A stretch of DNA of 64,000 nt from NCBI RefSeq assembly GCF_000821065.1, contig NZ_CDGG01000001.1:2108001-2172000 (forward strand), read 5' to 3'. A program made the position numbers and the translations under genes. The first letter of the stretch is position 1, and each line of letters starts with the position of its first letter. A model generated the notes under the pieces. It ran no database searches, was not told the DNA's origin, and was given only the letters and a program-made list of their open reading frames with translations. Below, piece after piece: positions 1 to 64,000 of this stretch. The DNA is from Oceanobacillus oncorhynchi (lineage in GTDB: Bacteria; Bacillota; Bacilli; Bacillales; Amphibacillaceae).

Positions 1-866
1 GTAAGGGACTGATTTCTGAACAGGGTCAGCGTTCATTCACGACCTTATTATTATATATTGCTTTACCTTGTCTAATAATTAGTTCTATGCATATGCCCTT
101 CCAATATGAACAAGCTTATGGCGCCCTTATTATGTTCGTCCTTTCCATCTATATCATGGGAGGGACCCTTTTTGTAAGCAGGTTTATCACGAAAAAACTA
201 ACGCTGCCGGTGAACCGAAGCGCTGTATTCGAAAATGTAATTTTATTTGGGAATCAAGGGTTTATCGGCATGGTGATTATCCTGCAGCTATTTGGGCAGG
301 AGGGAGTCCTGTTCGCTTCGGTATTTAATCTGATTTATTATGTCCTGATGTGGACATATGCGATTTATATTATGAATCCAGAAGGACTTCCTGTTTCCAA
401 AACGATGTTTATCTTAAAAAATCCCGGCTTTTTAGCAACGATAGCTGGTTTTATCTTATTTATTTTCCCTGTTCAGTTTCCGGCTTTTATCATGGATCCT
501 ATAGCTACTATTGGGCAAATGACAGTACCTTTATCCATGATTATGATTGGCATGATGATTTCCACCGTAACGTATGCCAAAGTCCTTGCCTATATGAAGG
601 ATATTTTTGTTTATATTGCTGTAATGATTCGATTGTTTATTTATCCCATTGTCTTTTTTTTGCCATTGCTGTTATTTAAGCTTCCATTTGAATTATTTAT
701 GATAGCATGTTTGCTTTCCGCGACGCCGAGTCCGGCAACAATAAGTATGTACGCACAAGTATATGCGGGAGATATGGAATTTTCGGCGGTAGTTGTCTTT
801 TTCTCTACACTTCTTTCGGTTGTCAGTATTCCGATTGTTTATTTGGTGTTTTTGCTGTTGATTTAG
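1..866 (+). CDS. AEC-family (auxin efflux carrier-like) permease, 5' truncated by window edge
   Basis: The reading frame is open from base 3 and has no stop before the left edge, so the N-terminus lies outside. The visible part has about eight hydrophobic helices. An early 'TLLLYIALPCLIISS' stretch and a late 'LLSATPSPATISMYAQVYAG' stretch are typical of the C-terminal five-helix bundle of AEC carriers. AEC proteins export or import small organic acids and auxin-like anions across the membrane; the substrate here cannot be told. The Met at base 87 is internal, not the start. A strong bidirectional terminator follows. Confidence 0.8.
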   Translation, partial: KGLISEQGQRSFTTLLLYIALPCLIISSMHMPFQYEQAYGALIMFVLSIYIMGGTLFVSRFITKKLTLPVNRSAVFENVILFGNQGFIGMVIILQLFGQEGVLFASVFNLIYYVLMWTYAIYIMNPEGLPVSKTMFILKNPGFLATIAGFILFIFPVQFPAFIMDPIATIGQMTVPLSMIMIGMMISTVTYAKVLAYMKDIFVYIAVMIRLFIYPIVFFLPLLLFKLPFELFMIACLLSATPSPATISMYAQVYAGDMEFSAVVVFFSTLLSVVSIPIVYLVFLLLI

Positions 867-956
867 TGTTGGTGAATAGAAAAGTTATGGTTTACTATTA
901 AAGTTTGTGTTTATGGCTATGAATTTGATGAATAATACATCCCAGAGATTTTATCA

Positions 957-1013
957 CCTAACATAAAAAAGTTCCAATCCTTCTTTTTGATGACTGGAAC
1001 TTTTTATGTTGCT
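957..1013. terminator. Bidirectional intrinsic terminator
   Basis: Arms ACATAAAAAAGTTCCA and TGGAACTTTTTATGT form a long stem with A-rich and T-rich flanks on both sides. It separates the rightward carrier gene from the leftward VOC gene. Confidence 0.85.
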
Positions 1014-1071
1014 TTATGCCGGGCATGGTCCAGTTAAGCTGCTACAAAAAACTGGACATGTAAAAAGATTT

Positions 1072-1593
1072 TCACGGTGTAAATCTTTTTGCTTCACTAT
1101 CTTCAGGATAATCCAATTGATTCGGATTATAGCTTATTAACTCAATCAGCATGCCCCATGGTGCACGGCCATAAACAAATTCTCCAGATCCGTTTTCTAC
1201 ATCCCCTAATAGCTCGCCAGGTTCTGTTAATAATTCGCCGCCTGCTTCCACAAAAGCGTCAGCTGACTGCTGGATATCATCAACATAGAATGCAACGTGC
1301 TGGACTCCAAAATCAGAGGCAATAACAGGTTCTCTTTGTTCGGTATCTTTAAAATGAAAAAGCTCTATGTTGGAACCATTGTCAAAAGAAAGAATCCGTA
1401 TATGGATCACCTTCGCCCCATTTTTCAGACCTAACGTTTTTTCAACAGCTTCTCCCTGCTGCGGTTCGTCGCCTAATTTCTTATTATCGTAAGCAATTTT
1501 TGCATGGAAAGCTTTTTTGAAAAATGTTGTTGCTTCTTCAATATCTGGTACTGTAATTCCTATATGGTCAATACCGCGTGTCAAATTTGCCAT
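1072..1593 (-). CDS. VOC-superfamily (glyoxalase / methylmalonyl-CoA epimerase-like) metalloprotein
   Basis: This 173-residue protein has two beta-alpha-beta-beta-beta modules. The four expected metal-ligand positions can be read as H10 (GIDHIGITV), E77 (NIELFHF), H99 (VQHVAFYV) and E151 (LIELISY). This is the usual VOC arrangement, most like methylmalonyl-CoA epimerase and lactoylglutathione-lyase-like proteins. The substrate is unknown. The ATG is preceded by AAAGGAGTGG at normal spacing. It reads leftward, downstream of an aldo/keto reductase but separated from it by a terminator. Confidence 0.85.
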   Translation of the reverse strand: MANLTRGIDHIGITVPDIEEATTFFKKAFHAKIAYDNKKLGDEPQQGEAVEKTLGLKNGAKVIHIRILSFDNGSNIELFHFKDTEQREPVIASDFGVQHVAFYVDDIQQSADAFVEAGGELLTEPGELLGDVENGSGEFVYGRAPWGMLIELISYNPNQLDYPEDSEAKRFTP

Positions 1594-1639
1594 GAGTTAG
1601 CCACTCCTTTATGAAATGAATAAATGGAAGTAAGAAATA

Positions 1640-1684
1640 AAAAGAGCTGCCGTACAATCGATTACCTCATTGCACAACAGCCTC
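1640..1684 (-). terminator. Terminator of the aldo/keto reductase gene
   Basis: Read on the minus strand, arms GAGGCTGTTGTGCAAT and ATTGTACGGCAGCTC pair with a few wobbles and are followed by TTTTT. Confidence 0.65.
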
Positions 1685-1743
1685 CTTTCGTATAAGTGAT
1701 TTCTTTATTTACAGGTGAAACTTGTCTTCTATTTTTTAATCTT

Positions 1744-2586
1744 TTAAAACTCTTCATAAACAGCCGGGTCTTGATCCTTCAAACGCCCATCTGTCTTGGT
1801 AAAATTGTTGATTATCGTCATCTCTTCATTACTTAATTCAAAGTCAAATATAGAAATATTTTCCTTCTGGCGGACTGGTGACGCTGATTTAGGGATTGCC
1901 ACCGCTCCCAGCTGATAGTGCCAGCGGAGAATAATTTGTGAGATTGTTTTGTGATGCTTTTCAGCAATTTTTTGTAAGGTTTCATCCTGCAGGAGGTCGC
2001 TTGCTCTGGATAAAGGGCTCCAGGATTCTGTTACAATCTGATGGTCCGTATCCCATTTCAACTGCTCTGCCTGATTGAATCGCGGATGTAATTCAATTTG
2101 GTTCACAGTCGGCAAAATCCCTGTTTCTTTTTCAAGCCGCTCTAAATGTTCTGGTAAGAAGTTGCACACACCGATGGAACGGATATAACCAAATTTCTGT
2201 GCATCAATTAACGCTTGCCAGGCTTCCACATAGTTATCCTGAATGGGATTTGGCCAGTGAATCAAGTATAAATCATAATAATCCAGATTAGCGCGGAATA
2301 AGGATTCTTGAATCGTAACAATGGCATCATCATAATGATGATAACGTCCGGGAAGCTTTGATGTGATAACTAATTCTTCACGTGGTACGGAGCTACGACG
2401 TACGGCTTCTCCAACGGTAGCTTCATTTTCATAGTTGTACGCTGTATCGATCAAGCGGTAGCCATTTGTGATTGCCGTATTGATTGCTTGTGCGCCTTGC
2501 TGTCCTTTCAGCTTGTACGTACCAAAGCCGACAGCAGGAATTTGAACACCGTCATGTAATGTGATTTCTGGAATTTGATATGTCAT
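1744..2586 (-). CDS. Aldo/keto reductase (YvgN/YtbE-like)
   Basis: The 280-residue length is normal for the family. The catalytic tetrad is complete: D47 and Y52 in DTAYNYENE, K77 in VITSKLPG and H110 in YLIHWPNP. The IPKS motif near residue 232 belongs to the NADPH site. Members reduce aldehydes such as methylglyoxal with NADPH in the cytosol. The ATG follows GGGAG at a slightly long spacing. It is a single gene with its own terminator downstream. Confidence 0.92.
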   Translation of the reverse strand: MTYQIPEITLHDGVQIPAVGFGTYKLKGQQGAQAINTAITNGYRLIDTAYNYENEATVGEAVRRSSVPREELVITSKLPGRYHHYDDAIVTIQESLFRANLDYYDLYLIHWPNPIQDNYVEAWQALIDAQKFGYIRSIGVCNFLPEHLERLEKETGILPTVNQIELHPRFNQAEQLKWDTDHQIVTESWSPLSRASDLLQDETLQKIAEKHHKTISQIILRWHYQLGAVAIPKSASPVRQKENISIFDFELSNEEMTIINNFTKTDGRLKDQDPAVYEEF

Positions 2587-2702
2587 CTGTATATACTCTC
2601 CCTTCGCTTATACTTAAAATCCTACCTGTCTGCTCCGGAAAATTCAAACAATTTGTCTTTACCGTTCAATCGTTTCCATCTATGTATTCGGCGGCGTTTG
2701 GT

Positions 2703-3095
2703 TTAAAGCATCCTGGCCAAATCGATGATAATAATCAAAGCTCCCAGCAAAAATAGAGAGAAGGCCATCCATTCTAAACGATGAAAACCTTTTAAAGCCA
2801 CTCTTTTATCTGGTGCCTTCGGGTTAAAATAAGCCCAGCAATACATTCCCAAATACTTTCTGGGTATTACACCGTCTGTTGCAGTAAAAGTATCAATAGA
2901 GGTAACATAATACAGTTCGTCATTATATTCCAGTAAAACTCTATAATTGTAGGCGACGATGCTATAGCGGCCTTTCGCACCGCGGTTATATCCTACAATT
3001 TTTCCTTCTACTAATTCACCAGTTAAAACACTCTTTAATTTTAAGAAAATAACAAACAAAGCTGCAATGCAAAGCAATAAACCAATAAAAGCCAA
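2703..3095 (-). CDS. Small two-helix membrane protein, DUF3592-like
   Basis: The 130-residue protein has an N-terminal helix (residues 2-22), a central beta-rich soluble part (about 30-100, with VEGKIVGYNRG and YNYRVLLEYNDE) and a C-terminal helix (about 108-128). This layout resembles DUF3592 proteins, whose function is not established. The start is TTG, preceded by AGGATGGG; the nearby ATG is out of frame. It appears monocistronic. Confidence 0.65.
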   Translation of the reverse strand: MAFIGLLLCIAALFVIFLKLKSVLTGELVEGKIVGYNRGAKGRYSIVAYNYRVLLEYNDELYYVTSIDTFTATDGVIPRKYLGMYCWAYFNPKAPDKRVALKGFHRLEWMAFSLFLLGALIIIIDLARML

Positions 3096-3228
3096 CGATT
3101 TCCCATCCTTTTTTCGTTTATTATAAATAGTATTTATCTGGTATTATTGCATTTTTCACCTGTTTTGAACAATATAAAATTTTATCCGGTAACCACTTTT
3201 TATCCGTTGTTTTTAAAATTTCTCCTTA

Positions 3229-3263
3229 AAGAAAAAACTCCTACCTGATAAAGGTAAGAGAAG
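3229..3263 (-). terminator. Terminator of the AraC-SnoaL-VOC group
   Basis: On the minus strand, arms CTCTTACC and GGTAGGAG around a short loop are followed by TTTTTT. Confidence 0.75.
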
Positions 3264-3297
3264 GTGGAGATACATTTCATCTGCTTTAGAATCTAAC

Positions 3298-3729
3298 TTA
3301 CATGCATTCCTGCAGATTCGTTGATATTTGCCAGGTAATCCCGAATTTATCTTGCACCTGTCCATAAGCAGGGCTCCAATGTGTCTCTTGAAGCGGCATA
3401 AGCACCTTGCCTCCTTGCTGCAATTTCTCAAATGTATCTTTAGATTTGCCGGCGTCTTCTAATGTAACACAAACGTGGACCTGTGAACCCGTCTCAAGGG
3501 GCTGCCCTGGAAAAGTATCAGACAGCATAAAATACGTATTTCCTATTTGTATCTGGGCATGCAGGATACGGTTCTTTGCTTCAACCGGAAGAGCAAATTC
3601 CGGATTCTCAGGCAGGTCGCCAAATGTTTGTACCCCTAATACTTCAGCATCCAGTGCTTCTTTATAAAAATCGATTGCTTCTTTTCCGGTACCATCCATT
3701 GTTATATAAGCGTATACTCCTGCAGGCAT
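3298..3729 (-). CDS. PhnB-like VOC family protein
   Basis: The 143-residue protein carries the PhnB/YjdN-type VOC pattern: 'YAYITMDGTGKEAIDFYKEALDAEVL' at the N-terminus, then 'HAQIQIGNTYFMLSD' and 'GQVQDKFGITWQI' near the end. Family members are 3-demethylubiquinone-methyltransferase-like folds of mostly unknown activity. The start follows AGGAGGAGAATACG. The upstream gene ends only 12 bases away, so the two are very likely co-transcribed and translationally coupled. Confidence 0.88.
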   Translation of the reverse strand: MPAGVYAYITMDGTGKEAIDFYKEALDAEVLGVQTFGDLPENPEFALPVEAKNRILHAQIQIGNTYFMLSDTFPGQPLETGSQVHVCVTLEDAGKSKDTFEKLQQGGKVLMPLQETHWSPAYGQVQDKFGITWQISTNLQECM

Positions 3730-3741
3730 CGTATTCTCCTC

Positions 3742-4089
3742 CTAGGTCTGTTTAATCATATAGGCAGTAAGGTTTTTTAATTTTTCATTCTCAAACGTAT
3801 ACCAGTCATTAAAATAATAAGTGACAGACCCATCTTCATCTGTAAACTGCATTTCACCCTCCACAACAGCTGTATTTCCTTCAATGAGTGTTCGGTAAAC
3901 CTTATAGACATCTGCCTTATAACCGCGCATCGGCTCCATTTTTTCAATAAAAGCTGCTTTTCCTTCACTAATACCTTGACCAACTTCATTCATGATAATA
4001 TCGTCTGCGGCTGCTTCAAAAATAAAATCAACTTCTCCGTTGGCGAAAGCAGTGTTAAACTTTTCCATTAATTGCCTAGTAACGGTCAA
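3742..4089 (-). CDS. SnoaL/NTF2-like small protein
   Basis: The 115-residue protein fits a single alpha+beta cone of the SnoaL-like/nuclear transport factor 2 family, with 'FNTAFANGEVDFIFEAAADDIIMNEVGQGISEGKAAF' and 'DWYTFENEKLKNLTAYMIKQ'. Such proteins bind or isomerise small hydrophobic ligands; no specific function can be given. The start is TTG with AAAGGAGTG eight bases upstream; an ATG seven codons in has a poorer site. It lies between the AraC regulator gene and the PhnB-like gene. Confidence 0.82.
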   Translation of the reverse strand: MTVTRQLMEKFNTAFANGEVDFIFEAAADDIIMNEVGQGISEGKAAFIEKMEPMRGYKADVYKVYRTLIEGNTAVVEGEMQFTDEDGSVTYYFNDWYTFENEKLKNLTAYMIKQT

Positions 4090-4173
4090 TTTTCTTCACT
4101 CCTTTTCTCTTTTTTTTAGTATAGCAGCAGTTGTTTACACTGATTTCTTCTCGATTGCTCCATTTAAAATAAT

Positions 4174-4959
4174 TTAATGTGAAATCGGTGACTGCTGCAG
4201 GAAATGTTTCATGAGTAATGGTAACGAAATAAGGATGGGCGGGTCTGTAATTTCCGGTTTTCTCATAATCAGGCGGGTTTCGGGCAGTGAACGTTTTCCA
4301 TCAATACTGATGGGATAGGGATGGCGTGCACGTAATGTTTCTTGCGGGATAAGAATCTTTTTGGAATCCATTTCCCATGAAATAGCCGTTGCCATCAGAA
4401 AATAGGTGCCAACAGGAATATTCGTTAAATGAAAAGAATGAGAATGTATTAATAAGGTGCCGCGGACTGGCAGTCCTTCTGGAATCGGCTTTGGAAATAG
4501 CCCCGCCAGAATAATACCGTTGAATGGTTCATCTGTCTGAATCGATCCAGATAATTGGCGGGTAGAAGCAGTATGCATGGATGGAGGCTGCCATTTATTT
4601 TGCTTTAAATCAGTCATATATGCTTCCGGGTGCTGAAGAGAAGCACGAAAGGAGGCAGGTGTCATTCCAATACTTTTGGTAAAGCGTGTTGTAAAGGTAC
4701 CGAGGCTTTGCTGGCCGATTTCAAGACCGATATCCCGGATAGGAAAAGCGGTGTCTAATAATAATGTCTTGGCAAGCTGCAAGCGTAAACTGGAAATAAA
4801 GTACATCGGTGATACGCCGATCTGCCGTTTAAACATACGGGAAAAATGAAATGGACTGTAAGCTGCTTCATCAGCAAGAACGTTGAGTGAGAGGTCCTGA
4901 TCTAAATTCTGCTGAATAAATACAATGGAATCCTGAATGGTCTTATTTGGTGTCAGCAT
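4174..4959 (-). CDS. AraC-family transcriptional regulator with C-terminal effector domain
   Basis: The two helix-turn-helix motifs of the AraC type are at the N-terminus (about residues 8-105): LNVLADEAAYSPFHFSRMFKRQIGVSP and IRDIGLEIGQQSLGTFTTRFTKSIGMTP. About 150 residues of unassigned effector-like sequence follow. N-terminal DNA binding with a C-terminal sensor is a known AraC subgroup. The start follows AGGAGGCTTTTAAAA. It lies 84 bases upstream of the SnoaL and PhnB-like genes on the same strand and is probably their regulator or operon mate. Confidence 0.88.
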   Translation of the reverse strand: MLTPNKTIQDSIVFIQQNLDQDLSLNVLADEAAYSPFHFSRMFKRQIGVSPMYFISSLRLQLAKTLLLDTAFPIRDIGLEIGQQSLGTFTTRFTKSIGMTPASFRASLQHPEAYMTDLKQNKWQPPSMHTASTRQLSGSIQTDEPFNGIILAGLFPKPIPEGLPVRGTLLIHSHSFHLTNIPVGTYFLMATAISWEMDSKKILIPQETLRARHPYPISIDGKRSLPETRLIMRKPEITDPPILISLPLLMKHFLQQSPISH

Positions 4960-5109
4960 TTTTAAAAGCCTCCTTCTATTCTGAGTATAGCTGAAAATAA
5001 GAGAATATCTATACTAATATTAGAATTTTAAATTATTTTAAATGGTTAATCTAAATTTAATAAATTTCACAATGGATCCTGAACTGTGAAACAATACACT
5101 GGGAAAAGT

Positions 5110-5138
5110 TTGCATGGAGCACAAAAATTCTATATAAT
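5110..5138 (+). promoter_or_regulatory. Sigma-A promoter of the ABC-F leader
   Basis: TTGCAT at 5110-5115 and a perfect TATAAT at 5133-5138 are 17 bases apart. The predicted start is near 5145, leaving a leader of about 300 nt before the ABC-F gene. Confidence 0.85.
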
Positions 5139-5172
5139 GAATATAATTTATGAGAGAAATGGAGGTGTAGAG

Positions 5173-5331
5173 ATGTTTTTAGGGCTTGAGAAATCGTGCG
5201 GAGACTGGATGGAATTCTTATATTACTGCCGTGCGAAATTTGCGCTATTTGCTGCCTGCGGGATACGTCTGTCCTTTTTTAGCAATTTAATAGCAAATAC
5301 GAAAGCAAAAAAGCATCTCTGCATCGGATAA
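5173..5331 (+). CDS. Leader peptide of the ABC-F gene (52 codons)
   Basis: A short frame starts at ATG 5173, eight bases after GGAGGTG, and directly follows the promoter. It encodes MFLGLEKSCGDWMEFLYYCR and continues to a stop at 5329-5331, about 30 bases before a terminator hairpin. Its Cys- and aromatic-rich sequence matches no functional domain I know. Its position suggests ribosome-mediated attenuation, as described for several antibiotic-responsive ABC-F genes. That it is translated is inferred from the ribosome binding site, not shown. Confidence 0.65.
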   Translation: MFLGLEKSCGDWMEFLYYCRAKFALFAACGIRLSFFSNLIANTKAKKHLCIG

Positions 5332-5362
5332 AGTACGGTTATGTGAAATAAAGTGACGTCTG

Positions 5363-5400
5363 AAAGCACACAGAGAGGTACGCTCTTTGTGTGCTTTTTG
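5363..5400 (+). terminator. Attenuator terminator in the ABC-F leader
   Basis: A 15-pair stem (AAAGCACACAGAGAG with CTCTTTGTGTGCTTT, one G-U) has a five-base loop and ends in TTTTT. It sits between promoter and gene, so it must be read through for expression. TCTCTG at 5316-5321, inside the last codons of the leader peptide, is complementary to CAGAGA in the 5' arm and could form a competing pairing. Confidence 0.8.
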
Positions 5401-5441
5401 CTGTCTTTATCTTCGGCAGAGAAGGTAAAGGGGAATAAATA

Positions 5442-7343
5442 ATGATTTGTCAAATGAATCAGGTTAAGAAAATGTACGGAGGAAATATCATATTTGAAGA
5501 TTTAACATTGGAAGTAAAAGAAAAGGAGCGAATCGGAATTGTCGGCAGGAATGGAGGCGGCAAGACGACACTGTTACGGTTAATGGCAGGAATTACAAAG
5601 CAGGACGAAGGAAATATTCATTGGAAAAAAGCGACGACCATCGGTTATTTAGAACAGATACCTCATCCGGGGGAAGGCATCAGTGTATTTGAAGTGCTAA
5701 AACAGTCTAATGAGGAAATAGTAGCTTTGGAAAAACAAATGAAGCATCTGGAGCAGGCGATGCAGAGCCCGGAATCAGAACAGGATATGACTGCAGCTAT
5801 TAAGGCATATGGTGAAGCGCAGGAACGATTCACTGTGTTTGGCGGATATGAATTAGAGGCAAATATTGATCGGATTACGACGGGCTTGCACATTCATGAT
5901 TTATTACAAATGCCTTTTGACCAAATCAGCGGCGGAGAAAAAACAAAGGTTGGCTTAGCGAAGATTCTTCTTCAGAATCCAGATTTACTATTACTGGATG
6001 AACCGACAAACCATTTAGACCTGCAGGCAGTGGAATGGCTTGGTGAATTTTTAAATAACTATAAGGGAACTGTGGTTGTCATCTCCCATGACCGCTATTT
6101 TCTCGATGAAGTCGTGGAGCGGATTTTAGATTTAGAGGATGGAGAGCTGGCTGTGTATCATACGAATTTCTCCGGTTATGTGAAGGAAAAGGAAGAGCGC
6201 CTGCTCCGGGAGTTTCAGGCCTATGAAGAACAACAGAAGAAAATCAAGAAAATGAAGGAAGCTATTAAGCGTTTGAAGGAGTGGGCGAACCGGGCCAATC
6301 CGCCAAATGAAGGACTGCATAAGCGGGCAAAAAATATGGAACGCGCGCTGGAGCGAATGGAAAAAATAGATAAGCCGGGGCTAAACCGAAAAAAGATGCA
6401 AATGGAATTAGACAGCTCGGATCGAAGCGGTAAAGATGTAGTTGTGATGACCGATGTGCGGAAGCAATTTGGAGAAAAACTGCTTTTTAATCATGTATCT
6501 ATGCATATTCGTTATCAGGATCGTGTTGCCATTATTGGGGAAAATGGAACAGGAAAATCAATGCTGATTCAGCTGATGCTCGGCAATGTATCTCCAGATA
6601 GTGGAGAAGTCATGATTGGCAGCAATGTGAAATTTGGTTACCTGTCACAGCATGTATTTCATGATATTGACCCGAATCAGACGGTGCTTGAAACCTTTCG
6701 TGAAGCAATTTCCGTTACGGAGGGAAAGGCAAGACATATTCTGGCAAAGTTTCTTTTTTACGGAGAGCATGTTTTTCGTAAAGTTACACAATTGAGCGGC
6801 GGTGAAAAAATGCGTCTGCGCTTAGCACAGCTGATGCATCAGGACATCAATACGCTTATACTGGATGAACCGACGAACCATTTAGATATTGATTCCAGAG
6901 AAGTATTAGAGGAGACGTTGGAAGGGTTTGGAGGAAGTCTGATTGCTGTCAGCCATGACCGCTACTTTTTAGATAAACAATTTGATTATCTGTATTGGAT
7001 AGAAAACAAACAAATATCAACGTATCTGGGGAATTATTCTTGGGCAAAGAAAAAACGGAAAGAACAATTATCGGAAAAGCAAGAAACGCTCTTTTCCTCT
7101 GACAAAAAAACAGATAAAAAAATGAAAAAATCGTATAGAACCATAGAAGACCCGTCAATAATGTTAGAGAAGCTGGAACAGCATATTGAAGCGTTAGAAG
7201 CGGAAATTTATGCGATAGAGCTGCGTATGGCAGGAATAGCTGATGCAGAAGAACTGCAAAGGTTACAAGAGCAGAAGGAAAATAAAGATAGTGAAAGACA
7301 ACACGCCTATGAAAAGCTGGTAGTTTTAGAGAATGGGGATTAA
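5442..7343 (+). CDS. ABC-F ATPase, probable ribosome-protection (antibiotic resistance) type
   Basis: This 633-residue protein has two ABC domains and no membrane segment. Domain 1 has Walker A GRNGGGKTT (35-43), signature SGGEK (163-167) and LLLLDEPTNHLD. The inter-domain linker (about 245-325) is rich in Lys and Glu. Domain 2 has GENGTGKS (366-373), LSGGEKMRLRLAQ and LILDEPTNHLD. A charged coiled-coil extension follows from about residue 540. Known ABC-F proteins act at the ribosomal E site, and VmlR/Vga-like members dislodge antibiotics. The attenuated leader supports the resistance type over the housekeeping type. AAAGGGG precedes the ATG. Confidence 0.85.
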   Translation: MICQMNQVKKMYGGNIIFEDLTLEVKEKERIGIVGRNGGGKTTLLRLMAGITKQDEGNIHWKKATTIGYLEQIPHPGEGISVFEVLKQSNEEIVALEKQMKHLEQAMQSPESEQDMTAAIKAYGEAQERFTVFGGYELEANIDRITTGLHIHDLLQMPFDQISGGEKTKVGLAKILLQNPDLLLLDEPTNHLDLQAVEWLGEFLNNYKGTVVVISHDRYFLDEVVERILDLEDGELAVYHTNFSGYVKEKEERLLREFQAYEEQQKKIKKMKEAIKRLKEWANRANPPNEGLHKRAKNMERALERMEKIDKPGLNRKKMQMELDSSDRSGKDVVVMTDVRKQFGEKLLFNHVSMHIRYQDRVAIIGENGTGKSMLIQLMLGNVSPDSGEVMIGSNVKFGYLSQHVFHDIDPNQTVLETFREAISVTEGKARHILAKFLFYGEHVFRKVTQLSGGEKMRLRLAQLMHQDINTLILDEPTNHLDIDSREVLEETLEGFGGSLIAVSHDRYFLDKQFDYLYWIENKQISTYLGNYSWAKKKRKEQLSEKQETLFSSDKKTDKKMKKSYRTIEDPSIMLEKLEQHIEALEAEIYAIELRMAGIADAEELQRLQEQKENKDSERQHAYEKLVVLENGD

Positions 7344-7351
7344 GGCATGAT

Positions 7352-7384
7352 GGCATTCATCAACCAATTCGGTGAATGCCTTTG
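7352..7384 (+). terminator. Terminator-like hairpin after the ABC-F gene
   Basis: GGCATTCA and TGAATGCC pair around a 13-base loop, followed by only TTTG, so the T tract is weak. Confidence 0.55.
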
Positions 7385-7390
7385 ATAAGA

Positions 7391-7455
7391 TGAGGATGGG
7401 ACCGGGATTACTCGCCCATCAAAAAACTTTTGCGTTTTATTCGCCTCCATGAAAA
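7391..7455 (+). repeat. Dispersed hairpin element, copy R1 (degenerate A module)
   Basis: GGATGGGAC, GGGATTACTCGCCC, TTTTGCG and a following TTATTCGCCTCCAT parallel the order of motifs in the copy at 43205-43267, with small deletions. It lies between convergent-free genes, directly after the ABC-F terminator. Confidence 0.6.
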
Positions 7456-7579
7456 ACGTTTACTAAAATTTTAACGTATCTAAATATGCAAAAAATGGTG
7501 AGCTGGGTAGAGATTCCTGTCAGTTTTTGCGATATAATAGGAGTAACTTAGAAATATGGGGAAAAGAGAAGGTGCTGCA

Positions 7580-8746
7580 TTGAAATCCGTTAACGATAAA
7601 ATAGATTTATTTAAACGTTTTTTCTTAAATAACCGCTTCGTTGTGTTTTTAGTCATTTTATTGTTGATTGGCTTAAACATACTTATTTTCACGCATATTT
7701 CCTTTGTATTCACACCATTTGTTGTACTTTTAAAAACCGTATTGCTGCCGATTATTTTATCAGCAATTTTATATTATTTATTAAATCCAATCGTTAATTA
7801 TTTAGAAAAGAAAAATGTGAAGCGGATTTATTCTATCTTTATGCTGTATCTGGTTATTACTGGCATTTTAACGATTTTAATCATTTCTGTCTTTCCTTTT
7901 TTAAGAGAGCAGATTACAAGTTTCATAACAAGCCTGCCGCCGTTTATTTCAGATATTGAAAAAATGGTAAATAATTTTATTGGCGGGAATTTCATTAATC
8001 AATTTCAATTAGTAGAATATATTGATCTGCAAGGATTTGCTACACAGTTATCTGACCGTTCACTTGATTTAGTGAACAGCGCCTTTTCCAATATTGGCAG
8101 TGTAATCGGTGCCGTCACAGAGATTGTTTTAGCAATTGTCACGCTGCCATTCATCTTATTTTATCTATTGAAGGATGGGGAAAAGCTGCCACACTATTTT
8201 CTTGAATTTTTACCAGTCTCCATGAGAAAACCGACCTACGTGATTTTGAAAGAAATGAATCATCAAATCAGCAGTTTTATTCGCGGACAAATTATTGTTG
8301 CTTTCTGTATAGGTGTACTGATGTATATCGGATTTACCATCATTGGATTGGAATACGCGCCGGTGTTGGCGTTAATTGCTGCTTTTACAAATGTTGTTCC
8401 TTACCTCGGACCAGCAATTGCGATTACTCCAGCATTGATTGTTGCAGTTGTGACTTCTCCATTTATGGTAATCAAGCTGATTATTGTATGGACCATTGTA
8501 CAGCTTATTGAAGGGAAATTTATTTCCCCGCAGATTATGGGAAGAAATCTCCGTGTGCATCCGATTACGATTATCTTTATTATTCTGACGGCTGGGAATT
8601 TATTTGGTGTCGTTGGTATTCTGTTAGCTGTCCCCGGCTACGCACTTCTTAAAGTATTTGTGACGCATGCCTTTGAGTTCTTTAAAATCCGCAGTCATTT
8701 ATATGAAGCTGATTTGGAGTCAGACAATCGGGATGAAAAAGAGTAG
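7580..8746 (+). CDS. AI-2E family transporter-like membrane protein
   Basis: About seven or eight hydrophobic helices are arranged as in the AI-2E/UPF0118 family (YueF, YrrI, YtvI). Typical blocks are '[16 protein letters not shown]' in the middle, '[17 protein letters not shown]' and '[19 protein letters not shown]'. The family includes the TqsA autoinducer-2 exporter and Na+/H+ antiporters; the substrate here is unknown. I favour the TTG at 7580, which has AGAAGGTG six bases upstream. An in-frame ATG at 7556 would add eight residues but has a poorly spaced site. Confidence 0.88.
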
Positions 8747-8810
8747 CTGAAGGCAGTAATTTGCGTCAATTAAGAAATCTACAGGTATTGATGAATATAG
8801 AAATAAAAGT

Positions 8811-8857
8811 AAAAAACGTTCTTGCCTTTCTTCAAGGAAAGCAGGAGCGTTTTTAAT
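8811..8857 (+). terminator. Terminator of the AI-2E family gene
   Basis: AAAAACGTTCTTGCCTTTC and GGAAAGCAGGAGCGTTTTT pair with few mismatches and end in a T run. Confidence 0.85.
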
Positions 8858-9085
8858 TTATTGAATTAGGGTAAAATGAAAAGGAATACAAGTCTGTTGC
8901 TTAAAGGTTTCATAAAATGTGAATGGTTATTAAATTATAGGGAATCCTTATGAAATAAGATATTATACAGAAATGTATGATAGGAAGACGGAAAAGACCA
9001 ATCAAAAGCGATTTACTTGGGACAAATGACGATAGCGTTTAATTAACATAATGATGATGCCTGCCAAATATAAAAATTGAAATTA

Positions 9086-9111
9086 TTGACAGCGTTTTAA
9101 TTTTGTTATAA
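9086..9111 (+). promoter_or_regulatory. glpFK promoter with overlapping cre-like site
   Basis: TTGACA (9086-9091) is followed by TATAAG about 15 bases on, or TAAGGT at 17. TGACAGCGTTTTAA at 9087-9100 matches 12 of 14 positions of the CcpA cre consensus, which would place catabolite repression over the -35 box. The 8860-9085 stretch upstream holds nothing else I recognise. Confidence 0.55.
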
Positions 9112-9147
9112 GGTATTGGATGACAAGTTAAGGATTGTGTCGGAGAT

Positions 9148-9216
9148 AAAGTTCACACAGTAAATCGTTTTTTTTCGTAAGAGAAGGGACGGTTGTATCT
9201 GTGTGGACTTTTTTAT
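9148..9216 (+). promoter_or_regulatory. glp leader terminator (probable GlpP antitermination target)
   Basis: AAAGTTCACACAG (9148-9160) pairs with CTGTGTGGACTTT (9199-9211, one wobble), followed by TTTTTT. The hairpin lies in the 5' leader of glpF, as in Bacillus subtilis glpFK and glpD leaders, where the GlpP protein with glycerol-3-phosphate prevents termination. No glpP gene is in the window. Confidence 0.75.
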
Positions 9217-9283
9217 TTGTCATTTTTACTTCATACTTGTTGAAAATCAATAGAACATTCTATTTAACAAGGGGGATATAAAC

Positions 9284-10093
9284 ATGTCTGAATTTGCAGC
9301 TGAGTTGCTTGGGACAATGATTCTAATCATTTTAGGGGCAGGAGTTGTCGCTGGCACAGAATTAAAAAAATCGAAAGCTGCAGGCGCCGGCTGGGTATTG
9401 GTTACAATAGGCTGGGGTTTAGGTGTGACGATGGGAGTCTATGCGGCAGGGAATATCTCCGATGCCCATTTAAATCCTGCGGTAACATTAGGATTTGCTG
9501 CAATTGGCGAATTTCCTTGGGCAAAGGTGCCGGCATATATATCTGGTCAAATACTCGGAGCTATTATCGGCGCAATGATTGTTTACTTTCAGTATCTTCC
9601 ACATTGGAGAGAAACGGAAGATAAAGGGGCGAAGCTGGGAGTATTTGCGACAGGTCCAGCTGTGAGAAGCTATCCATCCAATTTAGTAAGTGAGATAATC
9701 GGGACATTTGTTTTGGTTATGGGCTTATTATTTATTGGTGCAAACGAATTCACAGAAGGATTAAATCCGGCAGTTGTTGGTTTACTAATTGTTGCGATTG
9801 GGATGTCTCTGGGAGGACCGACCGGTTATGCAATCAACCCGGCCAGAGATTTGGGTCCAAGAATTGCACATGCTATTTTACCGATTACAGGCAAAGGCGG
9901 ATCGGATTGGAGTTATTCACCGATACCTGTGATTGGTCCGATTATCGGTGGTGTATACGGTGCCGTTTTCTATCATGCTTTTTTTGATGGAAATATGGGT
10001 GCAAGCTTTTGGATCATGTCTGCTGTAGTAGCCATTATTCTGGCAACAGCTTTTGTAACTGAACAGCATCGAGATAAGCATGCTGTCTCATAA
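9284..10093 (+). CDS. glpF: Glycerol uptake facilitator (aquaglyceroporin)
   Basis: This 269-residue MIP-family channel has six hydrophobic helices and two half-helix NPA motifs: HLNPAVT (N64) and INPARD (N185). The Asp after NPAR (D189) is characteristic of glycerol-conducting members rather than water-only aquaporins. It admits glycerol across the membrane for trapping by the kinase encoded 103 bases downstream. The start follows GGGGGA. The leader carries a GlpP-type terminator and a cre-like site. Confidence 0.95.
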   Translation: MSEFAAELLGTMILIILGAGVVAGTELKKSKAAGAGWVLVTIGWGLGVTMGVYAAGNISDAHLNPAVTLGFAAIGEFPWAKVPAYISGQILGAIIGAMIVYFQYLPHWRETEDKGAKLGVFATGPAVRSYPSNLVSEIIGTFVLVMGLLFIGANEFTEGLNPAVVGLLIVAIGMSLGGPTGYAINPARDLGPRIAHAILPITGKGGSDWSYSPIPVIGPIIGGVYGAVFYHAFFDGNMGASFWIMSAVVAIILATAFVTEQHRDKHAVS

Positions 10094-10181
10094 ATAAGAA
10101 TAGAAGATAGCATTTTAGGGTATGCAATAAATGGAATCACTACGCCTGAACTTTTGGAACAGGTGAATTTTAAATGAATAA

Positions 10182-11699
<1,518 letters not shown>

Positions 11700-11737
11700 T
11701 TGCTGATGCAGGCAAAAGTAAGCATAAGTGCTAATCG

Positions 11738-11761
11738 GCTCAGCAGAATATACTGCTGAGC
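11738..11761 (+). terminator. Hairpin after glpK
   Basis: A perfect GCTCAGCAG/CTGCTGAGC stem has a six-base loop but no T tract, so termination is only possible. The rest of 11700-12060 shows no gene. Confidence 0.4.
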
Positions 11762-12062
11762 TGCGGCCTTGCGAGATTATACGGATATAACCGTAATCAC
11801 ATTAACTTCCCCACAAAAGTTCAATCAATAAGAACATGAAACCTTTATTTCATCGTCTAAATCAGAAGGATGGAATCACCGTATTCCCACTATTGTATAA
11901 TTCGTAACAAACGCCGGAATGACTAACTCTCCTGTAAAAATCCCCGAAAATTTAAGTATTTAACACGAGATATAATCATTAATTTGAGACCACGAGATTT
12001 CAGGAATCGTTTTGCTTGTAATGGTGTTTCATTTTTTTACAGCTTGAAAAAAAGAAATGTGA

Positions 12063-12088
12063 GGGCCAGGAGAATTCCTGGTCTTTTT
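12063..12088 (+). terminator. Intrinsic terminator before the YfzA/GntR region
   Basis: GCCAGGA and TTCCTGGTC pair and are followed by TTTTTC. It would shield the downstream operator and promoter from upstream transcription. Confidence 0.7.
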
Positions 12089-12125
12089 CTATGGTTGAAA
12101 AAAGTATAAAAAGATGGTTTAATAC

Positions 12126-12155
12126 GTGTATATTGTTTATATCGTATATATACAC
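12126..12155 (+). promoter_or_regulatory. Operator A of the GntR regulon (YfzA-1 promoter)
   Basis: Arms GTGTATAT and ATATACAC form a perfect dyad with a 14-base spacer, 20 bases upstream of the first YfzA-like start. The arm sequence recurs at 12581-12609 and 14722-14761. Confidence 0.65.
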
Positions 12156-12174
12156 TGCTAGAGGAAGTGTTCTA

Positions 12175-12471
12175 ATGAAAAAAACGTCAAAACATAAAGC
12201 ACTGGGCGACTGGTTAAATACTGTAGGTGTTTTGATTGGAATACAAATCTTGCTTGTTATTTTTGATGGGGCAGGATGGAGCCCGAATTTGCGTGATGAT
12301 AATTCGCTTTTGATGCGAATTCGGGACAGTATCATGGAGTCAGCATGGTTTACCGATATTTTCAACTTTTACACATCTGATATCTATAATTTTATTACCC
12401 TTCTTAGTATAGTTATCATAGTGATGCAGACGGTTTTTCTGCTTTTTTCAAGTGTGTTGAAAAGAGACTGA
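12175..12471 (+). CDS. YfzA-like membrane protein, copy 1
   Basis: This 98-residue protein has two hydrophobic helices (about 15-35 and 75-93) separated by a soluble loop with 'DGAGWSPNLRDD'. It resembles Bacillus YfzA-like proteins, whose function is unknown. AGAGGAAGTG precedes the ATG at 12175; an upstream in-frame ATG at 12091 would run through the operator and is rejected. A paralogue (14799-15089) shares 'DG(A/T)GW.P..RD' and the same gene order, so it probably works with the ABC exporter genes beside it. Confidence 0.75.
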   Translation: MKKTSKHKALGDWLNTVGVLIGIQILLVIFDGAGWSPNLRDDNSLLMRIRDSIMESAWFTDIFNFYTSDIYNFITLLSIVIIVMQTVFLLFSSVLKRD

Positions 12472-12580
12472 TTCATCATCATTTTTACTTATCCTGCAGC
12501 GAATAAAATTACTCTCTCCCAAATTTTCTAAATGAAACGACGTTCTTGGAGCTTAGCATTACGAGATTATCCAATACTTT

Positions 12581-12609
12581 TTGTATTGTGTATAATGAAG
12601 ATATACAAT
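12581..12609 (+). promoter_or_regulatory. Operator B of the GntR regulon (autoregulatory)
   Basis: TTGTAT (12581-12586) and ATACAA (12603-12608) form a dyad, with an overlapping ATTGTGTATA half and a TATAAT-type -10 at 12591-12596. It lies 20 bases upstream of the GntR gene. Confidence 0.6.
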
Positions 12610-12629
12610 CAGAAAAATGAGGTATAGAC

Positions 12630-13001
12630 ATGCAAATTATCATATCAAACAGCTCTAAAGAGCCGATTTATGAGCAGATATTAAAGCAAATTCAAACAGC
12701 AATTCTTTCAGGTGAACTGGCAGAAGGCGATGCATTGCCCTCCATCAGACAGCTGGCTAAGGATTTAAAAATAAGTGTTATTACAACAAAGCGGGCTTAT
12801 GAAGAGTTGGAGAAGTCAGGGTTCATCTATTCCATTGTCGGAAAAGGTTCGTTTGTAGCGGAGCAAAATTTAGATGTTATCCGGGAGAAGAAATTAAGAG
12901 TGATTGAAGAGCAGCTGAGTGCGGTTATTTCGAATAGTAAGGAAATCGGATTGCCTTATGAAGAACTGCAGGAATTATTAAAGCTGTTGTATGAGGAGTG
13001 A
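12630..13001 (+). CDS. GntR-family regulator, YtrA subfamily
   Basis: The 123-residue protein has an N-terminal winged helix (residues 10-78: EPIYEQILKQIQTAILSGEL, LPSIRQLAKDLKISVITTKRAYEELEKSGFI, GKGSFVAE) and a short helical dimerisation tail. The short tail places it in the YtrA subfamily, which usually represses linked ABC transporter genes. GAGGTATAGAC precedes the ATG. Its stop lies six bases before the ATPase start, so the two are coupled. It is the only GntR gene for both exporter clusters here. Confidence 0.92.
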   Translation: MQIIISNSSKEPIYEQILKQIQTAILSGELAEGDALPSIRQLAKDLKISVITTKRAYEELEKSGFIYSIVGKGSFVAEQNLDVIREKKLRVIEEQLSAVISNSKEIGLPYEELQELLKLLYEE

Positions 13002-13006
13002 TGGGG

Positions 13007-13876
13007 ATGGAAAATGTGATAGAGCTCCATGATGTTTCTAAATCGTTGAAAGCATTCACGATAGATCATATGGATTTACAGATAAAGCAAGGATATGTAA
13101 CTGGATTTATTGGGGCGAATGGCGCCGGTAAATCAACGACGATGAAGCTCATTATGAATCTGCTGCAGCCGGATAATGGAGAAGTAAGTGTATTTGGACT
13201 GGATTATGCTAATCATGAAAAAGAAATAAAAGATCGCATCGGCTTTGTTTACGACAGCAATATCTTTTATGAATCCTTGAACCTGAAGGATATCAGCAGG
13301 ATTGTGGCACCTGCATACAAGCATTGGAACCAAAAGCAATTTAAAGCGTACGTGAACCAGTTTGAACTGCCTTTAAATAAGCCAATGAAGAAATTCTCCA
13401 AAGGAATGCAGATGAAGGCTTCGATTACGATCGCTTTATCGCATGATGCGGAGTTGATTGTTATGGACGAGCCGACAGCAGGGCTGGATCCGACATCTCG
13501 CAGAGAGCTGTTAGATATTTTTCAGGAAGTAATGACAGACGGGAAAAGAACGATTCTCTTCTCGACACATATCACCAGCGATCTGGATCGGATTGCCGAT
13601 TATATTGTTCTGATTGATGAAGGAGAAATACTCTTTGATAAACCAGTTTATGAGTTGCAGGAACAATATGCGGTAGTGAAGGGAAGCACCGAATTGCTAG
13701 ATGCAGATACAGAAGCCTATTTTATAAAAATAGAACGTTCTCCAAACGGTTTTCAGGCGTTGACAAAGAAGGTAGCGACTGTAAAAGAAGTGTTTGGCAA
13801 GCATGTTGTGATTGAAGAAGCATCCTTAGAGGAAATCATGTTTTATATGAAAGGGGCAGACCACCCGTATGACTAA
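13007..13876 (+). CDS. ABC transporter ATPase, copy 1
   Basis: The 289-residue ABC subunit has Walker A GANGAGKST, signature FSKGMQMK in place of LSGGQ, Walker B LIVMDEPTAGLD and switch His in FSTHITSD. It powers an ABC-2 type exporter with the permease encoded downstream. I chose ATG 13007 (MENVIELHDV) because GAGGAGTG is eight bases upstream and the paralogue aligns there (MKNVVEFKGV). In-frame GTG 12998 and ATG 13001 are alternatives. The stop overlaps the permease start by eight bases. Confidence 0.92.
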   Translation: MENVIELHDVSKSLKAFTIDHMDLQIKQGYVTGFIGANGAGKSTTMKLIMNLLQPDNGEVSVFGLDYANHEKEIKDRIGFVYDSNIFYESLNLKDISRIVAPAYKHWNQKQFKAYVNQFELPLNKPMKKFSKGMQMKASITIALSHDAELIVMDEPTAGLDPTSRRELLDIFQEVMTDGKRTILFSTHITSDLDRIADYIVLIDEGEILFDKPVYELQEQYAVVKGSTELLDADTEAYFIKIERSPNGFQALTKKVATVKEVFGKHVVIEEASLEEIMFYMKGADHPYD

Positions 13877-14480
13877 TTTAATTAGAAGAGATTTGATTAT
13901 ACAGAAATCTCAGCTATATTTATTTATTCCATGTATTCTTTTCTTTATTTTTGCAGGAACCCATTTACCTGCCTTTTTCATTTTTGTATTTGCGGGATTT
14001 TTCATTCCGATAAATGCCTACTCATATGATGAAAAGGCAGAAACCAACATTTTGTTGAATTCATTACCGTATACACGCACGCAAATTATTGCTTCTAGGT
14101 ATATTGGTGCGATTTTTTATATGGCAGTATCTATCGGCATAGCAATTGTCCTTTTTTCATTGTTTAATCGTGCTTTTACATGGGCGGATATTGGAATTGG
14201 GATAGGGATTACACTTACTTTGTTTGCAATTGCGTTTCCGTTGTTCTATCTATTGAAGCCGGGACATATTGGAACGGCGATTGTGATAGGATTTGTTTTG
14301 GTGGTTGTTTTAAGCCAGGTGACAATGACATTTTTAGAAGAGCATCTGACTTCCATTGTTCAATTTCTCTCCAGTGCGTCCACCCCTGCGCTTTATATAA
14401 GCAGTGCGGGTATCATTATCATGTTATATACAGCTTCTTGGCTATTTAGCCAAATGATTTATCAGCGGAAAGCTTTTTAA
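13869..14480 (+). CDS. ABC-2 type permease, copy 1
   Basis: The 203-residue protein has six hydrophobic helices and no soluble domain. A conserved motif 'ETNILLNSLPYTRTQIIASRYIGA' follows helix 2, and 'QMIYQRKAF' ends the protein. Both recur in the two other permeases of this region, which have the same length. It overlaps the ATPase gene by eight bases and should form a homo- or heterodimeric exporter or sensor-transporter, as in YtrABC-type systems. The substrate is unknown; peptides or cell-envelope antibiotics are plausible. Confidence 0.88.
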   Translation: MTNLIRRDLIIQKSQLYLFIPCILFFIFAGTHLPAFFIFVFAGFFIPINAYSYDEKAETNILLNSLPYTRTQIIASRYIGAIFYMAVSIGIAIVLFSLFNRAFTWADIGIGIGITLTLFAIAFPLFYLLKPGHIGTAIVIGFVLVVVLSQVTMTFLEEHLTSIVQFLSSASTPALYISSAGIIIMLYTASWLFSQMIYQRKAF

Positions 14481-14512
14481 AAATTATAGTAAATCTTGAA
14501 GAGATACGGATT

Positions 14513-14548
14513 AGAGATCTTAAGCATAAAGCTGAGGTCTTTTTTTTG
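14513..14548 (+). terminator. Terminator of GntR-ABC cluster 1
   Basis: AGATCTTAAGC and GCTGAGGTCT pair around a short loop and are followed by a run of eight T. A second small hairpin (CTTGG/CCAAG then TTTTC) lies near 14655. Confidence 0.75.
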
Positions 14549-14721
14549 CACTTTAGAAAAGTATAAAATTTTAGCGAAGAAGAATTTCGACGTAGTAAAA
14601 ATTTTTAGGTACCAAGTATAAGCGTAACTAAGGCAATCTTACGCCTTTTAGGCTTGGCTTGCCAAGTTTTCTTTATGGAAAAATCATTTTAACAGTTGAA
14701 AAGATAATAAAAAGATGGTTT

Positions 14722-14761
14722 AATATTGTGTATAGTGTAAATATAGTATATACACAATATT
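14722..14761 (+). promoter_or_regulatory. Operator C of the GntR regulon (YfzA-2 promoter)
   Basis: AATATTGTGTATA (14722-14734) and TATACACAATATT (14749-14761) are perfect 13-base arms. The preceding bases 'AAAAAGATGGTTTAATA' are also shared with the region before operator A, showing that the whole promoter was duplicated. Confidence 0.72.
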
Positions 14762-14798
14762 TAGTTATCATATAAGAATTATCTAAAGGGGAATTCGA

Positions 14799-15089
14799 AT
14801 GACGGAGAAGGCTGAAAAAACAAAGGGAACAGGGAAACAAACGTTAATAACTATAGGAGGTTCTCTCCTTGCCCAAATTATTTTTATGCTTTTGGATGGA
14901 ACTGGCTGGGAGCCGAAGGTTCGTGATACAGATTTCATCAACCGAATCTTAAACGCGAAGTTATTTACGGAGTATTTCCATTTTTATGATTATCCATTTT
15001 TTAATTTCGCCACTTTTCTGTGTTTGATTTCGGTAATTTTATGTGTGTTTGCGGATATCTGGAGTTTTATTTTTAAGAAAAGTAAATAA
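14799..15089 (+). CDS. YfzA-like membrane protein, copy 2
   Basis: The 96-residue paralogue of the protein at 12175-12471 has two helices (about 17-35 and 70-92) and 'DGTGWEPKVRD' in the loop. AAAGGGGA precedes the ATG. It heads the second exporter cluster behind operator C. Identity to copy 1 is moderate, so the duplication is not recent. Function unknown. Confidence 0.75.
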   Translation: MTEKAEKTKGTGKQTLITIGGSLLAQIIFMLLDGTGWEPKVRDTDFINRILNAKLFTEYFHFYDYPFFNFATFLCLISVILCVFADIWSFIFKKSK

Positions 15090-15172
15090 AGAAATGATTC
15101 TGAAAGCAGAAGTTCATGGATAGGAATGAATCGGATTAAGTTATTACGAATTTTAATGAAGGGGTGAAAAAT

Positions 15173-16042
15173 ATGAAAAATGTAGTAGAATTCAAAGGGG
15201 TAACCAAACACTTTAAAGATTTTTCTTTAGAAGATGTTCATTTGCAAATCAGACAAGGTTGTGTAACTGGTTTTATCGGAGCCAACGGAGCTGGGAAGTC
15301 AACAACGATGAAGCTGATGATGAATTTGTTAAAGGCTGATGCAGGAGACATCAATGTATTTGGACTGGATTATGCCAGCAACGAAAAAGAAATCAAGGAG
15401 CGGATGGGCTTTGTCTATGACAGCAATGTGTTTTACGAAAGTTTAAATTTAAAAGATATCCGGCGGATTGTTGCACCAGCTTATAAAAATTGGAATGATA
15501 AGCAGTTTTTCGATTATATCAAGAAGTTTGAATTGCCTTTAAATAAAGGAATGAAAACCTTCTCCAAAGGGATGCAGATGAAAGCTTCGTTGGCAATGGC
15601 ATTATCGCATGATGCCGAATTTATTATGATGGATGAGCCGACTGCAGGGTTAGATCCCGTTTTCCGGAGAGAGCTTTTGGATATCTTGCAGGAGATCATG
15701 GAAGATGGAAGAAGAACATTATTCTTTTCTACGCATATCACGAGTGATTTAGAGCGGATTGCCGATTATATTACGTTTATTCAAAAGGGAAAAATTCTGT
15801 TTAATGATTCCATAGAAGATGTACAGAATCGTTATGCTTTAGTTAAAGGAAGTATGGATGTCATCAATCGGGATGTAGAAAAAATGTTTATCAAGATAGA
15901 GCGTTCCTCCTATGGATTCACAGCTTTAACAAATGATGTAGCTGGAGTGAAGGCGGTACTTGGAGATCGTGTTACTATGGAACCTGCTACTGTAGAAGAT
16001 ATTATGTTCTATGCAAAAGGAGCGGAGAAGCAAAATGTTTAA
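15173..16042 (+). CDS. ABC transporter ATPase, copy 2
   Basis: The 289-residue protein is closely related to the product of 13007-13876: same length, Walker A GANGAGKST, signature FSKGMQMK, Walker B FIMMDEPTAGLD and FSTHITSD. The ATG at 15173 follows AAGGGGTG; an in-frame GTG at 15164 lies inside that site and is rejected. It overlaps the next permease gene by eight bases, exactly as in copy 1. It is the only ATPase for two following permeases. Confidence 0.92.
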   Translation: MKNVVEFKGVTKHFKDFSLEDVHLQIRQGCVTGFIGANGAGKSTTMKLMMNLLKADAGDINVFGLDYASNEKEIKERMGFVYDSNVFYESLNLKDIRRIVAPAYKNWNDKQFFDYIKKFELPLNKGMKTFSKGMQMKASLAMALSHDAEFIMMDEPTAGLDPVFRRELLDILQEIMEDGRRTLFFSTHITSDLERIADYITFIQKGKILFNDSIEDVQNRYALVKGSMDVINRDVEKMFIKIERSSYGFTALTNDVAGVKAVLGDRVTMEPATVEDIMFYAKGAEKQNV

Positions 16043-16646
16043 CCTGATAAAAAAAGATGTTTTTATACAGAAAACGCAAATAGGCTTTCTTGTTCCCCTT
16101 ATTATGATCTTTGCTATTTTCATTAAGGATATACACCCATCGTTTATTTTCCTGATGGCGGCTGTTTTTATTCCTTTGAATGCATATATCTTTGATCATC
16201 AATCTAAAACAAATATTCTTCTTAACTCTTTGCCATACACAAGAAAAGAAATCGTTGCTGCCAGATATATTGGGGCAATTGTATATATGATTCTATCCAT
16301 TATTCTGGCAGGAGTTATTCTATATGTACTTCAGTTTGACTATACCATGAGAGATATGGCAATTGCTGCTGGGTTATTCTGTCTCATTGCGGCCTTTGCT
16401 TTTCCATTATTTTATTTCTTAAAGGCAGAGTATATTTTTATAGCGGCTTTTATTGGATTTATTGCTTCAACCATTATGTTACCGCCAGTTTTTCGGTTTT
16501 TAGCAGAACACCTTACAACCATTACGGATTTTATAACAAGTTTATCAACCTCTACACTTTATCTTAGCGGTGCAGCTATTGCCATTAGTTTATATCTGAT
16601 ATCCTGGGTAGTCAGCCAATTTATTTATCAGCGAAAAGTATTCTGA
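16035..16646 (+). CDS. ABC-2 type permease, copy 2
   Basis: The 203-residue, six-helix protein is paralogous to 13869-14480, with 'KTNILLNSLPYTRKEIVAARYIGA' and a 'QFIYQRKVF' end. The start is ATG 16035 (MFNLIKKDV) after AAGGAG; an in-frame ATG at 16011 would add eight charged residues absent in the paralogues. It probably pairs with the permease encoded 45 bases downstream. Confidence 0.88.
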   Translation: MFNLIKKDVFIQKTQIGFLVPLIMIFAIFIKDIHPSFIFLMAAVFIPLNAYIFDHQSKTNILLNSLPYTRKEIVAARYIGAIVYMILSIILAGVILYVLQFDYTMRDMAIAAGLFCLIAAFAFPLFYFLKAEYIFIAAFIGFIASTIMLPPVFRFLAEHLTTITDFITSLSTSTLYLSGAAIAISLYLISWVVSQFIYQRKVF

Positions 16647-16691
16647 TACCTTGTACATTATCAATAAACTTGAAAGAATGGAGTCATGAAT

Positions 16692-17303
16692 ATGCTTAAT
16701 TTGATAAAAAAGGATTTAATTATACAAAAATGGGAGCTGCTTGTATCTGTTGCTATAGTTGTTTTTTATGCCATCTTTGCCAGACAGCTCAGTCCATTTT
16801 TTATTTTTTTGGTGGCGAGTATTTTTTTGCCGCTCAATGCTTATATAAATGAAGAAAAGACAAAAATAAATATATTATGGAACTCGCTTCCATACACAAG
16901 AAAAGAGATTGTTACTGCAAAATATCTTGGAGCAGTGCTATTTATGATTTTATCAATCGGAGCAGCTGGTATCATTCTATATATCTTTAATTATAGCTAT
17001 ACAATAAGGGATATGGCGATTGGTGCGGGGTTATTCTTCATTTTTGCTGCTTTCACTTTTCCGTTATTTTATATACTGAGGCCTGGTTATATAGGAACCG
17101 CAATTATGATTGGATTTCTCGTATTTTCATTTGCCTTATCCTTTATTGTACCCTTTGTGACCGAAAATTTCACAGTAATCATTCAATTTCTAGCAGGCTT
17201 TTCAACATTAACACTTTATCTTAGCGGTGCAATTATCGCCATCAGTTTATATATCTTGTCATGGACAGTCAGCCAATTTATTTACCAGCGAAAAGTATTT
17301 TAA
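16692..17303 (+). CDS. ABC-2 type permease, copy 3
   Basis: The third 203-residue permease of the set (MLNLIKKDLIIQK, 'KINILWNSLPYTRKEIVTAKYLGA', 'QFIYQRKVF'). GGAG lies eight bases before ATG 16692, while the in-frame ATG at 16686 is too close to it. Tandem duplication of the permease next to one ATPase suggests a heterodimeric ATPase-2/permease-2/permease-3 complex. This is inference. Confidence 0.87.
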   Translation: MLNLIKKDLIIQKWELLVSVAIVVFYAIFARQLSPFFIFLVASIFLPLNAYINEEKTKINILWNSLPYTRKEIVTAKYLGAVLFMILSIGAAGIILYIFNYSYTIRDMAIGAGLFFIFAAFTFPLFYILRPGYIGTAIMIGFLVFSFALSFIVPFVTENFTVIIQFLAGFSTLTLYLSGAIIAISLYILSWTVSQFIYQRKVF

Positions 17304-17346
17304 CGAATGTATTTAAGATGATGTTTGTAGGGTTCAGGATGGACGT

Positions 17347-17386
17347 GAAAAAGCAGGCTCAAGCCCAAGGCTTAGCCTGCTTTCTA
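17347..17386. terminator. Bidirectional terminator
   Basis: AAAGCAGGCT and AGCCTGCTTT pair with A- and T-rich flanks. It serves the exporter cluster from the left and the lipoprotein gene from the right. Confidence 0.85.
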
Positions 17387-17392
17387 AAACCA

Positions 17393-18055
17393 TTAATCAT
17401 CTATTTCTACGTGCAGCTGTTCTCCTGACTCTGCGTCAATATAAACATCTACTTCTTGGGACCCCATATCTTCAAAATTGATTTCATATACCGGGCTGCC
17501 GTTTTCAAATTCTAAGGACCAGCCTCTTGCGGTTATGCCTTCTGTTTCGGAAGCTTCGGAAGCTATAGATAGTGCTTCTTCAGCAGTGATATAATCGCCG
17601 AGTACTAATTCGTTATACTGTTCATCTGATTCTATTTGTTCCCTTTCTTCTGCTATAACATCACCACTTTGATCGATTTCAGCAGAGTATTCCATCGAAT
17701 CATCATAACCATCTATATCATAAACAAGCTCTCCATTTTCTTCATCCAACTGAATAGAAGAAAGACTTGAACCAGGGAAATGTTCAAGAAAGGCGTCCAT
17801 AGCATCTTCCGCGCTTAACGACACACTTGTTAAGTCTAAATCATCCTTATTCTCTGTTGTGTCAGTGTTGTCATTCGTATCTGTGTTTTCGTTTTCCCCT
17901 TCTGAATTTGTATCCTCATTATTATCTTCTGCGGTCTCATTTGAGTTTGAATCATTTGCTGCATTATCTTCTGTGTTGCTGTCATCACTTGTCCCGCAGG
18001 CTGCTAAAGTAATGGAAAGAAGCAGTGTCAGGCATAGAAGTAACATTTTTTTCAT
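17393..18055 (-). CDS. PepSY-domain lipoprotein
   Basis: The 220-residue protein starts with a lipoprotein signal peptide ending in LAAC (lipid-modified C20). An Asn/Asp/Glu/Thr-rich linker (about 21-75) follows, then two PepSY-like units: 'SAEDAMDAFLEHFPGSSLSSIQLDEENGELVYDIDG' and 'TAEEALSIASEASETEGITARGWSLEFENGSPVYEINF'. It is anchored outside the cell membrane. PepSY domains are thought to inhibit proteases or scaffold envelope proteins; the role here is unknown. It is monocistronic. Confidence 0.88.
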   Translation of the reverse strand: MKKMLLLCLTLLLSITLAACGTSDDSNTEDNAANDSNSNETAEDNNEDTNSEGENENTDTNDNTDTTENKDDLDLTSVSLSAEDAMDAFLEHFPGSSLSSIQLDEENGELVYDIDGYDDSMEYSAEIDQSGDVIAEEREQIESDEQYNELVLGDYITAEEALSIASEASETEGITARGWSLEFENGSPVYEINFEDMGSQEVDVYIDAESGEQLHVEIDD

Positions 18056-18185
18056 GAATATTCACCCTTTCCAATCTCTGTAAAAGAAATTTATTTAAAA
18101 TCATAATACCCATTTTAAAAATAATCAAACCACAAATATAAAAAAGTATGTATAAATATTTTTCTATAAGCGATGCAGGTTACTC

Positions 18186-19733
18186 TTACAGAAAGTGAGA
18201 AGGATAGTTTTTAATCAAGAACTCTTTCATTTCCTCAGCTGTTTTCTTTTGCAAAGCAGGCACAATATCATCAGCTAGTATTTTTCTGCGTGAACTGCTG
18301 GAAAAACCGATGTCCAACAGCTTATTAATATCCTCATCATTCATATAGAATTTTACTTTTAGGCATGTATATCCTTGTTCCTCAATAAGCGTAGCAATCC
18401 GGTTGGAAAAAGTAAGAACGTAGTCATAATCAAGTTTAGCTAATTCATATAATTCGTTAATGTGTAGTATTTTAACAATTTTAATATCTAAAAAATGGTT
18501 TAGGGAAGCTCCAAAAAAATCTGCTTTTTCGATGGAAGAATTCGTAACAACGATAATTCTTTTTGTGTTTCTACCCAAGATTTTATTTTCATTAATATGT
18601 TTTCGGAAAATAAGCGTGAGTGTTGCTATCTGATCTGAAGATAATTGAAGCTCATTGGAAATAAATGAATCTTGTTCAATTAAATGATATAAATTTGGAA
18701 ATTTCTCTGCAGTTTGATCCAGCTTATTATCATAAAAATCAAAGTGATAATCGGAACGCAGTATACATTTAAAGATGAACTGGTATATTTCTTGGAATAA
18801 TTCATGGTACGAATATATATCTGTAATAATAGTTGATTGAATGCCGGAAACAAATTGTATTATTTTTTCTTCCAGCCACCGGATTTGAATAGATACGTTA
18901 TTTTCCCTGTTCATGGTATCCAAAGAGAATAATATATGATTCATAACCTGATTCTCCGTTGAATGCTCAACCAATTTAAATGGTGACGAGAAGGTCAGGC
19001 TTGTATGAACTTTTTTATTTTCATAGTAACCTAGATGATTTCTATAAAGTGCAATCATTACATATAGAAAAATAAACTTCTTAGAAGGATAAGATAATTC
19101 TATATTCTGTTGATGGATTATATTTTCAATCATATTTTTAACTTGGCTGTGAATAAAATTTGTTTCGGTTAAAACGTATTCTGAAATTAATACTTCCATT
19201 GGATTATTAGCTTGCCGAAGATATAACGTATTATTCTCATCCAGCTCAAATAGTTTGACTAAAATTTTTGTGCCTTCTATACGAATTAGGGTTTCTTGAC
19301 CAGTAATACGAATCCCTTTTTTACGAACAATTTCTTTGGAAAGCCCTGCTTGTTTTAGTTGATTTGTCAAATGACGGTTATCTTTTTTCTTGGTGCTCAT
19401 ACTTAATCCTAAATGCTGATATAATCTGGAGGTATTGACAACTTCTTTTAAAAGGGATTGCACAATAATAAAAGATAATCGCTCCTTTTGTGATGGGACA
19501 TATTCATAAAAAGGAATATTTTGAACGATTTGGATATATTCTTTATACGTCATCTTACTTTGAATCTTGTGGTTTTTAGGGACAAGCTGCTGATGCTTGG
19601 CTAAATAGGCATTAATTAAATCAATTCTTCTATAAATACTTCCCTCGCTTCGATTGAAAGCTTTTGTATTTGATAAATCAATCTCACCATGCTCTTGAAG
19701 GTGATTAAGTAATTTTAAATCAAGTGAGTCCAT
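18186..19733 (-). CDS. PRD/BglG-Mga-type transcriptional regulator of the PTS operon
   Basis: The 515-residue protein has an N-terminal HTH part (about 1-120), two helical regions that look like divergent PRDs (about 180-380) and a C-terminal EIIB-like stretch ('RIIVVTNSSIEKADFFGASL', 'YDYVLTFSN'). Such proteins activate PTS operons and are tuned by phosphorylation. The conserved PRD histidines are hard to identify, so the fold assignment rests on layout. ATG 19733 follows GAGGAGGAAAGG; the ATG at 19751 lies inside that site. It diverges from the EIICB gene, 200 bases away. Confidence 0.75.
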   Translation of the reverse strand: MDSLDLKLLNHLQEHGEIDLSNTKAFNRSEGSIYRRIDLINAYLAKHQQLVPKNHKIQSKMTYKEYIQIVQNIPFYEYVPSQKERLSFIIVQSLLKEVVNTSRLYQHLGLSMSTKKKDNRHLTNQLKQAGLSKEIVRKKGIRITGQETLIRIEGTKILVKLFELDENNTLYLRQANNPMEVLISEYVLTETNFIHSQVKNMIENIIHQQNIELSYPSKKFIFLYVMIALYRNHLGYYENKKVHTSLTFSSPFKLVEHSTENQVMNHILFSLDTMNRENNVSIQIRWLEEKIIQFVSGIQSTIITDIYSYHELFQEIYQFIFKCILRSDYHFDFYDNKLDQTAEKFPNLYHLIEQDSFISNELQLSSDQIATLTLIFRKHINENKILGRNTKRIIVVTNSSIEKADFFGASLNHFLDIKIVKILHINELYELAKLDYDYVLTFSNRIATLIEEQGYTCLKVKFYMNDEDINKLLDIGFSSSSRRKILADDIVPALQKKTAEEMKEFLIKNYPSHFL

Positions 19734-19834
19734 AGTTCCTTTCCTCCTCATGAAGTATCTTCAAAAAGTATATTGGTTCTTTCTTCTTTTAAAAGCACAG
19801 GTGAAAGTTAATTAGGCCTGTCCATTTTAAAATG

Positions 19835-19895
19835 AGGGGTAATTTTTTGAATAGATTTCTATTGAAAAACTTCCTTGTTATACCCCTGATATAAT
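19835..19895 (+). promoter_or_regulatory. Promoter and putative operator of the PTS operon
   Basis: A TATAAT -10 at 19890-19895 has no good -35, as expected for an activated promoter. AGGGGTA (19835-19841) and TACCCCT (19881-19887) form a long-range dyad, and AATAG/CTATT at 19850-19863 forms a short one. Which is bound by the regulator is inference. Confidence 0.4.
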
Positions 19896-19934
19896 TCTAC
19901 ACTTAGTTTAAGAAATAAGGAAGGAAGAGAAGGT

Positions 19935-21500
19935 ATGAAATTAAATAACGTTAAAGATACAATTCAAAAGTTTGGAAGATCTTTGTTATTACCGATTGGT
20001 GTAATGGCACCTGTTGGGATGCTTATGGGGATTTGTGGAGCTTTAGGACAGGATTATATGATTGAGAGATTACCTTTTTTAGATAATACGGTGGTCCAAA
20101 CAGCTATTCATAGTTTGCAGGATATTACAGCAATTATTTTTGAAAATATACCGCTTCTCTTTGCTATGGGTGTCGCATACGGGATGTCGAAGAATGAAAA
20201 AGGAATCGCTGTATTTGCCTCTGTATTAGGTTATTTAACCATGCTTGTTGTAATGAATGTATATCTGACAGTGACAGGCACACTAGCTGAAGATCCCGAA
20301 ACGATGTCGCAAGTAGGACAAGGCGTCGTATTAGGAATTCAAACCTTGCGAATTGATGCTTTTGGAGGGATAATCGCTGGTTTAATAGCTGCCAAAATTG
20401 CGGATCGCTTCTATAGATTAGAATTACCGCTGGCATTTGCTTTCTTTGGCGGAAAAAAATCTGTTCCAATCATTACATTTTTGGTGATGATTCCAGTCGG
20501 ATTGATTATCCCTGTTATCTGGGGATTATTTACTCAATTTTTATTAAGTATTTCATTTATATTTATGAACCAGCATTTTGGCGTCGGCGCTTATTGGTTT
20601 GCGCATCGTGCATTAATTCCTTTTGGACTCCATCACGTACTTGCTTCTGTTGTTCGTTTTTCGGAAGCGGGAGGCGTTTACCTGATTGACGGTCAAAATT
20701 ATATTGGTATTTTAAATGCTACAAATAAGATTTTATTTGATTTAGGTCCATCGCATGAAGCATGGGATCGCTTAATGCCTGATTTAGTAAAGTATTTGGC
20801 GTCTGGTCAGATGTTGATTACCTTGTTTAGGATTCCTGCCATCGGTTTAGCAATGTATCATACCTCTTTTGCATCAAATAAAACAATTGCTAAAGGAACT
20901 ATTCTGACAGTCGTATTAACAGCATTCTTAGGGAATGTAACGGAACCGCTTGAGTTCTCATTCTTATTTATTGCTCCTTTGTTGTTTGTCGTTTATATCA
21001 TATTAAGTGGTATTATGGCGTTACCATTAAACTTTCTAGATATTTCAATCGGCTACATCCGGGGTACGATATTTGACTTTGGTATATTTGGCTTATTGTA
21101 TGAAGGAACGAATTGGTACCAGCTTGTTCTTTTAGGTATCGTAAACTTTATTGTATTCTATTTTGTTTTCCGGTTTGCGATTACAAAATGGAATTTAAAA
21201 ACACCTGGACGTGAAGCAGAAATTAAAAATGTGAGTCTATTAAAAGAAAAACGATACCCTGAAATTGCGGGAATTGTTATTGAAGGACTTGGCGGAAAAG
21301 AAAATATTAAGAATGTAGACAATTGTGTTACCCGATTAAGAGTAGACTTATATGACGATGAAAAAGTTGACCTGGAAAGATTAAAAGATTCTGGTTCATC
21401 CGGCTCCTTTATGGCTCAAAAAAATCATATTCATGTCGTATTTGGACCACACGTTGAATTTGTCAGAAATGCAGTGGATGAAAAACTATATTCAAAATAA
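19935..21500 (+). CDS. PTS EIICB component, glucose/maltose superfamily
   Basis: The 521-residue fusion has an EIIC membrane domain (about 1-410, ten or so helices, with 'FGLHHVLASVVRF' and 'GNVTEPLEFSFLFIAPLLF') and a C-terminal EIIB domain carrying the phosphocysteine in 'NVDNCVTRLRVDL'. It imports and phosphorylates a sugar-type substrate. The EIIC is closest to MalX/glucoside types by motif, but the substrate is not known. The EIIA partner is encoded at 23727-24215 in the same operon. The next gene starts 21 bases downstream. Confidence 0.9.
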   Translation: MKLNNVKDTIQKFGRSLLLPIGVMAPVGMLMGICGALGQDYMIERLPFLDNTVVQTAIHSLQDITAIIFENIPLLFAMGVAYGMSKNEKGIAVFASVLGYLTMLVVMNVYLTVTGTLAEDPETMSQVGQGVVLGIQTLRIDAFGGIIAGLIAAKIADRFYRLELPLAFAFFGGKKSVPIITFLVMIPVGLIIPVIWGLFTQFLLSISFIFMNQHFGVGAYWFAHRALIPFGLHHVLASVVRFSEAGGVYLIDGQNYIGILNATNKILFDLGPSHEAWDRLMPDLVKYLASGQMLITLFRIPAIGLAMYHTSFASNKTIAKGTILTVVLTAFLGNVTEPLEFSFLFIAPLLFVVYIILSGIMALPLNFLDISIGYIRGTIFDFGIFGLLYEGTNWYQLVLLGIVNFIVFYFVFRFAITKWNLKTPGREAEIKNVSLLKEKRYPEIAGIVIEGLGGKENIKNVDNCVTRLRVDLYDDEKVDLERLKDSGSSGSFMAQKNHIHVVFGPHVEFVRNAVDEKLYSK

Positions 21501-21520
21501 AGCATAAGGGAGCAGGAAGT

Positions 21521-22903
21521 ATGAGAGCGTTATATGATTCCAAAACAAAAACAATGTATGATTACGGGATAAGAGAATTATTAGATTCCAACCAAAAGTA
21601 TCAATCGTGGCTGGACGTTGAAGCAGCTTTAGCAACTGCTCAAGGAGAATTGGGCATCATTCCTCAAAGAGCAGCAAAAAATATTAATGAAGCAGCGCGA
21701 ATAGAAAATATAGATTTAGAAGAGATGGAACGATTAAAAGAAAGTGTTGGACATGGCTTTGTACCCTTTTTAAAAGTTTTCATTAAAGCATGTCATGAAG
21801 AAAGCGGGAAGTACGTGCATTATGGGGTTACAACGCAAAATATTCAACAAACTGCACAGCTATTAGTTACATCAAAAATACATGATCGCGTAATGAACGT
21901 ACTTGCTGATATTTTATCTCATTTAGGAGAATTGGCAGAAAAACATAAAAATACAGTAATGTCTGGACGTACACATGGAAGACATGCCATTCCCATTACG
22001 TACGGATACAAAGTTTCTGTGTGGATTAGTGAGACGATTGATTCGATAGAGAGATTATCCGAAGCGGCCAAACGGACGTTTCAAGTAATGATGGGTGGAG
22101 CTGTCGGTTCATTTAATACCTTTGGAGAAAAGGGGATAACACTGCAATCAGAAGTGGCTAAACTGTTAAATATGAATACCATGCCGGTACCGTCAAGAAA
22201 TATAACGAGTCATAAAACGGAGTATATTCATGCGCTTGCTTTATTAGCAAATGGTTTTCATAAAATTGCTGAAGAAGTATATTCTACATCTATTGAAGAA
22301 ATCGGAGAAGTTTCCGAAAGCTTTGAAAGTGGTACGATTGGTTCCAGCACGATGCCGCATAAAATTAATCCCAAGCTGTCAAAAGGGATTATCGCTAACG
22401 CCCAAAAACTCTATACGCTTCCACAGCTTTGTTTAAATGCTGCTGCAAGGCCCTATGAAGCTGATAGCAGCCAGTATATGGTGTTTGATGCTGCACTGGA
22501 AGAAGCAATAGAATTAATTACAGAAGTGGTTTTACGGACAGAAGAATTGACGAAAGGGATTTCTGTTCATGTAAATAAAATGAAGGAAAATGCTTCTCTG
22601 AATAAAGGGTTAGATAATAGTGAATTTATTATGATGGAATTAGCAAAGAAGCTTGGAAAGGATAAAGCACATACGGTTGTTTACAACAAAGCGATACAAG
22701 TGCAGACAGAGGGAAGTTCATTTGTAGATGCTTTATTAGAAGATAAGGATGTAAACCAAATGTTTTCTAAGGATGAAATCAAAGGTATGCTGCTTCCGGA
22801 AAGGTATGTAGGTGCAGGAAACATTATTGCTGAAGAACAAGCTAAAAGAGCATTCCGTATCTCTGAAAAAATTAAAAAAGATTTACCAGAACAGGATGCT
22901 TGA
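21521..22903 (+). CDS. Fumarase/aspartase-superfamily lyase (adenylosuccinate-lyase-like)
   Basis: This 460-residue protein has the superfamily signature GSSTMPHKINP (274-284) with the flexible catalytic Ser loop, SGRTHGRHA with the conserved TH at 151-152, and HYGVTTQN at 100-107. Members cleave C-N or C-O bonds and usually release fumarate. It is unlikely to be the purine enzyme PurB, because it sits inside a PTS operon and far from pur genes. It may act on a phosphorylated sugar conjugate delivered by the EIICB. GGGAGCAGGAAGT precedes the ATG. Confidence 0.88.
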   Translation: MRALYDSKTKTMYDYGIRELLDSNQKYQSWLDVEAALATAQGELGIIPQRAAKNINEAARIENIDLEEMERLKESVGHGFVPFLKVFIKACHEESGKYVHYGVTTQNIQQTAQLLVTSKIHDRVMNVLADILSHLGELAEKHKNTVMSGRTHGRHAIPITYGYKVSVWISETIDSIERLSEAAKRTFQVMMGGAVGSFNTFGEKGITLQSEVAKLLNMNTMPVPSRNITSHKTEYIHALALLANGFHKIAEEVYSTSIEEIGEVSESFESGTIGSSTMPHKINPKLSKGIIANAQKLYTLPQLCLNAAARPYEADSSQYMVFDAALEEAIELITEVVLRTEELTKGISVHVNKMKENASLNKGLDNSEFIMMELAKKLGKDKAHTVVYNKAIQVQTEGSSFVDALLEDKDVNQMFSKDEIKGMLLPERYVGAGNIIAEEQAKRAFRISEKIKKDLPEQDA

Positions 22904-22945
22904 TGAAGAAAGATAAGACTGTCCCTTTTTAGGAGTGTATGCAGT

Positions 22946-23689
22946 ATGATTAAACTTGTTGCTGTTGATATGGATGGAACACTTTTAGATACGAATAAAC
23001 AAATATCCAGTGCAAATAAAGGCGCTATTAAAGCTTGTATAGACCAGGGAATTAGAATCGTTCTGAGCACAGGCAGGCCTTTTAGCCATGTAGAACCATA
23101 CGCGGATGAATTAAAACTGAATAATTTTTTTGTTACAGCAAATGGGGGACAAATATTAAATATGGAAAAAGAAGTGATTTCCCAGCACTTTCTTTCTGCC
23201 AATCATTTATTAAGACTTACTCACTTTTGTGAAACAAAAAAATTAAGGTATTGGGCATTAACTACGAAAGAACTCTTTAAAAATCAGTTTCCAGTCAATT
23301 ATATGGATAAAAACTGGTTGAAATTTGGGATTCGGCTGGACACAGAGAAAGAAGCCGATCGTCTTCGCAAATATTTAACAGAAACGAATCTATATGAGGT
23401 CTCAAATACACTGCCAACGAATATTGAGTTAAATCCTTTAGGTATAAATAAAGCAACTGGTATTGAATTTGTTGGTAAACAAATTGGAATTGAGATGAAT
23501 GAAGTCATGGCAATAGGAGATGCACTCAATGATGTCAAACTTATTAAAAAGGCTAAGCTGGGTATTGCGATGGGGAATGCTCAACCAAGTGTTAGAGAAA
23601 TAGCAGACTTTGTAACAAAAGATCATAACAATGACGGTGTAGCATTTGCGTTGAATAAATATATTTTACATGATAATAAATTGTTTTAA
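22946..23689 (+). CDS. Cof-type HAD-IIB sugar phosphatase
   Basis: The 247-residue protein has HAD motif I DMDGTLLD (nucleophile D8), motif II LSTGRP, and motifs III/IV 'NKATGIEFV' and 'GDALNDVKLIKKAKLGIAMGNA'. The central cap is of the C2 (Cof) type. Such enzymes dephosphorylate sugar phosphates and related metabolites. Its place between lyase and EIIA suggests it removes the phosphate put on by the PTS, before or after lyase action. At 247 residues it is slightly short for Cof proteins (about 270). AGGAGTG precedes the ATG. Confidence 0.88.
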   Translation: MIKLVAVDMDGTLLDTNKQISSANKGAIKACIDQGIRIVLSTGRPFSHVEPYADELKLNNFFVTANGGQILNMEKEVISQHFLSANHLLRLTHFCETKKLRYWALTTKELFKNQFPVNYMDKNWLKFGIRLDTEKEADRLRKYLTETNLYEVSNTLPTNIELNPLGINKATGIEFVGKQIGIEMNEVMAIGDALNDVKLIKKAKLGIAMGNAQPSVREIADFVTKDHNNDGVAFALNKYILHDNKLF

Positions 23690-23726
23690 AGAAATAAAAT
23701 CAATATAAACTTAGGTGGGTGAGATT

Positions 23727-24215
23727 ATGCTTGGAAAGCTTTTTAAAAAGAAAGGAAGTAACGAAATAGAATTATTTGCGCCTGTTGATGGAGAAATAGT
23801 TCCTTTAGAGGAAGTACCTGATCCGGTGTTTTCTGAACAAATGATGGGCGATGGAATTGCTATTAAACCATCTAATGGCAAGGTGGTATCGCCAGTTGAC
23901 GGAGACATTGTACAAGTATTCCCGACGAAGCATGCGGTAGGAGTTAAGGCTGGAAATGGAGCAGAAATTTTAATCCATATTGGCTTAGAAACAGTGGCAT
24001 TGGATGGAGAAGGATTTACCGTTCGCGTGAAGGAAGGAGATAAAGTGAAAAAAGGAGATCCCCTTGTTGATATAGATTTAGCAGTTGTAAGCGAAAAAGC
24101 TTCAAGTACTGTTACACCAATGCTAATTACAAATATGAATGATATCGAAACTTTAGATAAACAAGATGTGAAGCAAGTTCGAGCTAGTGAGGATGTAGTT
24201 ATTACTATTAAATAA
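23727..24215 (+). CDS. PTS EIIA component, glucose type (Crr-like)
   Basis: This 162-residue protein is a stand-alone EIIA-Glc with 'FAPVDGEIVPLEEVPDPVFSE', 'GDGIAIKPSNGKVVSPVDG', 'PTKHAVGV' and the phosphohistidine block 'EILIHIGLETV'. It passes phosphate from HPr to the EIIB domain of the first operon gene. ATG 23727 follows AGGTGG; the in-frame GTG at 23715 lies within that site. A terminator follows, ending the operon. Confidence 0.93.
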   Translation: MLGKLFKKKGSNEIELFAPVDGEIVPLEEVPDPVFSEQMMGDGIAIKPSNGKVVSPVDGDIVQVFPTKHAVGVKAGNGAEILIHIGLETVALDGEGFTVRVKEGDKVKKGDPLVDIDLAVVSEKASSTVTPMLITNMNDIETLDKQDVKQVRASEDVVITIK

Positions 24216-24275
24216 ACGGATATACTAATAAGTTGATTTTGTTAGTACAAAAAAAGACAAGAGCATATAACCGGA

Positions 24276-24323
24276 AAAAGTAGCGGCTTTTCGCTTTGAA
24301 GTGGAAAGCTGCTGCTTTTTTAT
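24276..24323 (+). terminator. Terminator of the PTS operon
   Basis: AAAGTAGCGGCTTTTC and GGAAAGCTGCTGCTTTT form an imperfect long stem followed by T-rich sequence. Confidence 0.75.
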
Positions 24324-24414
24324 ATTTCTTTTCAATTTTACTTCCAAATTCGAAATAATCGATTTTCGTATTTGTGTGGAAACGTTATAATAGAGAAAGA
24401 AGGAAGGGAATTAT

Positions 24415-25452
24415 ATGATATTTTTATTCCTGAGAACGATTGCAATTGGTCTCTTTGGAGCTGTTATCTTTACCGTAATTGGCCTGCCCCTGCCTTGGCT
24501 GCTTGGATCTATGATCGTGACACTATTATTCCAATTAAAATCATCCTGGAAAATTGTTTGGGATTCAACTTTTCGTAATATCGGACTGGTTATTGCCGGA
24601 TATACGATTGGTTATGCTTTTACATTAGAAGCGCTGCAGGATATGGTAAACTATTTTCCAATGATGATTATTATTAACATTATCTTTTTACTTTTATTTA
24701 TTGGTGTCAGTTTTGCAGTTTCAAAGTGGGCGAGGCTGGATATTGGAACAGCAATGGCTTGTTGTGCTCCGGGGGGATTGCAGCAGGTAATCGTCTTTGC
24801 GGAAGAGCAGAAAACCTTGAATATAACCGTAGTGACGTTTTATCAAGTCATTCGGCTGCTGGCGATTATTACATTGGTTCCGTTTATTGTTTCCAGTAAT
24901 AATGGTGGTGCGGCCCCCGATAACACAACAGAAAGCTATTCATTGATTTTATTTGGTTTATTGATTCTATGCTACATAGTGGGAATGGCCTGCAAGCTGA
25001 TCAAAGTACCTACCGCCTACTTATTAGGACCTGTTTTCTTTATCATGATATGCAATCTGTTGTCTATTCAGGTCCCAAGGATGCCTGAAAATTTACTGCA
25101 TGTTGCCCAGCTGTTTATTGGGATTTATGTAGGCTTATTATTAGAACGGGATAAGCTGAGGAAAATGAAATCACATATTGTGTATGCGGTTGGTTCGTGT
25201 GTCATATTAATTAGCGTGGCTTTTTTAATTAGTGAATGGATGGCCCATTATTTTATGGATTTTGCGACCAGCTTTCTGAGCGTAGTTCCAGGCGGTGTAG
25301 ATCAAATGGGGATTATCGCTGCTTCGATTCAGGCGGAAGTAACGGTGGTGACCTCGTTTCAGCTGTTTCGGATTTTATTTTTATCCATTATCATCATTCC
25401 ATTTGTTAAATATATGGTGCGGCGGGATCAAATGAAGAAGGTAAGAGAGTAA
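24415..25452 (+). CDS. AbrB-family (duplicated) membrane protein, putative transporter
   Basis: The 345-residue protein has about ten helices in two similar halves, each with an amphipathic Gly-rich signature ('IGLPLPWLLGSMIV' and 'IKVPTAYLLGPVFFIM'; 'CAPGGLQQVIVFAEEQ' and 'VVPGGVDQMGIIAASIQAEVTVV'). This is Pfam 'AbrB', a membrane family unrelated to the AbrB DNA-binding protein despite the name. The function is unproven. AAGGAAGGGAATT precedes the ATG. The next gene starts 20 bases downstream, so the two form an operon. Confidence 0.85.
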   Translation: MIFLFLRTIAIGLFGAVIFTVIGLPLPWLLGSMIVTLLFQLKSSWKIVWDSTFRNIGLVIAGYTIGYAFTLEALQDMVNYFPMMIIINIIFLLLFIGVSFAVSKWARLDIGTAMACCAPGGLQQVIVFAEEQKTLNITVVTFYQVIRLLAIITLVPFIVSSNNGGAAPDNTTESYSLILFGLLILCYIVGMACKLIKVPTAYLLGPVFFIMICNLLSIQVPRMPENLLHVAQLFIGIYVGLLLERDKLRKMKSHIVYAVGSCVILISVAFLISEWMAHYFMDFATSFLSVVPGGVDQMGIIAASIQAEVTVVTSFQLFRILFLSIIIIPFVKYMVRRDQMKKVRE

Positions 25453-25471
25453 TGTAAGAGAGGTGTTTAAA

Positions 25472-26323
25472 GTGATTCAAATTGGCTTAACGGGATGGGG
25501 AGACCACGATTCTATTTATGCAGATGATACAAAAGCGCATGAAAAATTACAGGAATACAGCAGTCATTTTCCGGCGGTAGAATTAGACTCCTCCTTCTAT
25601 GCGGTACAGCCGATTCATAATATGGAAAAATGGGCGAGGGAGACGCCGGAGAATTTTCAATTTATCGTGAAAGCCTATCAGGGAATGACCGGGCATGATC
25701 GGGAGGAAAAGGATAACCCTTTTGAAACGAAGGCAGAAATGTTCCAAGCATTCAGGGAGTCGATTGTACCGCTGCAAAAAGCAGGAAAATTGGGAGCTGT
25801 GCTGTTTCAATTCCCGCCGTGGTTTGACTGTACACACGAGCATGTGCAATATTTACGCTATTGTAAAAAGGAAATGAAGGATATTCCTGTTGCTTTGGAG
25901 TTCAGACAGCAATCCTGGTATGAGGAAAGATTTCAGCAGCAAACCTTGCAATTTATGAAACAAGAAGGCTGGATTCATACTGTTGCAGATGAACCGCAGG
26001 CTGGTGAAAAGTCGGTTCCTTTTGTGCCTGTTGTGACAGTAAAAGATAAAGTCATTATCCGGCTGCACGGAAGAAACGTCCACGGCTGGAATTACTCGGG
26101 AAATGTGAATTGGCGGAAGGTCCGTTATTTATATGAATATAACGAGCAGGAATTAACAACGATAGCCGAAGAGGTAAAAAGGTTAGAAAAGCAATGTGAA
26201 GAGGTTATAGTATTGTTTAACAACAATTCTGGAAGACATGCAGCTGGAAACGCGAAGCAGCTGCAGCAGATGTTAGGAATTGAATTTGATGGACTGGCTT
26301 CACAGCAGCTGGGGCTGTTTTAA
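25472..26323 (+). CDS. yunF: DUF72 family protein (YunF-like)
   Basis: This 283-residue protein has the TIM-barrel DUF72 pattern: 'IQIGLTGWGDHDSIYADD', 'FPAVELDSSFYAVQP', 'KAYQGMTGH', 'GAVLFQFPPWF', 'VALEFRQQSW' and 'RLHGRN'. It resembles Bacillus subtilis YunF in length and start. The function is unknown. The start is GTG 25472 behind AGAGAGGTG; a GTG at 25463 is part of that site. It is co-transcribed with the upstream membrane protein gene. Confidence 0.9.
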   Translation: MIQIGLTGWGDHDSIYADDTKAHEKLQEYSSHFPAVELDSSFYAVQPIHNMEKWARETPENFQFIVKAYQGMTGHDREEKDNPFETKAEMFQAFRESIVPLQKAGKLGAVLFQFPPWFDCTHEHVQYLRYCKKEMKDIPVALEFRQQSWYEERFQQQTLQFMKQEGWIHTVADEPQAGEKSVPFVPVVTVKDKVIIRLHGRNVHGWNYSGNVNWRKVRYLYEYNEQELTTIAEEVKRLEKQCEEVIVLFNNNSGRHAAGNAKQLQQMLGIEFDGLASQQLGLF

Positions 26324-26338
26324 TTACATGTATGAAAG

Positions 26339-26389
26339 AGATAACCAAATTTATGAGGTTTCAACCACCATAGATTTGGTTATTTTTTG
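26339..26389 (+). terminator. Terminator after yunF
   Basis: ATAACCAAAT and ATTTGGTTAT pair perfectly around a loop of about 22 bases and are followed by TTTTTT. Confidence 0.85.
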
Positions 26390-26537
26390 AGCTGCAACAT
26401 ATTGTACTTTATTACGAAACAAGAATTAACAAGAAAGAAATGCTTCTGGTTAAGTTAACAGAAACAGCCGCCTCTTTAAATCTTCAGAAAATAAGTATAT
26501 AATAACCTTAACCTTAAGACGAACGGAGGAAACTCAT

Positions 26538-26558
26538 ATGATTCGTTATATGGTATGA
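26538..26558 (+). CDS. Possible six-codon leader ORF (MIRYMV)
   Basis: ATG 26538 follows a strong GGAGG at ideal spacing and stops after six codons. A TATAAT-like box lies about 40 bases upstream and the serine hydrolase start about 60 downstream. It could be a regulatory leader peptide or a remnant of a lost gene start. Confidence 0.3.
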   Translation: MIRYMV

Positions 26559-26619
26559 ACATCTTAGCGGACTCCCTTTTAAAATCATAATTAAACAAAG
26601 ATTTCAGGAGGGACAAAAA

Positions 26620-27642
26620 ATGAATATAGAAAATAAGCGGAACAAACTGATGGAAGCGCAAAAGAAATATCATTTTTCAGGAGCGTTCTATGCTAAAAAA
26701 CAGGCTGAAGTCATCACAGGAAGCAGCGGCTATAGAAATCGAGCTGAGAAACTAAAGAATCAGACAGATACACGATTTGGTATTGCCTCGGGGTGCAAAT
26801 TGTTTACTGCAGTTGCTGTAGCTAAGCTGGTGGAAATGGGAAAAATAACTTTTGCGACAAAGCTGCATGATTGTGTAATGGAGGAGTTTCCTTATTTTGA
26901 TAAGAATATTACCATTCACCATTTACTGACGCATACTTCTGGTGTGCCGGATTATTTTGATGAGGAAGAGATGGATGATTATGAGCAGCTGTGGGAGTAT
27001 CTGCCAATGTATAAAGTCAGGTCGCCAAAAGATTTTCTCCCGCTTTTTCAACATAAAAGGATGCAGAAACATCCAGGTGATTCCTTTCAATATAATAATT
27101 CAGGCTATATTTTATTAGGCTTGATTGTAGAACAGGTTGCCGGCTGCAGTTTTTCTTCTTTTGTAGAGGAACATATTTTTAAAGCGGCAGACATGAGCGA
27201 TTCAGGATATTTTGAAATGGATGATTTGCCGGAACGGACAGCATTAGGTTATATGGAAGACTCAGAGGGCAAATGGAAAACAAATATGTATTCCCTTCCG
27301 GCTAAGGGCGGCCCGGATGGGGGCGCATATGTTACTGTAGCTGATATGGCTAAGTTCTGGAAGGCTTTGAAGAGCTTTCAGCTGTTATCTGAAGAAATGA
27401 CGAAGCAGGTGTGTCAGCCGCATGAATGTGTGTATGCAGAAGAAAACATCTTCTACGGCTACGCTGGTTATATGGAATTAGACGACAATAAAAACATTAT
27501 AAAGCATATTCAAATGGGCTATGATCCGGGAGTCAATTTCCGGGCGGTTCATTATCCGTATGAGAAGAAGACGATGATTGTTTGTTCAAACGAATCCGAG
27601 GGAGCTTATGAGCTTTTAAAAGAGATGGAGCGCATCATATAA
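26620..27642 (+). CDS. Serine hydrolase, class C beta-lactamase fold
   Basis: The 340-residue protein has the SxxK motif SGCK near residue 57 (nucleophile Ser, general-base Lys), a YNN motif in 'FQYNNSGYILLG' and a Gly-rich third element in 'AKGGPDGGAY'. No signal peptide is evident, so it is probably cytosolic. The family includes esterases, D-aminopeptidases and penicillin-binding-like enzymes. True beta-lactamase activity is unlikely without secretion. CAGGAGGGAC precedes the ATG. Confidence 0.87.
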   Translation: MNIENKRNKLMEAQKKYHFSGAFYAKKQAEVITGSSGYRNRAEKLKNQTDTRFGIASGCKLFTAVAVAKLVEMGKITFATKLHDCVMEEFPYFDKNITIHHLLTHTSGVPDYFDEEEMDDYEQLWEYLPMYKVRSPKDFLPLFQHKRMQKHPGDSFQYNNSGYILLGLIVEQVAGCSFSSFVEEHIFKAADMSDSGYFEMDDLPERTALGYMEDSEGKWKTNMYSLPAKGGPDGGAYVTVADMAKFWKALKSFQLLSEEMTKQVCQPHECVYAEENIFYGYAGYMELDDNKNIIKHIQMGYDPGVNFRAVHYPYEKKTMIVCSNESEGAYELLKEMERII

Positions 27643-27649
27643 ACAAAGA

Positions 27650-27684
27650 AAGAGGGATTAACCACAGCAGGTTGACCCCTCTTC
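27650..27684. terminator. Bidirectional terminator
   Basis: AAGAGGGATTAACC and GGTTGACCCCTCTT pair around CACAGCA-type loop bases. The minus-strand reading is followed by TTCTTTG. It separates convergent genes. Confidence 0.65.
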
Positions 27685-28040
27685 TAGCGAAACAGTTTAT
27701 TTCTGATCTTTTTTGCATATCTATGAAAAATACGGCTTTTATCAAGTTTTCGTTCTTTGGTTAAAGTTTGAAATGCAGCCTGCTTCTCTGTATAATCCGC
27801 CTGCATTTTATCTTCTGTTGCTATTTTCATTAAGTCGTGATGCGATATATACTGCTTCTGGTTTTCCTGCTCGTCAGAAAGATAGCCTGCCCGTTTTAAA
27901 ATACGGAAAGATTGTTTCACTTCTTCGGGCAATCCTGCAAATTCATCCCGCAAATCTAGACGCTCTCCTTTGCCCGGCAAATTATTGAATTCTCCATCAT
28001 CCACTGCCTTTTTAATTTGCTCTTCTACAAAGTGATACAT
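27684..28040 (-). CDS. DUF1992 (DnaJ-homologue conserved-region) protein
   Basis: The 118-residue protein has the DUF1992 core 'VEEQIKKAVDDGEFNNLPGKGERLDL' and 'LPEEVKQSFRILKRAGYLSDE'. This region is shared with some J-domain co-chaperone relatives, but there is no HPD-containing J domain here. The biochemical role is unknown. AGGAGGAGCTTT precedes the ATG. Confidence 0.85.
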   Translation of the reverse strand: MYHFVEEQIKKAVDDGEFNNLPGKGERLDLRDEFAGLPEEVKQSFRILKRAGYLSDEQENQKQYISHHDLMKIATEDKMQADYTEKQAAFQTLTKERKLDKSRIFHRYAKKIRNKLFR

Positions 28041-28098
28041 AAAGCTCCTCCTTATGCAATCTATCTTTAAGTATGCTGGATGAAAAAGAAAAGTTCAA

Positions 28099-28464
28099 CT
28101 AAAGATTGTTATCGATATGGTTGATAATCTGCTGCACAGCCTGTTCCCCCTTAAGTTTCCAATCATATAAATCTGGTTTATGAAGATAAGCTTGAAATGA
28201 ATCGAAATACCGAATGTCAGCGTGATGGATAATTTGAGGATTTCCAAATTCAATTTGAACAGATGGCTGGTTATGTTCTTCTTGCAGCACCCGGTAGGGA
28301 AGATACAAATATAGTTTTCTCTCTGCCTGACTGGAAAGCAGCCCATTAAAATATCCGTGGTAGTTACTATTTTCTGCTATCGTAAATCCAAGCTCTTTTA
28401 AATACAGCTTTAATTTTAGGAAAACTCCTTGCTTACCCGGCAAATTCGTATGCAATGCGATCAT
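28099..28464 (-). CDS. YugN-like family protein
   Basis: This 121-residue protein, 'MIALHTNLPGKQGVF...LKELGFTIAENSNYHGYF', matches from memory the general pattern of Bacillus YugN-like proteins (N-terminal MI-L-T-L-GK and a GYF motif), which have no known function. ATG 28464 follows AAAAGGAG at nine bases; two further in-frame ATGs upstream lack sites. It is moderately uncertain as a family call but convincing as a gene. Confidence 0.65.
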   Translation of the reverse strand: MIALHTNLPGKQGVFLKLKLYLKELGFTIAENSNYHGYFNGLLSSQAERKLYLYLPYRVLQEEHNQPSVQIEFGNPQIIHHADIRYFDSFQAYLHKPDLYDWKLKGEQAVQQIINHIDNNL

Positions 28465-28658
28465 TTTTAGTTTCTCCTTTTCCATTCTGTTATGACTAGT
28501 TTTGCCTTTGGGAAAGCGAAACATACGTTAATAAGAGACTATTCCATCTGTGGAAATTAAATAAATAAGGACTTGATCGAGGAATATTTGTTCTGTATGA
28601 TTTGTTTAGATAGCCATCTCAGAAACTCACCTTATCAAAATAAAAGGATGTGTTTTTT

Positions 28659-29563
28659 ATGCCCCGAATATGTCTCCGAAAAGTATACTCCTCATCAGAA
28701 ACACCCTCTCTGCATGTACAGGAAGAATCCAGGTCATACAACAAATATCAAAGAAGAAAAGAGCGGACTAACAAAGCACTGCATCGAATACCGGATATTC
28801 AATTAATGGATTTAAAAGTAGACTATGCTTTTAAACAACTATTTGGAAACGAAAAGAATAAGGATATCACTGTCGTCTTTCTCAATGCCATTTTAGCCAA
28901 ATCAGGAAGAAGCCCGATTCAGCAGCTTTACTTTCAAAATATCGAAATCGGCATTAAAAATAGAAAAGTCATGAAAATTTTAAGTGGAAGATCTAACAGC
29001 CAGTAACGGCCCGATTGGTTCAACTAAATGTTCAGTGGGGTCTAAAGAACCCCACTGAACAAAGTTTCACTTTATATAATGATATCTATCAAGAACTGGA
29101 GGAGATTGCGATGGTCGATAAAACGTTAAATGTTGCGATGCGGGTCTGGGAAGATTTAAGCCGTACAGAAGAAGAACGGCGGGAATATGAAATCCGTTTG
29201 AAGCAAATTTTAGATGAGCAATCTAAGAAGTGGGATAGAGAGTTGTTAGAGCAGGAAATGGAAGAAATGAAAGAGCAAAGAGAAGAAATGAAAATGGAGA
29301 AAGAAGAGCTGAAAGCAGAGAATGAAGAAATAAAGGCGGAGAAAGAAGAAATAAAAGAACAGAGGAAAACAATGAAAGCGGAGAAAGAAGAAGCAGAACG
29401 AAAAAGGCTTGAAGCAGAGTCCGCACTAAAGGAATCTGCAAAACAGACGGCACTCAAAATGTTAGAGCAGGGGATAAGCCGAACGGCTATTTTACAGGTG
29501 ACGGGTTTAACTCTACAGCAATTTGAGGTTATTCAGCAGGAATTGGGAAATAAGAATAAATAG
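28659..29563 (+). pseudogene. Broken Rpn-family (PD-(D/E)XK) recombination-promoting nuclease / transposase-like gene
   Basis: The N-terminal part (to about 28960) reads 'HRIPDIQLMDLKVDYAFKQLFGNEKNKD' and 'FLNAILAKSGRSPIQQLYFQNIEIG', the start of Rpn/PDDEXK_2 proteins. The C-terminal part (29066-29563, another frame) reads 'LYNDIYQELEEIAMVDKTLNVAMRVWEDLSRTEEE', then a long Glu/Lys coiled coil and a helix-turn-helix-like end. The roughly 150-residue middle with the nuclease active site is absent, and a dispersed hairpin element lies at the junction. The gene cannot make an intact enzyme. Confidence 0.82.
28965..29077 (+). repeat. Dispersed hairpin element, copy R2 (B and C modules) inside the Rpn gene
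   Basis: AACAGCCAGTAACGGCCCGA (28995-29014) is identical to the reverse strand of copy R5 near 53090. The C module is a perfect 13-pair stem (29029-29041 with 29049-29061) followed by AAGTTTCACTTTATA, also shared. The left arm of the B stem is missing. Confidence 0.85.
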
Positions 29564-29589
29564 ATTGTAACGTACTAGTATAAAACAAC

Positions 29590-29631
29590 AAGGCACATGC
29601 TGATAAATGAAGAGACAGCATGTGCCTTTAT
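29590..29631. terminator. Bidirectional terminator
   Basis: AAGGCACATGCTG and CAGCATGTGCCTT form a perfect 13-pair stem between the convergent Rpn remnant and the DUF6320 gene. Confidence 0.8.
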
Positions 29632-29632
29632 G

Positions 29633-30292
29633 CTAAAAATGAAATCGCCGAACAATTTCATTTTTCATCGTTTTTTCCGAAAACAGTACCATACCAATCA
29701 GTGTCATCAAAGCATAGAGAGCTGTTGCAGCACTTGGCCATAATACAGTGGACCACGAACTTAAGAACAGAATAACAGGAAGGAAGCCGAGAATAACCAT
29801 CGTAGTCATATAACCGATGTATTCACGCCACTTCATAGGTTTACGCAGCACAATGATTGTTACAAGTAACGTTGCCAGCGTAACAAGAAACGGAATAACA
29901 TAGTGAATGGACCATTTAGAGCTTCCGGAAGCTGCATCTAAAATAAATAGCATAACAGAGAGTGCAATAACTTGAAGAACCACCTTGGACCCAATGTGCG
30001 CTCTGGAAAGAATGGTATGATTTATGGTTAACAGACTGTATAGTACTGGGCTTAACACATATAAAAACCATAATTTATCCGGGTTAGTCAGTAAATTAAT
30101 TAATATACTGGTACTGACAATAAAAATAGCAACAAATAAGACAAGCCGCTGCGCAAAACGGCGTCGTTTGACTTTGGTTTCATAAATAGGGTAATATTCA
30201 TTGTCTCCTGATTTCTGAGAAAGCTTATTCTTGCAGAGTGGACAATATTGCTGTTTTGTATAGGTATTGCAATTATTGCAATAATGTTGCAT
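29633..30292 (-). CDS. DUF6320-type membrane protein with N-terminal zinc ribbon
   Basis: The 219-residue protein starts with a zinc ribbon (CNNC at about 5-8 and CPLC about 11 residues later), followed by six hydrophobic helices. I recognise the layout as DUF6320, commonly encoded next to alcohol-acetyltransferase-like genes in Firmicutes. The function is unknown. ATG 30292 follows CAGGTG; a GTG at 30301 lacks a site. It starts five bases after the acyltransferase gene ends, so the two are coupled. Confidence 0.78.
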   Translation of the reverse strand: MQHYCNNCNTYTKQQYCPLCKNKLSQKSGDNEYYPIYETKVKRRRFAQRLVLFVAIFIVSTSILINLLTNPDKLWFLYVLSPVLYSLLTINHTILSRAHIGSKVVLQVIALSVMLFILDAASGSSKWSIHYVIPFLVTLATLLVTIIVLRKPMKWREYIGYMTTMVILGFLPVILFLSSWSTVLWPSAATALYALMTLIGMVLFSEKTMKNEIVRRFHF

Positions 30293-30297
30293 TATTT

Positions 30298-31554
30298 TCA
30301 CCTGCTGTCATTGGAATAGACCTCTATCTCCAGGTTATATGTCTTAGAAAGTTCTCTGAAAAAGGTACGAATAATATCCGCTTCTTTAATCATTCTGGAA
30401 AATGTGATTACAAGTTCATCGCCAACTGCAATCATCGCACCATTAATGGGACTTTTCTTGGTTGGATATAAAATGAGTTCCATATGTGAAATATGTGATT
30501 TCATTGATTCTGGAAGGTGTACTTTTCCGACGTTTGTCATCGTCATTGCTTTGGTACGCTCACTAAAGCTTCTATATCCATAACGTATGGCATGGTATTT
30601 TAACGGAAGCGGAATGAACCTTGCTGTCAGTCTAGTCTGCCATTTGACCCGGTCATTAATACTTTGCTGTAAGCTTTCTCTCCGTACTTTTTCCCGTAAT
30701 TGCTTTGATATTTCTGTAATGATTTCTTCTAAAGTTGTTTTCTCCGTTACTGCCATCCCGATATTAACCACACCAAAAAAATTACGAAGTGTATTTGAAG
30801 GAAAAAGATTTCTTAAATTGACAGGAATGGCGATTTTTATTTCCTCCTGATAAGCACGGAATTTCAATCTCTCTTTATAAATAGCTGCAATAAGAAGTGC
30901 TGAAATAAACGCAGTAATAGTCGTTCCATGCGCTTTAGCAAGCTGGTGTACCTTTTCCGCACTCATTTTTCCGTGGACGGCAACTGTCTGATCAATTGCT
31001 CCGCCGCGAATTTGATAGGAAGGTGCTTCTTTAAATTTTTCGGGTTTTTCATCCGTAACATAATTCTGATAGCTGTCATCGCTTTCGTAATAGCTGGGTT
31101 CATCGTGAATATCAATTAATGTACTTGCATAGCTTACATCTTTCCCTAAATGAACGAGATACTGATAAACAAGTGCTTTAATAAATTCTAAAGCGCCAGT
31201 GCCATCTGTTACAGAATGAAAAAATTCCACAGCAATTCTTTTTTTATAATAAGTAACGCGCATTAAAAATCCATTTGTTTCCAATGGGTCAATGGGAGCG
31301 CATGGATATTGATTTTCATAATGCACAAAAAGCTTTTCTTTATTCTCCACAAGAAAATCCCAGAACACGCCTTTGCTGAGCTTTACAGCAAACATAGGCA
31401 GACGCTTAAGAACATCGTCGAGTGCGTGCTGAAGCTCATCAGGTTGTACGGGCTCCTTCATTACCGCAGCCATCCGAAAGACGGAAGAATTCGTCTGTTC
31501 AGACACAGCGTGAAACATTTTCCCCGCATTATCAAGTTTGTACCATTCATTCAT
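30298..31554 (-). CDS. Condensation/alcohol-acetyltransferase-like acyltransferase
   Basis: The 418-residue protein has the CoA-dependent acyltransferase/condensation motif HxxxDG as 'FFHSVTDGTGALEF' near residue 120, and a C-terminal half with 'TMTNVGKVHLPESM' resembling the DFGWG region. It probably transfers an acyl group from a thioester or CoA to an alcohol or amine. It resembles wax-ester/alcohol acetyltransferases and PapA-like enzymes. AGGGGTG precedes ATG 31554. The partner gene is the DUF6320 membrane protein. Confidence 0.8.
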   Translation of the reverse strand: MNEWYKLDNAGKMFHAVSEQTNSSVFRMAAVMKEPVQPDELQHALDDVLKRLPMFAVKLSKGVFWDFLVENKEKLFVHYENQYPCAPIDPLETNGFLMRVTYYKKRIAVEFFHSVTDGTGALEFIKALVYQYLVHLGKDVSYASTLIDIHDEPSYYESDDSYQNYVTDEKPEKFKEAPSYQIRGGAIDQTVAVHGKMSAEKVHQLAKAHGTTITAFISALLIAAIYKERLKFRAYQEEIKIAIPVNLRNLFPSNTLRNFFGVVNIGMAVTEKTTLEEIITEISKQLREKVRRESLQQSINDRVKWQTRLTARFIPLPLKYHAIRYGYRSFSERTKAMTMTNVGKVHLPESMKSHISHMELILYPTKKSPINGAMIAVGDELVITFSRMIKEADIIRTFFRELSKTYNLEIEVYSNDSR

Positions 31555-31630
31555 CTTACGCACACCCCTGTTACGTACTGCTTTGCTTGTATATTGTTAA
31601 TTTGAGTAAAAACCAATTCTTTTATTACAG

Positions 31631-31815
31631 AGAGCGTCCAAAAACTTCTGCCTTAAAATAAAGAGAGTGAATAAAATTATTTAGTCAGGAGATAAAGGCG
31701 CTAACTCCCTGAACCGCTCAACTAATCAATCAGTGGGAGAAAAACAAAAATACCTACTGTTTGAAGTGTGTTTATAAGCTTTATTTTTTACTTTAACAGA
31801 TGACGCTCTTTTTTT
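31631..31815 (+). repeat. Dispersed hairpin element, copy R7
   Basis: AGAGCGTC (31631-31638) and GACGCTCT (31802-31809), followed by a T run, close the element. Inside are the B stem CTTCTGCCT/AGTCAGGAG (31645-31653, 31683-31691), the conserved GCTAACTCCCTGAAC segment and a decayed C stem. Closing stem plus T run could terminate transcription from the left. It fills the 31555-31901 gap with no gene. Confidence 0.75.
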
Positions 31816-31901
31816 ATACTATGAAAAATATCGATATAAAAAAATGGAGTTAAGTTTTAAACACAAAAAATATTATATAGATGTTTTCACAACCCGCTCA
31901 T

Positions 31902-32747
31902 TTACATTGTAGTAATATGATTATCTTGATGCACCTTATTTAATTCTGAAATTTTAGCAACAGAATCCGGATCTTTTTTTCCTAAGTCAATGATGAGTGA
32001 TTCGATTAAAGCAATAGCAGGAATAATACTGTAGCGATTTTTACTCTGTCCGACTACTAAGTGTGCATCACTATCAGGAATAATAGGACATGTTTCGATA
32101 TCGGTAATCAGAGCGATAGAGATGTCTTTATGGTTACGGCAGTATTTAACAAAATCAACGCTTTGTTTTGTGTAAGGAGACAAAGCAATTACAATTAATA
32201 AATCATTTTGGTGAAATTTTAAAGATTCATCATATAAGAAATCATTGTTGCCGCTTAATTGTGTTATATTGTCCCTGATTCCCCGAAGCATCAATTCAAA
32301 ATAAAGCGCAATGGATACCGAGGTTCTCATGCCTAGAAAGTACAGCTTTTTTGATTGGAGGAGCATGTTTAGAAATTGAGTATATTGCTTTAAATCAAGC
32401 TCTCTTAACATGGATTCAATATCTTGTATGCTGCTATATCCAACCTTCATCATGGAGTTCTCTGATTCGTCTATTTCCTCTAATGATTTTTGTAAATGCC
32501 ACCATGTATTTTTTTTATTATTGAAAGCATATTTGATGATGTCCTTTTTAAAATCTGGATATTTTTTATAACCAATTTTATCAATAAACCTTAGGATGGT
32601 TGTTGTCCCTACCTGGCTGTTTTTTGATAATTCATTAATCGTCATTGTTGATACATCATCTATATTCTGAATAACATATTTACACAGACTTTGCTGTTGA
32701 CGGGGTAAATTATTCTGAATAGCTATTAATCTATCTTTTAAGTCCAA
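31902..32747 (-). CDS. MurR/RpiR-family transcriptional regulator
   Basis: The 281-residue protein has an N-terminal HTH (about 1-75: 'STMTINELSKNSQVGTTTILRFIDKIGYKKYPDFKKD') and a C-terminal SIS domain (about 125-260) expected to bind a sugar phosphate or another small ligand. It diverges from the GltS-type carrier gene with 147 bases between, so it probably controls that operon. Its ligand may be unusual, since no sugar gene is nearby. Confidence 0.88.
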   Translation of the reverse strand: MDLKDRLIAIQNNLPRQQQSLCKYVIQNIDDVSTMTINELSKNSQVGTTTILRFIDKIGYKKYPDFKKDIIKYAFNNKKNTWWHLQKSLEEIDESENSMMKVGYSSIQDIESMLRELDLKQYTQFLNMLLQSKKLYFLGMRTSVSIALYFELMLRGIRDNITQLSGNNDFLYDESLKFHQNDLLIVIALSPYTKQSVDFVKYCRNHKDISIALITDIETCPIIPDSDAHLVVGQSKNRYSIIPAIALIESLIIDLGKKDPDSVAKISELNKVHQDNHITTM

Positions 32748-32801
32748 AGTTCATTCCTCCTTTGTAATTATAATTATACCAGTTTGGAGAATATATTATA
32801 A

Positions 32802-32826
32802 TTAAGGAAAAATAATTCCTTTTTAA
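32802..32826. promoter_or_regulatory. Putative RpiR operator
   Basis: AAGGAA (32804-32809) and TTCCTT (32816-32821) form a dyad flanked by TTA/TAA in the divergent intergenic region; a TTTTTTCC half recurs near 32845. Confidence 0.45.
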
Positions 32827-32894
32827 ATATTTTGGTTTATTTTTTCCTAAATTAATGATATAGTGTTATAAAACAACATGAAAGGGGTTACAAT

Positions 32895-34241
32895 ATGGAG
32901 TTTAATGTTTGGGATATTTTAATCGACTTTGGTATCATTTCTGCACTATTGCTGGTTGGAACTTTTCTGAGAGCAAAAGTGGGAATATTTCAACGGTCGT
33001 TTATGCCTGCAAGTATTATTGCCGGAATCCTTGGTTTGCTTTTAGGAAGCCATGGATTGAATATATTGCCATTTTCAGAACTAATCAGCACGTATCCTTC
33101 TTTATTGATTGCAGTAGTATTTGCTGCGCTTCCTTTATCAACACCAAAATTTAAATGGTCAGATATGTTTGATAAAGTAGGAAGATTATGGTCTTATTCT
33201 CAGGTTATTATGCTTCTTATGTGGGGAGGGGGATTATTATTTGCATTAGCGTTATTAGTACCGATATTTGATGTGCATAATGGATTTGGTTTGCTGCTTG
33301 CAGCAGGTTTTGTCGGAGGGCATGGCACCGCAGCCGCAATAGGAGAAGCCTTCCAGAGTCAGGGATGGGAAGAAGCTACTACATTAGCAATGACTTCAGC
33401 AACCATAGGAGCTATCTTAGCGATTGGAATAGGGTTGCTATTAATAAAATCTAATGCAAATAAAGGAAATACAAATTATATTAGCAGTTTTGATAAGCTT
33501 CCCAATGAATTGAAATCTGGTTTATTACCGAAAGATAAGCGAGATCCACTAGGAGAAAATACAGTATCAAGTATTTTAATTGATCCTTTTGCATTTCATC
33601 TGATTCTTGTTTTGATTGCTACTTCAATTGGGTATTATCTAAGCCAACTGGGCGAATCACTCTATGCAAGTTTATCCATTCCAGCATTTTCTCTTGCTTT
33701 TTTAGTCGGTCTATTACTGAGATATTTTTTAGAATGGATTAAAGCAGACGATTATGTTGATCATAAAATCATGAGCAGTATAGGGGGGAATGCAACTGAT
33801 TTTCTAGTTGCATTTGGCATTGCATCTATCAACTTGACGGTAGTTGCTGATAATATTGTGCCATTTAGCATTCTTATTATATTTGGCATCATTCTCAGCT
33901 ATATTTTTTATAAAGTTTTATCAAGGTATTATTTCCAGGAAAATTGGTTTGAAAAAGGAATTTTTACATTCGGGTGGATTACGGGGGCTGTTGCAACAGC
34001 AATTGCATTATTAAGAATCGTTGACCCAAAATTAAAAAGCAATACGTTAGATGAATTTGGGTTGGCGTATATACCAATAGCGCCAGTGGAAATCGCAATT
34101 ATTACATTTTCACCGCTGCTTATATTAAATGGGCATCATTGGCTCTTTGTCGTGATTACGATAGTTATTAGTTTCGTGATATTAACAGTATCCTACTATA
34201 AAAAATGGATTATATTAAATTCAAAGGAGAGATCAAAGTGA
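32895..34241 (+). CDS. Sodium/glutamate symporter family (GltS-like) carrier
   Basis: The 448-residue protein has about ten helices and the GltS pattern: 'FMPASIIAGILGLLLG' early, 'AAGFVGGHGTAAAIGEAF' in the first re-entrant loop and 'FGWITGAVATAIALLRIVDP' in the second half. GltS proteins take up glutamate-like anions with Na+. The linked cyclodeaminase-family enzyme suggests another amino-acid-like substrate. AAAGGGG precedes the ATG. The next gene overlaps by four bases (GTGA). Confidence 0.88.
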   Translation: MEFNVWDILIDFGIISALLLVGTFLRAKVGIFQRSFMPASIIAGILGLLLGSHGLNILPFSELISTYPSLLIAVVFAALPLSTPKFKWSDMFDKVGRLWSYSQVIMLLMWGGGLLFALALLVPIFDVHNGFGLLLAAGFVGGHGTAAAIGEAFQSQGWEEATTLAMTSATIGAILAIGIGLLLIKSNANKGNTNYISSFDKLPNELKSGLLPKDKRDPLGENTVSSILIDPFAFHLILVLIATSIGYYLSQLGESLYASLSIPAFSLAFLVGLLLRYFLEWIKADDYVDHKIMSSIGGNATDFLVAFGIASINLTVVADNIVPFSILIIFGIILSYIFYKVLSRYYFQENWFEKGIFTFGWITGAVATAIALLRIVDPKLKSNTLDEFGLAYIPIAPVEIAIITFSPLLILNGHHWLFVVITIVISFVILTVSYYKKWIILNSKERSK

Positions 34242-35362
34242 GTGAGAAGGTAGAATTTTTATACTTACAGGAAGAAGAATTAATTGAGGCTGGTGTTCTT
34301 GATATGAAAGAATGTGTCAGCACCATTGAGGAAATGTTTCATCTTATAGGGAAAGGCGATTATATGCTGGGAGGACCAAACAGAAATGATCATGGTTTAA
34401 TGCTTTGGTTTAATAAAGAGGAGCCATTTGAAAATATACCAAAAGCAGGTCCAGATCGAAGGTTTATGTCACTTATTTCCTATCTCGGAGGAGCATTCGA
34501 TGTAATAGGTAATAAATGGTATGGCTCTAATGTTGAAAATATGGATAAAGAACTGCCGCGTTCCATTCATACTTTTACACTTAATGATAAAGAAACAGGA
34601 GCACCGCTGGCAATCATGGCGGGGAACTTAATCAGTTCTATGCGAACGGGTGCAGTGCCTGGAGTTATTTCAAAACATCTTGCTAAGAAAGACGCAAAAG
34701 TTTTAGGTGCTGTTGGAGGCGGTGCAATCAATCAGTCTTGTATCGAAGCAATAGCAAGTTCCGTTAGTACGCTTGAAAAGATTGTCCTTTTTGATATTAA
34801 TTTAGAAAAAGGAAAACAAATTGCTGATAAATTGGAAAGGCAATTGAATCTTTTCGTTGAAGTAGTCGATGATTTGGATCACTGTATTCAGCAATCCGAT
34901 ATTGTAACTGTTGCTACATCTGGGAAAATTAAGCCAGAAATAAAGAAGGAAAGTATAAAGCCTGGGGCGCTTATCATTCTTACAGGAGCAGCAGATTTAT
35001 CTCAAGAAGTTTACAATCAATCAAGAATCGTTTCAGATTTATGGTCTATGCATAAAAAATGGCTGGAAGATGGATTATCACATCCTGATGGTATAGCCAG
35101 CATTCGTGATTGGACGATGTCAGGTCAACTATTAGAGCTCATCCATAACGGTGAATTTGATGACAGCACGGTTGATGATATCGGGGATATTATTTCAGGT
35201 CAAAAGACGGGAAGAAATACAGAAGATGAAGTTATTATTTGTATGACTGGAGGTCTTCCTACAGAAGACGTTGCCTGGGCATATAAAGTATATCAAAATG
35301 CATTAAAGAACAATATTGGAACAGCGCTTCCGTTATGGGAGAGCTCCTATTTAACAAAATAA
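34238..35362 (+). CDS. Ornithine cyclodeaminase / mu-crystallin family enzyme (tyramine oxidase subunit B-like)
   Basis: The 374-residue protein has a Rossmann core 'AKVLGAVGGGAINQSCIEAIAS', 'IVLFDINLEKGKQIADKL' and 'SDIVTVATSGKIKPEIKKESIKPGA', with 'SSMRTGAVPGVISKHLAKKDAK' before it. This is the ornithine cyclodeaminase/mu-crystallin superfamily (NAD(P)-dependent). It resembles proteins labelled 'tyramine oxidase subunit B', whose activity is poorly documented. The GTG start overlaps the GltS stop and follows AAAGGAGAG; an ATG at 34205 lies inside the carrier gene. Confidence 0.82.
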   Translation: MSEKVEFLYLQEEELIEAGVLDMKECVSTIEEMFHLIGKGDYMLGGPNRNDHGLMLWFNKEEPFENIPKAGPDRRFMSLISYLGGAFDVIGNKWYGSNVENMDKELPRSIHTFTLNDKETGAPLAIMAGNLISSMRTGAVPGVISKHLAKKDAKVLGAVGGGAINQSCIEAIASSVSTLEKIVLFDINLEKGKQIADKLERQLNLFVEVVDDLDHCIQQSDIVTVATSGKIKPEIKKESIKPGALIILTGAADLSQEVYNQSRIVSDLWSMHKKWLEDGLSHPDGIASIRDWTMSGQLLELIHNGEFDDSTVDDIGDIISGQKTGRNTEDEVIICMTGGLPTEDVAWAYKVYQNALKNNIGTALPLWESSYLTK

Positions 35363-35420
35363 ATTAGTTTTCCTGTTTTCATTGAATTCTGCAGCTAAAT
35401 TGAATAATAGAAAAAATAAT

Positions 35421-35455
35421 GGATTGCTATTCTGATTGATTATGAATAGCAATCC
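35421..35455 (+). terminator. Hairpin after the cyclodeaminase-family gene
   Basis: GGATTGCTATTC and GAATAGCAATCC pair perfectly (12 bp); the following T content is low. Confidence 0.55.
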
Positions 35456-35478
35456 CATCTTTAACTTAAGACTTGAAT

Positions 35479-35520
35479 AAGAAGTAACACCATCCACTGC
35501 CTGATGTTACTTCTTATTCT
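35479..35520. terminator. Second hairpin, probable bidirectional terminator
   Basis: AAGAAGTAACA and TGTTACTTCTT pair perfectly (11 bp), followed by ATTCT on the plus strand. Confidence 0.55.
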
Positions 35521-35737
35521 AAATATAGAAAACAAGGTAAACAGAAAAGGCTCCAAATACAATAATATAAAAAAGTATTTTAGCAAGTGTCGGCTTCTTG
35601 TAACAATCGTAAATTGCAGGTACAGTAATTAAAAAAAGTGCAATAATCATAGTTGCTGTATTTAAGAAAAAAGTAATTAAAATCCCTGCAATAATAAATA
35701 AAACCCCTGATATAATATTCTCTTTCCTATTTATCAT
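35519..35737 (-). CDS. Small membrane protein of unknown function
   Basis: The 72-residue protein is almost wholly hydrophobic, with two or three predicted helices (7-27, 28-45, 52-71) and a basic N-terminus. I do not recognise a family. A GGGGTGACTT site precedes the ATG. It lies 28 bases after the hydratase gene on the same strand and may be co-transcribed. Confidence 0.5.
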   Translation of the reverse strand: MINRKENIISGVLFIIAGILITFFLNTATMIIALFLITVPAIYDCYKKPTLAKILFYIIVFGAFSVYLVFYI

Positions 35738-35765
35738 AAGTCACCCCATATTCTCTATATCACGC

Positions 35766-36536
35766 TTAAATCAAGGTTATTTTCACACTGCCAATATCAC
35801 GGTAGCTGGCAAGATATTCACCTGCTTCTGCTTCAAATGGCGAAATAAATGTTCCAGAAGAAACCACCATGCCTTTTTGCAAAGACAAGTTATGACTGGC
35901 TAATTTCTCCACAAGCCATTTAACCGCATTGACAGGATTATCTAATACCGCATCAGAGCATCCGGTATGTGTTGTTTTTCCATTATATTTTAAATCGAGA
36001 TCAATTGCACCGAGCTTTTCTATGCTGGGAGAAGGAACAGGGCTGCCTGTAACTATTCTGCCTGTTGCTGTATTGTCAGATAGCAAATCCATTAATGAAA
36101 AATTCGGGAACCAGTTGATATATCTTGCATCTGGAATTTCAATTCCCGGAGCAACAGAAGTTTTTTCGATGATTTCCTGAACATCTGCGTTGTTTGAGAT
36201 ATCTTCATTGATGAAAAACATCAATTCAGGTTCAATCAAGGGAGAGAATAAATGGGATAGGGCATACTCAGCATCTCCCTGTAACACTTGTGATGTCAGA
36301 ATGGTTCCGTAGGCAGGCTCGTGTGTATCAGCAATTGCCTGTGTTTCTTTGCTGGTCATACTGATTTTATAGCCCGCGACCGAATCACCCTCCTGAACAC
36401 GTTTGTTAATAAACGCATGTTGCACTTGATATGCTTCATCTTCGCTGATTGTATAGTTTTCACGAATAAATGAAACGGGCTTATGCGCCTCGTAAGCTGT
36501 TTCGATATGTGCTAAAATTTCGGGAATAACGCTCAT
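35766..36536 (-). CDS. 2-keto-4-pentenoate hydratase family (FAH superfamily) enzyme
   Basis: The 256-residue protein has the hydratase pattern 'VAGYKISMTSKETQ', metal ligands in 'LIEPELMFFINED' and 'APGIEIPDARY', 'DNTATGRIVTGS' and 'VSSGTFISPFEAEAGE'. Members add water to 2-oxo-4-enoates (aromatic meta-cleavage products) or decarboxylate related acids. No aromatic pathway genes are nearby, so the substrate is open. AAGGAG precedes the ATG. A terminator separates it from the upstream oxidase gene. Confidence 0.85.
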   Translation of the reverse strand: MSVIPEILAHIETAYEAHKPVSFIRENYTISEDEAYQVQHAFINKRVQEGDSVAGYKISMTSKETQAIADTHEPAYGTILTSQVLQGDAEYALSHLFSPLIEPELMFFINEDISNNADVQEIIEKTSVAPGIEIPDARYINWFPNFSLMDLLSDNTATGRIVTGSPVPSPSIEKLGAIDLDLKYNGKTTHTGCSDAVLDNPVNAVKWLVEKLASHNLSLQKGMVVSSGTFISPFEAEAGEYLASYRDIGSVKITLI

Positions 36537-36579
36537 GCTTAAAATCTCCTTATAGCTTTTTCATAATATTATATGATTA

Positions 36580-36618
36580 TGATGAAAGAAAAGAGCGTCT
36601 CCGTCAAGAGGCCGCTCT
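36580..36618 (-). terminator. Terminator of the metNP-oxidase operon
   Basis: On the minus strand, AGAGCGGCCTC and GGAGACGCTCT pair around a five-base loop and are followed by TTTCTTTC. Confidence 0.78.
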
Positions 36619-36628
36619 GTATATATAC

Positions 36629-37774
36629 TTAGTTATCAGCAGCAATTTTCAATGTGAGCTGCTTTACTTCTTCTATTGTCTTAGCTCCAGATAATGCCAT
36701 CGATACAGCAACTTCTTGCGCAAGGTTAGCGAATATCTTCTGAACGCCTGCTTCTCCCTGAAGTGCAAGCGCGTAGGTATACGGACGCCCAAATAAAATC
36801 GCATCTGCGCCAAGCGCCAGGGCTTTGATGACATCTGCTCCCCGGCGGATGCCGCTATCAAGCAGCAAGGGGAAATCTGGACCAACAGCTTCGCGTATAG
36901 CTGGTAATGCTTCCAGACTTGGTATGATTCCGTCCATTTGTCTGCCGCCATGATTGGAGACAATAATCCCGTCTATTCCGGCTTTTATTGCTTGTTTTGC
37001 ATCTTCAGGATGAAGGATGCCTTTTAGAAAAATTGGCAGCTTCGTACGTTGACGTAATGCCGTTATATTGTCCCAATGAAGGGATGGGTGATGAAGGTTT
37101 TCAATAATTGATTCAACTTCATCCTGTCCATCCTTTAAGCCTTCTTGAAATGCAGGATCCTGGACATAGTTTGCTTTTCCATACCCTTTTTTCAATGGGG
37201 AGTACTGATGCCTCATATCATCTTCACGCCACCCGAGAATCATAGTATCCACGGTGACCACTATCGCTTCATATCCGGCTTTTTCTGCGCGTTCTGCCAT
37301 ACTGTAGGAAATAGCATCATTATTGGACCAGTATAATTGAAACCATTTTGGTCCATGAGGAACAGCTTCCGAGACTTCTTCGATAGATCTTGCTGTAACA
37401 GTGCTTTGAATGTATGGAATATTCATCGAAGCCGCAACATTTGCAATGGCAAAGTCAGGTTCTTCATGAACCATTTTTAAATGTCCTATCGGAGCGACCA
37501 TTAATGGGGAAGCATATTCTTTTCCTAAAATACGTATAGATGTGTCTACTTCGGAGACATTACGTAAAAACCTGGGAATAATCGAATATTTCTCAAAGGC
37601 TTCTCTGTTTTTTCTTAACGTTTCTTCCCCGCCGGCACCAGAGCGGATGTGGCCAAATACTTCTGCCGGCAGGGCATGCTTTGCTGCAGCTTCAAGCTGT
37701 GCAGTGCCAATTGGAAAGGAATCTTGTATGGTTATATGCTCTAAGAAAGAGCCTTTCTTGGATGAGGTTGTCAT
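36629..37774 (-). CDS. FMN-dependent alpha-hydroxy-acid oxidase/dehydrogenase (lactate oxidase-like)
   Basis: This 381-residue TIM-barrel flavoprotein retains the family residues: K251 in FLKGI, catalytic H275 and R278 in SNHGGRQMDG, D306-G308-R310 in LLDSGIRRG, and the phosphate-binding FGRPY. It oxidises an L-2-hydroxy acid to a 2-oxo acid. Relatives are lactate and glycolate oxidases. It lies 14 bases after metP under the SAM riboswitch, so the substrate may be methionine-related (for example 2-hydroxy-4-methylthiobutanoate); this is inference. GGAGG precedes the ATG. Confidence 0.88.
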   Translation of the reverse strand: MTTSSKKGSFLEHITIQDSFPIGTAQLEAAAKHALPAEVFGHIRSGAGGEETLRKNREAFEKYSIIPRFLRNVSEVDTSIRILGKEYASPLMVAPIGHLKMVHEEPDFAIANVAASMNIPYIQSTVTARSIEEVSEAVPHGPKWFQLYWSNNDAISYSMAERAEKAGYEAIVVTVDTMILGWREDDMRHQYSPLKKGYGKANYVQDPAFQEGLKDGQDEVESIIENLHHPSLHWDNITALRQRTKLPIFLKGILHPEDAKQAIKAGIDGIIVSNHGGRQMDGIIPSLEALPAIREAVGPDFPLLLDSGIRRGADVIKALALGADAILFGRPYTYALALQGEAGVQKIFANLAQEVAVSMALSGAKTIEEVKQLTLKIAADN

Positions 37775-37788
37775 ATTTTTTCCTCCAA

Positions 37789-38451
37789 TTAATCTTTTTT
37801 CAATCGTTCGGCGAGTCGGTTTCCAAGAGACTGAAGACCTTGAACGATAATAACGAGCATAATAACCGTAACGTACATGACGTCTGTTTCATAACGCAAG
37901 TGTCCAAATCGGTAAGCTAAGTCACCCAGGCCTCCAGCGCCGACTAATCCGGCCATAGCAGTTGCCCCGATAAGGCTGATTGTTGCGATGGTTAATGCAA
38001 GAACAATGGCTGGTCTCGCTTCACGCAGCATCACATTCCAAATAATTTGATGTGTCTTTACTCCCATCGCTCGATATGCTTCGATAACACCTTGGTTGAC
38101 CTCTAACAGGGAGGATTCAATCAGTCTGGCGATATAAGGAGCTGCATTGACAACGAGCGGCACAATAACTCCTTTTACACCAATGGTTACACCTACAATC
38201 AATTTGGTGAAAGGAAGCATAAAGAATAAAAGAATAATAAATGGAATGGACCGGATGACGTTAATCAGCAGGTTTAAAGACTGATAAACAAACTTATTTT
38301 GCAAGGGTTGTCCCGGACGTGTCAAAACTAATAGAATAGCTAAAATAACGCCGATAATAACAGCGAAAAACAAAGAGATTAAAACCATTTGAAGAGTTTC
38401 TATTATGGCATCATAAAACTCTGAACCCCATTGATCAATAAATGCCTGCAT
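37789..38451 (-). CDS. metP: Methionine-type ABC transporter permease
   Basis: The 220-residue permease has five helices and a binding-protein-dependent transport loop with 'EAYRAMGVKTHQIIWNVMLREARPAIV'. This is the MetI/MetP type, matching the MetN-like ATPase encoded one base upstream. Normally a MetQ lipoprotein gene follows; here the next gene is the alpha-hydroxy-acid oxidase. It lies in the SAM-riboswitch operon. Import of methionine or an analogue is expected. Confidence 0.92.
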   Translation of the reverse strand: MQAFIDQWGSEFYDAIIETLQMVLISLFFAVIIGVILAILLVLTRPGQPLQNKFVYQSLNLLINVIRSIPFIILLFFMLPFTKLIVGVTIGVKGVIVPLVVNAAPYIARLIESSLLEVNQGVIEAYRAMGVKTHQIIWNVMLREARPAIVLALTIATISLIGATAMAGLVGAGGLGDLAYRFGHLRYETDVMYVTVIMLVIIVQGLQSLGNRLAERLKKD

Positions 38452-38452
38452 G

Positions 38453-39472
38453 TTAATTCACCCCCAATTCTTCTACTTCTACGCCTTGTTCTTTTAAGAA
38501 GGAGAGAGAATGTTCTACTTGATGCTCACTGCCAATCAAATGAACGACAAGGTTGCCGACAATGCCATTTTTTAATTCGATAATATTGGCAGTCAGAATA
38601 TTCGGCTCTACATAAAATTGCTGTGTTACCTTAGACAACAGCGGCTGACCTGTATTTTCACCAAGGAAGGTTAAACGAATTACTTTGCCTTCTAAATTCA
38701 ATTCATCAATTAAACGATCCGATAATTTTCGTTGTGAAATGGTATTTAAGAACTTTTTAGTCGTCGGCTGTTTAGGTTTTGTAAATAGTTCTATCGTCGA
38801 ACCTTGTTCAATGAGGTTTCCATTTTCAATAACATAGACATAATCGCATATTTTTTGGATAACGTTCATTTCGTGCGTGATTAATAGTATTGTGATCCCA
38901 AGCTCTGCATTAATTTTTAATAATAGTTCGAGAATGGAATTTGTCGTTTCTGGATCGAGTGCGCTGGTTGCCTCATCGCTCAGGAGGACCTGTGGCTCCT
39001 GTGACAGCGCCCTGGCAATAGCGACACGCTGCTTTTGACCGCCGGAAAGCTGGGAAGGATAAGCATCTTTTTTCTCAGATAAATCGACAATATCTAAGTA
39101 TTTCATGACTCTTTCCTTAACCTCTGCCTTCGGTACGCCGAGTAATTTTAATGGAATCGCAATGTTATCATAGACACTGGCAGTCCTTAATAAATTAAAA
39201 TGCTGAAAAATCATGCCGACCTTTTGTCTTGTTTGCCGGAGCTTTTCTTTTGACAGCTTCGTTAAGTCGGTTCCATCAATCCAAACCTTTCCTTTCGAAG
39301 GAGACTCCAGTAAATTGACACAGCGAATTAATGTACTTTTTCCTGCACCGCTGTAGCCGATTACGCCATGGATTTCTCCTTTATTGACAGAAATCGACAC
39401 ATCGTCCAGTGCAGTAACATCCTTTCCTTTTTTGGAGGGGAAAACTTTTGTGACATTCTCTAATTTGATCAT
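38453..39472 (-). CDS. metN: Methionine-type ABC transporter ATPase with NIL domain
   Basis: The 339-residue protein has Walker A GYSGAGKST (39-47), signature LSGGQKQRVAIARAL, Walker B VLLSDEATSALD and a C-terminal NIL domain (about 260-339), which binds methionine for trans-inhibition in known MetN proteins. ATG 39472 (MIKLENVTK) fits the family start; an in-frame ATG at 39499 would add nine residues. It is the first gene after the S-box leader. Confidence 0.93.
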   Translation of the reverse strand: MIKLENVTKVFPSKKGKDVTALDDVSISVNKGEIHGVIGYSGAGKSTLIRCVNLLESPSKGKVWIDGTDLTKLSKEKLRQTRQKVGMIFQHFNLLRTASVYDNIAIPLKLLGVPKAEVKERVMKYLDIVDLSEKKDAYPSQLSGGQKQRVAIARALSQEPQVLLSDEATSALDPETTNSILELLLKINAELGITILLITHEMNVIQKICDYVYVIENGNLIEQGSTIELFTKPKQPTTKKFLNTISQRKLSDRLIDELNLEGKVIRLTFLGENTGQPLLSKVTQQFYVEPNILTANIIELKNGIVGNLVVHLIGSEHQVEHSLSFLKEQGVEVEELGVN

Positions 39473-39560
39473 CTGCTGTTTTTCCTGCCTTTCTATCATT
39501 ATGCTGCAGTTGATAGGTAATATTGTTTGCAGCTGTCTTGTCAGAATCGATACAATTTCT

Positions 39561-39594
39561 AAAAAAGAGCCTCTCTAGGGTAAGAGAGGCTCGA
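39561..39594 (-). terminator. Expression-platform terminator of the SAM riboswitch
   Basis: On the minus strand, GAGCCTCTCTTA and TAGAGAGGCTC pair and are followed by TTTTTT, directly downstream of the aptamer. Confidence 0.9.
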
Positions 39595-39610
39595 AAATGT
39601 AATCTTATTT

Positions 39611-39714
39611 TCTGCTCTCATCTTTCAAGACGGGTGTCTTGCTGGAATTAGCACCTTTTTTTAAGGTTGCCGAGCTTCAACGGGCCAGTCCCTCAGCTGC
39701 TCTGGATAAGAGGT
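39611..39714 (-). ncRNA. SAM-I (S-box) riboswitch
   Basis: The minus strand shows the conserved S-box order: CTCTTATCCAGAGCAGCTGA, GGGACTGGCCC, TTGAAGCTCGGCAACC, GGTGCTAATTCCAGC and a closing GATGAGAG. The P1 arms CTCTTATC and GATGAGAG pair. With high S-adenosylmethionine the downstream terminator should form, switching off metNP and the oxidase gene. Confidence 0.96.
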
Positions 39715-39741
39715 GTGGTAGTAATTGAATTGTATTCTTTA

Positions 39742-39770
39742 AAAGTATCTTATTTTACAAGTTTCGTCAA
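39742..39770 (-). promoter_or_regulatory. Promoter of the S-box operon
   Basis: On the minus strand, TTGACG and TACTTT are 17 bases apart, with the predicted start about 20 bases before the aptamer. It lies just after the mtnE stop codon. Confidence 0.55.
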
Positions 39771-39773
39771 TAT

Positions 39774-40946
39774 TTATTTTTGAAACAGCTGCAGTTTCTC
39801 AATACGTCGAATAGCTTCGCGAATACGATTCTCTTCTACGAGTAATCCGACGCGTATATAACCTTCTCCATTCTTTCCGAAACCATTCCCGGCTGCAACG
39901 GCTACATCCGCCTCTTGTAATAAATAATCAGCAAATGTTTCACTTGTAAATGCCGCTGGTACAGGGAGCCAGGCAAAGAAAGAGCCTTTCGGTGCAGTGA
40001 CTTCCCAGCCGATACGTCTGCATTCTTCTATGAGAACATCTCTGCGCTGTTCATAGCGTTCCACAAGCGAGGTGACACAGCTTTGGTCCCCTAATAATGC
40101 TTCCGCAGCTGCCTTTTGAATAGCTGGGAAAAGACTGACAAATAAATGGTCCTGCAGAATATTAATCGCTTCGATCATATCTTTGTTGCCAGCAGCAAAA
40201 CCGACTCGCCAGCCGGCCATATTATAGGTTTTGGAAAGGGTGTACAGCTCAACGCCGACATCTTTCGCTCCTTTTGTCTGTAGGAAGCTTATTGGCTGAT
40301 AGCCGTCGAAACCGATGGCTCCATAAGCGAAATCATGAACAACACCGATATCATTTTCCTTCGCTAACGCAACGGTATCTTCAAAAAATTCTTTCGTTGC
40401 GACACCTCCGGTCGGGTTGTTTGGATAGTTGAGATATAATAGCTTGGCAAGTTTCTTTTGTTCCGGCGTCAGGGCAGCATAATCTGGTAAAAAATTGTTT
40501 TCCTCTAATAATGGAAACGTGTCATAAGTAACGTCTGCTAATGAAACACTGGACAAATAATCTGGATATCCAGGGTCTGGCAAGAGCATTAATTCGCCTT
40601 CATCCATAACAGCTAAAGGGAGTTCTGCCAAGCCAATTTTACTTCCGAACAAAATAGCAATTTCTGAAGCAGGATCTAAATCGACATTATATTCTCTTTT
40701 ATAAAACTGTGCTGCAGCCCCTTTTAATTCATCGGTACCGCGGAAAGGGGAATATTTATGGGCAGCCGGATTTTCGGCGCTTTCCTGAAGTGTACGGATA
40801 ATATGCGGCGGTGTCGGCTGATCCGGGTTGCCTTGTCCGAGATTGATAATATCTCTTCCTTCTTCCAGGGCTGCAGCGACTTTGCCGGCAAGGGATGCAA
40901 AAAATTGAGCAGGAAGCTTTTCTACACGACGGGATAACTTCATCAT
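39774..40946 (-). CDS. mtnE: Methionine-salvage aminotransferase MtnE
   Basis: The 390-residue fold-type I PLP enzyme has NYPNNPTG (173-180), D205/Y208, the PLP lysine K239 in TLSKTYNMAGWRVGF and R247. The sequence closely follows Bacillus MtnE (YkrV), e.g. 'INLGQGNPDQPTP' and 'HKYSPFRGTDELK'. MtnE transaminates 2-oxo-4-methylthiobutanoate to methionine in the salvage pathway. No other mtn genes are in the window; the S-box operon lies directly downstream on the same strand. AGAGG precedes the tandem ATG start. Confidence 0.9.
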   Translation of the reverse strand: MMKLSRRVEKLPAQFFASLAGKVAAALEEGRDIINLGQGNPDQPTPPHIIRTLQESAENPAAHKYSPFRGTDELKGAAAQFYKREYNVDLDPASEIAILFGSKIGLAELPLAVMDEGELMLLPDPGYPDYLSSVSLADVTYDTFPLLEENNFLPDYAALTPEQKKLAKLLYLNYPNNPTGGVATKEFFEDTVALAKENDIGVVHDFAYGAIGFDGYQPISFLQTKGAKDVGVELYTLSKTYNMAGWRVGFAAGNKDMIEAINILQDHLFVSLFPAIQKAAAEALLGDQSCVTSLVERYEQRRDVLIEECRRIGWEVTAPKGSFFAWLPVPAAFTSETFADYLLQEADVAVAAGNGFGKNGEGYIRVGLLVEENRIREAIRRIEKLQLFQK

Positions 40947-41200
40947 CTATCGACCTCTTTATACTAGTTTGTGAATTTTATAATTACATCTAATAGTATA
41001 AGTTTGCAGTGCGATTGTCTATAAAAAATATGAGAAAACAGCAAAACAAGGCAGGATGGGAATTTTTTCCGTGTCTCTTATTCATCCCTTTTTCCGTTGC
41101 ATTTCATATGTGAAAGTAGTAAGATAGAAATCGTGTCAAATTATGTTAAATAATTAGATAATTCCAAGAATTATTTGGTTTGGAGGTAGGAGGAATAAAA

Positions 41201-42538
41201 ATGAATACCAAACTGCGTATAGGAAATTATTTAGCAATTGCATTTATGTTATTTGCTTTATTTTTTGGAGCGGGGAACCTGATTTTCCCGGCACAGCTCG
41301 GACAATTATCAGGAGATAATATTACCCCGGCTACGATTGGCTTTTTAATCACTGGAGTAGGGTTGCCTTTTCTGGGTATTATGGCAATGGGCTTCTCTGG
41401 AAAAAATAATCTGCAGGAGCTTGCCAGCCGTGTCCATCCTGTTTATGGTCTTGGGTTTACGGCGTTACTTTACTTAACAATCGGACCATTCTTTGCAGCT
41501 CCAAGAACAGGAACAGTGGCTTATGAGGTTGGTATTGGTCCATATGTAAGCGAAGGATCTCAATCAACGGTTCTCTTGATTTTTACCGGAGTCTTTTTCT
41601 TAATTGCCCTGCTTGTCTCGTTATTTCCATCTAAAATTGTTGATAATATTGGGAAATTTTTAGCGCCAGTGTTGGTTGTTTTACTGCTTGTTTTATTGGC
41701 AGTTGCCCTCTTTAATCCGATGGGGACGATTCAGGCTCCAGAGGAAGCATACCAGACTTCCGCCTTTTTTATCGGATTTTTAGAAGGTTATAATACGATG
41801 GATGCTTTGGCAGCACTGGTATTTGGGATTATTATTATTAATGTTATCAAAGGGTTTGGAATTACAGATAATAATCAAATTCTCTCTGCGGTGACGAAGA
41901 TAGGCTTAACTTCGACAGCACTGCTGGTTATCATCTATGTAGGAATCTCTTACCTGGGTGCAACAAGTGTGACAGAATTAGGTGTATTGGAAAATGGAGG
42001 GCCTGTGTTAAGCGGTGCTGCAGCGTATTACTTCGGTACATTTGGAACGATTTTGCTGGCTGCTATTATTATATTAGCTTGTTTGACCACTGCTATTGGT
42101 CTGATTACAGCAAATGCAGAGTATTTCCATACCTTGTTTCCGGCGATTGCTTATAAGCCATGGGTATTCTTCTTTTCCATTTTAACTTTTGTCATAGCTA
42201 ACTTTGGTTTAGAAAATATTATTGCTTTTTCTACGCCGGTACTTATGTTCTTATATCCGCTGGCAATGGTATTAGTTTTGCTGACGTTCGTATCACCGTT
42301 TTTCAACCATTCACGTCTTGTCTACATCCCGACTATTGCAGTTACGTTCATATTTAGTATCATAGACGGTCTTGTAGCGCTTTATCAGTCATTAGAATTA
42401 GAGCTGCCTGGATGGTTAGATACGCTTATTGAGACACTAGGCGATACTCTTCCGCTTTATGCAGAAGGTTTGGGCTGGCTTTTGCCGGCAGTTATTGTCG
42501 CAGTTATTATGATTATTGTCTCGAAAGTAAAAAAATAA
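41201..42538 (+). CDS. brnQ: Branched-chain amino acid carrier (LIVCS family)
   Basis: The 445-residue protein has twelve hydrophobic helices and the LIVCS opening 'FMLFALFFGAGNLIFPAQLGQLSG', with 'FFAAPRTGTVAYEVGI' and 'LITANAEYFHTLFP' later. It takes up leucine, isoleucine and valine with Na+ or H+. ATG 41201 follows GTAGGAGGAAT; an upstream TTG at 41180 is rejected. No T-box or other leader element is visible in the 250 bases upstream. Confidence 0.95.
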   Translation: MNTKLRIGNYLAIAFMLFALFFGAGNLIFPAQLGQLSGDNITPATIGFLITGVGLPFLGIMAMGFSGKNNLQELASRVHPVYGLGFTALLYLTIGPFFAAPRTGTVAYEVGIGPYVSEGSQSTVLLIFTGVFFLIALLVSLFPSKIVDNIGKFLAPVLVVLLLVLLAVALFNPMGTIQAPEEAYQTSAFFIGFLEGYNTMDALAALVFGIIIINVIKGFGITDNNQILSAVTKIGLTSTALLVIIYVGISYLGATSVTELGVLENGGPVLSGAAAYYFGTFGTILLAAIIILACLTTAIGLITANAEYFHTLFPAIAYKPWVFFFSILTFVIANFGLENIIAFSTPVLMFLYPLAMVLVLLTFVSPFFNHSRLVYIPTIAVTFIFSIIDGLVALYQSLELELPGWLDTLIETLGDTLPLYAEGLGWLLPAVIVAVIMIIVSKVKK

Positions 42539-42542
42539 AATA

Positions 42543-42586
42543 AAACCTGGCTGTTGGATTTTTTTATCTAACAGCCAGGTTTTTTA
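42543..42586. terminator. Strong terminator after brnQ
   Basis: AAACCTGGCTGTT and AACAGCCAGGTTT pair perfectly and are followed by TTTT; the minus-strand reading also serves the TetR gene. Confidence 0.9.
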
Positions 42587-43171
42587 ATTATCATTTTTTC
42601 CTGCAATTCCGTAGAAAAACAACTTCATTAATTCTTCTGTCAGCGGAACGAGCTGTTCGATGGCATCTCCTTTTTGTAAATAATCGCTAAACATCTGAAG
42701 GTAGACGAAGATAGCTGTATCGCTGATAGCAGGATCAATAAAACCTTCATCCCTGCCCTGTTGAACGAGCTGCATCATTGCTGGAAGTGCCTTTTCCTGG
42801 TAGAGACGCTCGATAAAATTACCTGGTATTTTATATTGCTCCATCATATAATTGGAAAATTCTTCGTGTACATCATTTACGATTTGTGCTTCAGAGAAGA
42901 TAAGCTGCTTCATCTTCTCTTCATACGATATCGGCTTTTCAATGAGTTTATGATATATTTCCCACATTTGATTCGTATAGTAGACAAGCACTTCATGCAA
43001 TAATTTTTCCTTGCTATCAAAATAATTATAAATGGTTACCTGCGACACATTTGCTTCCTTTGCAATCTTTGAGATGGAAACCTTTTTGATGCCATTTTTT
43101 TTAAATAATGCTGCGCTTGTATTTAAAATCTTTTCTTTTTTGATTGATGTTCTGCGTTCAAATCCATCCAT
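42584..43171 (-). CDS. TetR-family repressor
   Basis: The 195-residue protein has an N-terminal TetR HTH (about 10-60: 'KILNTSAALFKKNGIKKVSISKIAKEANVSQVTIYNYFDSKEKLL') and an all-helical ligand domain. It diverges from an ABC exporter operon whose promoter carries two identical dyads, so it probably represses that operon and responds to its substrate. GGGGGTGACAGG precedes the ATG. Its upstream region is occupied by repeat copy R3. Confidence 0.9.
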   Translation of the reverse strand: MDGFERRTSIKKEKILNTSAALFKKNGIKKVSISKIAKEANVSQVTIYNYFDSKEKLLHEVLVYYTNQMWEIYHKLIEKPISYEEKMKQLIFSEAQIVNDVHEEFSNYMMEQYKIPGNFIERLYQEKALPAMMQLVQQGRDEGFIDPAISDTAIFVYLQMFSDYLQKGDAIEQLVPLTEELMKLFFYGIAGKNDN

Positions 43172-43189
43172 AGCCTGTCACCCCCGTAA

Positions 43190-43318
43190 TTATCACAGTG
43201 TAACTGGATGGGACTGGGACTGCGGTTACTCGCCCCACCGAAAACCATTGCGATTACTCGTCCCATCGTATAGAGCTGTGTGTCGAAAAGCCCTCACTGA
43301 ATAAGGTTTTACTTTATC
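43190..43318 (+). repeat. Dispersed hairpin element, copy R3 (A module plus C remnant)
   Basis: CAGTGTAACTGG, GGGACTGCGGTTACTCGCCC, CCGAAAACCATTGCGATTAC and CCCATCG match the reverse strand of copy R5 in order. The end, CACTGAATAAGG followed by TTTTACTTTAT, matches the 3' arm of the C module, but the B module is missing. It begins about 20 bases from the tetR start. Confidence 0.85.
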
Positions 43319-43335
43319 ATATCACATTTAGAAAT

Positions 43336-43359
43336 GAAATATAAATATAATAATATTTC
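43336..43359. promoter_or_regulatory. TetR operator 1
   Basis: GAAATAT and ATATTTC are separated by ten bases, just upstream of the -35 box at 43368. Confidence 0.65.
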
Positions 43360-43367
43360 AAAACTTA

Positions 43368-43396
43368 TTGACGTAAAATTATTTTATCTATATTAT
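43368..43396 (+). promoter_or_regulatory. Promoter of the ABC exporter operon
   Basis: TTGACG at 43368-43373 and TATTAT at 43391-43396 have a 17-base spacer. Confidence 0.75.
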
Positions 43397-43420
43397 GAAA
43401 TATATCAGGTTAAATATTTC
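43397..43420. promoter_or_regulatory. TetR operator 2
   Basis: A second GAAATAT-N10-ATATTTC dyad has arms and spacing identical to operator 1. It directly abuts the -10 box and covers the start site. Confidence 0.7.
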
Positions 43421-43444
43421 AAAACTTTCAGGGGAGGATTTCTT

Positions 43445-44344
43445 ATGACTGTACTGCAGCTGGACCGGGTATCAAAACGATTTGGTGATTTTCAAGCACT
43501 GGATCACGTGTCAATGGAATTAAGAGAAGGAGAAATTTATGGATTTATCGGACCGAATGGAGCGGGGAAGTCAACAACGATACGTATTTTATTAGGAATG
43601 TTAAAGGCAACAGAGGGGCGCGCAACCTTATTTGGGAAGGATGCATGGAAGGACGCTGCAGATATTCATAAACGCTGTGCCTATGTACCGGGAGATGTGT
43701 ATGTATGGCCCAATTTAACGGGCGGAGAAGTGATTGATGTTTTACTGAAAATGAACGGGAGCTATTCTGAGAAAAAACGTGATGAATGGGTAGAACGATT
43801 TCAGTTTGACCCGACGAAGAAAGCAAGGTCTTATTCGAAGGGAAACCGGCAAAAAATTGCTCTGATAGCTGCCTTTGCTTCAGAAGCTGATTTATTTATC
43901 CTGGATGAGCCGACCTCGGGACTTGACCCTCTGATGGAGCATATTTTTCAGCAGGGTGTAAGAGAAATGAAAGAAGCAGGGAAGACAGTACTTTTATCCA
44001 GTCATATTTTATCGGAGGTCGAGAAGCTTTGTGATCGTGTTGCAATTATTCGCAAAGGAAAAATCATTGAAAGAGGTACACTGGATGATTTGCGTCATTT
44101 AACAAGAATGCAGATGCAGGTAGAAACCAGAGAAATTCCAGAAGGATTCGCAAATCTGTCCGGTGTACACCAGTTAGAAGAAGCAGAAGGACAAATTACT
44201 TTTCAGGCAGATACAGATCATATGGAGGAGATTATCAACTATTTAAATAAATATGGCGTACGGAAACTAGAAAGCACTCCGCCGACGCTGGAAGATTTAT
44301 TTATGCGTCATTACGAGGGACGAAGCAGCGAGGAGAATGCGTGA
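43445..44344 (+). CDS. ABC exporter ATPase (drug-resistance type)
   Basis: The 299-residue protein has Walker A GPNGAGKST, Walker B LFILDEPTSGLDPLME and switch His in LSSHILSE. The signature is the variant YSKGNRQK. Its 'QLDRVSKRFGDFQALDHVS' start is typical of DrrA/CcmA-like exporters. ATG 43445 follows GGGGAGG; longer in-frame starts run through the promoter and operators. The stop overlaps the permease start (ATGA). Confidence 0.92.
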   Translation: MTVLQLDRVSKRFGDFQALDHVSMELREGEIYGFIGPNGAGKSTTIRILLGMLKATEGRATLFGKDAWKDAADIHKRCAYVPGDVYVWPNLTGGEVIDVLLKMNGSYSEKKRDEWVERFQFDPTKKARSYSKGNRQKIALIAAFASEADLFILDEPTSGLDPLMEHIFQQGVREMKEAGKTVLLSSHILSEVEKLCDRVAIIRKGKIIERGTLDDLRHLTRMQMQVETREIPEGFANLSGVHQLEEAEGQITFQADTDHMEEIINYLNKYGVRKLESTPPTLEDLFMRHYEGRSSEENA

Positions 44345-45936
44345 TGAGAAAACATATCAAAGGAACGGGGATATTGTTCCCTATTTTAATGAGACAGCAT
44401 CGACTGCGGCTGCTGCTGTGGCTGTCTGGACTTGTTCTGGTAAGCTGCTCTGTAGCTTATGCGTACCCAGACCTGTATCCTGATCAGGCATCCAGAGAAG
44501 CTTATTCCATGACGATGGAAAATCCGGCCATGATTGCCATGCTTGGAATAGGGTATGATCATTACCAGAAGATTGGCAGCTTATTTGCGCTGGAGATGCT
44601 ATTATTTTCTGCCATTGCGGTGGCTATTATGAATATTTTACTCATGTCGAAGCTGACAAGGGATGATGAGGAGAATGGCATCTTAGAGCTTGTTCAATCT
44701 CGATCTGTCGGACGTTTAAGCTATCTAACGGCTTCCTTTATGGTCATGCTGTCTGCGAATGTTTTATTCGTTATCCTGCTTGCGACAGCAATGGGCTTTA
44801 TGCAGATAGACGGCTTTGGATTTTCTGGAGTTGTCCTTTATAGCAGTCTTTTGGGGAGCTTTGGACTGCTGTTTGGTACTATGACAGCATTCTTTGCTCA
44901 TTTTTCGGTCACTTCAAGAGGAACTAGTATTTTGGGGTTTGGTGCGTTGTTTTTCTTCTATATTTTACGAGCTGTCGGGGATGTGGAAGCGGCGTTTTTA
45001 TCTTGGATCAGTCCGCTTGGCTGGTTATCAAGAGCGTATGTTTTTGTGGACAATAACATCTTTCCAATCGGTTTATTGCTGGTAAGCAGTCTGGGACTAG
45101 GTATTATAGCATTTATACTGCAGGCAAAACGTGATATAGGGGATGGGTTATTACCTGAACGGGCAGGTTCAGTGCGTGCTTCTGCCTTTTTAAAAACAAA
45201 GGTCGGGCTGGTCATCCGCTTACAGAAAACAATGATTTTCATATGGACGATTGGCATCTTGCTGCTTCATATTGTTTTTGCGCTTATATTAGGAGATTTA
45301 GAAGCCTTCTTTTTAGAGAATGAAGCGATGCAAGCCTTTTTAACAGGCGAAGGAAATGTCATGGAGCAATTTATTGTTTTATTGATGGCTATCATGACAT
45401 TATTTATTACGGCGCCGGTAATTATCAGTTTTTTGAGGCTGCGCGGAGAAGAAAAATCCAATCGGACAGAACTTGTATTCAGCAGGGCAGTGTCACGGAT
45501 GCAGCTGCTGAGGGCTTATCTTGTTCCGGCTATTCTAATTGCGATTCTGCTGCCGATATTACAGGCGTTTGCATTATGGAGTGTGGGAACGGTTATCAGT
45601 GAGGACATGATGCCTCTTGGAGATGTCATGGGAGCTTCCGTTGTGTATATTCCAGCGGTTCTGCTTGTGTTAGGCTTGGCTGTTTTATTAATCGGCTGGC
45701 TTCCCAGAGCAACTTCACTTGTGTGGCTCTTCCTCGTTTACGGGTTTATCGTCATCTATTTAGGAGATATTTTAGAGCTTCCGGATTGGGTAATAAATCT
45801 ATCGGTCTATGAACATGTTCCAGTTTACCCCAGTGAGGAACTGTCTTATGCCTCTCTATTGATTCTCTCTGGAATAGGTGTATTATTGATATTTATTGGT
45901 GCATGGGGGTATAAGCGACGTGATATAGAAGGATAA
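44344..45936 (+). CDS. Two-module ABC exporter permease (polyketide/tetronasin-exporter-like)
   Basis: The 530-residue protein has about twelve helices in two homologous halves, roughly 1-270 and 285-530. Each half has a motif of the type 'DDEENGILELVQSRSVGRLSYLTAS' and 'GEEKSNRTELVFSRAVSRMQLLRAY'. This duplicated form is seen in TetR-linked exporters annotated as antibiotic exporters. It would pair with a dimer of the upstream ATPase. The substrate is unknown; the TetR operators suggest induction by a toxic compound. Confidence 0.85.
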   Translation: MRKHIKGTGILFPILMRQHRLRLLLWLSGLVLVSCSVAYAYPDLYPDQASREAYSMTMENPAMIAMLGIGYDHYQKIGSLFALEMLLFSAIAVAIMNILLMSKLTRDDEENGILELVQSRSVGRLSYLTASFMVMLSANVLFVILLATAMGFMQIDGFGFSGVVLYSSLLGSFGLLFGTMTAFFAHFSVTSRGTSILGFGALFFFYILRAVGDVEAAFLSWISPLGWLSRAYVFVDNNIFPIGLLLVSSLGLGIIAFILQAKRDIGDGLLPERAGSVRASAFLKTKVGLVIRLQKTMIFIWTIGILLLHIVFALILGDLEAFFLENEAMQAFLTGEGNVMEQFIVLLMAIMTLFITAPVIISFLRLRGEEKSNRTELVFSRAVSRMQLLRAYLVPAILIAILLPILQAFALWSVGTVISEDMMPLGDVMGASVVYIPAVLLVLGLAVLLIGWLPRATSLVWLFLVYGFIVIYLGDILELPDWVINLSVYEHVPVYPSEELSYASLLILSGIGVLLIFIGAWGYKRRDIEG

Positions 45937-46005
45937 TAGATAGAAAAATCATGTCTGCAGAAAATTCATACAACGTTTAAATCCGGTATATAATGATAAT
46001 TTAAT

Positions 46006-46054
46006 GGAAAGTAACCTCTTTAACTCGATTGCCGTAAGGGGTTACTTTTTTTAT
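46006..46054 (+). terminator. Terminator of the ABC exporter operon
   Basis: AAAGTAACCTCTT and AAGGGGTTACTTT pair and are followed by TTTTATT. From here to 46240 I see no gene. Confidence 0.8.
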
Positions 46055-46247
46055 TTGCAAAATAATAGAATGTGAAAAAGGAAATCAATATGCATTCGAA
46101 ATGATGTGTACTGTCAAGAAAGAGAAAACCATAGGAAAAGGACATCTGCCGCCTTGAAAAAATAGTCAAGGACACTCTGTGGAAGAAGTTAGAGATAAGG
46201 ACTTACAATCAATGATCAGATAAATGCAATGGGGATTATACAAGGCT

Positions 46248-46295
46248 AGTATGTTTATCGAAAAAGTGACATACTTATCTCTTTCCCCTTATAAT
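46248..46295 (+). promoter_or_regulatory. citST promoter with adjacent dyad
   Basis: GTGACA (46266-46271) and TATAAT (46290-46295) are 18 bases apart. AGTATGT (46248-46254) and ACATACT (46269-46275) form a dyad overlapping the -35 box, a possible regulator site. Confidence 0.5.
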
Positions 46296-46399
46296 AGAAT
46301 GGCAGAGATAATTAGAAAAGCTTGAGACAGGGAGATTTGGTTAAAGCTGCCTATACACAATCTTTCCTGCAAGCTTTACATAACGAGGAGATCAACAAT

Positions 46400-48079
46400 A
46401 TGTTTCATTTTCATAAGCCAAATAATAAGAGAAATTTGGAACCTAAAGCAACATTGAGTTTAAAAAGCAAAATGATTATTCTGATTAGCCTGTTGATTTT
46501 GGGTATTTTTATTCTTCTTACTTGGTTTCTCCACTCGTTTATTTCTAACACCATTGAAGACCAGGTTGGGAAACGTGCGCTAAGCGTAGCTCAAAGTGTC
46601 GCTAATATACCAGAAATCAGTTCGGCCTTCGAGTTAAATCATCCTGCTTCAGTCATTCAGGAAATTGTTGCTCCGATTCAGGAAGAAACGGCTGCTGAAT
46701 TTATTGTTGTGGGAAATAAGGAAGGAATCCGCTATTCCCATCCAGACCCAGGAAGAATCGGGGAAAAAATGATTGGCGGAGATAATGCTCGTGCTTTACA
46801 AGAAGGAGAAGCTTATGTATCTCAGAGCGAGGGATCACTTGGATTGTCTATTCGCGGAAAAGTGCCAGTAAGAGATGAGACAGGGAATATCATCGGCGTA
46901 GTATCCGTAGGCTTTCTAAATGAGGATGTCCAAAGCATTATAGCGAATCAGAGCAAGTCCCTGTGGCTTACCATGATAGGAATTGTTGTATTAGGTATTG
47001 CAGGTGCCATTTTTATTGCCCATCATATCAAAAAGCTATTATTCAATATGGAGCCAAAAGATATTTCTTATTTACTTTTGCAAAAGGAAGCAATATTGCA
47101 ATCCACACATGAAGGAATGATAGCGGTTGATCATAATGGAATGATAACGATGATAAACAAAGCAGCAAAACAAATCCTGTTTCGTGAGGATCAGCAGTTT
47201 GAGCATGTTTCTGGGAAATCAATTGATCAATTCATTCCCAATACGGGTTTATTTGAAGTATTGAAAAGCGGGAAGAGCCAGTACGACAAAGAAATGATAT
47301 TTGGTGAATCCATTGTTTTAGTAAATCAAGTACCTGTCTATATGGAAGGGAAAATAGCTGGGGCGGTTTCTACTTTCCGGAAAAAAACGGAAATAGAGCA
47401 TGTGACGCAGGAGCTTCAGCAAATTAAACAGTATGCAAATGCCCAGCGTGCTCAAACACATGAATTTTCCAATAGTTTATATACCATTCTCGGCTTGCTT
47501 CAATTAGGGGAGCGAGAAGAAGCCATCGATTTTATTAAAAAGAAAAGAAATATTCAAGAGAAGCAATCGCAAATCTTAACGAAGCATGCAGCCGATCCGG
47601 TAGTTCAGGGACTTTTACAAGGGAAAATCAATCAGGCGAATGAGCTTGGGGTGACTATTTCCATCCACCCGGACAGTCAACTCAATCATGTTTACGGCGG
47701 GGATAAACAGGAGACATTAATTACTGGAATTGGAAATATGCTTGAAAATGCGCTGGAAGCCGTAAAAGGTAATCAGGAGAAGGAGCGGCAGATTAATCTT
47801 TTTTTCACAGATATTGGGGACGATATTGTGGTAGAGGTGGATGATTCTGGTCAGGGTATATCAGAGGAGGCAGCTGCCCATATCTTTGAACAGGGGTATT
47901 CCACAAAAGGAGAGAAAAATCGTGGAATAGGATTAGCGTTGACACAGCATGCCGTCCAAAAGCAAGGCGGTCAAATCATGCTGGAAGAAGGAGAAATGGG
48001 CGGTGCCTGTTTTGTAATGATTATACCTAAAAATGGGGGCGACTCGGATGAAGGACAGCATACAGGTTCTTATTATTGA
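46400..48079 (+). CDS. citS: Sensor histidine kinase, CitA/DcuS (CitS) family
   Basis: The 559-residue kinase has a helix at about 27-47, an extracytoplasmic PAS-type sensor domain (about 48-187, with 'AEFIVVGNKEGIRYSHPDPGRIGEKMIGGD' typical of citrate/C4-dicarboxylate sensors), a second helix (about 190-212), a cytoplasmic PAS (about 225-340) and the kinase. The kinase has the H box 'RAQTHEFSNSLYTILGLLQLG', N box 'NMLENALEAVK' and G boxes 'DDSGQGIS' and 'GIGLALTQ'. It senses an external carboxylate such as citrate. ATG 46400 follows GAGGAG. Confidence 0.9.
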   Translation: MFHFHKPNNKRNLEPKATLSLKSKMIILISLLILGIFILLTWFLHSFISNTIEDQVGKRALSVAQSVANIPEISSAFELNHPASVIQEIVAPIQEETAAEFIVVGNKEGIRYSHPDPGRIGEKMIGGDNARALQEGEAYVSQSEGSLGLSIRGKVPVRDETGNIIGVVSVGFLNEDVQSIIANQSKSLWLTMIGIVVLGIAGAIFIAHHIKKLLFNMEPKDISYLLLQKEAILQSTHEGMIAVDHNGMITMINKAAKQILFREDQQFEHVSGKSIDQFIPNTGLFEVLKSGKSQYDKEMIFGESIVLVNQVPVYMEGKIAGAVSTFRKKTEIEHVTQELQQIKQYANAQRAQTHEFSNSLYTILGLLQLGEREEAIDFIKKKRNIQEKQSQILTKHAADPVVQGLLQGKINQANELGVTISIHPDSQLNHVYGGDKQETLITGIGNMLENALEAVKGNQEKERQINLFFTDIGDDIVVEVDDSGQGISEEAAAHIFEQGYSTKGEKNRGIGLALTQHAVQKQGGQIMLEEGEMGGACFVMIIPKNGGDSDEGQHTGSYY

Positions 48080-48776
48080 AGACGATTTTCGAATTGCTGA
48101 AATCAACCGGAGATATGTAGAGAGGGTAGAAGGATATATGGTCCAGGAAGTAGTGAAAACAGGAGAAGAGGCGCTTGCTTTTCTTAAAAAGTGTACGTCT
48201 CTTCCACAGCTGATTCTGCTTGATATATACATTCCTGATGTAAAAGGATTGAATCTGCTTTGGCAAATACGTCATCTCTATCATGAAATTGATTTGATTC
48301 CTGTTACTGCTGCTAATGAGACAGTAACCATTGAAGAAGCGCTAAGGGGAGGTGCTTTTGATTATATTGTAAAACCTGTCGATGCGGAGCGTTTTGCGCA
48401 GTCCTTGGAGCGGTATAAGCAATATCGGAAATTTTTTTCTGCTAAAGAGACGTTAGGACAAATGGAAATTGACGCTTTTACAGGTGCTGCAGACGCCAGC
48501 TATCCATCTAATTTGAACAGCATTAATACGACTTTGCCTAAAGGAATTGATCCGATTACGTTGAATGATATCAAACAACTTTTGGAAGCAGATCAAGGGA
48601 AAGGGATTACTGCCGTGGAACTGAGCAGTAAAATTGGAACGAGCAGGTCTACGGCACGCCGTTATTTGGAATACCTGGTATCTGCGAAAGAGGTCCAAAC
48701 AACATTAAAATACGGTACTGTCGGCAGACCAGAACGAGAATATATACTTCGTGAAACTTATGAACAAAATGAATAA
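48048..48776 (+). CDS. citT: Response regulator, CitT/DcuR family
   Basis: The 242-residue protein has a receiver domain with 'VLIIEDDFRI' acidic pocket, phospho-Asp in 'LILLDIYIPDVKGLNLL' and Lys in 'YIVKPVDAERF'. The C-terminal helix-turn-helix (about 175-225: 'KGITAVELSSKIGTSRSTARRYLEYLV') is of the CitT type. ATG 48048 overlaps the kinase gene by 32 bases. It probably activates the downstream citrate carrier gene. Confidence 0.9.
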   Translation: MKDSIQVLIIEDDFRIAEINRRYVERVEGYMVQEVVKTGEEALAFLKKCTSLPQLILLDIYIPDVKGLNLLWQIRHLYHEIDLIPVTAANETVTIEEALRGGAFDYIVKPVDAERFAQSLERYKQYRKFFSAKETLGQMEIDAFTGAADASYPSNLNSINTTLPKGIDPITLNDIKQLLEADQGKGITAVELSSKIGTSRSTARRYLEYLVSAKEVQTTLKYGTVGRPEREYILRETYEQNE

Positions 48777-48796
48777 TATAACAAATAAACAACTTA

Positions 48797-48828
48797 TGAG
48801 AAGAAGGTTCCGCCTTCTTTTTTTTCAT
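48797..48828 (+). terminator. Terminator of citST
   Basis: AGAAGAAGG and CCTTCTTTTTTTT form a compact stem with a T run, so citM needs its own promoter. Confidence 0.8.
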
Positions 48829-48855
48829 GCTATTTTATTTATTAATCGAAAAATT

Positions 48856-48869
48856 TGTTAACGCTTTCA
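48856..48869 (+). promoter_or_regulatory. cre site of citM (CcpA)
   Basis: TGTTAACGCTTTCA matches 13 of 14 cre consensus positions, about 70 bases before the citM start; citM is catabolite-repressed in Bacillus subtilis. Confidence 0.75.
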
Positions 48870-48935
48870 AAAAAGGGCGTAACTAGCTAGTAATTACGAG
48901 AGATAATCAATAGTATGAAATAAGGGGAGATAGGG

Positions 48936-50273
48936 ATGTTAAGCTTAATAGGATTTTTAACAATACTGGCAATTGTTATTTTATTGATTCGAGGTAAGGT
49001 TCAGCCGATTATTGCGATGGTATTAATACCTATTTTAGGTGCATTTATTGCAGGTTTTGGTTTAGGAGAAATTGGAGAATTTTTTAATGAAGGAATTGCT
49101 ACTGTAATCGACGTTGCTGTTATGTTCATTTTTGCAATTCTTTTCTTCGGGGTGATGTCGGATGCTGGATTATTTGATCCATTAATTAATAAAATGGTTG
49201 CGATTTCCCGCGGGAATGTTATTGCCGTTAGTGTAGCTACTGTATTTATTGCAGCTGTTGCACAGTTGGATGGTTCTGGAGCGTCGACATTTCTCATTAC
49301 GATTCCCGCACTGCTTCCGCTATATAAACGTTTGAACATGAATCCATATTTGCTGCTTCTTTTGATTGCAGGAAGTGCAGCCATCATGAACATGGTTCCG
49401 TGGGGAGGGCCTTTAGGGCGTTCTGCTTCTGTTTTAGGTATGAATATTACGGAATTATGGTATCCTCTTATACCAGTACAAATCATTGGAATGGTATTAA
49501 TGATTGGTATAGCTATATTTCTTGGATTTAGGGAAAAAAAGAGAATTGAACGGCGCTTTGGGAAAATGGAGGCTGCTGCAGCACTGGAGAATATTGCAGA
49601 AAATATAGATATTGATAGCGCTGACGGGGAGAAAAGTTCCCCCAATAAAAATCCGAACGCGCGTCCCAAATTGCTTTGGATAAATACGATTATTACATTA
49701 GGTGTTATTGCACTGTTAGTAACTGGGATTATCCCGGCTGGACTTGCGTTTATGATTGGACTTGGTTTTGCATTACCAATCAATTATCCAAAAATGAATG
49801 ATCAAACGGAGAGAATTAAAGCACATGCCTCAAGTGCTTTAACGATGGCAACGATTATTTTAGCTGCTGGAACATTTTTGGGGATTTTAACAGGGACAGG
49901 AATGATGGATGCTATAGCGGAAGATGGTGTGTCCATCATGCCGGAAGCCGTCGGGCCATATTTACATCTGATTATCGGCTTCCTAGGAGTACCTCTTGAC
50001 TTGCTCACAAGTACAGATGCATATTATTTCGGAATACTTCCAGTTGTGGAACAGATTGCATCAGGCTTTGGCGTAGAATCCGTATCTACTGCATACGCGA
50101 TGATTATTGGAAACATCGTAGGGACCTTTGTTAGTCCGCTTGCTCCTGCAGTTTGGCTGGCGCTTGGTTTGTCAGGTTTGGAAATGGGACGCCATATCAA
50201 ATATTCTCTTCCTTGGTTGTGGGGGTTAAGTATTGTTTTAGTAATTATTGCAGTATTCATGGGTGTTATTTAG
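48936..50273 (+). CDS. citM: CitMHS-family citrate transporter
   Basis: The 445-residue carrier has about twelve helices, with 'AQLDGSGASTFLITIPALLPLYKRL' and 'NMVPWGGPLGRSASVLG' as in CitM/CitH metal-citrate:proton symporters. A variable cytoplasmic loop (about 200-245) carries charged residues. Gene order citS-citT-citM and the cre site agree with induction by citrate and glucose repression. The metal preference (Mg or Ca complex) cannot be read from sequence. GGGGAGATAGGG precedes the ATG. Confidence 0.92.
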   Translation: MLSLIGFLTILAIVILLIRGKVQPIIAMVLIPILGAFIAGFGLGEIGEFFNEGIATVIDVAVMFIFAILFFGVMSDAGLFDPLINKMVAISRGNVIAVSVATVFIAAVAQLDGSGASTFLITIPALLPLYKRLNMNPYLLLLLIAGSAAIMNMVPWGGPLGRSASVLGMNITELWYPLIPVQIIGMVLMIGIAIFLGFREKKRIERRFGKMEAAAALENIAENIDIDSADGEKSSPNKNPNARPKLLWINTIITLGVIALLVTGIIPAGLAFMIGLGFALPINYPKMNDQTERIKAHASSALTMATIILAAGTFLGILTGTGMMDAIAEDGVSIMPEAVGPYLHLIIGFLGVPLDLLTSTDAYYFGILPVVEQIASGFGVESVSTAYAMIIGNIVGTFVSPLAPAVWLALGLSGLEMGRHIKYSLPWLWGLSIVLVIIAVFMGVI

Positions 50274-50294
50274 GAAGGCACTATTTGACACTAT

Positions 50295-50338
50295 ATATAA
50301 AAGAGACAATCGCTTACCAAAGATTGTCTCTTTTATAT
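50295..50338. terminator. Terminator after citM
   Basis: TATAAAAGAGACAATC and GATTGTCTCTTTTATA pair perfectly (16 bp); both strands have T-rich ends. Confidence 0.88.
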
Positions 50339-50473
50339 GGGGAAGTTTGTGCCTCTTATTATTAGGTGAAACCGAATGACGTTGATTACGAAACAGAAGA
50401 CGAAAAATTTTATCTGATTAATAAATTTTTTAAGCGATAAAGAAAGGGAATCGAAAGGGTTTAGTTTACTCAG

Positions 50474-50511
50474 AATGCAGGAATTGTTTAGTTATATACA
50501 ATTCCTGCATT
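50474..50511 (+). promoter_or_regulatory. Perfect hairpin in the leader of the GRAM-domain gene
   Basis: AATGCAGGAATTG and CAATTCCTGCATT form a 13-pair stem followed by TTATA, ending 22 bases before the Shine-Dalgarno sequence. It may be a terminator, attenuator or stability element. Confidence 0.5.
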
Positions 50512-50545
50512 TTATAAATGGAGGAATCAAAATGGGAGGTTTAGC

Positions 50546-50857
50546 ATGTCAGAACATATAATCAAAAAAGGAAAGGCGAACCTTTGGAAAGGGTACGAAG
50601 CAGCTGGAGGAACGTTATTTCTATCGGAAACAGAATTAACGCATCGTCCGCATGCTGTAAATATTCAATCCGGTGTCATCTCAATCGGTTTAGACGAGAT
50701 TGAGCAGGTAGAAGCAACCGCAAATAAGCTTTTATTTATTCCTATCCCAAATGGCTTAACAGTCACCTTAAGGAATGGGGAGAGGTATCAATTTGTTGTT
50801 TTCGGCAGACGGAAATGGATAGATGAAATAGAATATACGATAAAGAATTTTGTTTGA
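50546..50857 (+). CDS. GRAM/PH-like domain small protein
   Basis: The 103-residue protein fits a single GRAM domain: 'KGKANLWKGYEAAGGTLFLSETELTHRPHAVNIQSGVISIGLDEIEQVE' followed by 'IPNGLTVTLRNGERYQFVVFGRRKWIDEI'. In bacteria these small domains are of unknown role, possibly membrane or lipid association. No signal peptide or helix is present. GGGAGG precedes the ATG by seven bases. It stands alone. Confidence 0.78.
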   Translation: MSEHIIKKGKANLWKGYEAAGGTLFLSETELTHRPHAVNIQSGVISIGLDEIEQVEATANKLLFIPIPNGLTVTLRNGERYQFVVFGRRKWIDEIEYTIKNFV

Positions 50858-50898
50858 ATTTTGATCCGGATAGAATATTCAGGTTTTAAAGAATATAT

Positions 50899-50945
50899 TT
50901 ACTTTACCGCAGTCCCAGTCAGTTACACTGCGATAAAAAGTAAAG
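50899..50945 (-). repeat. Dispersed hairpin element, copy R4 (short form)
   Basis: On the minus strand, TTATCGCAGTGTAACTG followed by CTGGGACTGCGGT matches the start of copies R3 and R5. Internal pairings CGCAG/CTGCG and TTACTT/AAGTAA make it a small hairpin. The rest of 50858-51228, upstream of ilvD, shows no T-box or gene. Confidence 0.7.
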
Positions 50946-51228
50946 ATTTCGCTATTTTGTTACATAATCTGCCAAAATCTTTTAATATTTTCATTTAATT
51001 TGTCATTTAGTATATAAATTTCTATCCAGAAGTAGTAAAATAAGAAAAATTAGAATGTTTATTTTCGATACAATCATTTTTAGAAGCAGTAGCTTGAAAT
51101 AGTTAGTAAACTTAATTTGTTGAAAATTATTTCAGATAAGTGATGTGTCTGAGGCATTCCAGAATAAGCAAGGGAAGAGAGCTATTCTCTAATCTTTTAG
51201 TAAAAATCTTAGAAAGAAGGTAAGGAAA

Positions 51229-52908
51229 TTGGCGGAATTGCGCAGCGATATGATAAAAAAAGGTGTGGATCGTGCACCGCATCGAAGCCTGCTACATGCT
51301 GCAGGAGTAAAAACAAGAGACTTAGGAAAACCATTTATTCTGGTGGTCAACTCTTATATAGACATTGTTCCAGGACATATTCACTTACAAGAATTCGGAA
51401 AAATTGTAAAAGAAGCAATTCGGGAAGCTGGCGGAATACCATTTGAAATGAATACGATTGGGGTAGATGATGGCATTGCGATGGGGCATATTGGAATGAG
51501 ATATTCCCTGCCGAGCCGGGAGCTGATTGCCGATTCTGTGGAAACGGTGGCAAATGCGCACTGGTTTGACGGAATGGTGTGTATTCCCAACTGTGACAAA
51601 ATTACACCGGGGATGCTGATGGGGTCTCTTCGTGTAAATATCCCATCTATTTTTGTCAGCGGCGGTCCGATGAAGGCTGGTACAGACAGTGCTGGTAATC
51701 CGCTTTCCCTGACTTCTGTTTTTGAAGGAGTAGGAGCCTATCAAGCTGGAAAAATTGATGAAGCAAGATTACTAGAGTTAGAGCAAAATGCATGTCCGAC
51801 ATGCGGCTCTTGTTCGGGAATGTTTACAGCGAATTCAATGAACTGTCTGGCAGAAGGAATTGGACTTGCGCTTCCAGGAAACGGGACAATTCTTGCTGTT
51901 GCAGAAGAACGTAAAGAGTTTGTAAAACGTTCTGCAAAACAATTAATGGAATTAATCAAGAAAGATATCAAACCGCGCGATATCGTAACGAAGGAAGCAA
52001 TCGATAATGCCTTTGCATTAGATATGGCAATGGGCGGATCGACGAATACAGTATTGCACACATTGGCTTTGGCCCATGAGGCAGAAGTAGATTATCCGCT
52101 GGAACGTATTAATGAAATCGCAAATCGTGTGCCGCATTTGGCTAAGGTTGCTCCGGCATCAAATTATCATATTGAAGATGTTGACAGAGCGGGTGGAATC
52201 AGTGCAATTATTAATGAATTATTGAAAAAGCCAGGGGCATTTCATGGAGAAAATTTAAGTGTATCTGCGAAAACAATCCGGGAAAACGTTCAAGATTCGG
52301 AAATTCTGGACACAGATGTTATTCATACATTAGATAACCCGCATTCCGAACGAGGTGGACTGGCCGTATTGTTTGGGAATCTGGCTCCAAATGGCTCTAT
52401 CGTCAAAGTAGGCGCTATTGACCCAGAGGTAGGCGGGTATTTCAAAGGGCCGGCTGTCTGCTTTGATTCACAGGAAGAAGCATTAGAAGGAATTGAATCC
52501 GGCAAAGTAGAAGAAGGGCATGTTGTAGTAATACGTTATGAAGGCCCTAAAGGCGGACCGGGAATGCCGGAAATGCTTGCGCCGACCTCACAGATTGTAG
52601 GACGGGGGCTTGGTGCGAAGGTTGGTTTAATTACTGACGGACGTTTCTCCGGCGCATCCAGAGGGATTTCTATCGGCCATATCTCACCAGAAGCTGCAGA
52701 AGGCGGTCCAATTGCCTTTGTAGAGGATGGAGATATAATTGAATTAGATCTTGAAAACCGTGAAATGAATTTACTTGTTTCGGATGAAGAATTTGAAAAA
52801 CGCAAAGCAAATTGGAAAGGCTTTGAGCCAAAAGTGAAAAAAGGGTGGCTTGGCCGCTATTCTAAACTTGTCACTTCTGCGAACACTGGCGGAGTGATGG
52901 AAATATAA
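51229..52908 (+). CDS. ilvD: Dihydroxy-acid dehydratase
   Basis: The 559-residue enzyme has the Fe-S regions '[12 protein letters not shown]' (C118, C122) and '[19 protein letters not shown]' (C189-C195), and '[14 protein letters not shown]' as in the Escherichia coli/Bacillus IlvD type. '[23 protein letters not shown]' is the C-terminal signature. It converts 2,3-dihydroxy-isovalerate and -methylvalerate to 2-oxo acids for valine, isoleucine, leucine and pantothenate synthesis. The start is TTG after AGAAGGTAAGG. Other ilv-leu genes are not adjacent. Confidence 0.97.
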
Positions 52909-52919
52909 TTGAAAATCTG

Positions 52920-52950
52920 CGTCACAGTTTAATCGCTGTGACGTTTTTTC
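52920..52950 (+). terminator. Terminator of ilvD
   Basis: CGTCACAG and CTGTGACG pair around an eight-base loop and are followed by TTTTTTC. Confidence 0.9.
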
Positions 52951-52987
52951 TTGATAGGATGTTAACGATAAACGTCTAGTTTGAATA

Positions 52988-53252
52988 ATATAAAGTGAAA
53001 CTTCAATCAGTGGGGGTTTTCTTTTCATCCCCACTGATTGGGGTTGCGATTACCCGCCCCATCATAAAGAGTTGTTAGCTGAATGAATCGGGCCGTTACT
53101 GGCTGTTGGGTCTCCCACTTAGAATTTTCCAGTTCCTTCTATTCTTAAAGTGGAAGCCTTACAAAAGTCCTTCGATGAGGCAAGTAATCGCAATGGTTTT
53201 CGGTGGGGCGAGTAACCGCAGTCCTAGTCCCAGCCAGTTACACTGCGATAAA
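52988..53252 (-). repeat. Dispersed hairpin element, copy R5 (full length, about 265 bp)
   Basis: Read on the minus strand, AGTGTAACT and AGTTTCACT nearly close the element. It contains the A module (GGGACTGCGGTTACTCGCCC, CCGAAAACCATTGCGATTAC), the B stem CTTCCACTT/AAGTGGGAG (53148-53156, 53112-53120), AACAGCCAGTAACGGCCCGA, and the C stem AATCAGTGGGG/CCCCCACTGATT followed by GAAGTTTCACTTTATA. It is the only copy carrying all modules. Confidence 0.88.
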
Positions 53253-53289
53253 TAACGGAAGATGATTTGAAGCGAGAGGTTGAGGGGAA

Positions 53290-53541
53290 ATGGATGAAAA
53301 AAAGGATAATCATTCTAACCATTCAGATCAAGATATACAAGTTTCTTATAGCTTAAAATTAGCTTTGATTGGCGGTCTGTTAGCTACATTGGGGGATGCT
53401 ACCAGCACCTATGCTGCCAGCTTGGCAATCGATGAATTTTTACAGGAATCGGAAGAGCAAAATGAGAAGGACCAGCAGCTGGAGGAAAGACTGGCTGCAA
53501 TAGAAAGGAAATTAGATGCATTTCAGAACAAAACGGAATGA
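53290..53541 (+). CDS. Small membrane-anchored coiled-coil protein, unknown
   Basis: The 83-residue protein has a polar N-terminus (1-17), one hydrophobic stretch (about 20-44, 'LKLALIGGLLATLGDATSTYAASLAI') and a Glu/Gln/Lys-rich helical tail (about 48-80) with heptad-like spacing. I know no family for it. AGGGGAA precedes the ATG. The repeat copy R5 ends just upstream and an unrecognised 205-residue protein gene follows 284 bases later; that gap holds nothing I can identify. Confidence 0.6.
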   Translation: MDEKKDNHSNHSDQDIQVSYSLKLALIGGLLATLGDATSTYAASLAIDEFLQESEEQNEKDQQLEERLAAIERKLDAFQNKTE

Positions 53542-53825
53542 AAAATGAACGGTTAAAGAAGTTGGATGAGTAATAAATTTTCAGGCGAGCCATGTTTAAT
53601 CAGGGAACAATGTATAGAAAGCGGCAGCATCTCTTTTTTATTATTGATGACTGCACAAGTGAATGATTCGGAAGCTTTGTGACTACGATTTAAACAGCTG
53701 ACAATTATTTAGCCGGGGACCTAAATAAGGGGGATAGGAGCGCCGCTTAAATAGCTGCTATTTGTCGTTGCCAATTATGTTCATTAGAATAGATTATTAA
53801 ATAATCCCAAGGCAGGACGTTTAAT

Positions 53826-54443
53826 ATGGATAATAATCTGAAAGCGTTATTCGGTTCGTGGGAGGCTGCCATAGGCACCCTTCTTTCTGCTATAGCCAGT
53901 ACGCCTTCCTCTAAACTGAATGAAACGCTGCAAACGAATTTGGATTTAGCAGGAAATGTCATGCAGGCTACAGGCAGTGCTTTAGCAGCCGACAGTGAAA
54001 AAAAGCTCACTTTAAACAAATTCGGAAACCAAGTTCAAGCGATTGGAAACTCCGTTGTGATTAGCGGGATAGTCATTTCATTTACTGAAGAAACAAAGAG
54101 AAAAGTAACCATCAAAGGTAATTTATTTCAAGCTGTCGGAAGCAGCATGGCTCTTCCTGATTTATTGGATACCACTGAGATAACTATGGATACGCTATAT
54201 GAAATCTATGGAGCACTGCTTCAATCGATCGGAAATGCGTTACAGGGTTTGTCAGGCATGATTGAACTAAAAGGGGAGCGGGGAGAACATATTGATTTTG
54301 TTGGCAGCTGGATACAAACCATTGGCGCCTTTATCCAAGCTCTGGTACAAAGCAAAACATCATATATTGATTATGAAAAGTCATTTTCGGGTATGCACAT
54401 CCAGCGCAGTAAATTTGAATTTCCGTTAGGGAGGGAAACCTGA
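53826..54443 (+). CDS. Internally repetitive protein, DUF6944-like
   Basis: The 205-residue protein contains about five imperfect helical repeats built on 'G(N/S)..QA(I/V/T)G(N/S)': 'LAGNVMQATGSALA', 'KFGNQVQAIGNSVV', 'IKGNLFQAVGSSMA', 'IYGALLQSIGNALQ' and 'FVGSWIQTIGAFIQ'. It has no signal peptide and is mildly amphipathic. The pattern matches what I recall as DUF6944 repetitive proteins of bacilli, whose function is unknown. AAGGCAGGA lies upstream of the ATG at a somewhat long spacing. Confidence 0.68.
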   Translation: MDNNLKALFGSWEAAIGTLLSAIASTPSSKLNETLQTNLDLAGNVMQATGSALAADSEKKLTLNKFGNQVQAIGNSVVISGIVISFTEETKRKVTIKGNLFQAVGSSMALPDLLDTTEITMDTLYEIYGALLQSIGNALQGLSGMIELKGERGEHIDFVGSWIQTIGAFIQALVQSKTSYIDYEKSFSGMHIQRSKFEFPLGRET

Positions 54444-54557
54444 GAAGATACGTTGCTGTTTTATTAGCAGTGAACTAGTATAAAAGATAGAAAAGTTTAG
54501 TATGCTAAGAGAAAAGGAAATGAATATCAACGGATTTCTTATAAAAGGATGATGATA

Positions 54558-55487
54558 ATGATTCCAGCACAACCAGCTATCACCCGAAAAAGTATTGTTA
54601 TGTTATTACGTCTTGTTGCTGTTGTTTTTTCCAGTATAGCAGCTATTTTATCAACGGTATTGCCGCTTTTATTTTATACGGATTTGTCGGCCGGCGCTGT
54701 GATGACCGTTGCTTCCGTATTACTAATCGGCGCTGTATTTATTCATGGCATGCTGACTCACACCTTGAATGATATTGCAGATTATCAATCAGGCACAGAT
54801 CAATACAGCCCCGGTGTACTTTCCGGAGGCAGCAGAGTGCTGCAGACAGGCACAATGTCTGTAGGAATGCTCAAGCAATTAGGTATTTGGATGACGATAT
54901 TCTTATTGCTGATGGCTATCCTGTTTGCTTTTCTCGGTCTTACGGAATTTGCTGTATTAACCTTGGTCGGTATCTGGGGAGCAGTATCTTACTCACTAAA
55001 ACCATTTCAGTTAGCCTACTATCCATTTGCAGGAGAATGGCTCAGTTTATTCCCAACTATGCTGATGCTGGGAATCGCTGCTCCTTGGATTTTACTCGGA
55101 CAAGTTGCTGCCTGGACATGGCAAAATGCAATAATCAATGCAATCTGGTGTATGGCGTGGGTAATGGTTCATCATATTCCAGACCGGCATGCGGATAGAA
55201 AAGCAGTGCCCCTGAAGCAAACCTCTGTGGTGTGGGCAGAGAATAAGTTTGGAGCAAGCGGTGCTAAACTGCCTGCCATGCTTTATTTTATCTTGATTGG
55301 TTTGCTGCTTATTTGGACAGCTTTTACACGGCCGGCTGGAGCAATAGGAGCTGGCATTCTACTGACTTATGCAATTTATCTCGTGATAAAAATGGATATT
55401 GACGATGTAGAAAAAGTAACAAATGATGAGAAGAAACTGCTTATTCTTGCTTTTGTAACCGCGATATGGCTGGGGAGCTTTGTTTAA
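54558..55487 (+). CDS. UbiA-family prenyltransferase
   Basis: The 309-residue protein has about eight helices with the two Asp-rich motifs of UbiA enzymes: NDIADYQSGTD near residue 75, and 'IPDRHADR' near 215. Members attach prenyl chains to aromatic acceptors (menaquinone, ubiquinone or heme A synthesis). The MenA-like length and motifs suggest a MenA-related enzyme, but no menaquinone genes are nearby. Of three clustered ATGs (54549, 54552, 54558) the last has the best spacing to AAAAGG. Confidence 0.85.
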   Translation: MIPAQPAITRKSIVMLLRLVAVVFSSIAAILSTVLPLLFYTDLSAGAVMTVASVLLIGAVFIHGMLTHTLNDIADYQSGTDQYSPGVLSGGSRVLQTGTMSVGMLKQLGIWMTIFLLLMAILFAFLGLTEFAVLTLVGIWGAVSYSLKPFQLAYYPFAGEWLSLFPTMLMLGIAAPWILLGQVAAWTWQNAIINAIWCMAWVMVHHIPDRHADRKAVPLKQTSVVWAENKFGASGAKLPAMLYFILIGLLLIWTAFTRPAGAIGAGILLTYAIYLVIKMDIDDVEKVTNDEKKLLILAFVTAIWLGSFV

Positions 55488-55505
55488 AAGAAGGATTATA
55501 TTTGG

Positions 55506-55557
55506 TCGCATGTTAAGAGTTGGACAAAAATTCAGCTTTTAAGATGCGATTTTTTAC
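55506..55557 (+). terminator. Terminator of the UbiA-family gene
   Basis: TCGCATGTTAAGAG and CTTTTAAGATGCGA pair with one mismatch or bulge and are followed by TTTTTT. Confidence 0.75.
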
Positions 55558-55710
55558 GGAAAAGTTTTTCAAAACAAGGGTAAACCACTTCATCATAATA
55601 GTAGACTGTAAATACACTTCTTATACAAAAATATTCAATAAATATTTCATTTGAAATAGGGTGAATATTTCCATTTTCCTAGTATAATAAAATATAGGGA
55701 GTGTTATGGA

Positions 55711-56922
55711 ATGGAAAAGCGAAAGTACAATAAAAAAGATTTCTACTTTTGGAAAATCACCTTATGCTTAGCTGCGGCTTCTTTTTTTATATTTGCTAGT
55801 CTTTATGTGGTGCAGCCGTTAGCCCCATTGTTTGTCAGAGATTTTGATGTGTCTGTGTCAGAAGCCACGTTACCTTTGTCTGTGAATGTATTTGGATTGA
55901 TTCTCGGGTTAATTATTCTTGGGTTTTATTCTGACCGAATCGGCAGGGTCCCGCTTATCAAATGTTCCTTAATTATTTCGATTATTCCATTTCTATTGAT
56001 TCCGATGACTGATTCCTTTACTTTTTTCATTCTGATGCGATTTATCCAAGGATTTGCTATGGCGGGTCTGCCTGCAGCATCACTTGCTTATATCAATGAA
56101 GAAATTGACCGTTCGAGTATTGGAATTGCAACAGCTTTATACATAGCAAGTAATGCCTTTGGAGGAATGGTCGGCAGATTTTTGGCGAGTTTTTTAGCTG
56201 AAGAGCAAGCCTGGCAGACGATATTTTATATCTTTGCAGGGATAGGGCTGATAATTGCAATAGCAGTAATCCTCTTTCTGCCTAAATCGCAATTTTTTGA
56301 ACGCAGTTATCTTCCGTTCCAAAAAGATATTGAAGGGATGCTTTTTCATATCAAAAGTCCGGTAATGCTCTTGTTTTTTGGTATGGGAATTATTTTTCAG
56401 GTTTCGTTTACTTCCGTATGGACTTATTTGCCGTTTTATTTGGAAGGAGAGCCATTTTCTCTTTCGTCGCAGGCTATTTCGTATACATTTCTGGCATATG
56501 GATTTGGAGTCGTCGGCGCGCCGATTGCCGGCTGGCTTGCCAGCTCTTTAGGATTGAACAGAGTTCGTATTGCGGGAATTATTGTCCTGTCCGCAGGTAT
56601 TTTGATGACAGGCATTGTCTCATTGCCTTGGATCATTGCCGGTTTATGTGTGATCTGTCTCGGCTTTTTTACAGCGCATTCTTTAACGGCAACCTTCGTA
56701 ACTGAGCAGGCAGCACACCATAAAGGAAGTGCATCCAGCTTATACCTTGTCTCCTATTATATCGGCGTAGCATTCGGAAGTACGGCAGTAGGCCCTGTTT
56801 GGAATCAAGCGGGCTGGCATGCCATTGTTTGGCTGGCGGGGATATTGCCTGTGGCTTATTTAGTCATTGTAACAATGGTGCAGAAAAGAATGAAGAAATC
56901 AACTTCGGTTTCCGGCAGATAA
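55711..56922 (+). CDS. Major facilitator superfamily transporter
   Basis: The 403-residue protein has twelve helices and the MFS motif A as 'LGFYSDRIGRVPLIK' between helices 2 and 3, a second-half equivalent 'AGWLASSLGLNRVRIAG', and 'MRFIQGFAMAGLPAASLAYINEE' in helix 4. It resembles DHA1-type drug or sugar efflux proteins (YgaY/YnfM-like). The substrate is unknown. AGGGAGTG precedes the ATG. It is monocistronic. Confidence 0.88.
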   Translation: MEKRKYNKKDFYFWKITLCLAAASFFIFASLYVVQPLAPLFVRDFDVSVSEATLPLSVNVFGLILGLIILGFYSDRIGRVPLIKCSLIISIIPFLLIPMTDSFTFFILMRFIQGFAMAGLPAASLAYINEEIDRSSIGIATALYIASNAFGGMVGRFLASFLAEEQAWQTIFYIFAGIGLIIAIAVILFLPKSQFFERSYLPFQKDIEGMLFHIKSPVMLLFFGMGIIFQVSFTSVWTYLPFYLEGEPFSLSSQAISYTFLAYGFGVVGAPIAGWLASSLGLNRVRIAGIIVLSAGILMTGIVSLPWIIAGLCVICLGFFTAHSLTATFVTEQAAHHKGSASSLYLVSYYIGVAFGSTAVGPVWNQAGWHAIVWLAGILPVAYLVIVTMVQKRMKKSTSVSGR

Positions 56923-56987
56923 AGCATCGTGTTTAATAGATTCCAGTATTGCAAAAGCACTCAGAAAATAGAAAAAGCTCCATTTAA

Positions 56988-57019
56988 AAAATCCGGACAA
57001 AGCAGATGTCCGGATTTCT
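56988..57019. terminator. Bidirectional terminator
   Basis: AAATCCGGACA and TGTCCGGATTT pair perfectly around a seven-base loop between the convergent MFS and ABC permease genes. Confidence 0.82.
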
Positions 57020-57059
57020 AGAAAACAAATATGAAAAGATTGCAGATAAAATAGTAACG

Positions 57060-57845
57060 TCATTTTACTTCTGCTTTCCGAAAGATAAGAAAACTCGCCA
57101 GATAGAAAACAAGGATAAATACGAAACTGATAAGAAAGCTTTCCCCGATAAATTTACTACTCATGTGAAATGTCAGCTGAGATAAATCAATTCCATAAGG
57201 AGTATAAGCCATTACGGAATGAATGGTTTCATTCAAACTGGAGACTGGTCCAAGAATCAAGCTTGTCATATACGTAGCAGTGATAACAAGAACAGCCTTT
57301 TTAAACAGGAACATAAAGAAGATGCTGACCATCAGCTGGCTGATAAAAATAAAGAGGGATAAGCCGTTTATCAATAAGATTTTCCCGAATAAACCGGCTG
57401 TTGATATCTGTTCTGCTGCTCCAGATAATATGTTTAAGGCCGGTGTGGGGAGAAAGCCGCTGAATGCTGCATCTGTAAAAGCAAAGAGAAGTGTAATGGC
57501 AGCGTAAGGCAGATATAATAATGCAATTAAAATAAAAAAGGAAATCATTTTATTGATAATAATCGCGTTCCTGCTATGTCCGCCAGAAACGGCATTTTCG
57601 ATGATTTTATTTTCAAAATCAGTCGTCAGGCAAATTCCTGCTGCAATACTTCCTAATAATGCCATCATCTGCGTTTCGGAAAATAAAGACAAGCTGCCGG
57701 ACGCAGTTTCTATGCTTAAGCTGTCTGTCGCAACATAATGGGAGCAGGCAGCAAAAATAATGGCACTGATAAGAGCTAAAAGAAATAGTGCCCATGGTGA
57801 AATCGACCGGCTTAATTTAAAGAAATCGGCTTTTAACAGCTGCAT
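57060..57845 (-). CDS. ABC-2 type permease, BcrB/lantibiotic-immunity-like
   Basis: The 261-residue protein has six helices, starting 'LLKADFFKLSRSISPWALFLLALISAIIF' as in BcrB and NisE/SpaE-type immunity permeases, with 'ICLTTDFENKIIENAVSGGHSRNAIIINKMISFF' after helix 2. Its ATG overlaps the last base of the ATPase stop (TGATG), so translation is coupled. Together they probably form an efflux or immunity ABC system against peptide antibiotics; the ligand is unknown. Confidence 0.85.
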   Translation of the reverse strand: MQLLKADFFKLSRSISPWALFLLALISAIIFAACSHYVATDSLSIETASGSLSLFSETQMMALLGSIAAGICLTTDFENKIIENAVSGGHSRNAIIINKMISFFILIALLYLPYAAITLLFAFTDAAFSGFLPTPALNILSGAAEQISTAGLFGKILLINGLSLFIFISQLMVSIFFMFLFKKAVLVITATYMTSLILGPVSSLNETIHSVMAYTPYGIDLSQLTFHMSSKFIGESFLISFVFILVFYLASFLIFRKAEVK

Positions 57846-58762
57846 CAGCTTACACCTCCTATTAATTGGAGGTAATAGCTTTCTAACGTTTCTTCCTGTG
57901 TTGTAAAAGTGGTAATGATAATATCATGTTCTATCAGGGATTTGGACAGCTCCTCTTTTTTATCCGTGAAGTCATATAATTTAATGCTTTGATCAGGCTG
58001 CAAGATAAAATTCTCTGTATGAAGCGATTCTCTCAGCACCTTTTGCAACTTTTCCGGTTCGTTGCAAGCAATTAGAAGATGCTTATCGATTTGTTGGTCT
58101 AATTTGTCATGGCTGAGTGTTTTCAGGATTTTCCCTTCGTTTACAATAATAAATTCATCCGCAGTTTGATGAAGCTCGGCTAAATGATGGCTTGATAGCA
58201 GAATCGTCATTTGGTATTTCATTGCTAGTTCCTTTATTAACTGTCTAACCTCAGCAATGCCGCTTGGATCGAGACCATTAATCGGCTCATCAAGCATCAA
58301 TATCTCTGGATTGCCTAGCAATGTGATAGCGATGCCTAAGCGCTGGCGCATCCCTAAGGAAAAATCTTTTGCTTTCTTTTTGCCAGTGGACGCTAATCCA
58401 ACAATATCGAGCACACGCTGTTCCGCATTTTCATCTTTTATTCCTTTCATCGTTTTGTGGACACGGAGATTATCTTTTGCGCTCATATGCCCGAGAATAC
58501 TCGGGTTCTCAATCATACTCCCCATTTGTTTCCGGCCGCTCAGCAATGCTTTTGGGCTGGATTGACCAAAGAGATATAGCTCTCCTGAAGTAGGGAAGGA
58601 AAGGCCGGTAATAATCCGCATAAATGTTGTTTTACCGGCTCCGTTTTGACCAATCAATCCATAGATTTTCCCTTTCTCCAAGGATATTGATACATTTTCC
58701 AATGCTTGAAAGCTGTTATAGGCTTTGGAGATATTTTTTGCTTCCAGAATATATTTCGTCAT
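57845..58762 (-). CDS. ABC transporter ATPase, BcrA-like
   Basis: The 305-residue protein has Walker A GQNGAGKTT, signature FSLGMRQRLGIAITLLG, Walker B ILMLDEPINGLDPSG (a DEPINGLD form common in BcrA/SpaF-type proteins) and LSSHHLAE. The tail (about 215-305) is regulatory. Its ATG overlaps the upstream regulator stop by four bases (ATGA). It energises the permease encoded downstream. Confidence 0.92.
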   Translation of the reverse strand: MTKYILEAKNISKAYNSFQALENVSISLEKGKIYGLIGQNGAGKTTFMRIITGLSFPTSGELYLFGQSSPKALLSGRKQMGSMIENPSILGHMSAKDNLRVHKTMKGIKDENAEQRVLDIVGLASTGKKKAKDFSLGMRQRLGIAITLLGNPEILMLDEPINGLDPSGIAEVRQLIKELAMKYQMTILLSSHHLAELHQTADEFIIVNEGKILKTLSHDKLDQQIDKHLLIACNEPEKLQKVLRESLHTENFILQPDQSIKLYDFTDKKEELSKSLIEHDIIITTFTTQEETLESYYLQLIGGVS

Positions 58763-59211
58763 TTTTTAGTATCCTCTGTACGATTCAAAATGCCAGCTGC
58801 CATGGTGGTAAAAAAGTCTGCCGGGACTAAGGCGATGCCAATACTTTCTGGATTTTCATCGCCTAACACCATAAACTGGTCGCCTTCCTGCATGCGAACC
58901 ATATCCAAAGCCTTTTTCGGTAATTTGACATAACCATCCTTCTCTAAAGGGGTTGTATTAAACATATGCTTCCCCTTCGGAGGGATGGGAAAGCCGTTGT
59001 CTTTTTGATCGTAATGAATGAAATTGTCCAAAGAAACATCGAATAAAGAGGCAAGCGCATCGCAATTGATAATATCGGGTAAAGATTCTCCATTTTCCCA
59101 TTTCGCAATGGATTGTCTGGTAACGCCAATTCTTTCTGCTAATTCTTCTTGAGAGTAATTATTTTCTCTTCTTAAAAAAGAAAGATTTCGTGATAAAGTG
59201 ATTTTATTCAT
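58759..59211 (-). CDS. XRE-family HTH regulator fused to an AbrB/SpoVT-like domain
   Basis: The 150-residue protein has an N-terminal Cro/C1 HTH (about 6-60: 'LSFLRRENNYSQEELAERIGVTRQSIAKWENGESLPD') and a C-terminal swapped-hairpin-like segment (about 83-122: 'FNTTPLEKDGYVKLPKKALDMVRMQEGDQFMVLGD') resembling AbrB/SpoVT domains. The two DNA-binding-type domains in one chain are notable. ATG 59211 follows AAAGGG; an ATG at 59220 is too close to that site. It leads the ABC operon and is likely its regulator. Confidence 0.87.
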   Translation of the reverse strand: MNKITLSRNLSFLRRENNYSQEELAERIGVTRQSIAKWENGESLPDIINCDALASLFDVSLDNFIHYDQKDNGFPIPPKGKHMFNTTPLEKDGYVKLPKKALDMVRMQEGDQFMVLGDENPESIGIALVPADFFTTMAAGILNRTEDTKK

Positions 59212-59243
59212 TTCATGCATCCCTTTCGTTTGGGTATACTTCT

Positions 59244-59306
59244 ATTTTACCCGTTAACGAAAAGGAAACAACCAACGCAGGGTAACGATTTATGTTAACG
59301 TTAGTT
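59244..59306 (-). promoter_or_regulatory. Promoter and operator region of the XRE-ABC operon
   Basis: On the minus strand, TTGTTT and TAAAAT are 16 bases apart, with palindrome CGTTAACG (59252-59259) between them. Further GTTAAC/GTTACC-type sites at 59281-59287 and 59294-59300 repeat the core, suggesting cooperative regulator binding. Confidence 0.5.
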
Positions 59307-59384
59307 GCGTATTATAAATAAAACGAACTTCCTTCTCGAGCAGTTTTCCCGCCAATTCTTTATAATAAAAAATTTATCACGGAG

Positions 59385-59532
59385 AATCGTCCGTAAAACT
59401 CCCGCCTCAAAATAAAGCGTAAAAATAAATTTATATAGGCGGGAGATCAGGTAAGCTAGCTCCCTGAATCATTCAGGTTCATTCAGCGGGAGAAAAGCAA
59501 AAATTCCCACTGAATGAAGTTTTATTTTATGC
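59385..59532 (+). repeat. Dispersed hairpin element, copy R6
   Basis: The B stem CTCCCGCCT/AGGCGGGAG (59399-59407, 59437-59445), the segment GCTAGCTCCCTGAATC, the C stem TTCATTCAG/CTGAATGAA (59478-59486, 59510-59518) and GTTTTATTTTAT follow the order of R5 and R7. It ends exactly where the MerR-type promoter begins. The A module is absent. Confidence 0.8.
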
Positions 59533-59563
59533 TTGCGCCTGACGTTACGTGAGGTGGTATGAT
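59533..59563 (+). promoter_or_regulatory. MerR-type promoter with 19-bp spacer
   Basis: TTGCGC (59533-59538) and TATGAT (59558-59563) are 19 bases apart. The spacer region holds the dyad CCTGACGT/ACGTGAGG (7 of 8 pairs), the hallmark of MerR-activated promoters. Confidence 0.75.
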
Positions 59564-59596
59564 AGAGCTATCAAGTGAGAGGAGATTAGAGCGGAA

Positions 59597-60409
59597 ATGA
59601 AAAACGAAACATTCTCCATCAGCGAATTTGCTAAATCAACAGGCGTATCTGTGCGGACACTGCATTATTATGATGAGAAGGATATATTAAAGCCAAAACG
59701 GGATGAATATAGAGGTCATCGTATTTATGAAAAAGAGGATATGATCCAGCTGCATAAAATCATGACGATGAAATTTTTAGGGATGAGCTTGGATGACATC
59801 AAGCATCATATGCAGCCAGATACGTTCGATTTAAGCTTTATCGACACGTTAAGGCTGCAGGAATCGAAGCTGATCAAGGATAGGGAACAGATTGATATTG
59901 CTTTGGAGGCCATCCAGCGCACGGTGCATCTTCTGGAAAATGAAAAAGAAGTGGATCAGGCTGTTCTCATCAGCTTACTGGCAAGTATGCAAAATGAGAG
60001 AAAGCAGGAAGAGCTGGCTAAAGGAATTATTAAGGATGATATTATAAAGAAAATGTTTCCGCAGACAGCGAAGGTGAAAATGCTCTTTGAACAAAGATTA
60101 CTGACATTTTACAAACGAGTCAGGAAACATTGTGGAAAACCGGCAAATCATCCTGAAGTCCAACAAATGCTGGATGATTTTTACCGCTTTATCATGGAGG
60201 TAACGGATGTGAATTCGTTGAAAGAACTTGCGGATATCTTTTCCTTGGATATGGGGGACAAAGAGAATGAAGAACGCATAAATACGTATATTCAAGAGAT
60301 AGAGCGTCTTGTCCCGACACCAATCACAGAAGAGGAAGAAGCTTGGCTGCAGCAAATGATAATAGATTATATGGGTCCATTATGGGATGAGGAAGAAGGA
60401 GAGAATTAA
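59597..60409 (+). CDS. MerR-family regulator, TipA-type with effector domain
   Basis: The 270-residue protein has an N-terminal MerR winged helix (about 6-75: 'FSISEFAKSTGVSVRTLHYYDEKDILKPKRDEYRGHRIYEKEDMIQLHKIMTMKFLGMSLDDIK'), a dimerisation coiled coil (about 80-120) and a helical C-terminal domain like the TipAS drug-binding fold. It should activate its own promoter on ligand binding. The multidrug exporter gene starts directly after its stop codon, so both respond together. Confidence 0.9.
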   Translation: MKNETFSISEFAKSTGVSVRTLHYYDEKDILKPKRDEYRGHRIYEKEDMIQLHKIMTMKFLGMSLDDIKHHMQPDTFDLSFIDTLRLQESKLIKDREQIDIALEAIQRTVHLLENEKEVDQAVLISLLASMQNERKQEELAKGIIKDDIIKKMFPQTAKVKMLFEQRLLTFYKRVRKHCGKPANHPEVQQMLDDFYRFIMEVTDVNSLKELADIFSLDMGDKENEERINTYIQEIERLVPTPITEEEEAWLQQMIIDYMGPLWDEEEGEN

Positions 60410-62143
60410 ATGAAAGCATCGAAACAATCATCAAGTAATTTTATCAAGCTGTTACTATCTACTAGGATACCGAAGCTTGTATTAATTTTAGGGTTAATTG
60501 GAAGTGTGCTGACGACACTGGTAGGGCTGACCATTCCGCTGTTGACCAGAGAGCTCGTGGACGGATTTTCCATTGCCGATTTAGACTGGCGCTTTATTGT
60601 TCTGATCATCGGCGTATTTATCGTACATGCGCTGGTGGATGGGCTGTCAGCTTATGCACTAGCTTATGTCGGGCAAAAAGTAGTGGCAAGACTCAGAGAA
60701 ATATTATGGAAAAAGCTGATTCGCCTGCCGGTTTCTTATTTTCAAAAGCAGCCGAGCGGGGAGTCCGTCAGTCGTGTAATCAATGACACGGGAATTGTAA
60801 AGGATTTGGTTTCTCAGCATTTTCCGCAATTTATTTCCGGTCTGATTTCCATTATTGGAGCGGTCATTATCCTGCTGTTTATGGACTGGAAAATGACATT
60901 GATCATGTTTATCGCTGTCCCGATTACGCTGATTGTAATGCTGCCGCTTGGGAATAAGATGGCAAAAGTATCCCGGAGTCTGCAGGATCAAACAGCTAAT
61001 TTTCAAGGAGAGATCCAGCAGACCGTCAGTGAAATCAAACTGATGAAATCTTCCACGGCGGAACAGAAGGAAGAAACGCGGGGGTTACAGGGGATTTTTA
61101 AGCTATTGCAGACAGGCTTGAAAGAAGCGAAGATATTCTCAGTCATTGCACCGTTTATGTATATGGTTGTGATGCTTGTCATCGTGATGATTATCGGCTA
61201 CGGCGGTATTCGCGTGGAGCAGGGAACGATGACAACGGGATCGCTTGTCGCATTTCTCTTGTATTTATTCCAGATTGTCTTTCCTATTACAACCTTTGCG
61301 ATGTTCTTTACAGAATTACAAAAGGCAAAAGGTGCTACGGAACGAATTTCAGAAATTTTACGGGAAGAAGAGGAAGAAGTATTGCCTGGTTCTGCAAAAC
61401 AAATTAGCGAGCTTCCGCTGGCATTTGAAGAAGTGAGCTTTTCGTATGAAGCGGGCGAGCAGGTTTTAAACAACTTATCATTTTCTGCGGCACCAGGAGA
61501 AATGGTGGCATTTGCCGGGCCGAGCGGCGGAGGAAAAACTACTGTATTTGGTCTGATTGAACGCTATTATAAGCCCAATGAGGGAGCTATCCTGCTTGGC
61601 GGCGAATCAATTCAGGATATTTCATTGGCGTCCTGGCGTTCCCAGCTCGGATATGTGTCCCAGGAAAGCTCGATGATGTCTGGTACGATTCGAGATAATT
61701 TAACCTATGGCCTGGAAGATGCAGAAGAAATTGCTGATGAAAAGCTTTGGGCCGTTGCGGAAATGGCTTATGCCGCACAATTTATTCAAGAGCTGCCAAA
61801 TGGAATGGACACGCAAGTCGGCGAGCGCGGTACGAAATTATCCGGCGGACAACGCCAGCGTATTAATATTGCCAGAGCCTTCTTACGTGATCCGAAGATT
61901 TTATTGCTTGATGAAGCAACGGCAAGTCTCGACAGTCAATCGGAGCAGGTGGTTCAAAAAGCCCTGCAGCGATTAATGGAGGGAAGAACGACATTTGTGA
62001 TTGCCCATCGTTTAGCAACGATAATTGATGCGGATCAAATTATCTTTATTGAAAATGGAGAGATTACCGGGAAAGGAACACATCAGGAATTACTGGAGTC
62101 ACATGAACTGTATCGTTCTTTTGCGGAACAGCAGTTGAAATAG
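60410..62143 (+). CDS. bmrA: Multidrug ABC exporter, BmrA-like half-transporter
   Basis: The 577-residue protein has six membrane helices (about 20-300) and a C-terminal ABC domain with Walker A GPSGGGKTT, signature LSGGQRQRINIARAF, Walker B ILLLDEATASLD and IAHRLATI. It follows Bacillus BmrA closely ('PLLTRELVDGFS', 'SGESVSRVINDTGIVKDLVSQH'). It works as a homodimer exporting lipophilic drugs. It is co-transcribed with the MerR gene (0 bp gap). Confidence 0.88.
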   Translation: MKASKQSSSNFIKLLLSTRIPKLVLILGLIGSVLTTLVGLTIPLLTRELVDGFSIADLDWRFIVLIIGVFIVHALVDGLSAYALAYVGQKVVARLREILWKKLIRLPVSYFQKQPSGESVSRVINDTGIVKDLVSQHFPQFISGLISIIGAVIILLFMDWKMTLIMFIAVPITLIVMLPLGNKMAKVSRSLQDQTANFQGEIQQTVSEIKLMKSSTAEQKEETRGLQGIFKLLQTGLKEAKIFSVIAPFMYMVVMLVIVMIIGYGGIRVEQGTMTTGSLVAFLLYLFQIVFPITTFAMFFTELQKAKGATERISEILREEEEEVLPGSAKQISELPLAFEEVSFSYEAGEQVLNNLSFSAAPGEMVAFAGPSGGGKTTVFGLIERYYKPNEGAILLGGESIQDISLASWRSQLGYVSQESSMMSGTIRDNLTYGLEDAEEIADEKLWAVAEMAYAAQFIQELPNGMDTQVGERGTKLSGGQRQRINIARAFLRDPKILLLDEATASLDSQSEQVVQKALQRLMEGRTTFVIAHRLATIIDADQIIFIENGEITGKGTHQELLESHELYRSFAEQQLK

Positions 62144-62145
62144 AA

Positions 62146-62196
62146 AAAAGAGCAGCGCATAGTTCTTCATCGAAGAAATGCGCTGTTCTTTTTAGT
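62146..62196. terminator. Bidirectional terminator
   Basis: AAAAAGAGCAGCGCAT and ATGCGCTGTTCTTTTT pair nearly perfectly between convergent operons. Confidence 0.88.
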
Positions 62197-62219
62197 GCTG
62201 TATTTAAACAGGTACCAAA

Positions 62220-62927
62220 TCATATTTTTATCGTGATATCTTTAATCAAACGATAATTAACGCCAAGAAGCAGAACAATTAATACAATACTCACTGGCAT
62301 CGCTATAAACGTCGGCACCGTGATGATATTTGTGAAAAAGGAAAAATGAGTGGCCTCTATAAAAATGCCTGCTATTGCGATAATAAGAATGCTGCATGCA
62401 ATAGAGAGCAGTCCATATCGCCAGCCTGAACGATAGAAAGTCAGACCTATCATCCAGCCGATTAAAAAGTAAATAAGGTGCAACATAACCAGGCTGCCAA
62501 AGACATAAAGGAATGCGGAAAAGCTGCTTGTATAATCAAATTCCTGTGTATGGATATTCCAGCCTGCCCACCCAGAAATGAATTGAAGGATAAAGCCTGA
62601 CACAACCAGGGTGATCGTTATGGCAATAGAGAGCAGAACAGATGATAACATCGTACCGAGAAAGAAATTTTTCCTGGTTATTCCCTGCTGCATGTAATAA
62701 TAAAAGAAGGAGGATGTTGTCAGAATGCCAAGGACGAACATATAAATAGATGATGACCCATTAGAAAAGTTTACCAAATCAATAAAACTGGAATGGGGGC
62801 CAGAAGCAAAGCTGACGACAACAATATAAATTACAAACATAAAGGAAAGAAACCACATGGTCCATTTCAATTGTTCCATAAATAAGAATCTAGCCATTGT
62901 TGCAGGTGATAAGATAATCGCACTCAT
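62220..62927 (-). CDS. ABC-2 type permease of a YtrABC-like operon
   Basis: The 235-residue protein has six helices, with 'SSFFYYYMQQGITRKNFFLGTMLSSVLLS' after helix 2 as in many GntR-linked exporters. Its ATG overlaps the ATPase stop by four bases. I cannot name a substrate; relatives respond to cell-wall-active antibiotics. It differs from the 203-residue permeases near 14-17 kb, so it is a separate system. Confidence 0.83.
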   Translation of the reverse strand: MSAIILSPATMARFLFMEQLKWTMWFLSFMFVIYIVVVSFASGPHSSFIDLVNFSNGSSSIYMFVLGILTTSSFFYYYMQQGITRKNFFLGTMLSSVLLSIAITITLVVSGFILQFISGWAGWNIHTQEFDYTSSFSAFLYVFGSLVMLHLIYFLIGWMIGLTFYRSGWRYGLLSIACSILIIAIAGIFIEATHFSFFTNIITVPTFIAMPVSIVLIVLLLGVNYRLIKDITIKI

Positions 62928-63805
62928 TCCTTTTCCTCCTTTGTCAAATGCACAAACAAATCATGAAGAGAGAGGGGACCGATGTCCAGCCCGGCTTGAT
63001 TTGCTGCATTTTTCTGCTGTTCAGAGAGTTCGCCGTATACCATGACAGATTTTGTTCCGCCAAGGAGCTGACTGTTTAAGACTTCTAATTCTTTTGTGAA
63101 ATCATCCACCTGCTCCAATGAACCAGTAATGGAGAATCCTTTGGAAATAACCTGCTCATTGGTATCCTGCAATAAAACCTTTCCGTTATGAATCATCAGC
63201 ACCTCATCAAAAAGATAATCGGTTTCCGAAACGAGATGGGTTGAAAAGATAATCGTTCTTGGATGCTTTTCCTGATCATTTAAAATTTCATTATAAAAAG
63301 TTTCTCTTGTCGGCGCATCCATACCGAGATAAGCTTCATCAAAAATAGTTAGAGGAGCTCTAGACGCTAAACCGATAATAGCCTGAAATGCTGATTTTTT
63401 TCCTTTTGACAGCTGATTCACTTTTTTATTTAAAGGAAGCTTGAACTTTTCAGCTAACTGAAGGGCAAGGGTTTCATCAAAATTTGGACGAAAGTAAGCC
63501 ATTTCCTTTAATGTTTCCCCAACCTTATCATAGCTGTATTCCAAATCCTTGTGCTGATCAAATATGAAAATCGTGTCCTGCATGATTCTTGGGTTTTCAA
63601 AAGGGTCTTCGCCGTCGATGATAAGATTGCCTGTATCTGTTTTTCGAAAAGCGGATAGAACCGATAATAAGGAGGTTTTTCCCGCTCCGTTTCTACCTAG
63701 CAAACCATGGATTTTTCCCGATTCCAGCTGAAAACTGACTTGATCGATGGCGGTGAAATTTTTATAACGTACACTGACATCCTTTGCTTCGATGGCATAA
63801 CTCAT
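62924..63805 (-). CDS. ABC transporter ATPase of a YtrABC-like operon
   Basis: The 293-residue protein has Walker A GRNGAGKTS, signature LSKGKKSAFQ (a divergent LSGGQ), Walker B LTIFDEAYLGMDAP (DEAYLGMD in place of the common DEPTSGLD) and FSTHLVSE. The altered signature is shared by some GntR-linked ATPases. Its ATG overlaps the stop of the upstream GntR gene (ATGA). The partner permease is encoded downstream. Confidence 0.88.
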   Translation of the reverse strand: MSYAIEAKDVSVRYKNFTAIDQVSFQLESGKIHGLLGRNGAGKTSLLSVLSAFRKTDTGNLIIDGEDPFENPRIMQDTIFIFDQHKDLEYSYDKVGETLKEMAYFRPNFDETLALQLAEKFKLPLNKKVNQLSKGKKSAFQAIIGLASRAPLTIFDEAYLGMDAPTRETFYNEILNDQEKHPRTIIFSTHLVSETDYLFDEVLMIHNGKVLLQDTNEQVISKGFSITGSLEQVDDFTKELEVLNSQLLGGTKSVMVYGELSEQQKNAANQAGLDIGPLSLHDLFVHLTKEEKE

Positions 63806-64000
63806 GCTTTATCCCCCTTTCTTGCTTTTTTGATTAAATCAATAATTTCGTCCTCAGTGATAAGAAGCTTTTCTGCCTCCTGGACTAAACCGATAACGTA
63901 ATCATTCATAAACGCCTGCTTCCGTTTTTGAACGAGTTTTTGTTTTGCTCCTTCTGCGACAAACATGCCGACACCTCGCTTTTTGTATAGAATGCCTTCA
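63802..64000 (-). CDS. GntR-family (YtrA-type) regulator, 5' part outside window
   Basis: The minus-strand frame is open from the right edge to the stop at 63802-63804. It encodes the winged-helix end 'ILYKKRGVGMFVAEGAKQKL' and a short helical tail 'QEAEKLLITEDEIIDLIKKA', as in YtrA-type regulators. It overlaps the ATPase start by three to four bases and should head the operon. About 65 residues are visible. Confidence 0.82.
   Translation of the reverse strand, partial: EGILYKKRGVGMFVAEGAKQKLVQKRKQAFMNDYVIGLVQEAEKLLITEDEIIDLIKKARKGDKA

Follow-up and report, generated by a model that had tools for sequence, protein, structure and literature searches.

The window, a 64,000-nucleotide stretch of the Oceanobacillus oncorhynchi genome, was searched for S-boxes, and only one was found, a SAM-I riboswitch aptamer at 39615..39712 on the minus strand (RF00162, 87 bits against a gathering threshold of 44.4, E 2.9e-19). 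The expression platform behind the aptamer contains an intrinsic terminator (39567..39592, minus strand; a 10-bp stem and six T), and the leader folded with a z of -5.85 relative to shuffled sequences. Behind it on the same strand are metN (38453..39499), encoding an ABC ATPase of methionine type with a NIL domain, metP (37789..38451), encoding a metI-type permease, and the gene of an FMN-dependent alpha-hydroxy-acid oxidase (36629..37774), which is preceded by a GGAGGA ribosome site and separated from metP by 14 nt. This agrees with the original prediction of an S-box leader ahead of metN, metP and an oxidase 14 bases 3' of metP. SAM would switch the operon off. The true start of metN is likely to be near 39472, nine codons later than in the annotated frame, because the metN frames of relatives are 339 aa long. 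The mtnE gene for 2-oxo-4-methylthiobutanoate transaminase (39774..40946, minus strand) lies directly upstream, as predicted; it is not part of the S-box operon, since it is located 5' of the S-box at 39615..39712, which is therefore not its controller. In the whole genome at least nine S-boxes were counted, with 150 of 257 first-look candidates scored.

To describe how widely this arrangement occurs, the contexts of 61 of the 64 strong oxidase matches in the host family were read (all except G128, G129 and G133, from a genus whose seven members that were read are unlinked; weaker or partial matches were left out). The results showed that 33 of the 61 contexts carried the S-box-metNP-oxidase run, which places it in 33 of 159 family genomes and 12 of 46 genera. 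A further 23 loci were checked outside the host family. Thirteen of them, from six families, carried the same run, giving seven families of one order in all; at the other 10 there was no metP within 1.5 kb. At the order level 96 genomes had a match, 66 of which were left out of context reading, and the same-strand run check counted only genes matching the reference set. The S-box was located upstream on the same strand in 46/46 linked loci, and none of the 28 unlinked host-family oxidases was behind a same-strand S-box in the stretch read. A chance neighbourhood was rejected, as S-box, metNP and oxidase stood together in all 46 linked loci. Thus, the metP-oxidase linkage, for which a genome search had been proposed, is conserved and always 3' of an S-box, and the refuting outcome named in the original prediction, a linkage not kept in related genomes, did not occur. 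A survey listing 80 loci, mostly from distant phyla, gave no metP match in the stretch read and has little bearing on this order.

The importer genes differ from the ordinary pair. The metN product scored 388.6 bits with TIGR02314, below the cut-off of 499.7, and 76.6 bits with the NIL domain PF09383, while MetP scored 210.9 bits with NF008049 (MetI), just below the cut-off of 212. MetN was 49% identical to the other MetN of the genome and 57-93% identical to the MetN of other oxidase operons, and the corresponding values for MetP were 42% and 61-91%. In 45/45 other linked loci, the MetNP next to the oxidase belonged to a subfamily apart from the ordinary MetNP of the genome; the window genome separately has an ordinary S-box-metNPQ operon (L010). 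The oxidase had been thought to replace metQ, but this gene is rather relocated. Two metQ genes are present in the genome, each behind an S-box elsewhere, and MetQ2 was nearer than MetQ1 to the linked MetQs in 38/38 comparisons. The MetQ2 gene lies in a second S-box operon, 3' of a gene for an Fe-ADH similar to HcxA/YbdH of E. coli. Loss of metQ was thus rejected, and all parts of a MetNPQ importer were found: MetN with its NIL domain, MetP, and the matching MetQ2, which would serve the MetNP of the oxidase operon. One-operon forms were also found, namely S-box-metQNP-oxidase-HcxA (L265-L268 and L270), S-box-HcxA-metQ-metN-metP-oxidase (L271, and L273 with one extra frame) and S-box-metNP-oxidase-HcxA-metQ (L072).

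The best model for the Fe-ADH of the second operon was that of HcxA/YbdH (PRK10586), with 304.3 bits against a cut-off of 429. HcxA-like genes (E up to 1e-65) were detected in 29 of the 33 operon genomes, being missing from four, compared to 23 of the 126 others; by genus the counts were 9/12 with the operon and 6/34 without it, neither comparison being corrected for kinship. Of the 52 family genomes having HcxA, 32 carried it no more than 1.5 kb from mtnE, much as ybdH adjoins ybdL (mtnE) in E. coli; in the window genome the two genes lie apart.

MTA recycling normally feeds MtnE. The MtnE protein of the window scored 660.5 bits with NF005977, over the cut-off of 494. In 25 of the 33 family genomes with the operon, mtnE and the oxidase gene were no more than 10 kb apart. 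We searched the window genome for three MTA enzymes, MtnK, MtnA and acireductone dioxygenase, and obtained no match, so the 2-oxo acid for MtnE would need another source. With mtnU near the operon in 12/46 linked loci and an HcxA-like gene in many neighbourhoods, this result strengthens the idea of salvage of 2-hydroxy-4-methylthiobutanoate (HMTB). The locus represents half of a conserved S-box operon in which a distinct MetNP-type importer is paired with an FMN alpha-hydroxy-acid oxidase, and we consider it somewhat probable that it imports HMTB at low SAM and oxidises it, with MtnE likely transaminating the product to methionine. When SAM is low, the S-box operon would be turned on and the distinct MetNP-type importer made, which together with MetQ2 from the second S-box operon would import HMTB. 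The oxidase would convert the L-hydroxy acid and O2 to the 2-oxo acid, HcxA may handle the D form (the other enantiomer) or interconvert oxo and hydroxy acids, and MtnE would yield methionine in the last step. The original prediction of HMTB import, oxidation and transamination is partly supported, being favoured by the linkage, the one-operon forms, the HcxA-like genes of operon genomes and their nearness to mtnE in relatives, as in E. coli, the MetQNP subfamily and the three undetected MTA enzymes.

The cargo might instead be methionine, with the oxidase and HcxA tending an internal pool in which HMTB formed by side reduction of 2-oxo-4-methylthiobutanoate is re-oxidised and recaptured; we judge this unlikely. 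In NmMetQ, methionine is bound through its amino and carboxyl groups by R156, N213 and N238, as described in an excerpt of PMC6739813, and the equivalents of these residues were conserved in 28/28 linked MetQs aligned, which would fit import of methionine itself. No hydroxy-acid signature was found in these 28 MetQs (L261-L273 were left out of the alignment); in the residue register of the E. coli MetQ alignment, H100 was replaced by T in five (L011, L072, L087, L089 and L090) and Y103 by F in 26 of the 28. In E. coli, ybdH and mtnE are not known to be accompanied by a dedicated hydroxy-acid importer, which was counted for methionine import. These two genes (mtnE as ybdL) adjoin with shared MetJ sites according to an excerpt of PMC3228920, their MetJ regulation being a further point for this reading. 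An excerpt of PMC11481890 cites the YbdH protein as acting as a dehydrogenase of hydroxycarboxylates, and YbdL as an aminotransferase of methionine. However, the MetNP subfamily that accompanies the oxidase suggests a distinct cargo, and no MTA route to supply the oxo-acid pool was found in the window genome.

The oxidase was the sole full-length PF01070 match in the genome (413.5 bits). Residues K251, H275, R278, Y148, D176 and R183 are present; the first three, which had been called intact catalytic residues, were confirmed by alignment and retained in 33/33 linked family sequences. At the active-site position where lactate oxidase and lactate monooxygenase both have Tyr, the window oxidase has His42, and this position was Tyr in 26, His in six (the window and five close relatives) and Phe in one of the 33 linked family oxidases. 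None of the curated NCBIfam models reached its cut-off. The best single-copy solved-structure match was lactate monooxygenase 6dvh with 282.1 bits, and the two entries above it were double-copy lactate oxidases with about 186 bits per copy. Together with the NY..DP.FQ stretch of loop 4, common to both enzymes, this match is consistent with a lactate 2-monooxygenase-like reaction, in which HMTB or a related hydroxy acid would be decarboxylated to 3-methylthiopropionate and, through CoA steps, give methanethiol for methionine. A crotonase gene before the oxidase and a CaiB-type CoA-transferase gene after it, in L066, L068-L071, L073 and L261-L263, are in line with such steps, as are those in L091, where both lie further down; their presence in these relatives' operons fits plain two-step salvage poorly. 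Nevertheless, neither gene was found in the sequence read of the window operon or of 36/46 linked loci, loop 4 in the alignments, though longer than that of lactate oxidase, was shorter than that of lactate monooxygenase, and mtnE is often nearby; we regard this route as quite improbable.

An excerpt of PMC10153336 reports that small residues at two pocket positions admit larger substrates, and the window oxidase has G97 and V126 at these positions, which would suit a large side chain. The unlinked family oxidases had G97 in 28/28 and V126 in 11/28, so a wide pocket is not peculiar to the operon, and the pair was rejected as a poor discriminator of substrate specificity. We predict that the window oxidase acts on the methionine hydroxy acid; since belonging to this family is not enough to fix the substrate, it might act on a common one such as lactate or glycolate, with its operon position unrelated to methionine chemistry, but this is very unlikely given the linkage kept in genomes of seven families and a score of 258.3 bits with the L-lactate oxidase model TIGR02708, far under the cut-off of 645.5.

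Counting against the HMTB route are the unchanged MetQ contacts, His42, the occurrence of MtnE in 111/159 family genomes, far commoner than the operon, the HcxA score below cut-off and its absence from some operon genomes, and the unlinked loci in other families. Methionine hydroxy acid is sold as a feed additive. A more specific version, possible but doubtful in our view, would be riboswitch-controlled salvage of the racemic acid in a cell without MTA recycling, with its own MetQNP, the oxidase for the L form, the HcxA-type enzyme for the D form and MtnE, the source being DMSP-making algae or microbes. In favour of the HMTB route, the compound (as MTHB) occurs naturally on the pathway to DMSP, according to an excerpt of PMC11306096.

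The locus resembles the Bacillales S-box metNPQ operon in its S-box and terminator ahead of metN and metP, whereas it has a distinct MetNP/MetQ subfamily and an FMN oxidase, with HcxA too in some relatives. It shares with the enterobacterial ybdH(hcxA)-ybdL(mtnE) pair methionine-type control and, in relatives, the HcxA-like gene adjoining mtnE; here, a riboswitch takes the place of MetJ, an importer and the FMN oxidase are added, and HcxA and mtnE are apart in the window genome. MtnE and the nearby mtnU of some loci recall MTA methionine salvage, but MtnK, MtnA and acireductone dioxygenase were not found in the window genome, and the oxo acid would derive from the hydroxy acid. PF01070 and the catalytic residues are those of lactate oxidase, glycolate oxidase, long-chain HAOX2 and lactate 2-monooxygenase, from which the enzyme differs in reaching no NCBIfam cut-off, in the active-site His of the window clade and in its intermediate loop 4. 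Our literature search, which did not include the likeliest source, a 2004 comparison of methionine regulation in Gram-positive bacteria, found no S-box operon containing such an oxidase; the word oxidase does not occur in the main text of PMC3766115, and PMC4239095 does not mention ybdH. B. subtilis yoaDCB was considered as a possible precedent, on which an excerpt of PMC2885750 has no bearing. If the proposed route is true, it would provide a natural bacterial path from the hydroxy acid, also an intermediate of the DMSP route, to methionine, and a role for MtnE in operon-bearing genomes without MTA recycling; the importer subfamily, a methionine-transporter subfamily partnered with the oxidase and not with ordinary metNPQ, would be a candidate for direct assay, along with the oxidase and the dehydrogenase.

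Beyond the oxidase, a gene for a 2-oxopent-4-enoate hydratase-like protein, a possible accessory, is located at 35766..36536 on the minus strand (TIGR02312, 135.7 bits against a cut-off of 351.5). A hairpin can be seen by eye between the two genes, where the terminator search made no call. The hydratase-like gene is also located 3' of the oxidase in L060 and L065.

The FMN alpha-hydroxy-acid oxidase gene of the window (37774-36629) lies on the minus strand behind an S-box (SAM-I riboswitch) aptamer (39712-39615; 87 bits, cut-off 44.4), a terminator (39592-39567), metN (39499-38453) and metP (38451-37789), all on the same strand. The gene coordinates confirmed the gap of 14 bases originally read after metP. 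By reading of the sequence, a GGAGGA site precedes the oxidase start. Terminator calling gave none at the junction of the two genes, and the weak 5-bp terminators called inside genes were at shuffle level. The gene mtnE (40946-39774, minus strand) is directly upstream as had been noted, but it is not under the riboswitch because it precedes it. Behind the oxidase is a 2-oxopent-4-enoate hydratase-like gene (35766-36536), found likewise at loci L060 and L065, whose product might act on a 2-oxo acid. Further on, at 32895-35362, an ornithine-cyclodeaminase-like gene (PRK06199 at 401.8 bits, above the cut-off) overlaps with a frame of 448 aa that had no NCBIfam match and looks by eye like a membrane protein.

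The genome search for S-box, metNP and oxidase proposed in the original prediction showed that the linkage recurs, in 33 family and 13 other-family loci, all with an S-box. Among 159 genomes of the Amphibacillaceae we found 64 strong oxidase matches (E <=8.2e-92, window included), and the contexts of 61 were read. The oxidase adjoined metNP in 33 of these, spanning 12 of 46 genera, and each was preceded by an S-box on its own strand (33/33), whereas none of the 28 unlinked oxidases was so preceded within the stretch available per locus; at two unlinked loci, L111 and L115, a nearby S-box faces other genes. A second sample of 397 genomes of the order Bacillales gave 96 with an oxidase profile match, from which 30 loci were taken, 7 from the window family and 23 from other families. 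Among these 23, metP was beside the oxidase in 13, from six families and always with an S-box (13/13), and was not seen within 1.5 kb in 10. In all 46 linked loci, recognised genes on one strand led from the S-box to the oxidase; the metP-oxidase spacing is not constant (about 420 nt in L067, for example). In L072, a Bacillaceae-1 RNA (3378-3434) lies on the opposite strand between S-box and metN. No S-box operon with such an oxidase was found in the literature searched; the 2004 study of the Gram-positive methionine regulon was outside it, so a prior mention is possible.

The idea that the oxidase replaces metQ did not hold. At least nine S-boxes were counted in the window genome after 150 of 257 candidates had been scored, and metQ occurs twice, once within an ordinary S-box-metNPQ operon (L010) and once behind a second S-box (L011), 3' of an HcxA-like gene. 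The top NCBIfam model of the latter gene was PRK10586 (304.3 bits, under the cut-off of 429), which we take to be the model of E. coli YbdH/HcxA. Compared with the ordinary pair of that genome, window MetN shares only 49% identity and window MetP 42%. The MetN and MetP of 45/45 other oxidase operons were nearer the window pair than the ordinary pair, and 38/38 linked MetQs were nearer the L011 MetQ than the ordinary one, so window MetNP and L011 MetQ most likely form a single transporter with its genes divided between two S-box operons. In 13 genomes of the genus (L200-L206, L208, L209, L211-L214), among them the window genome, HcxA and metQ are neighbours preceded by a separate S-box. The gene set carried jointly by the two S-box operons of the window genome also occurs as one operon: S-box-metQ-metN-metP-oxidase-HcxA (L265-L268 and L270), S-box-HcxA-metQ-metN-metP-oxidase (L271; L273 has one extra frame of 391 aa between metQ and metN) and, in the genus of the window, S-box-metN-metP-oxidase-HcxA-metQ (L072). 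A peptide-binding-protein-like gene (L011:4121-5719; top model GsiB, below cut-off) is 3' of metQ in the HcxA operon and was also found in five close relatives (L201-L205).

HcxA (E <=1e-65) was present in 29 of 33 operon genomes versus 23 of 126 others (Fisher 1.3e-13, kinship ignored), and by genus in 9/12 with the operon versus 6/34 without (Fisher 6e-4, kinship likewise ignored). In 32 of the 52 genomes with HcxA, mtnE was no more than 1.5 kb away from it; in 25 of the 33 operon genomes, the oxidase and mtnE were at most 10 kb apart. Across the stretches available for the 46 linked loci, HcxA was seen at 23 loci, mtnE at 25 and an mtnU-like gene at 12; a gene with an mtnU-like start by eye (L098:1513-2298) lies about 4 kb from an unlinked oxidase. 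According to passages in two reports, enterobacterial ybdH and mtnE (ybdL) share common MetJ sites with tight repression (PMC3228920), and YbdH and YbdL are cited as hydroxycarboxylate dehydrogenase and methionine aminotransferase (PMC11481890). MtnE is present in the window genome, where searches for three enzymes of MTA recycling, the usual source of its oxo acid (acireductone dioxygenase, MtnA and MtnK), gave no match. In the 159 family genomes, MtnK was found in 18 (among operon genomes only in G110), MtnA over cut-off in 8 (17 at E <=1e-20) and acireductone dioxygenase gave matches in 17, the top one partial at 27.5 bits. Since MtnE occurs in 111 and MtnK in only 18, MtnE has some wider use in the family.

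Low SAM, judging from the riboswitch class, would permit expression of metNP and the oxidase, and HcxA and MetQ would also be made from the second S-box operon. The importer would take up a methionine-like compound; the oxidase, of a 2-hydroxy-acid-oxidising family and found beside this type of MetNP at all linked loci, would presumably act on it; and MtnE, encoded next to the operon, would transaminate the matching 2-oxo acid to methionine. We infer that 2-hydroxy-4-methylthiobutanoate (HMTB) is the compound that fits importer, oxidase and transaminase together. It occurs naturally: under the name MTHB it is described in PMC11306096 as an intermediate in the making of DMSP, and reportedly it feeds into the methionine salvage pathway. 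Some results count against HMTB: HcxA is missing from 4 of 33 operon genomes, and the three MetQ residues that hold the amino and carboxyl groups of methionine (from a passage in PMC6739813) are all kept in 28/28 linked MetQs aligned.

In the window genome PF01070 has one full-length match, the oxidase (413.5 bits; the next is partial, 56.8), which reached no NCBIfam cut-off. Its catalytic K, H and R are intact, as first read, and are kept in 33/33 linked and 28/28 unlinked family oxidases. Window His42 aligns to a Tyr common to lactate oxidase and lactate monooxygenase; among the 33 linked sequences this residue is His in the six-member window clade, Tyr in 26 and Phe in 1. It may fall at one of the seven conserved residues of an enzyme survey. 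In that survey, all seven were found in 12/14 active proteins, and at least one was absent in 8/10 inactive ones (PMC8491902). The two positions where small residues let in larger substrates, according to a passage in PMC10153336, are Gly and Val in the window oxidase, and the Gly is just as fixed in unlinked oxidases.

The top single-copy solved relative was lactate 2-monooxygenase (282.1 bits), outscored in sum by double-copy lactate oxidases (about 186 bits per copy). In L066, L068-L071, L073 and L261-L263, a crotonase gene separates metP from the oxidase gene, which is followed by one for a CaiB-type CoA-transferase; in L091 both are further down. The top solved match of the transferase was succinate-hydroxymethylglutarate CoA-transferase. 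This pair within the S-box run counts against plain HMTB salvage and leaves room for an alternative that we consider unlikely, namely that the oxidase acts as a monooxygenase, decarboxylating HMTB to 3-methylthiopropionate for CoA-dependent steps.

Other S-box loci carry further gene sets. In L015 (1921-6154), the S-box is followed by genes for an AhpD-like protein, an NtaA/DmoA-family FMN monooxygenase (over cut-off) and a sodium:solute symporter-like protein, a run that could be an operon for methylated-sulfur salvage. In L013 (2039-5227), it is followed by homocysteine methyltransferase-like (below cut-off), cyclase-like and MetE-like genes, the latter two by eye, and a pair similar to that of L013 stands behind the S-box of L111.
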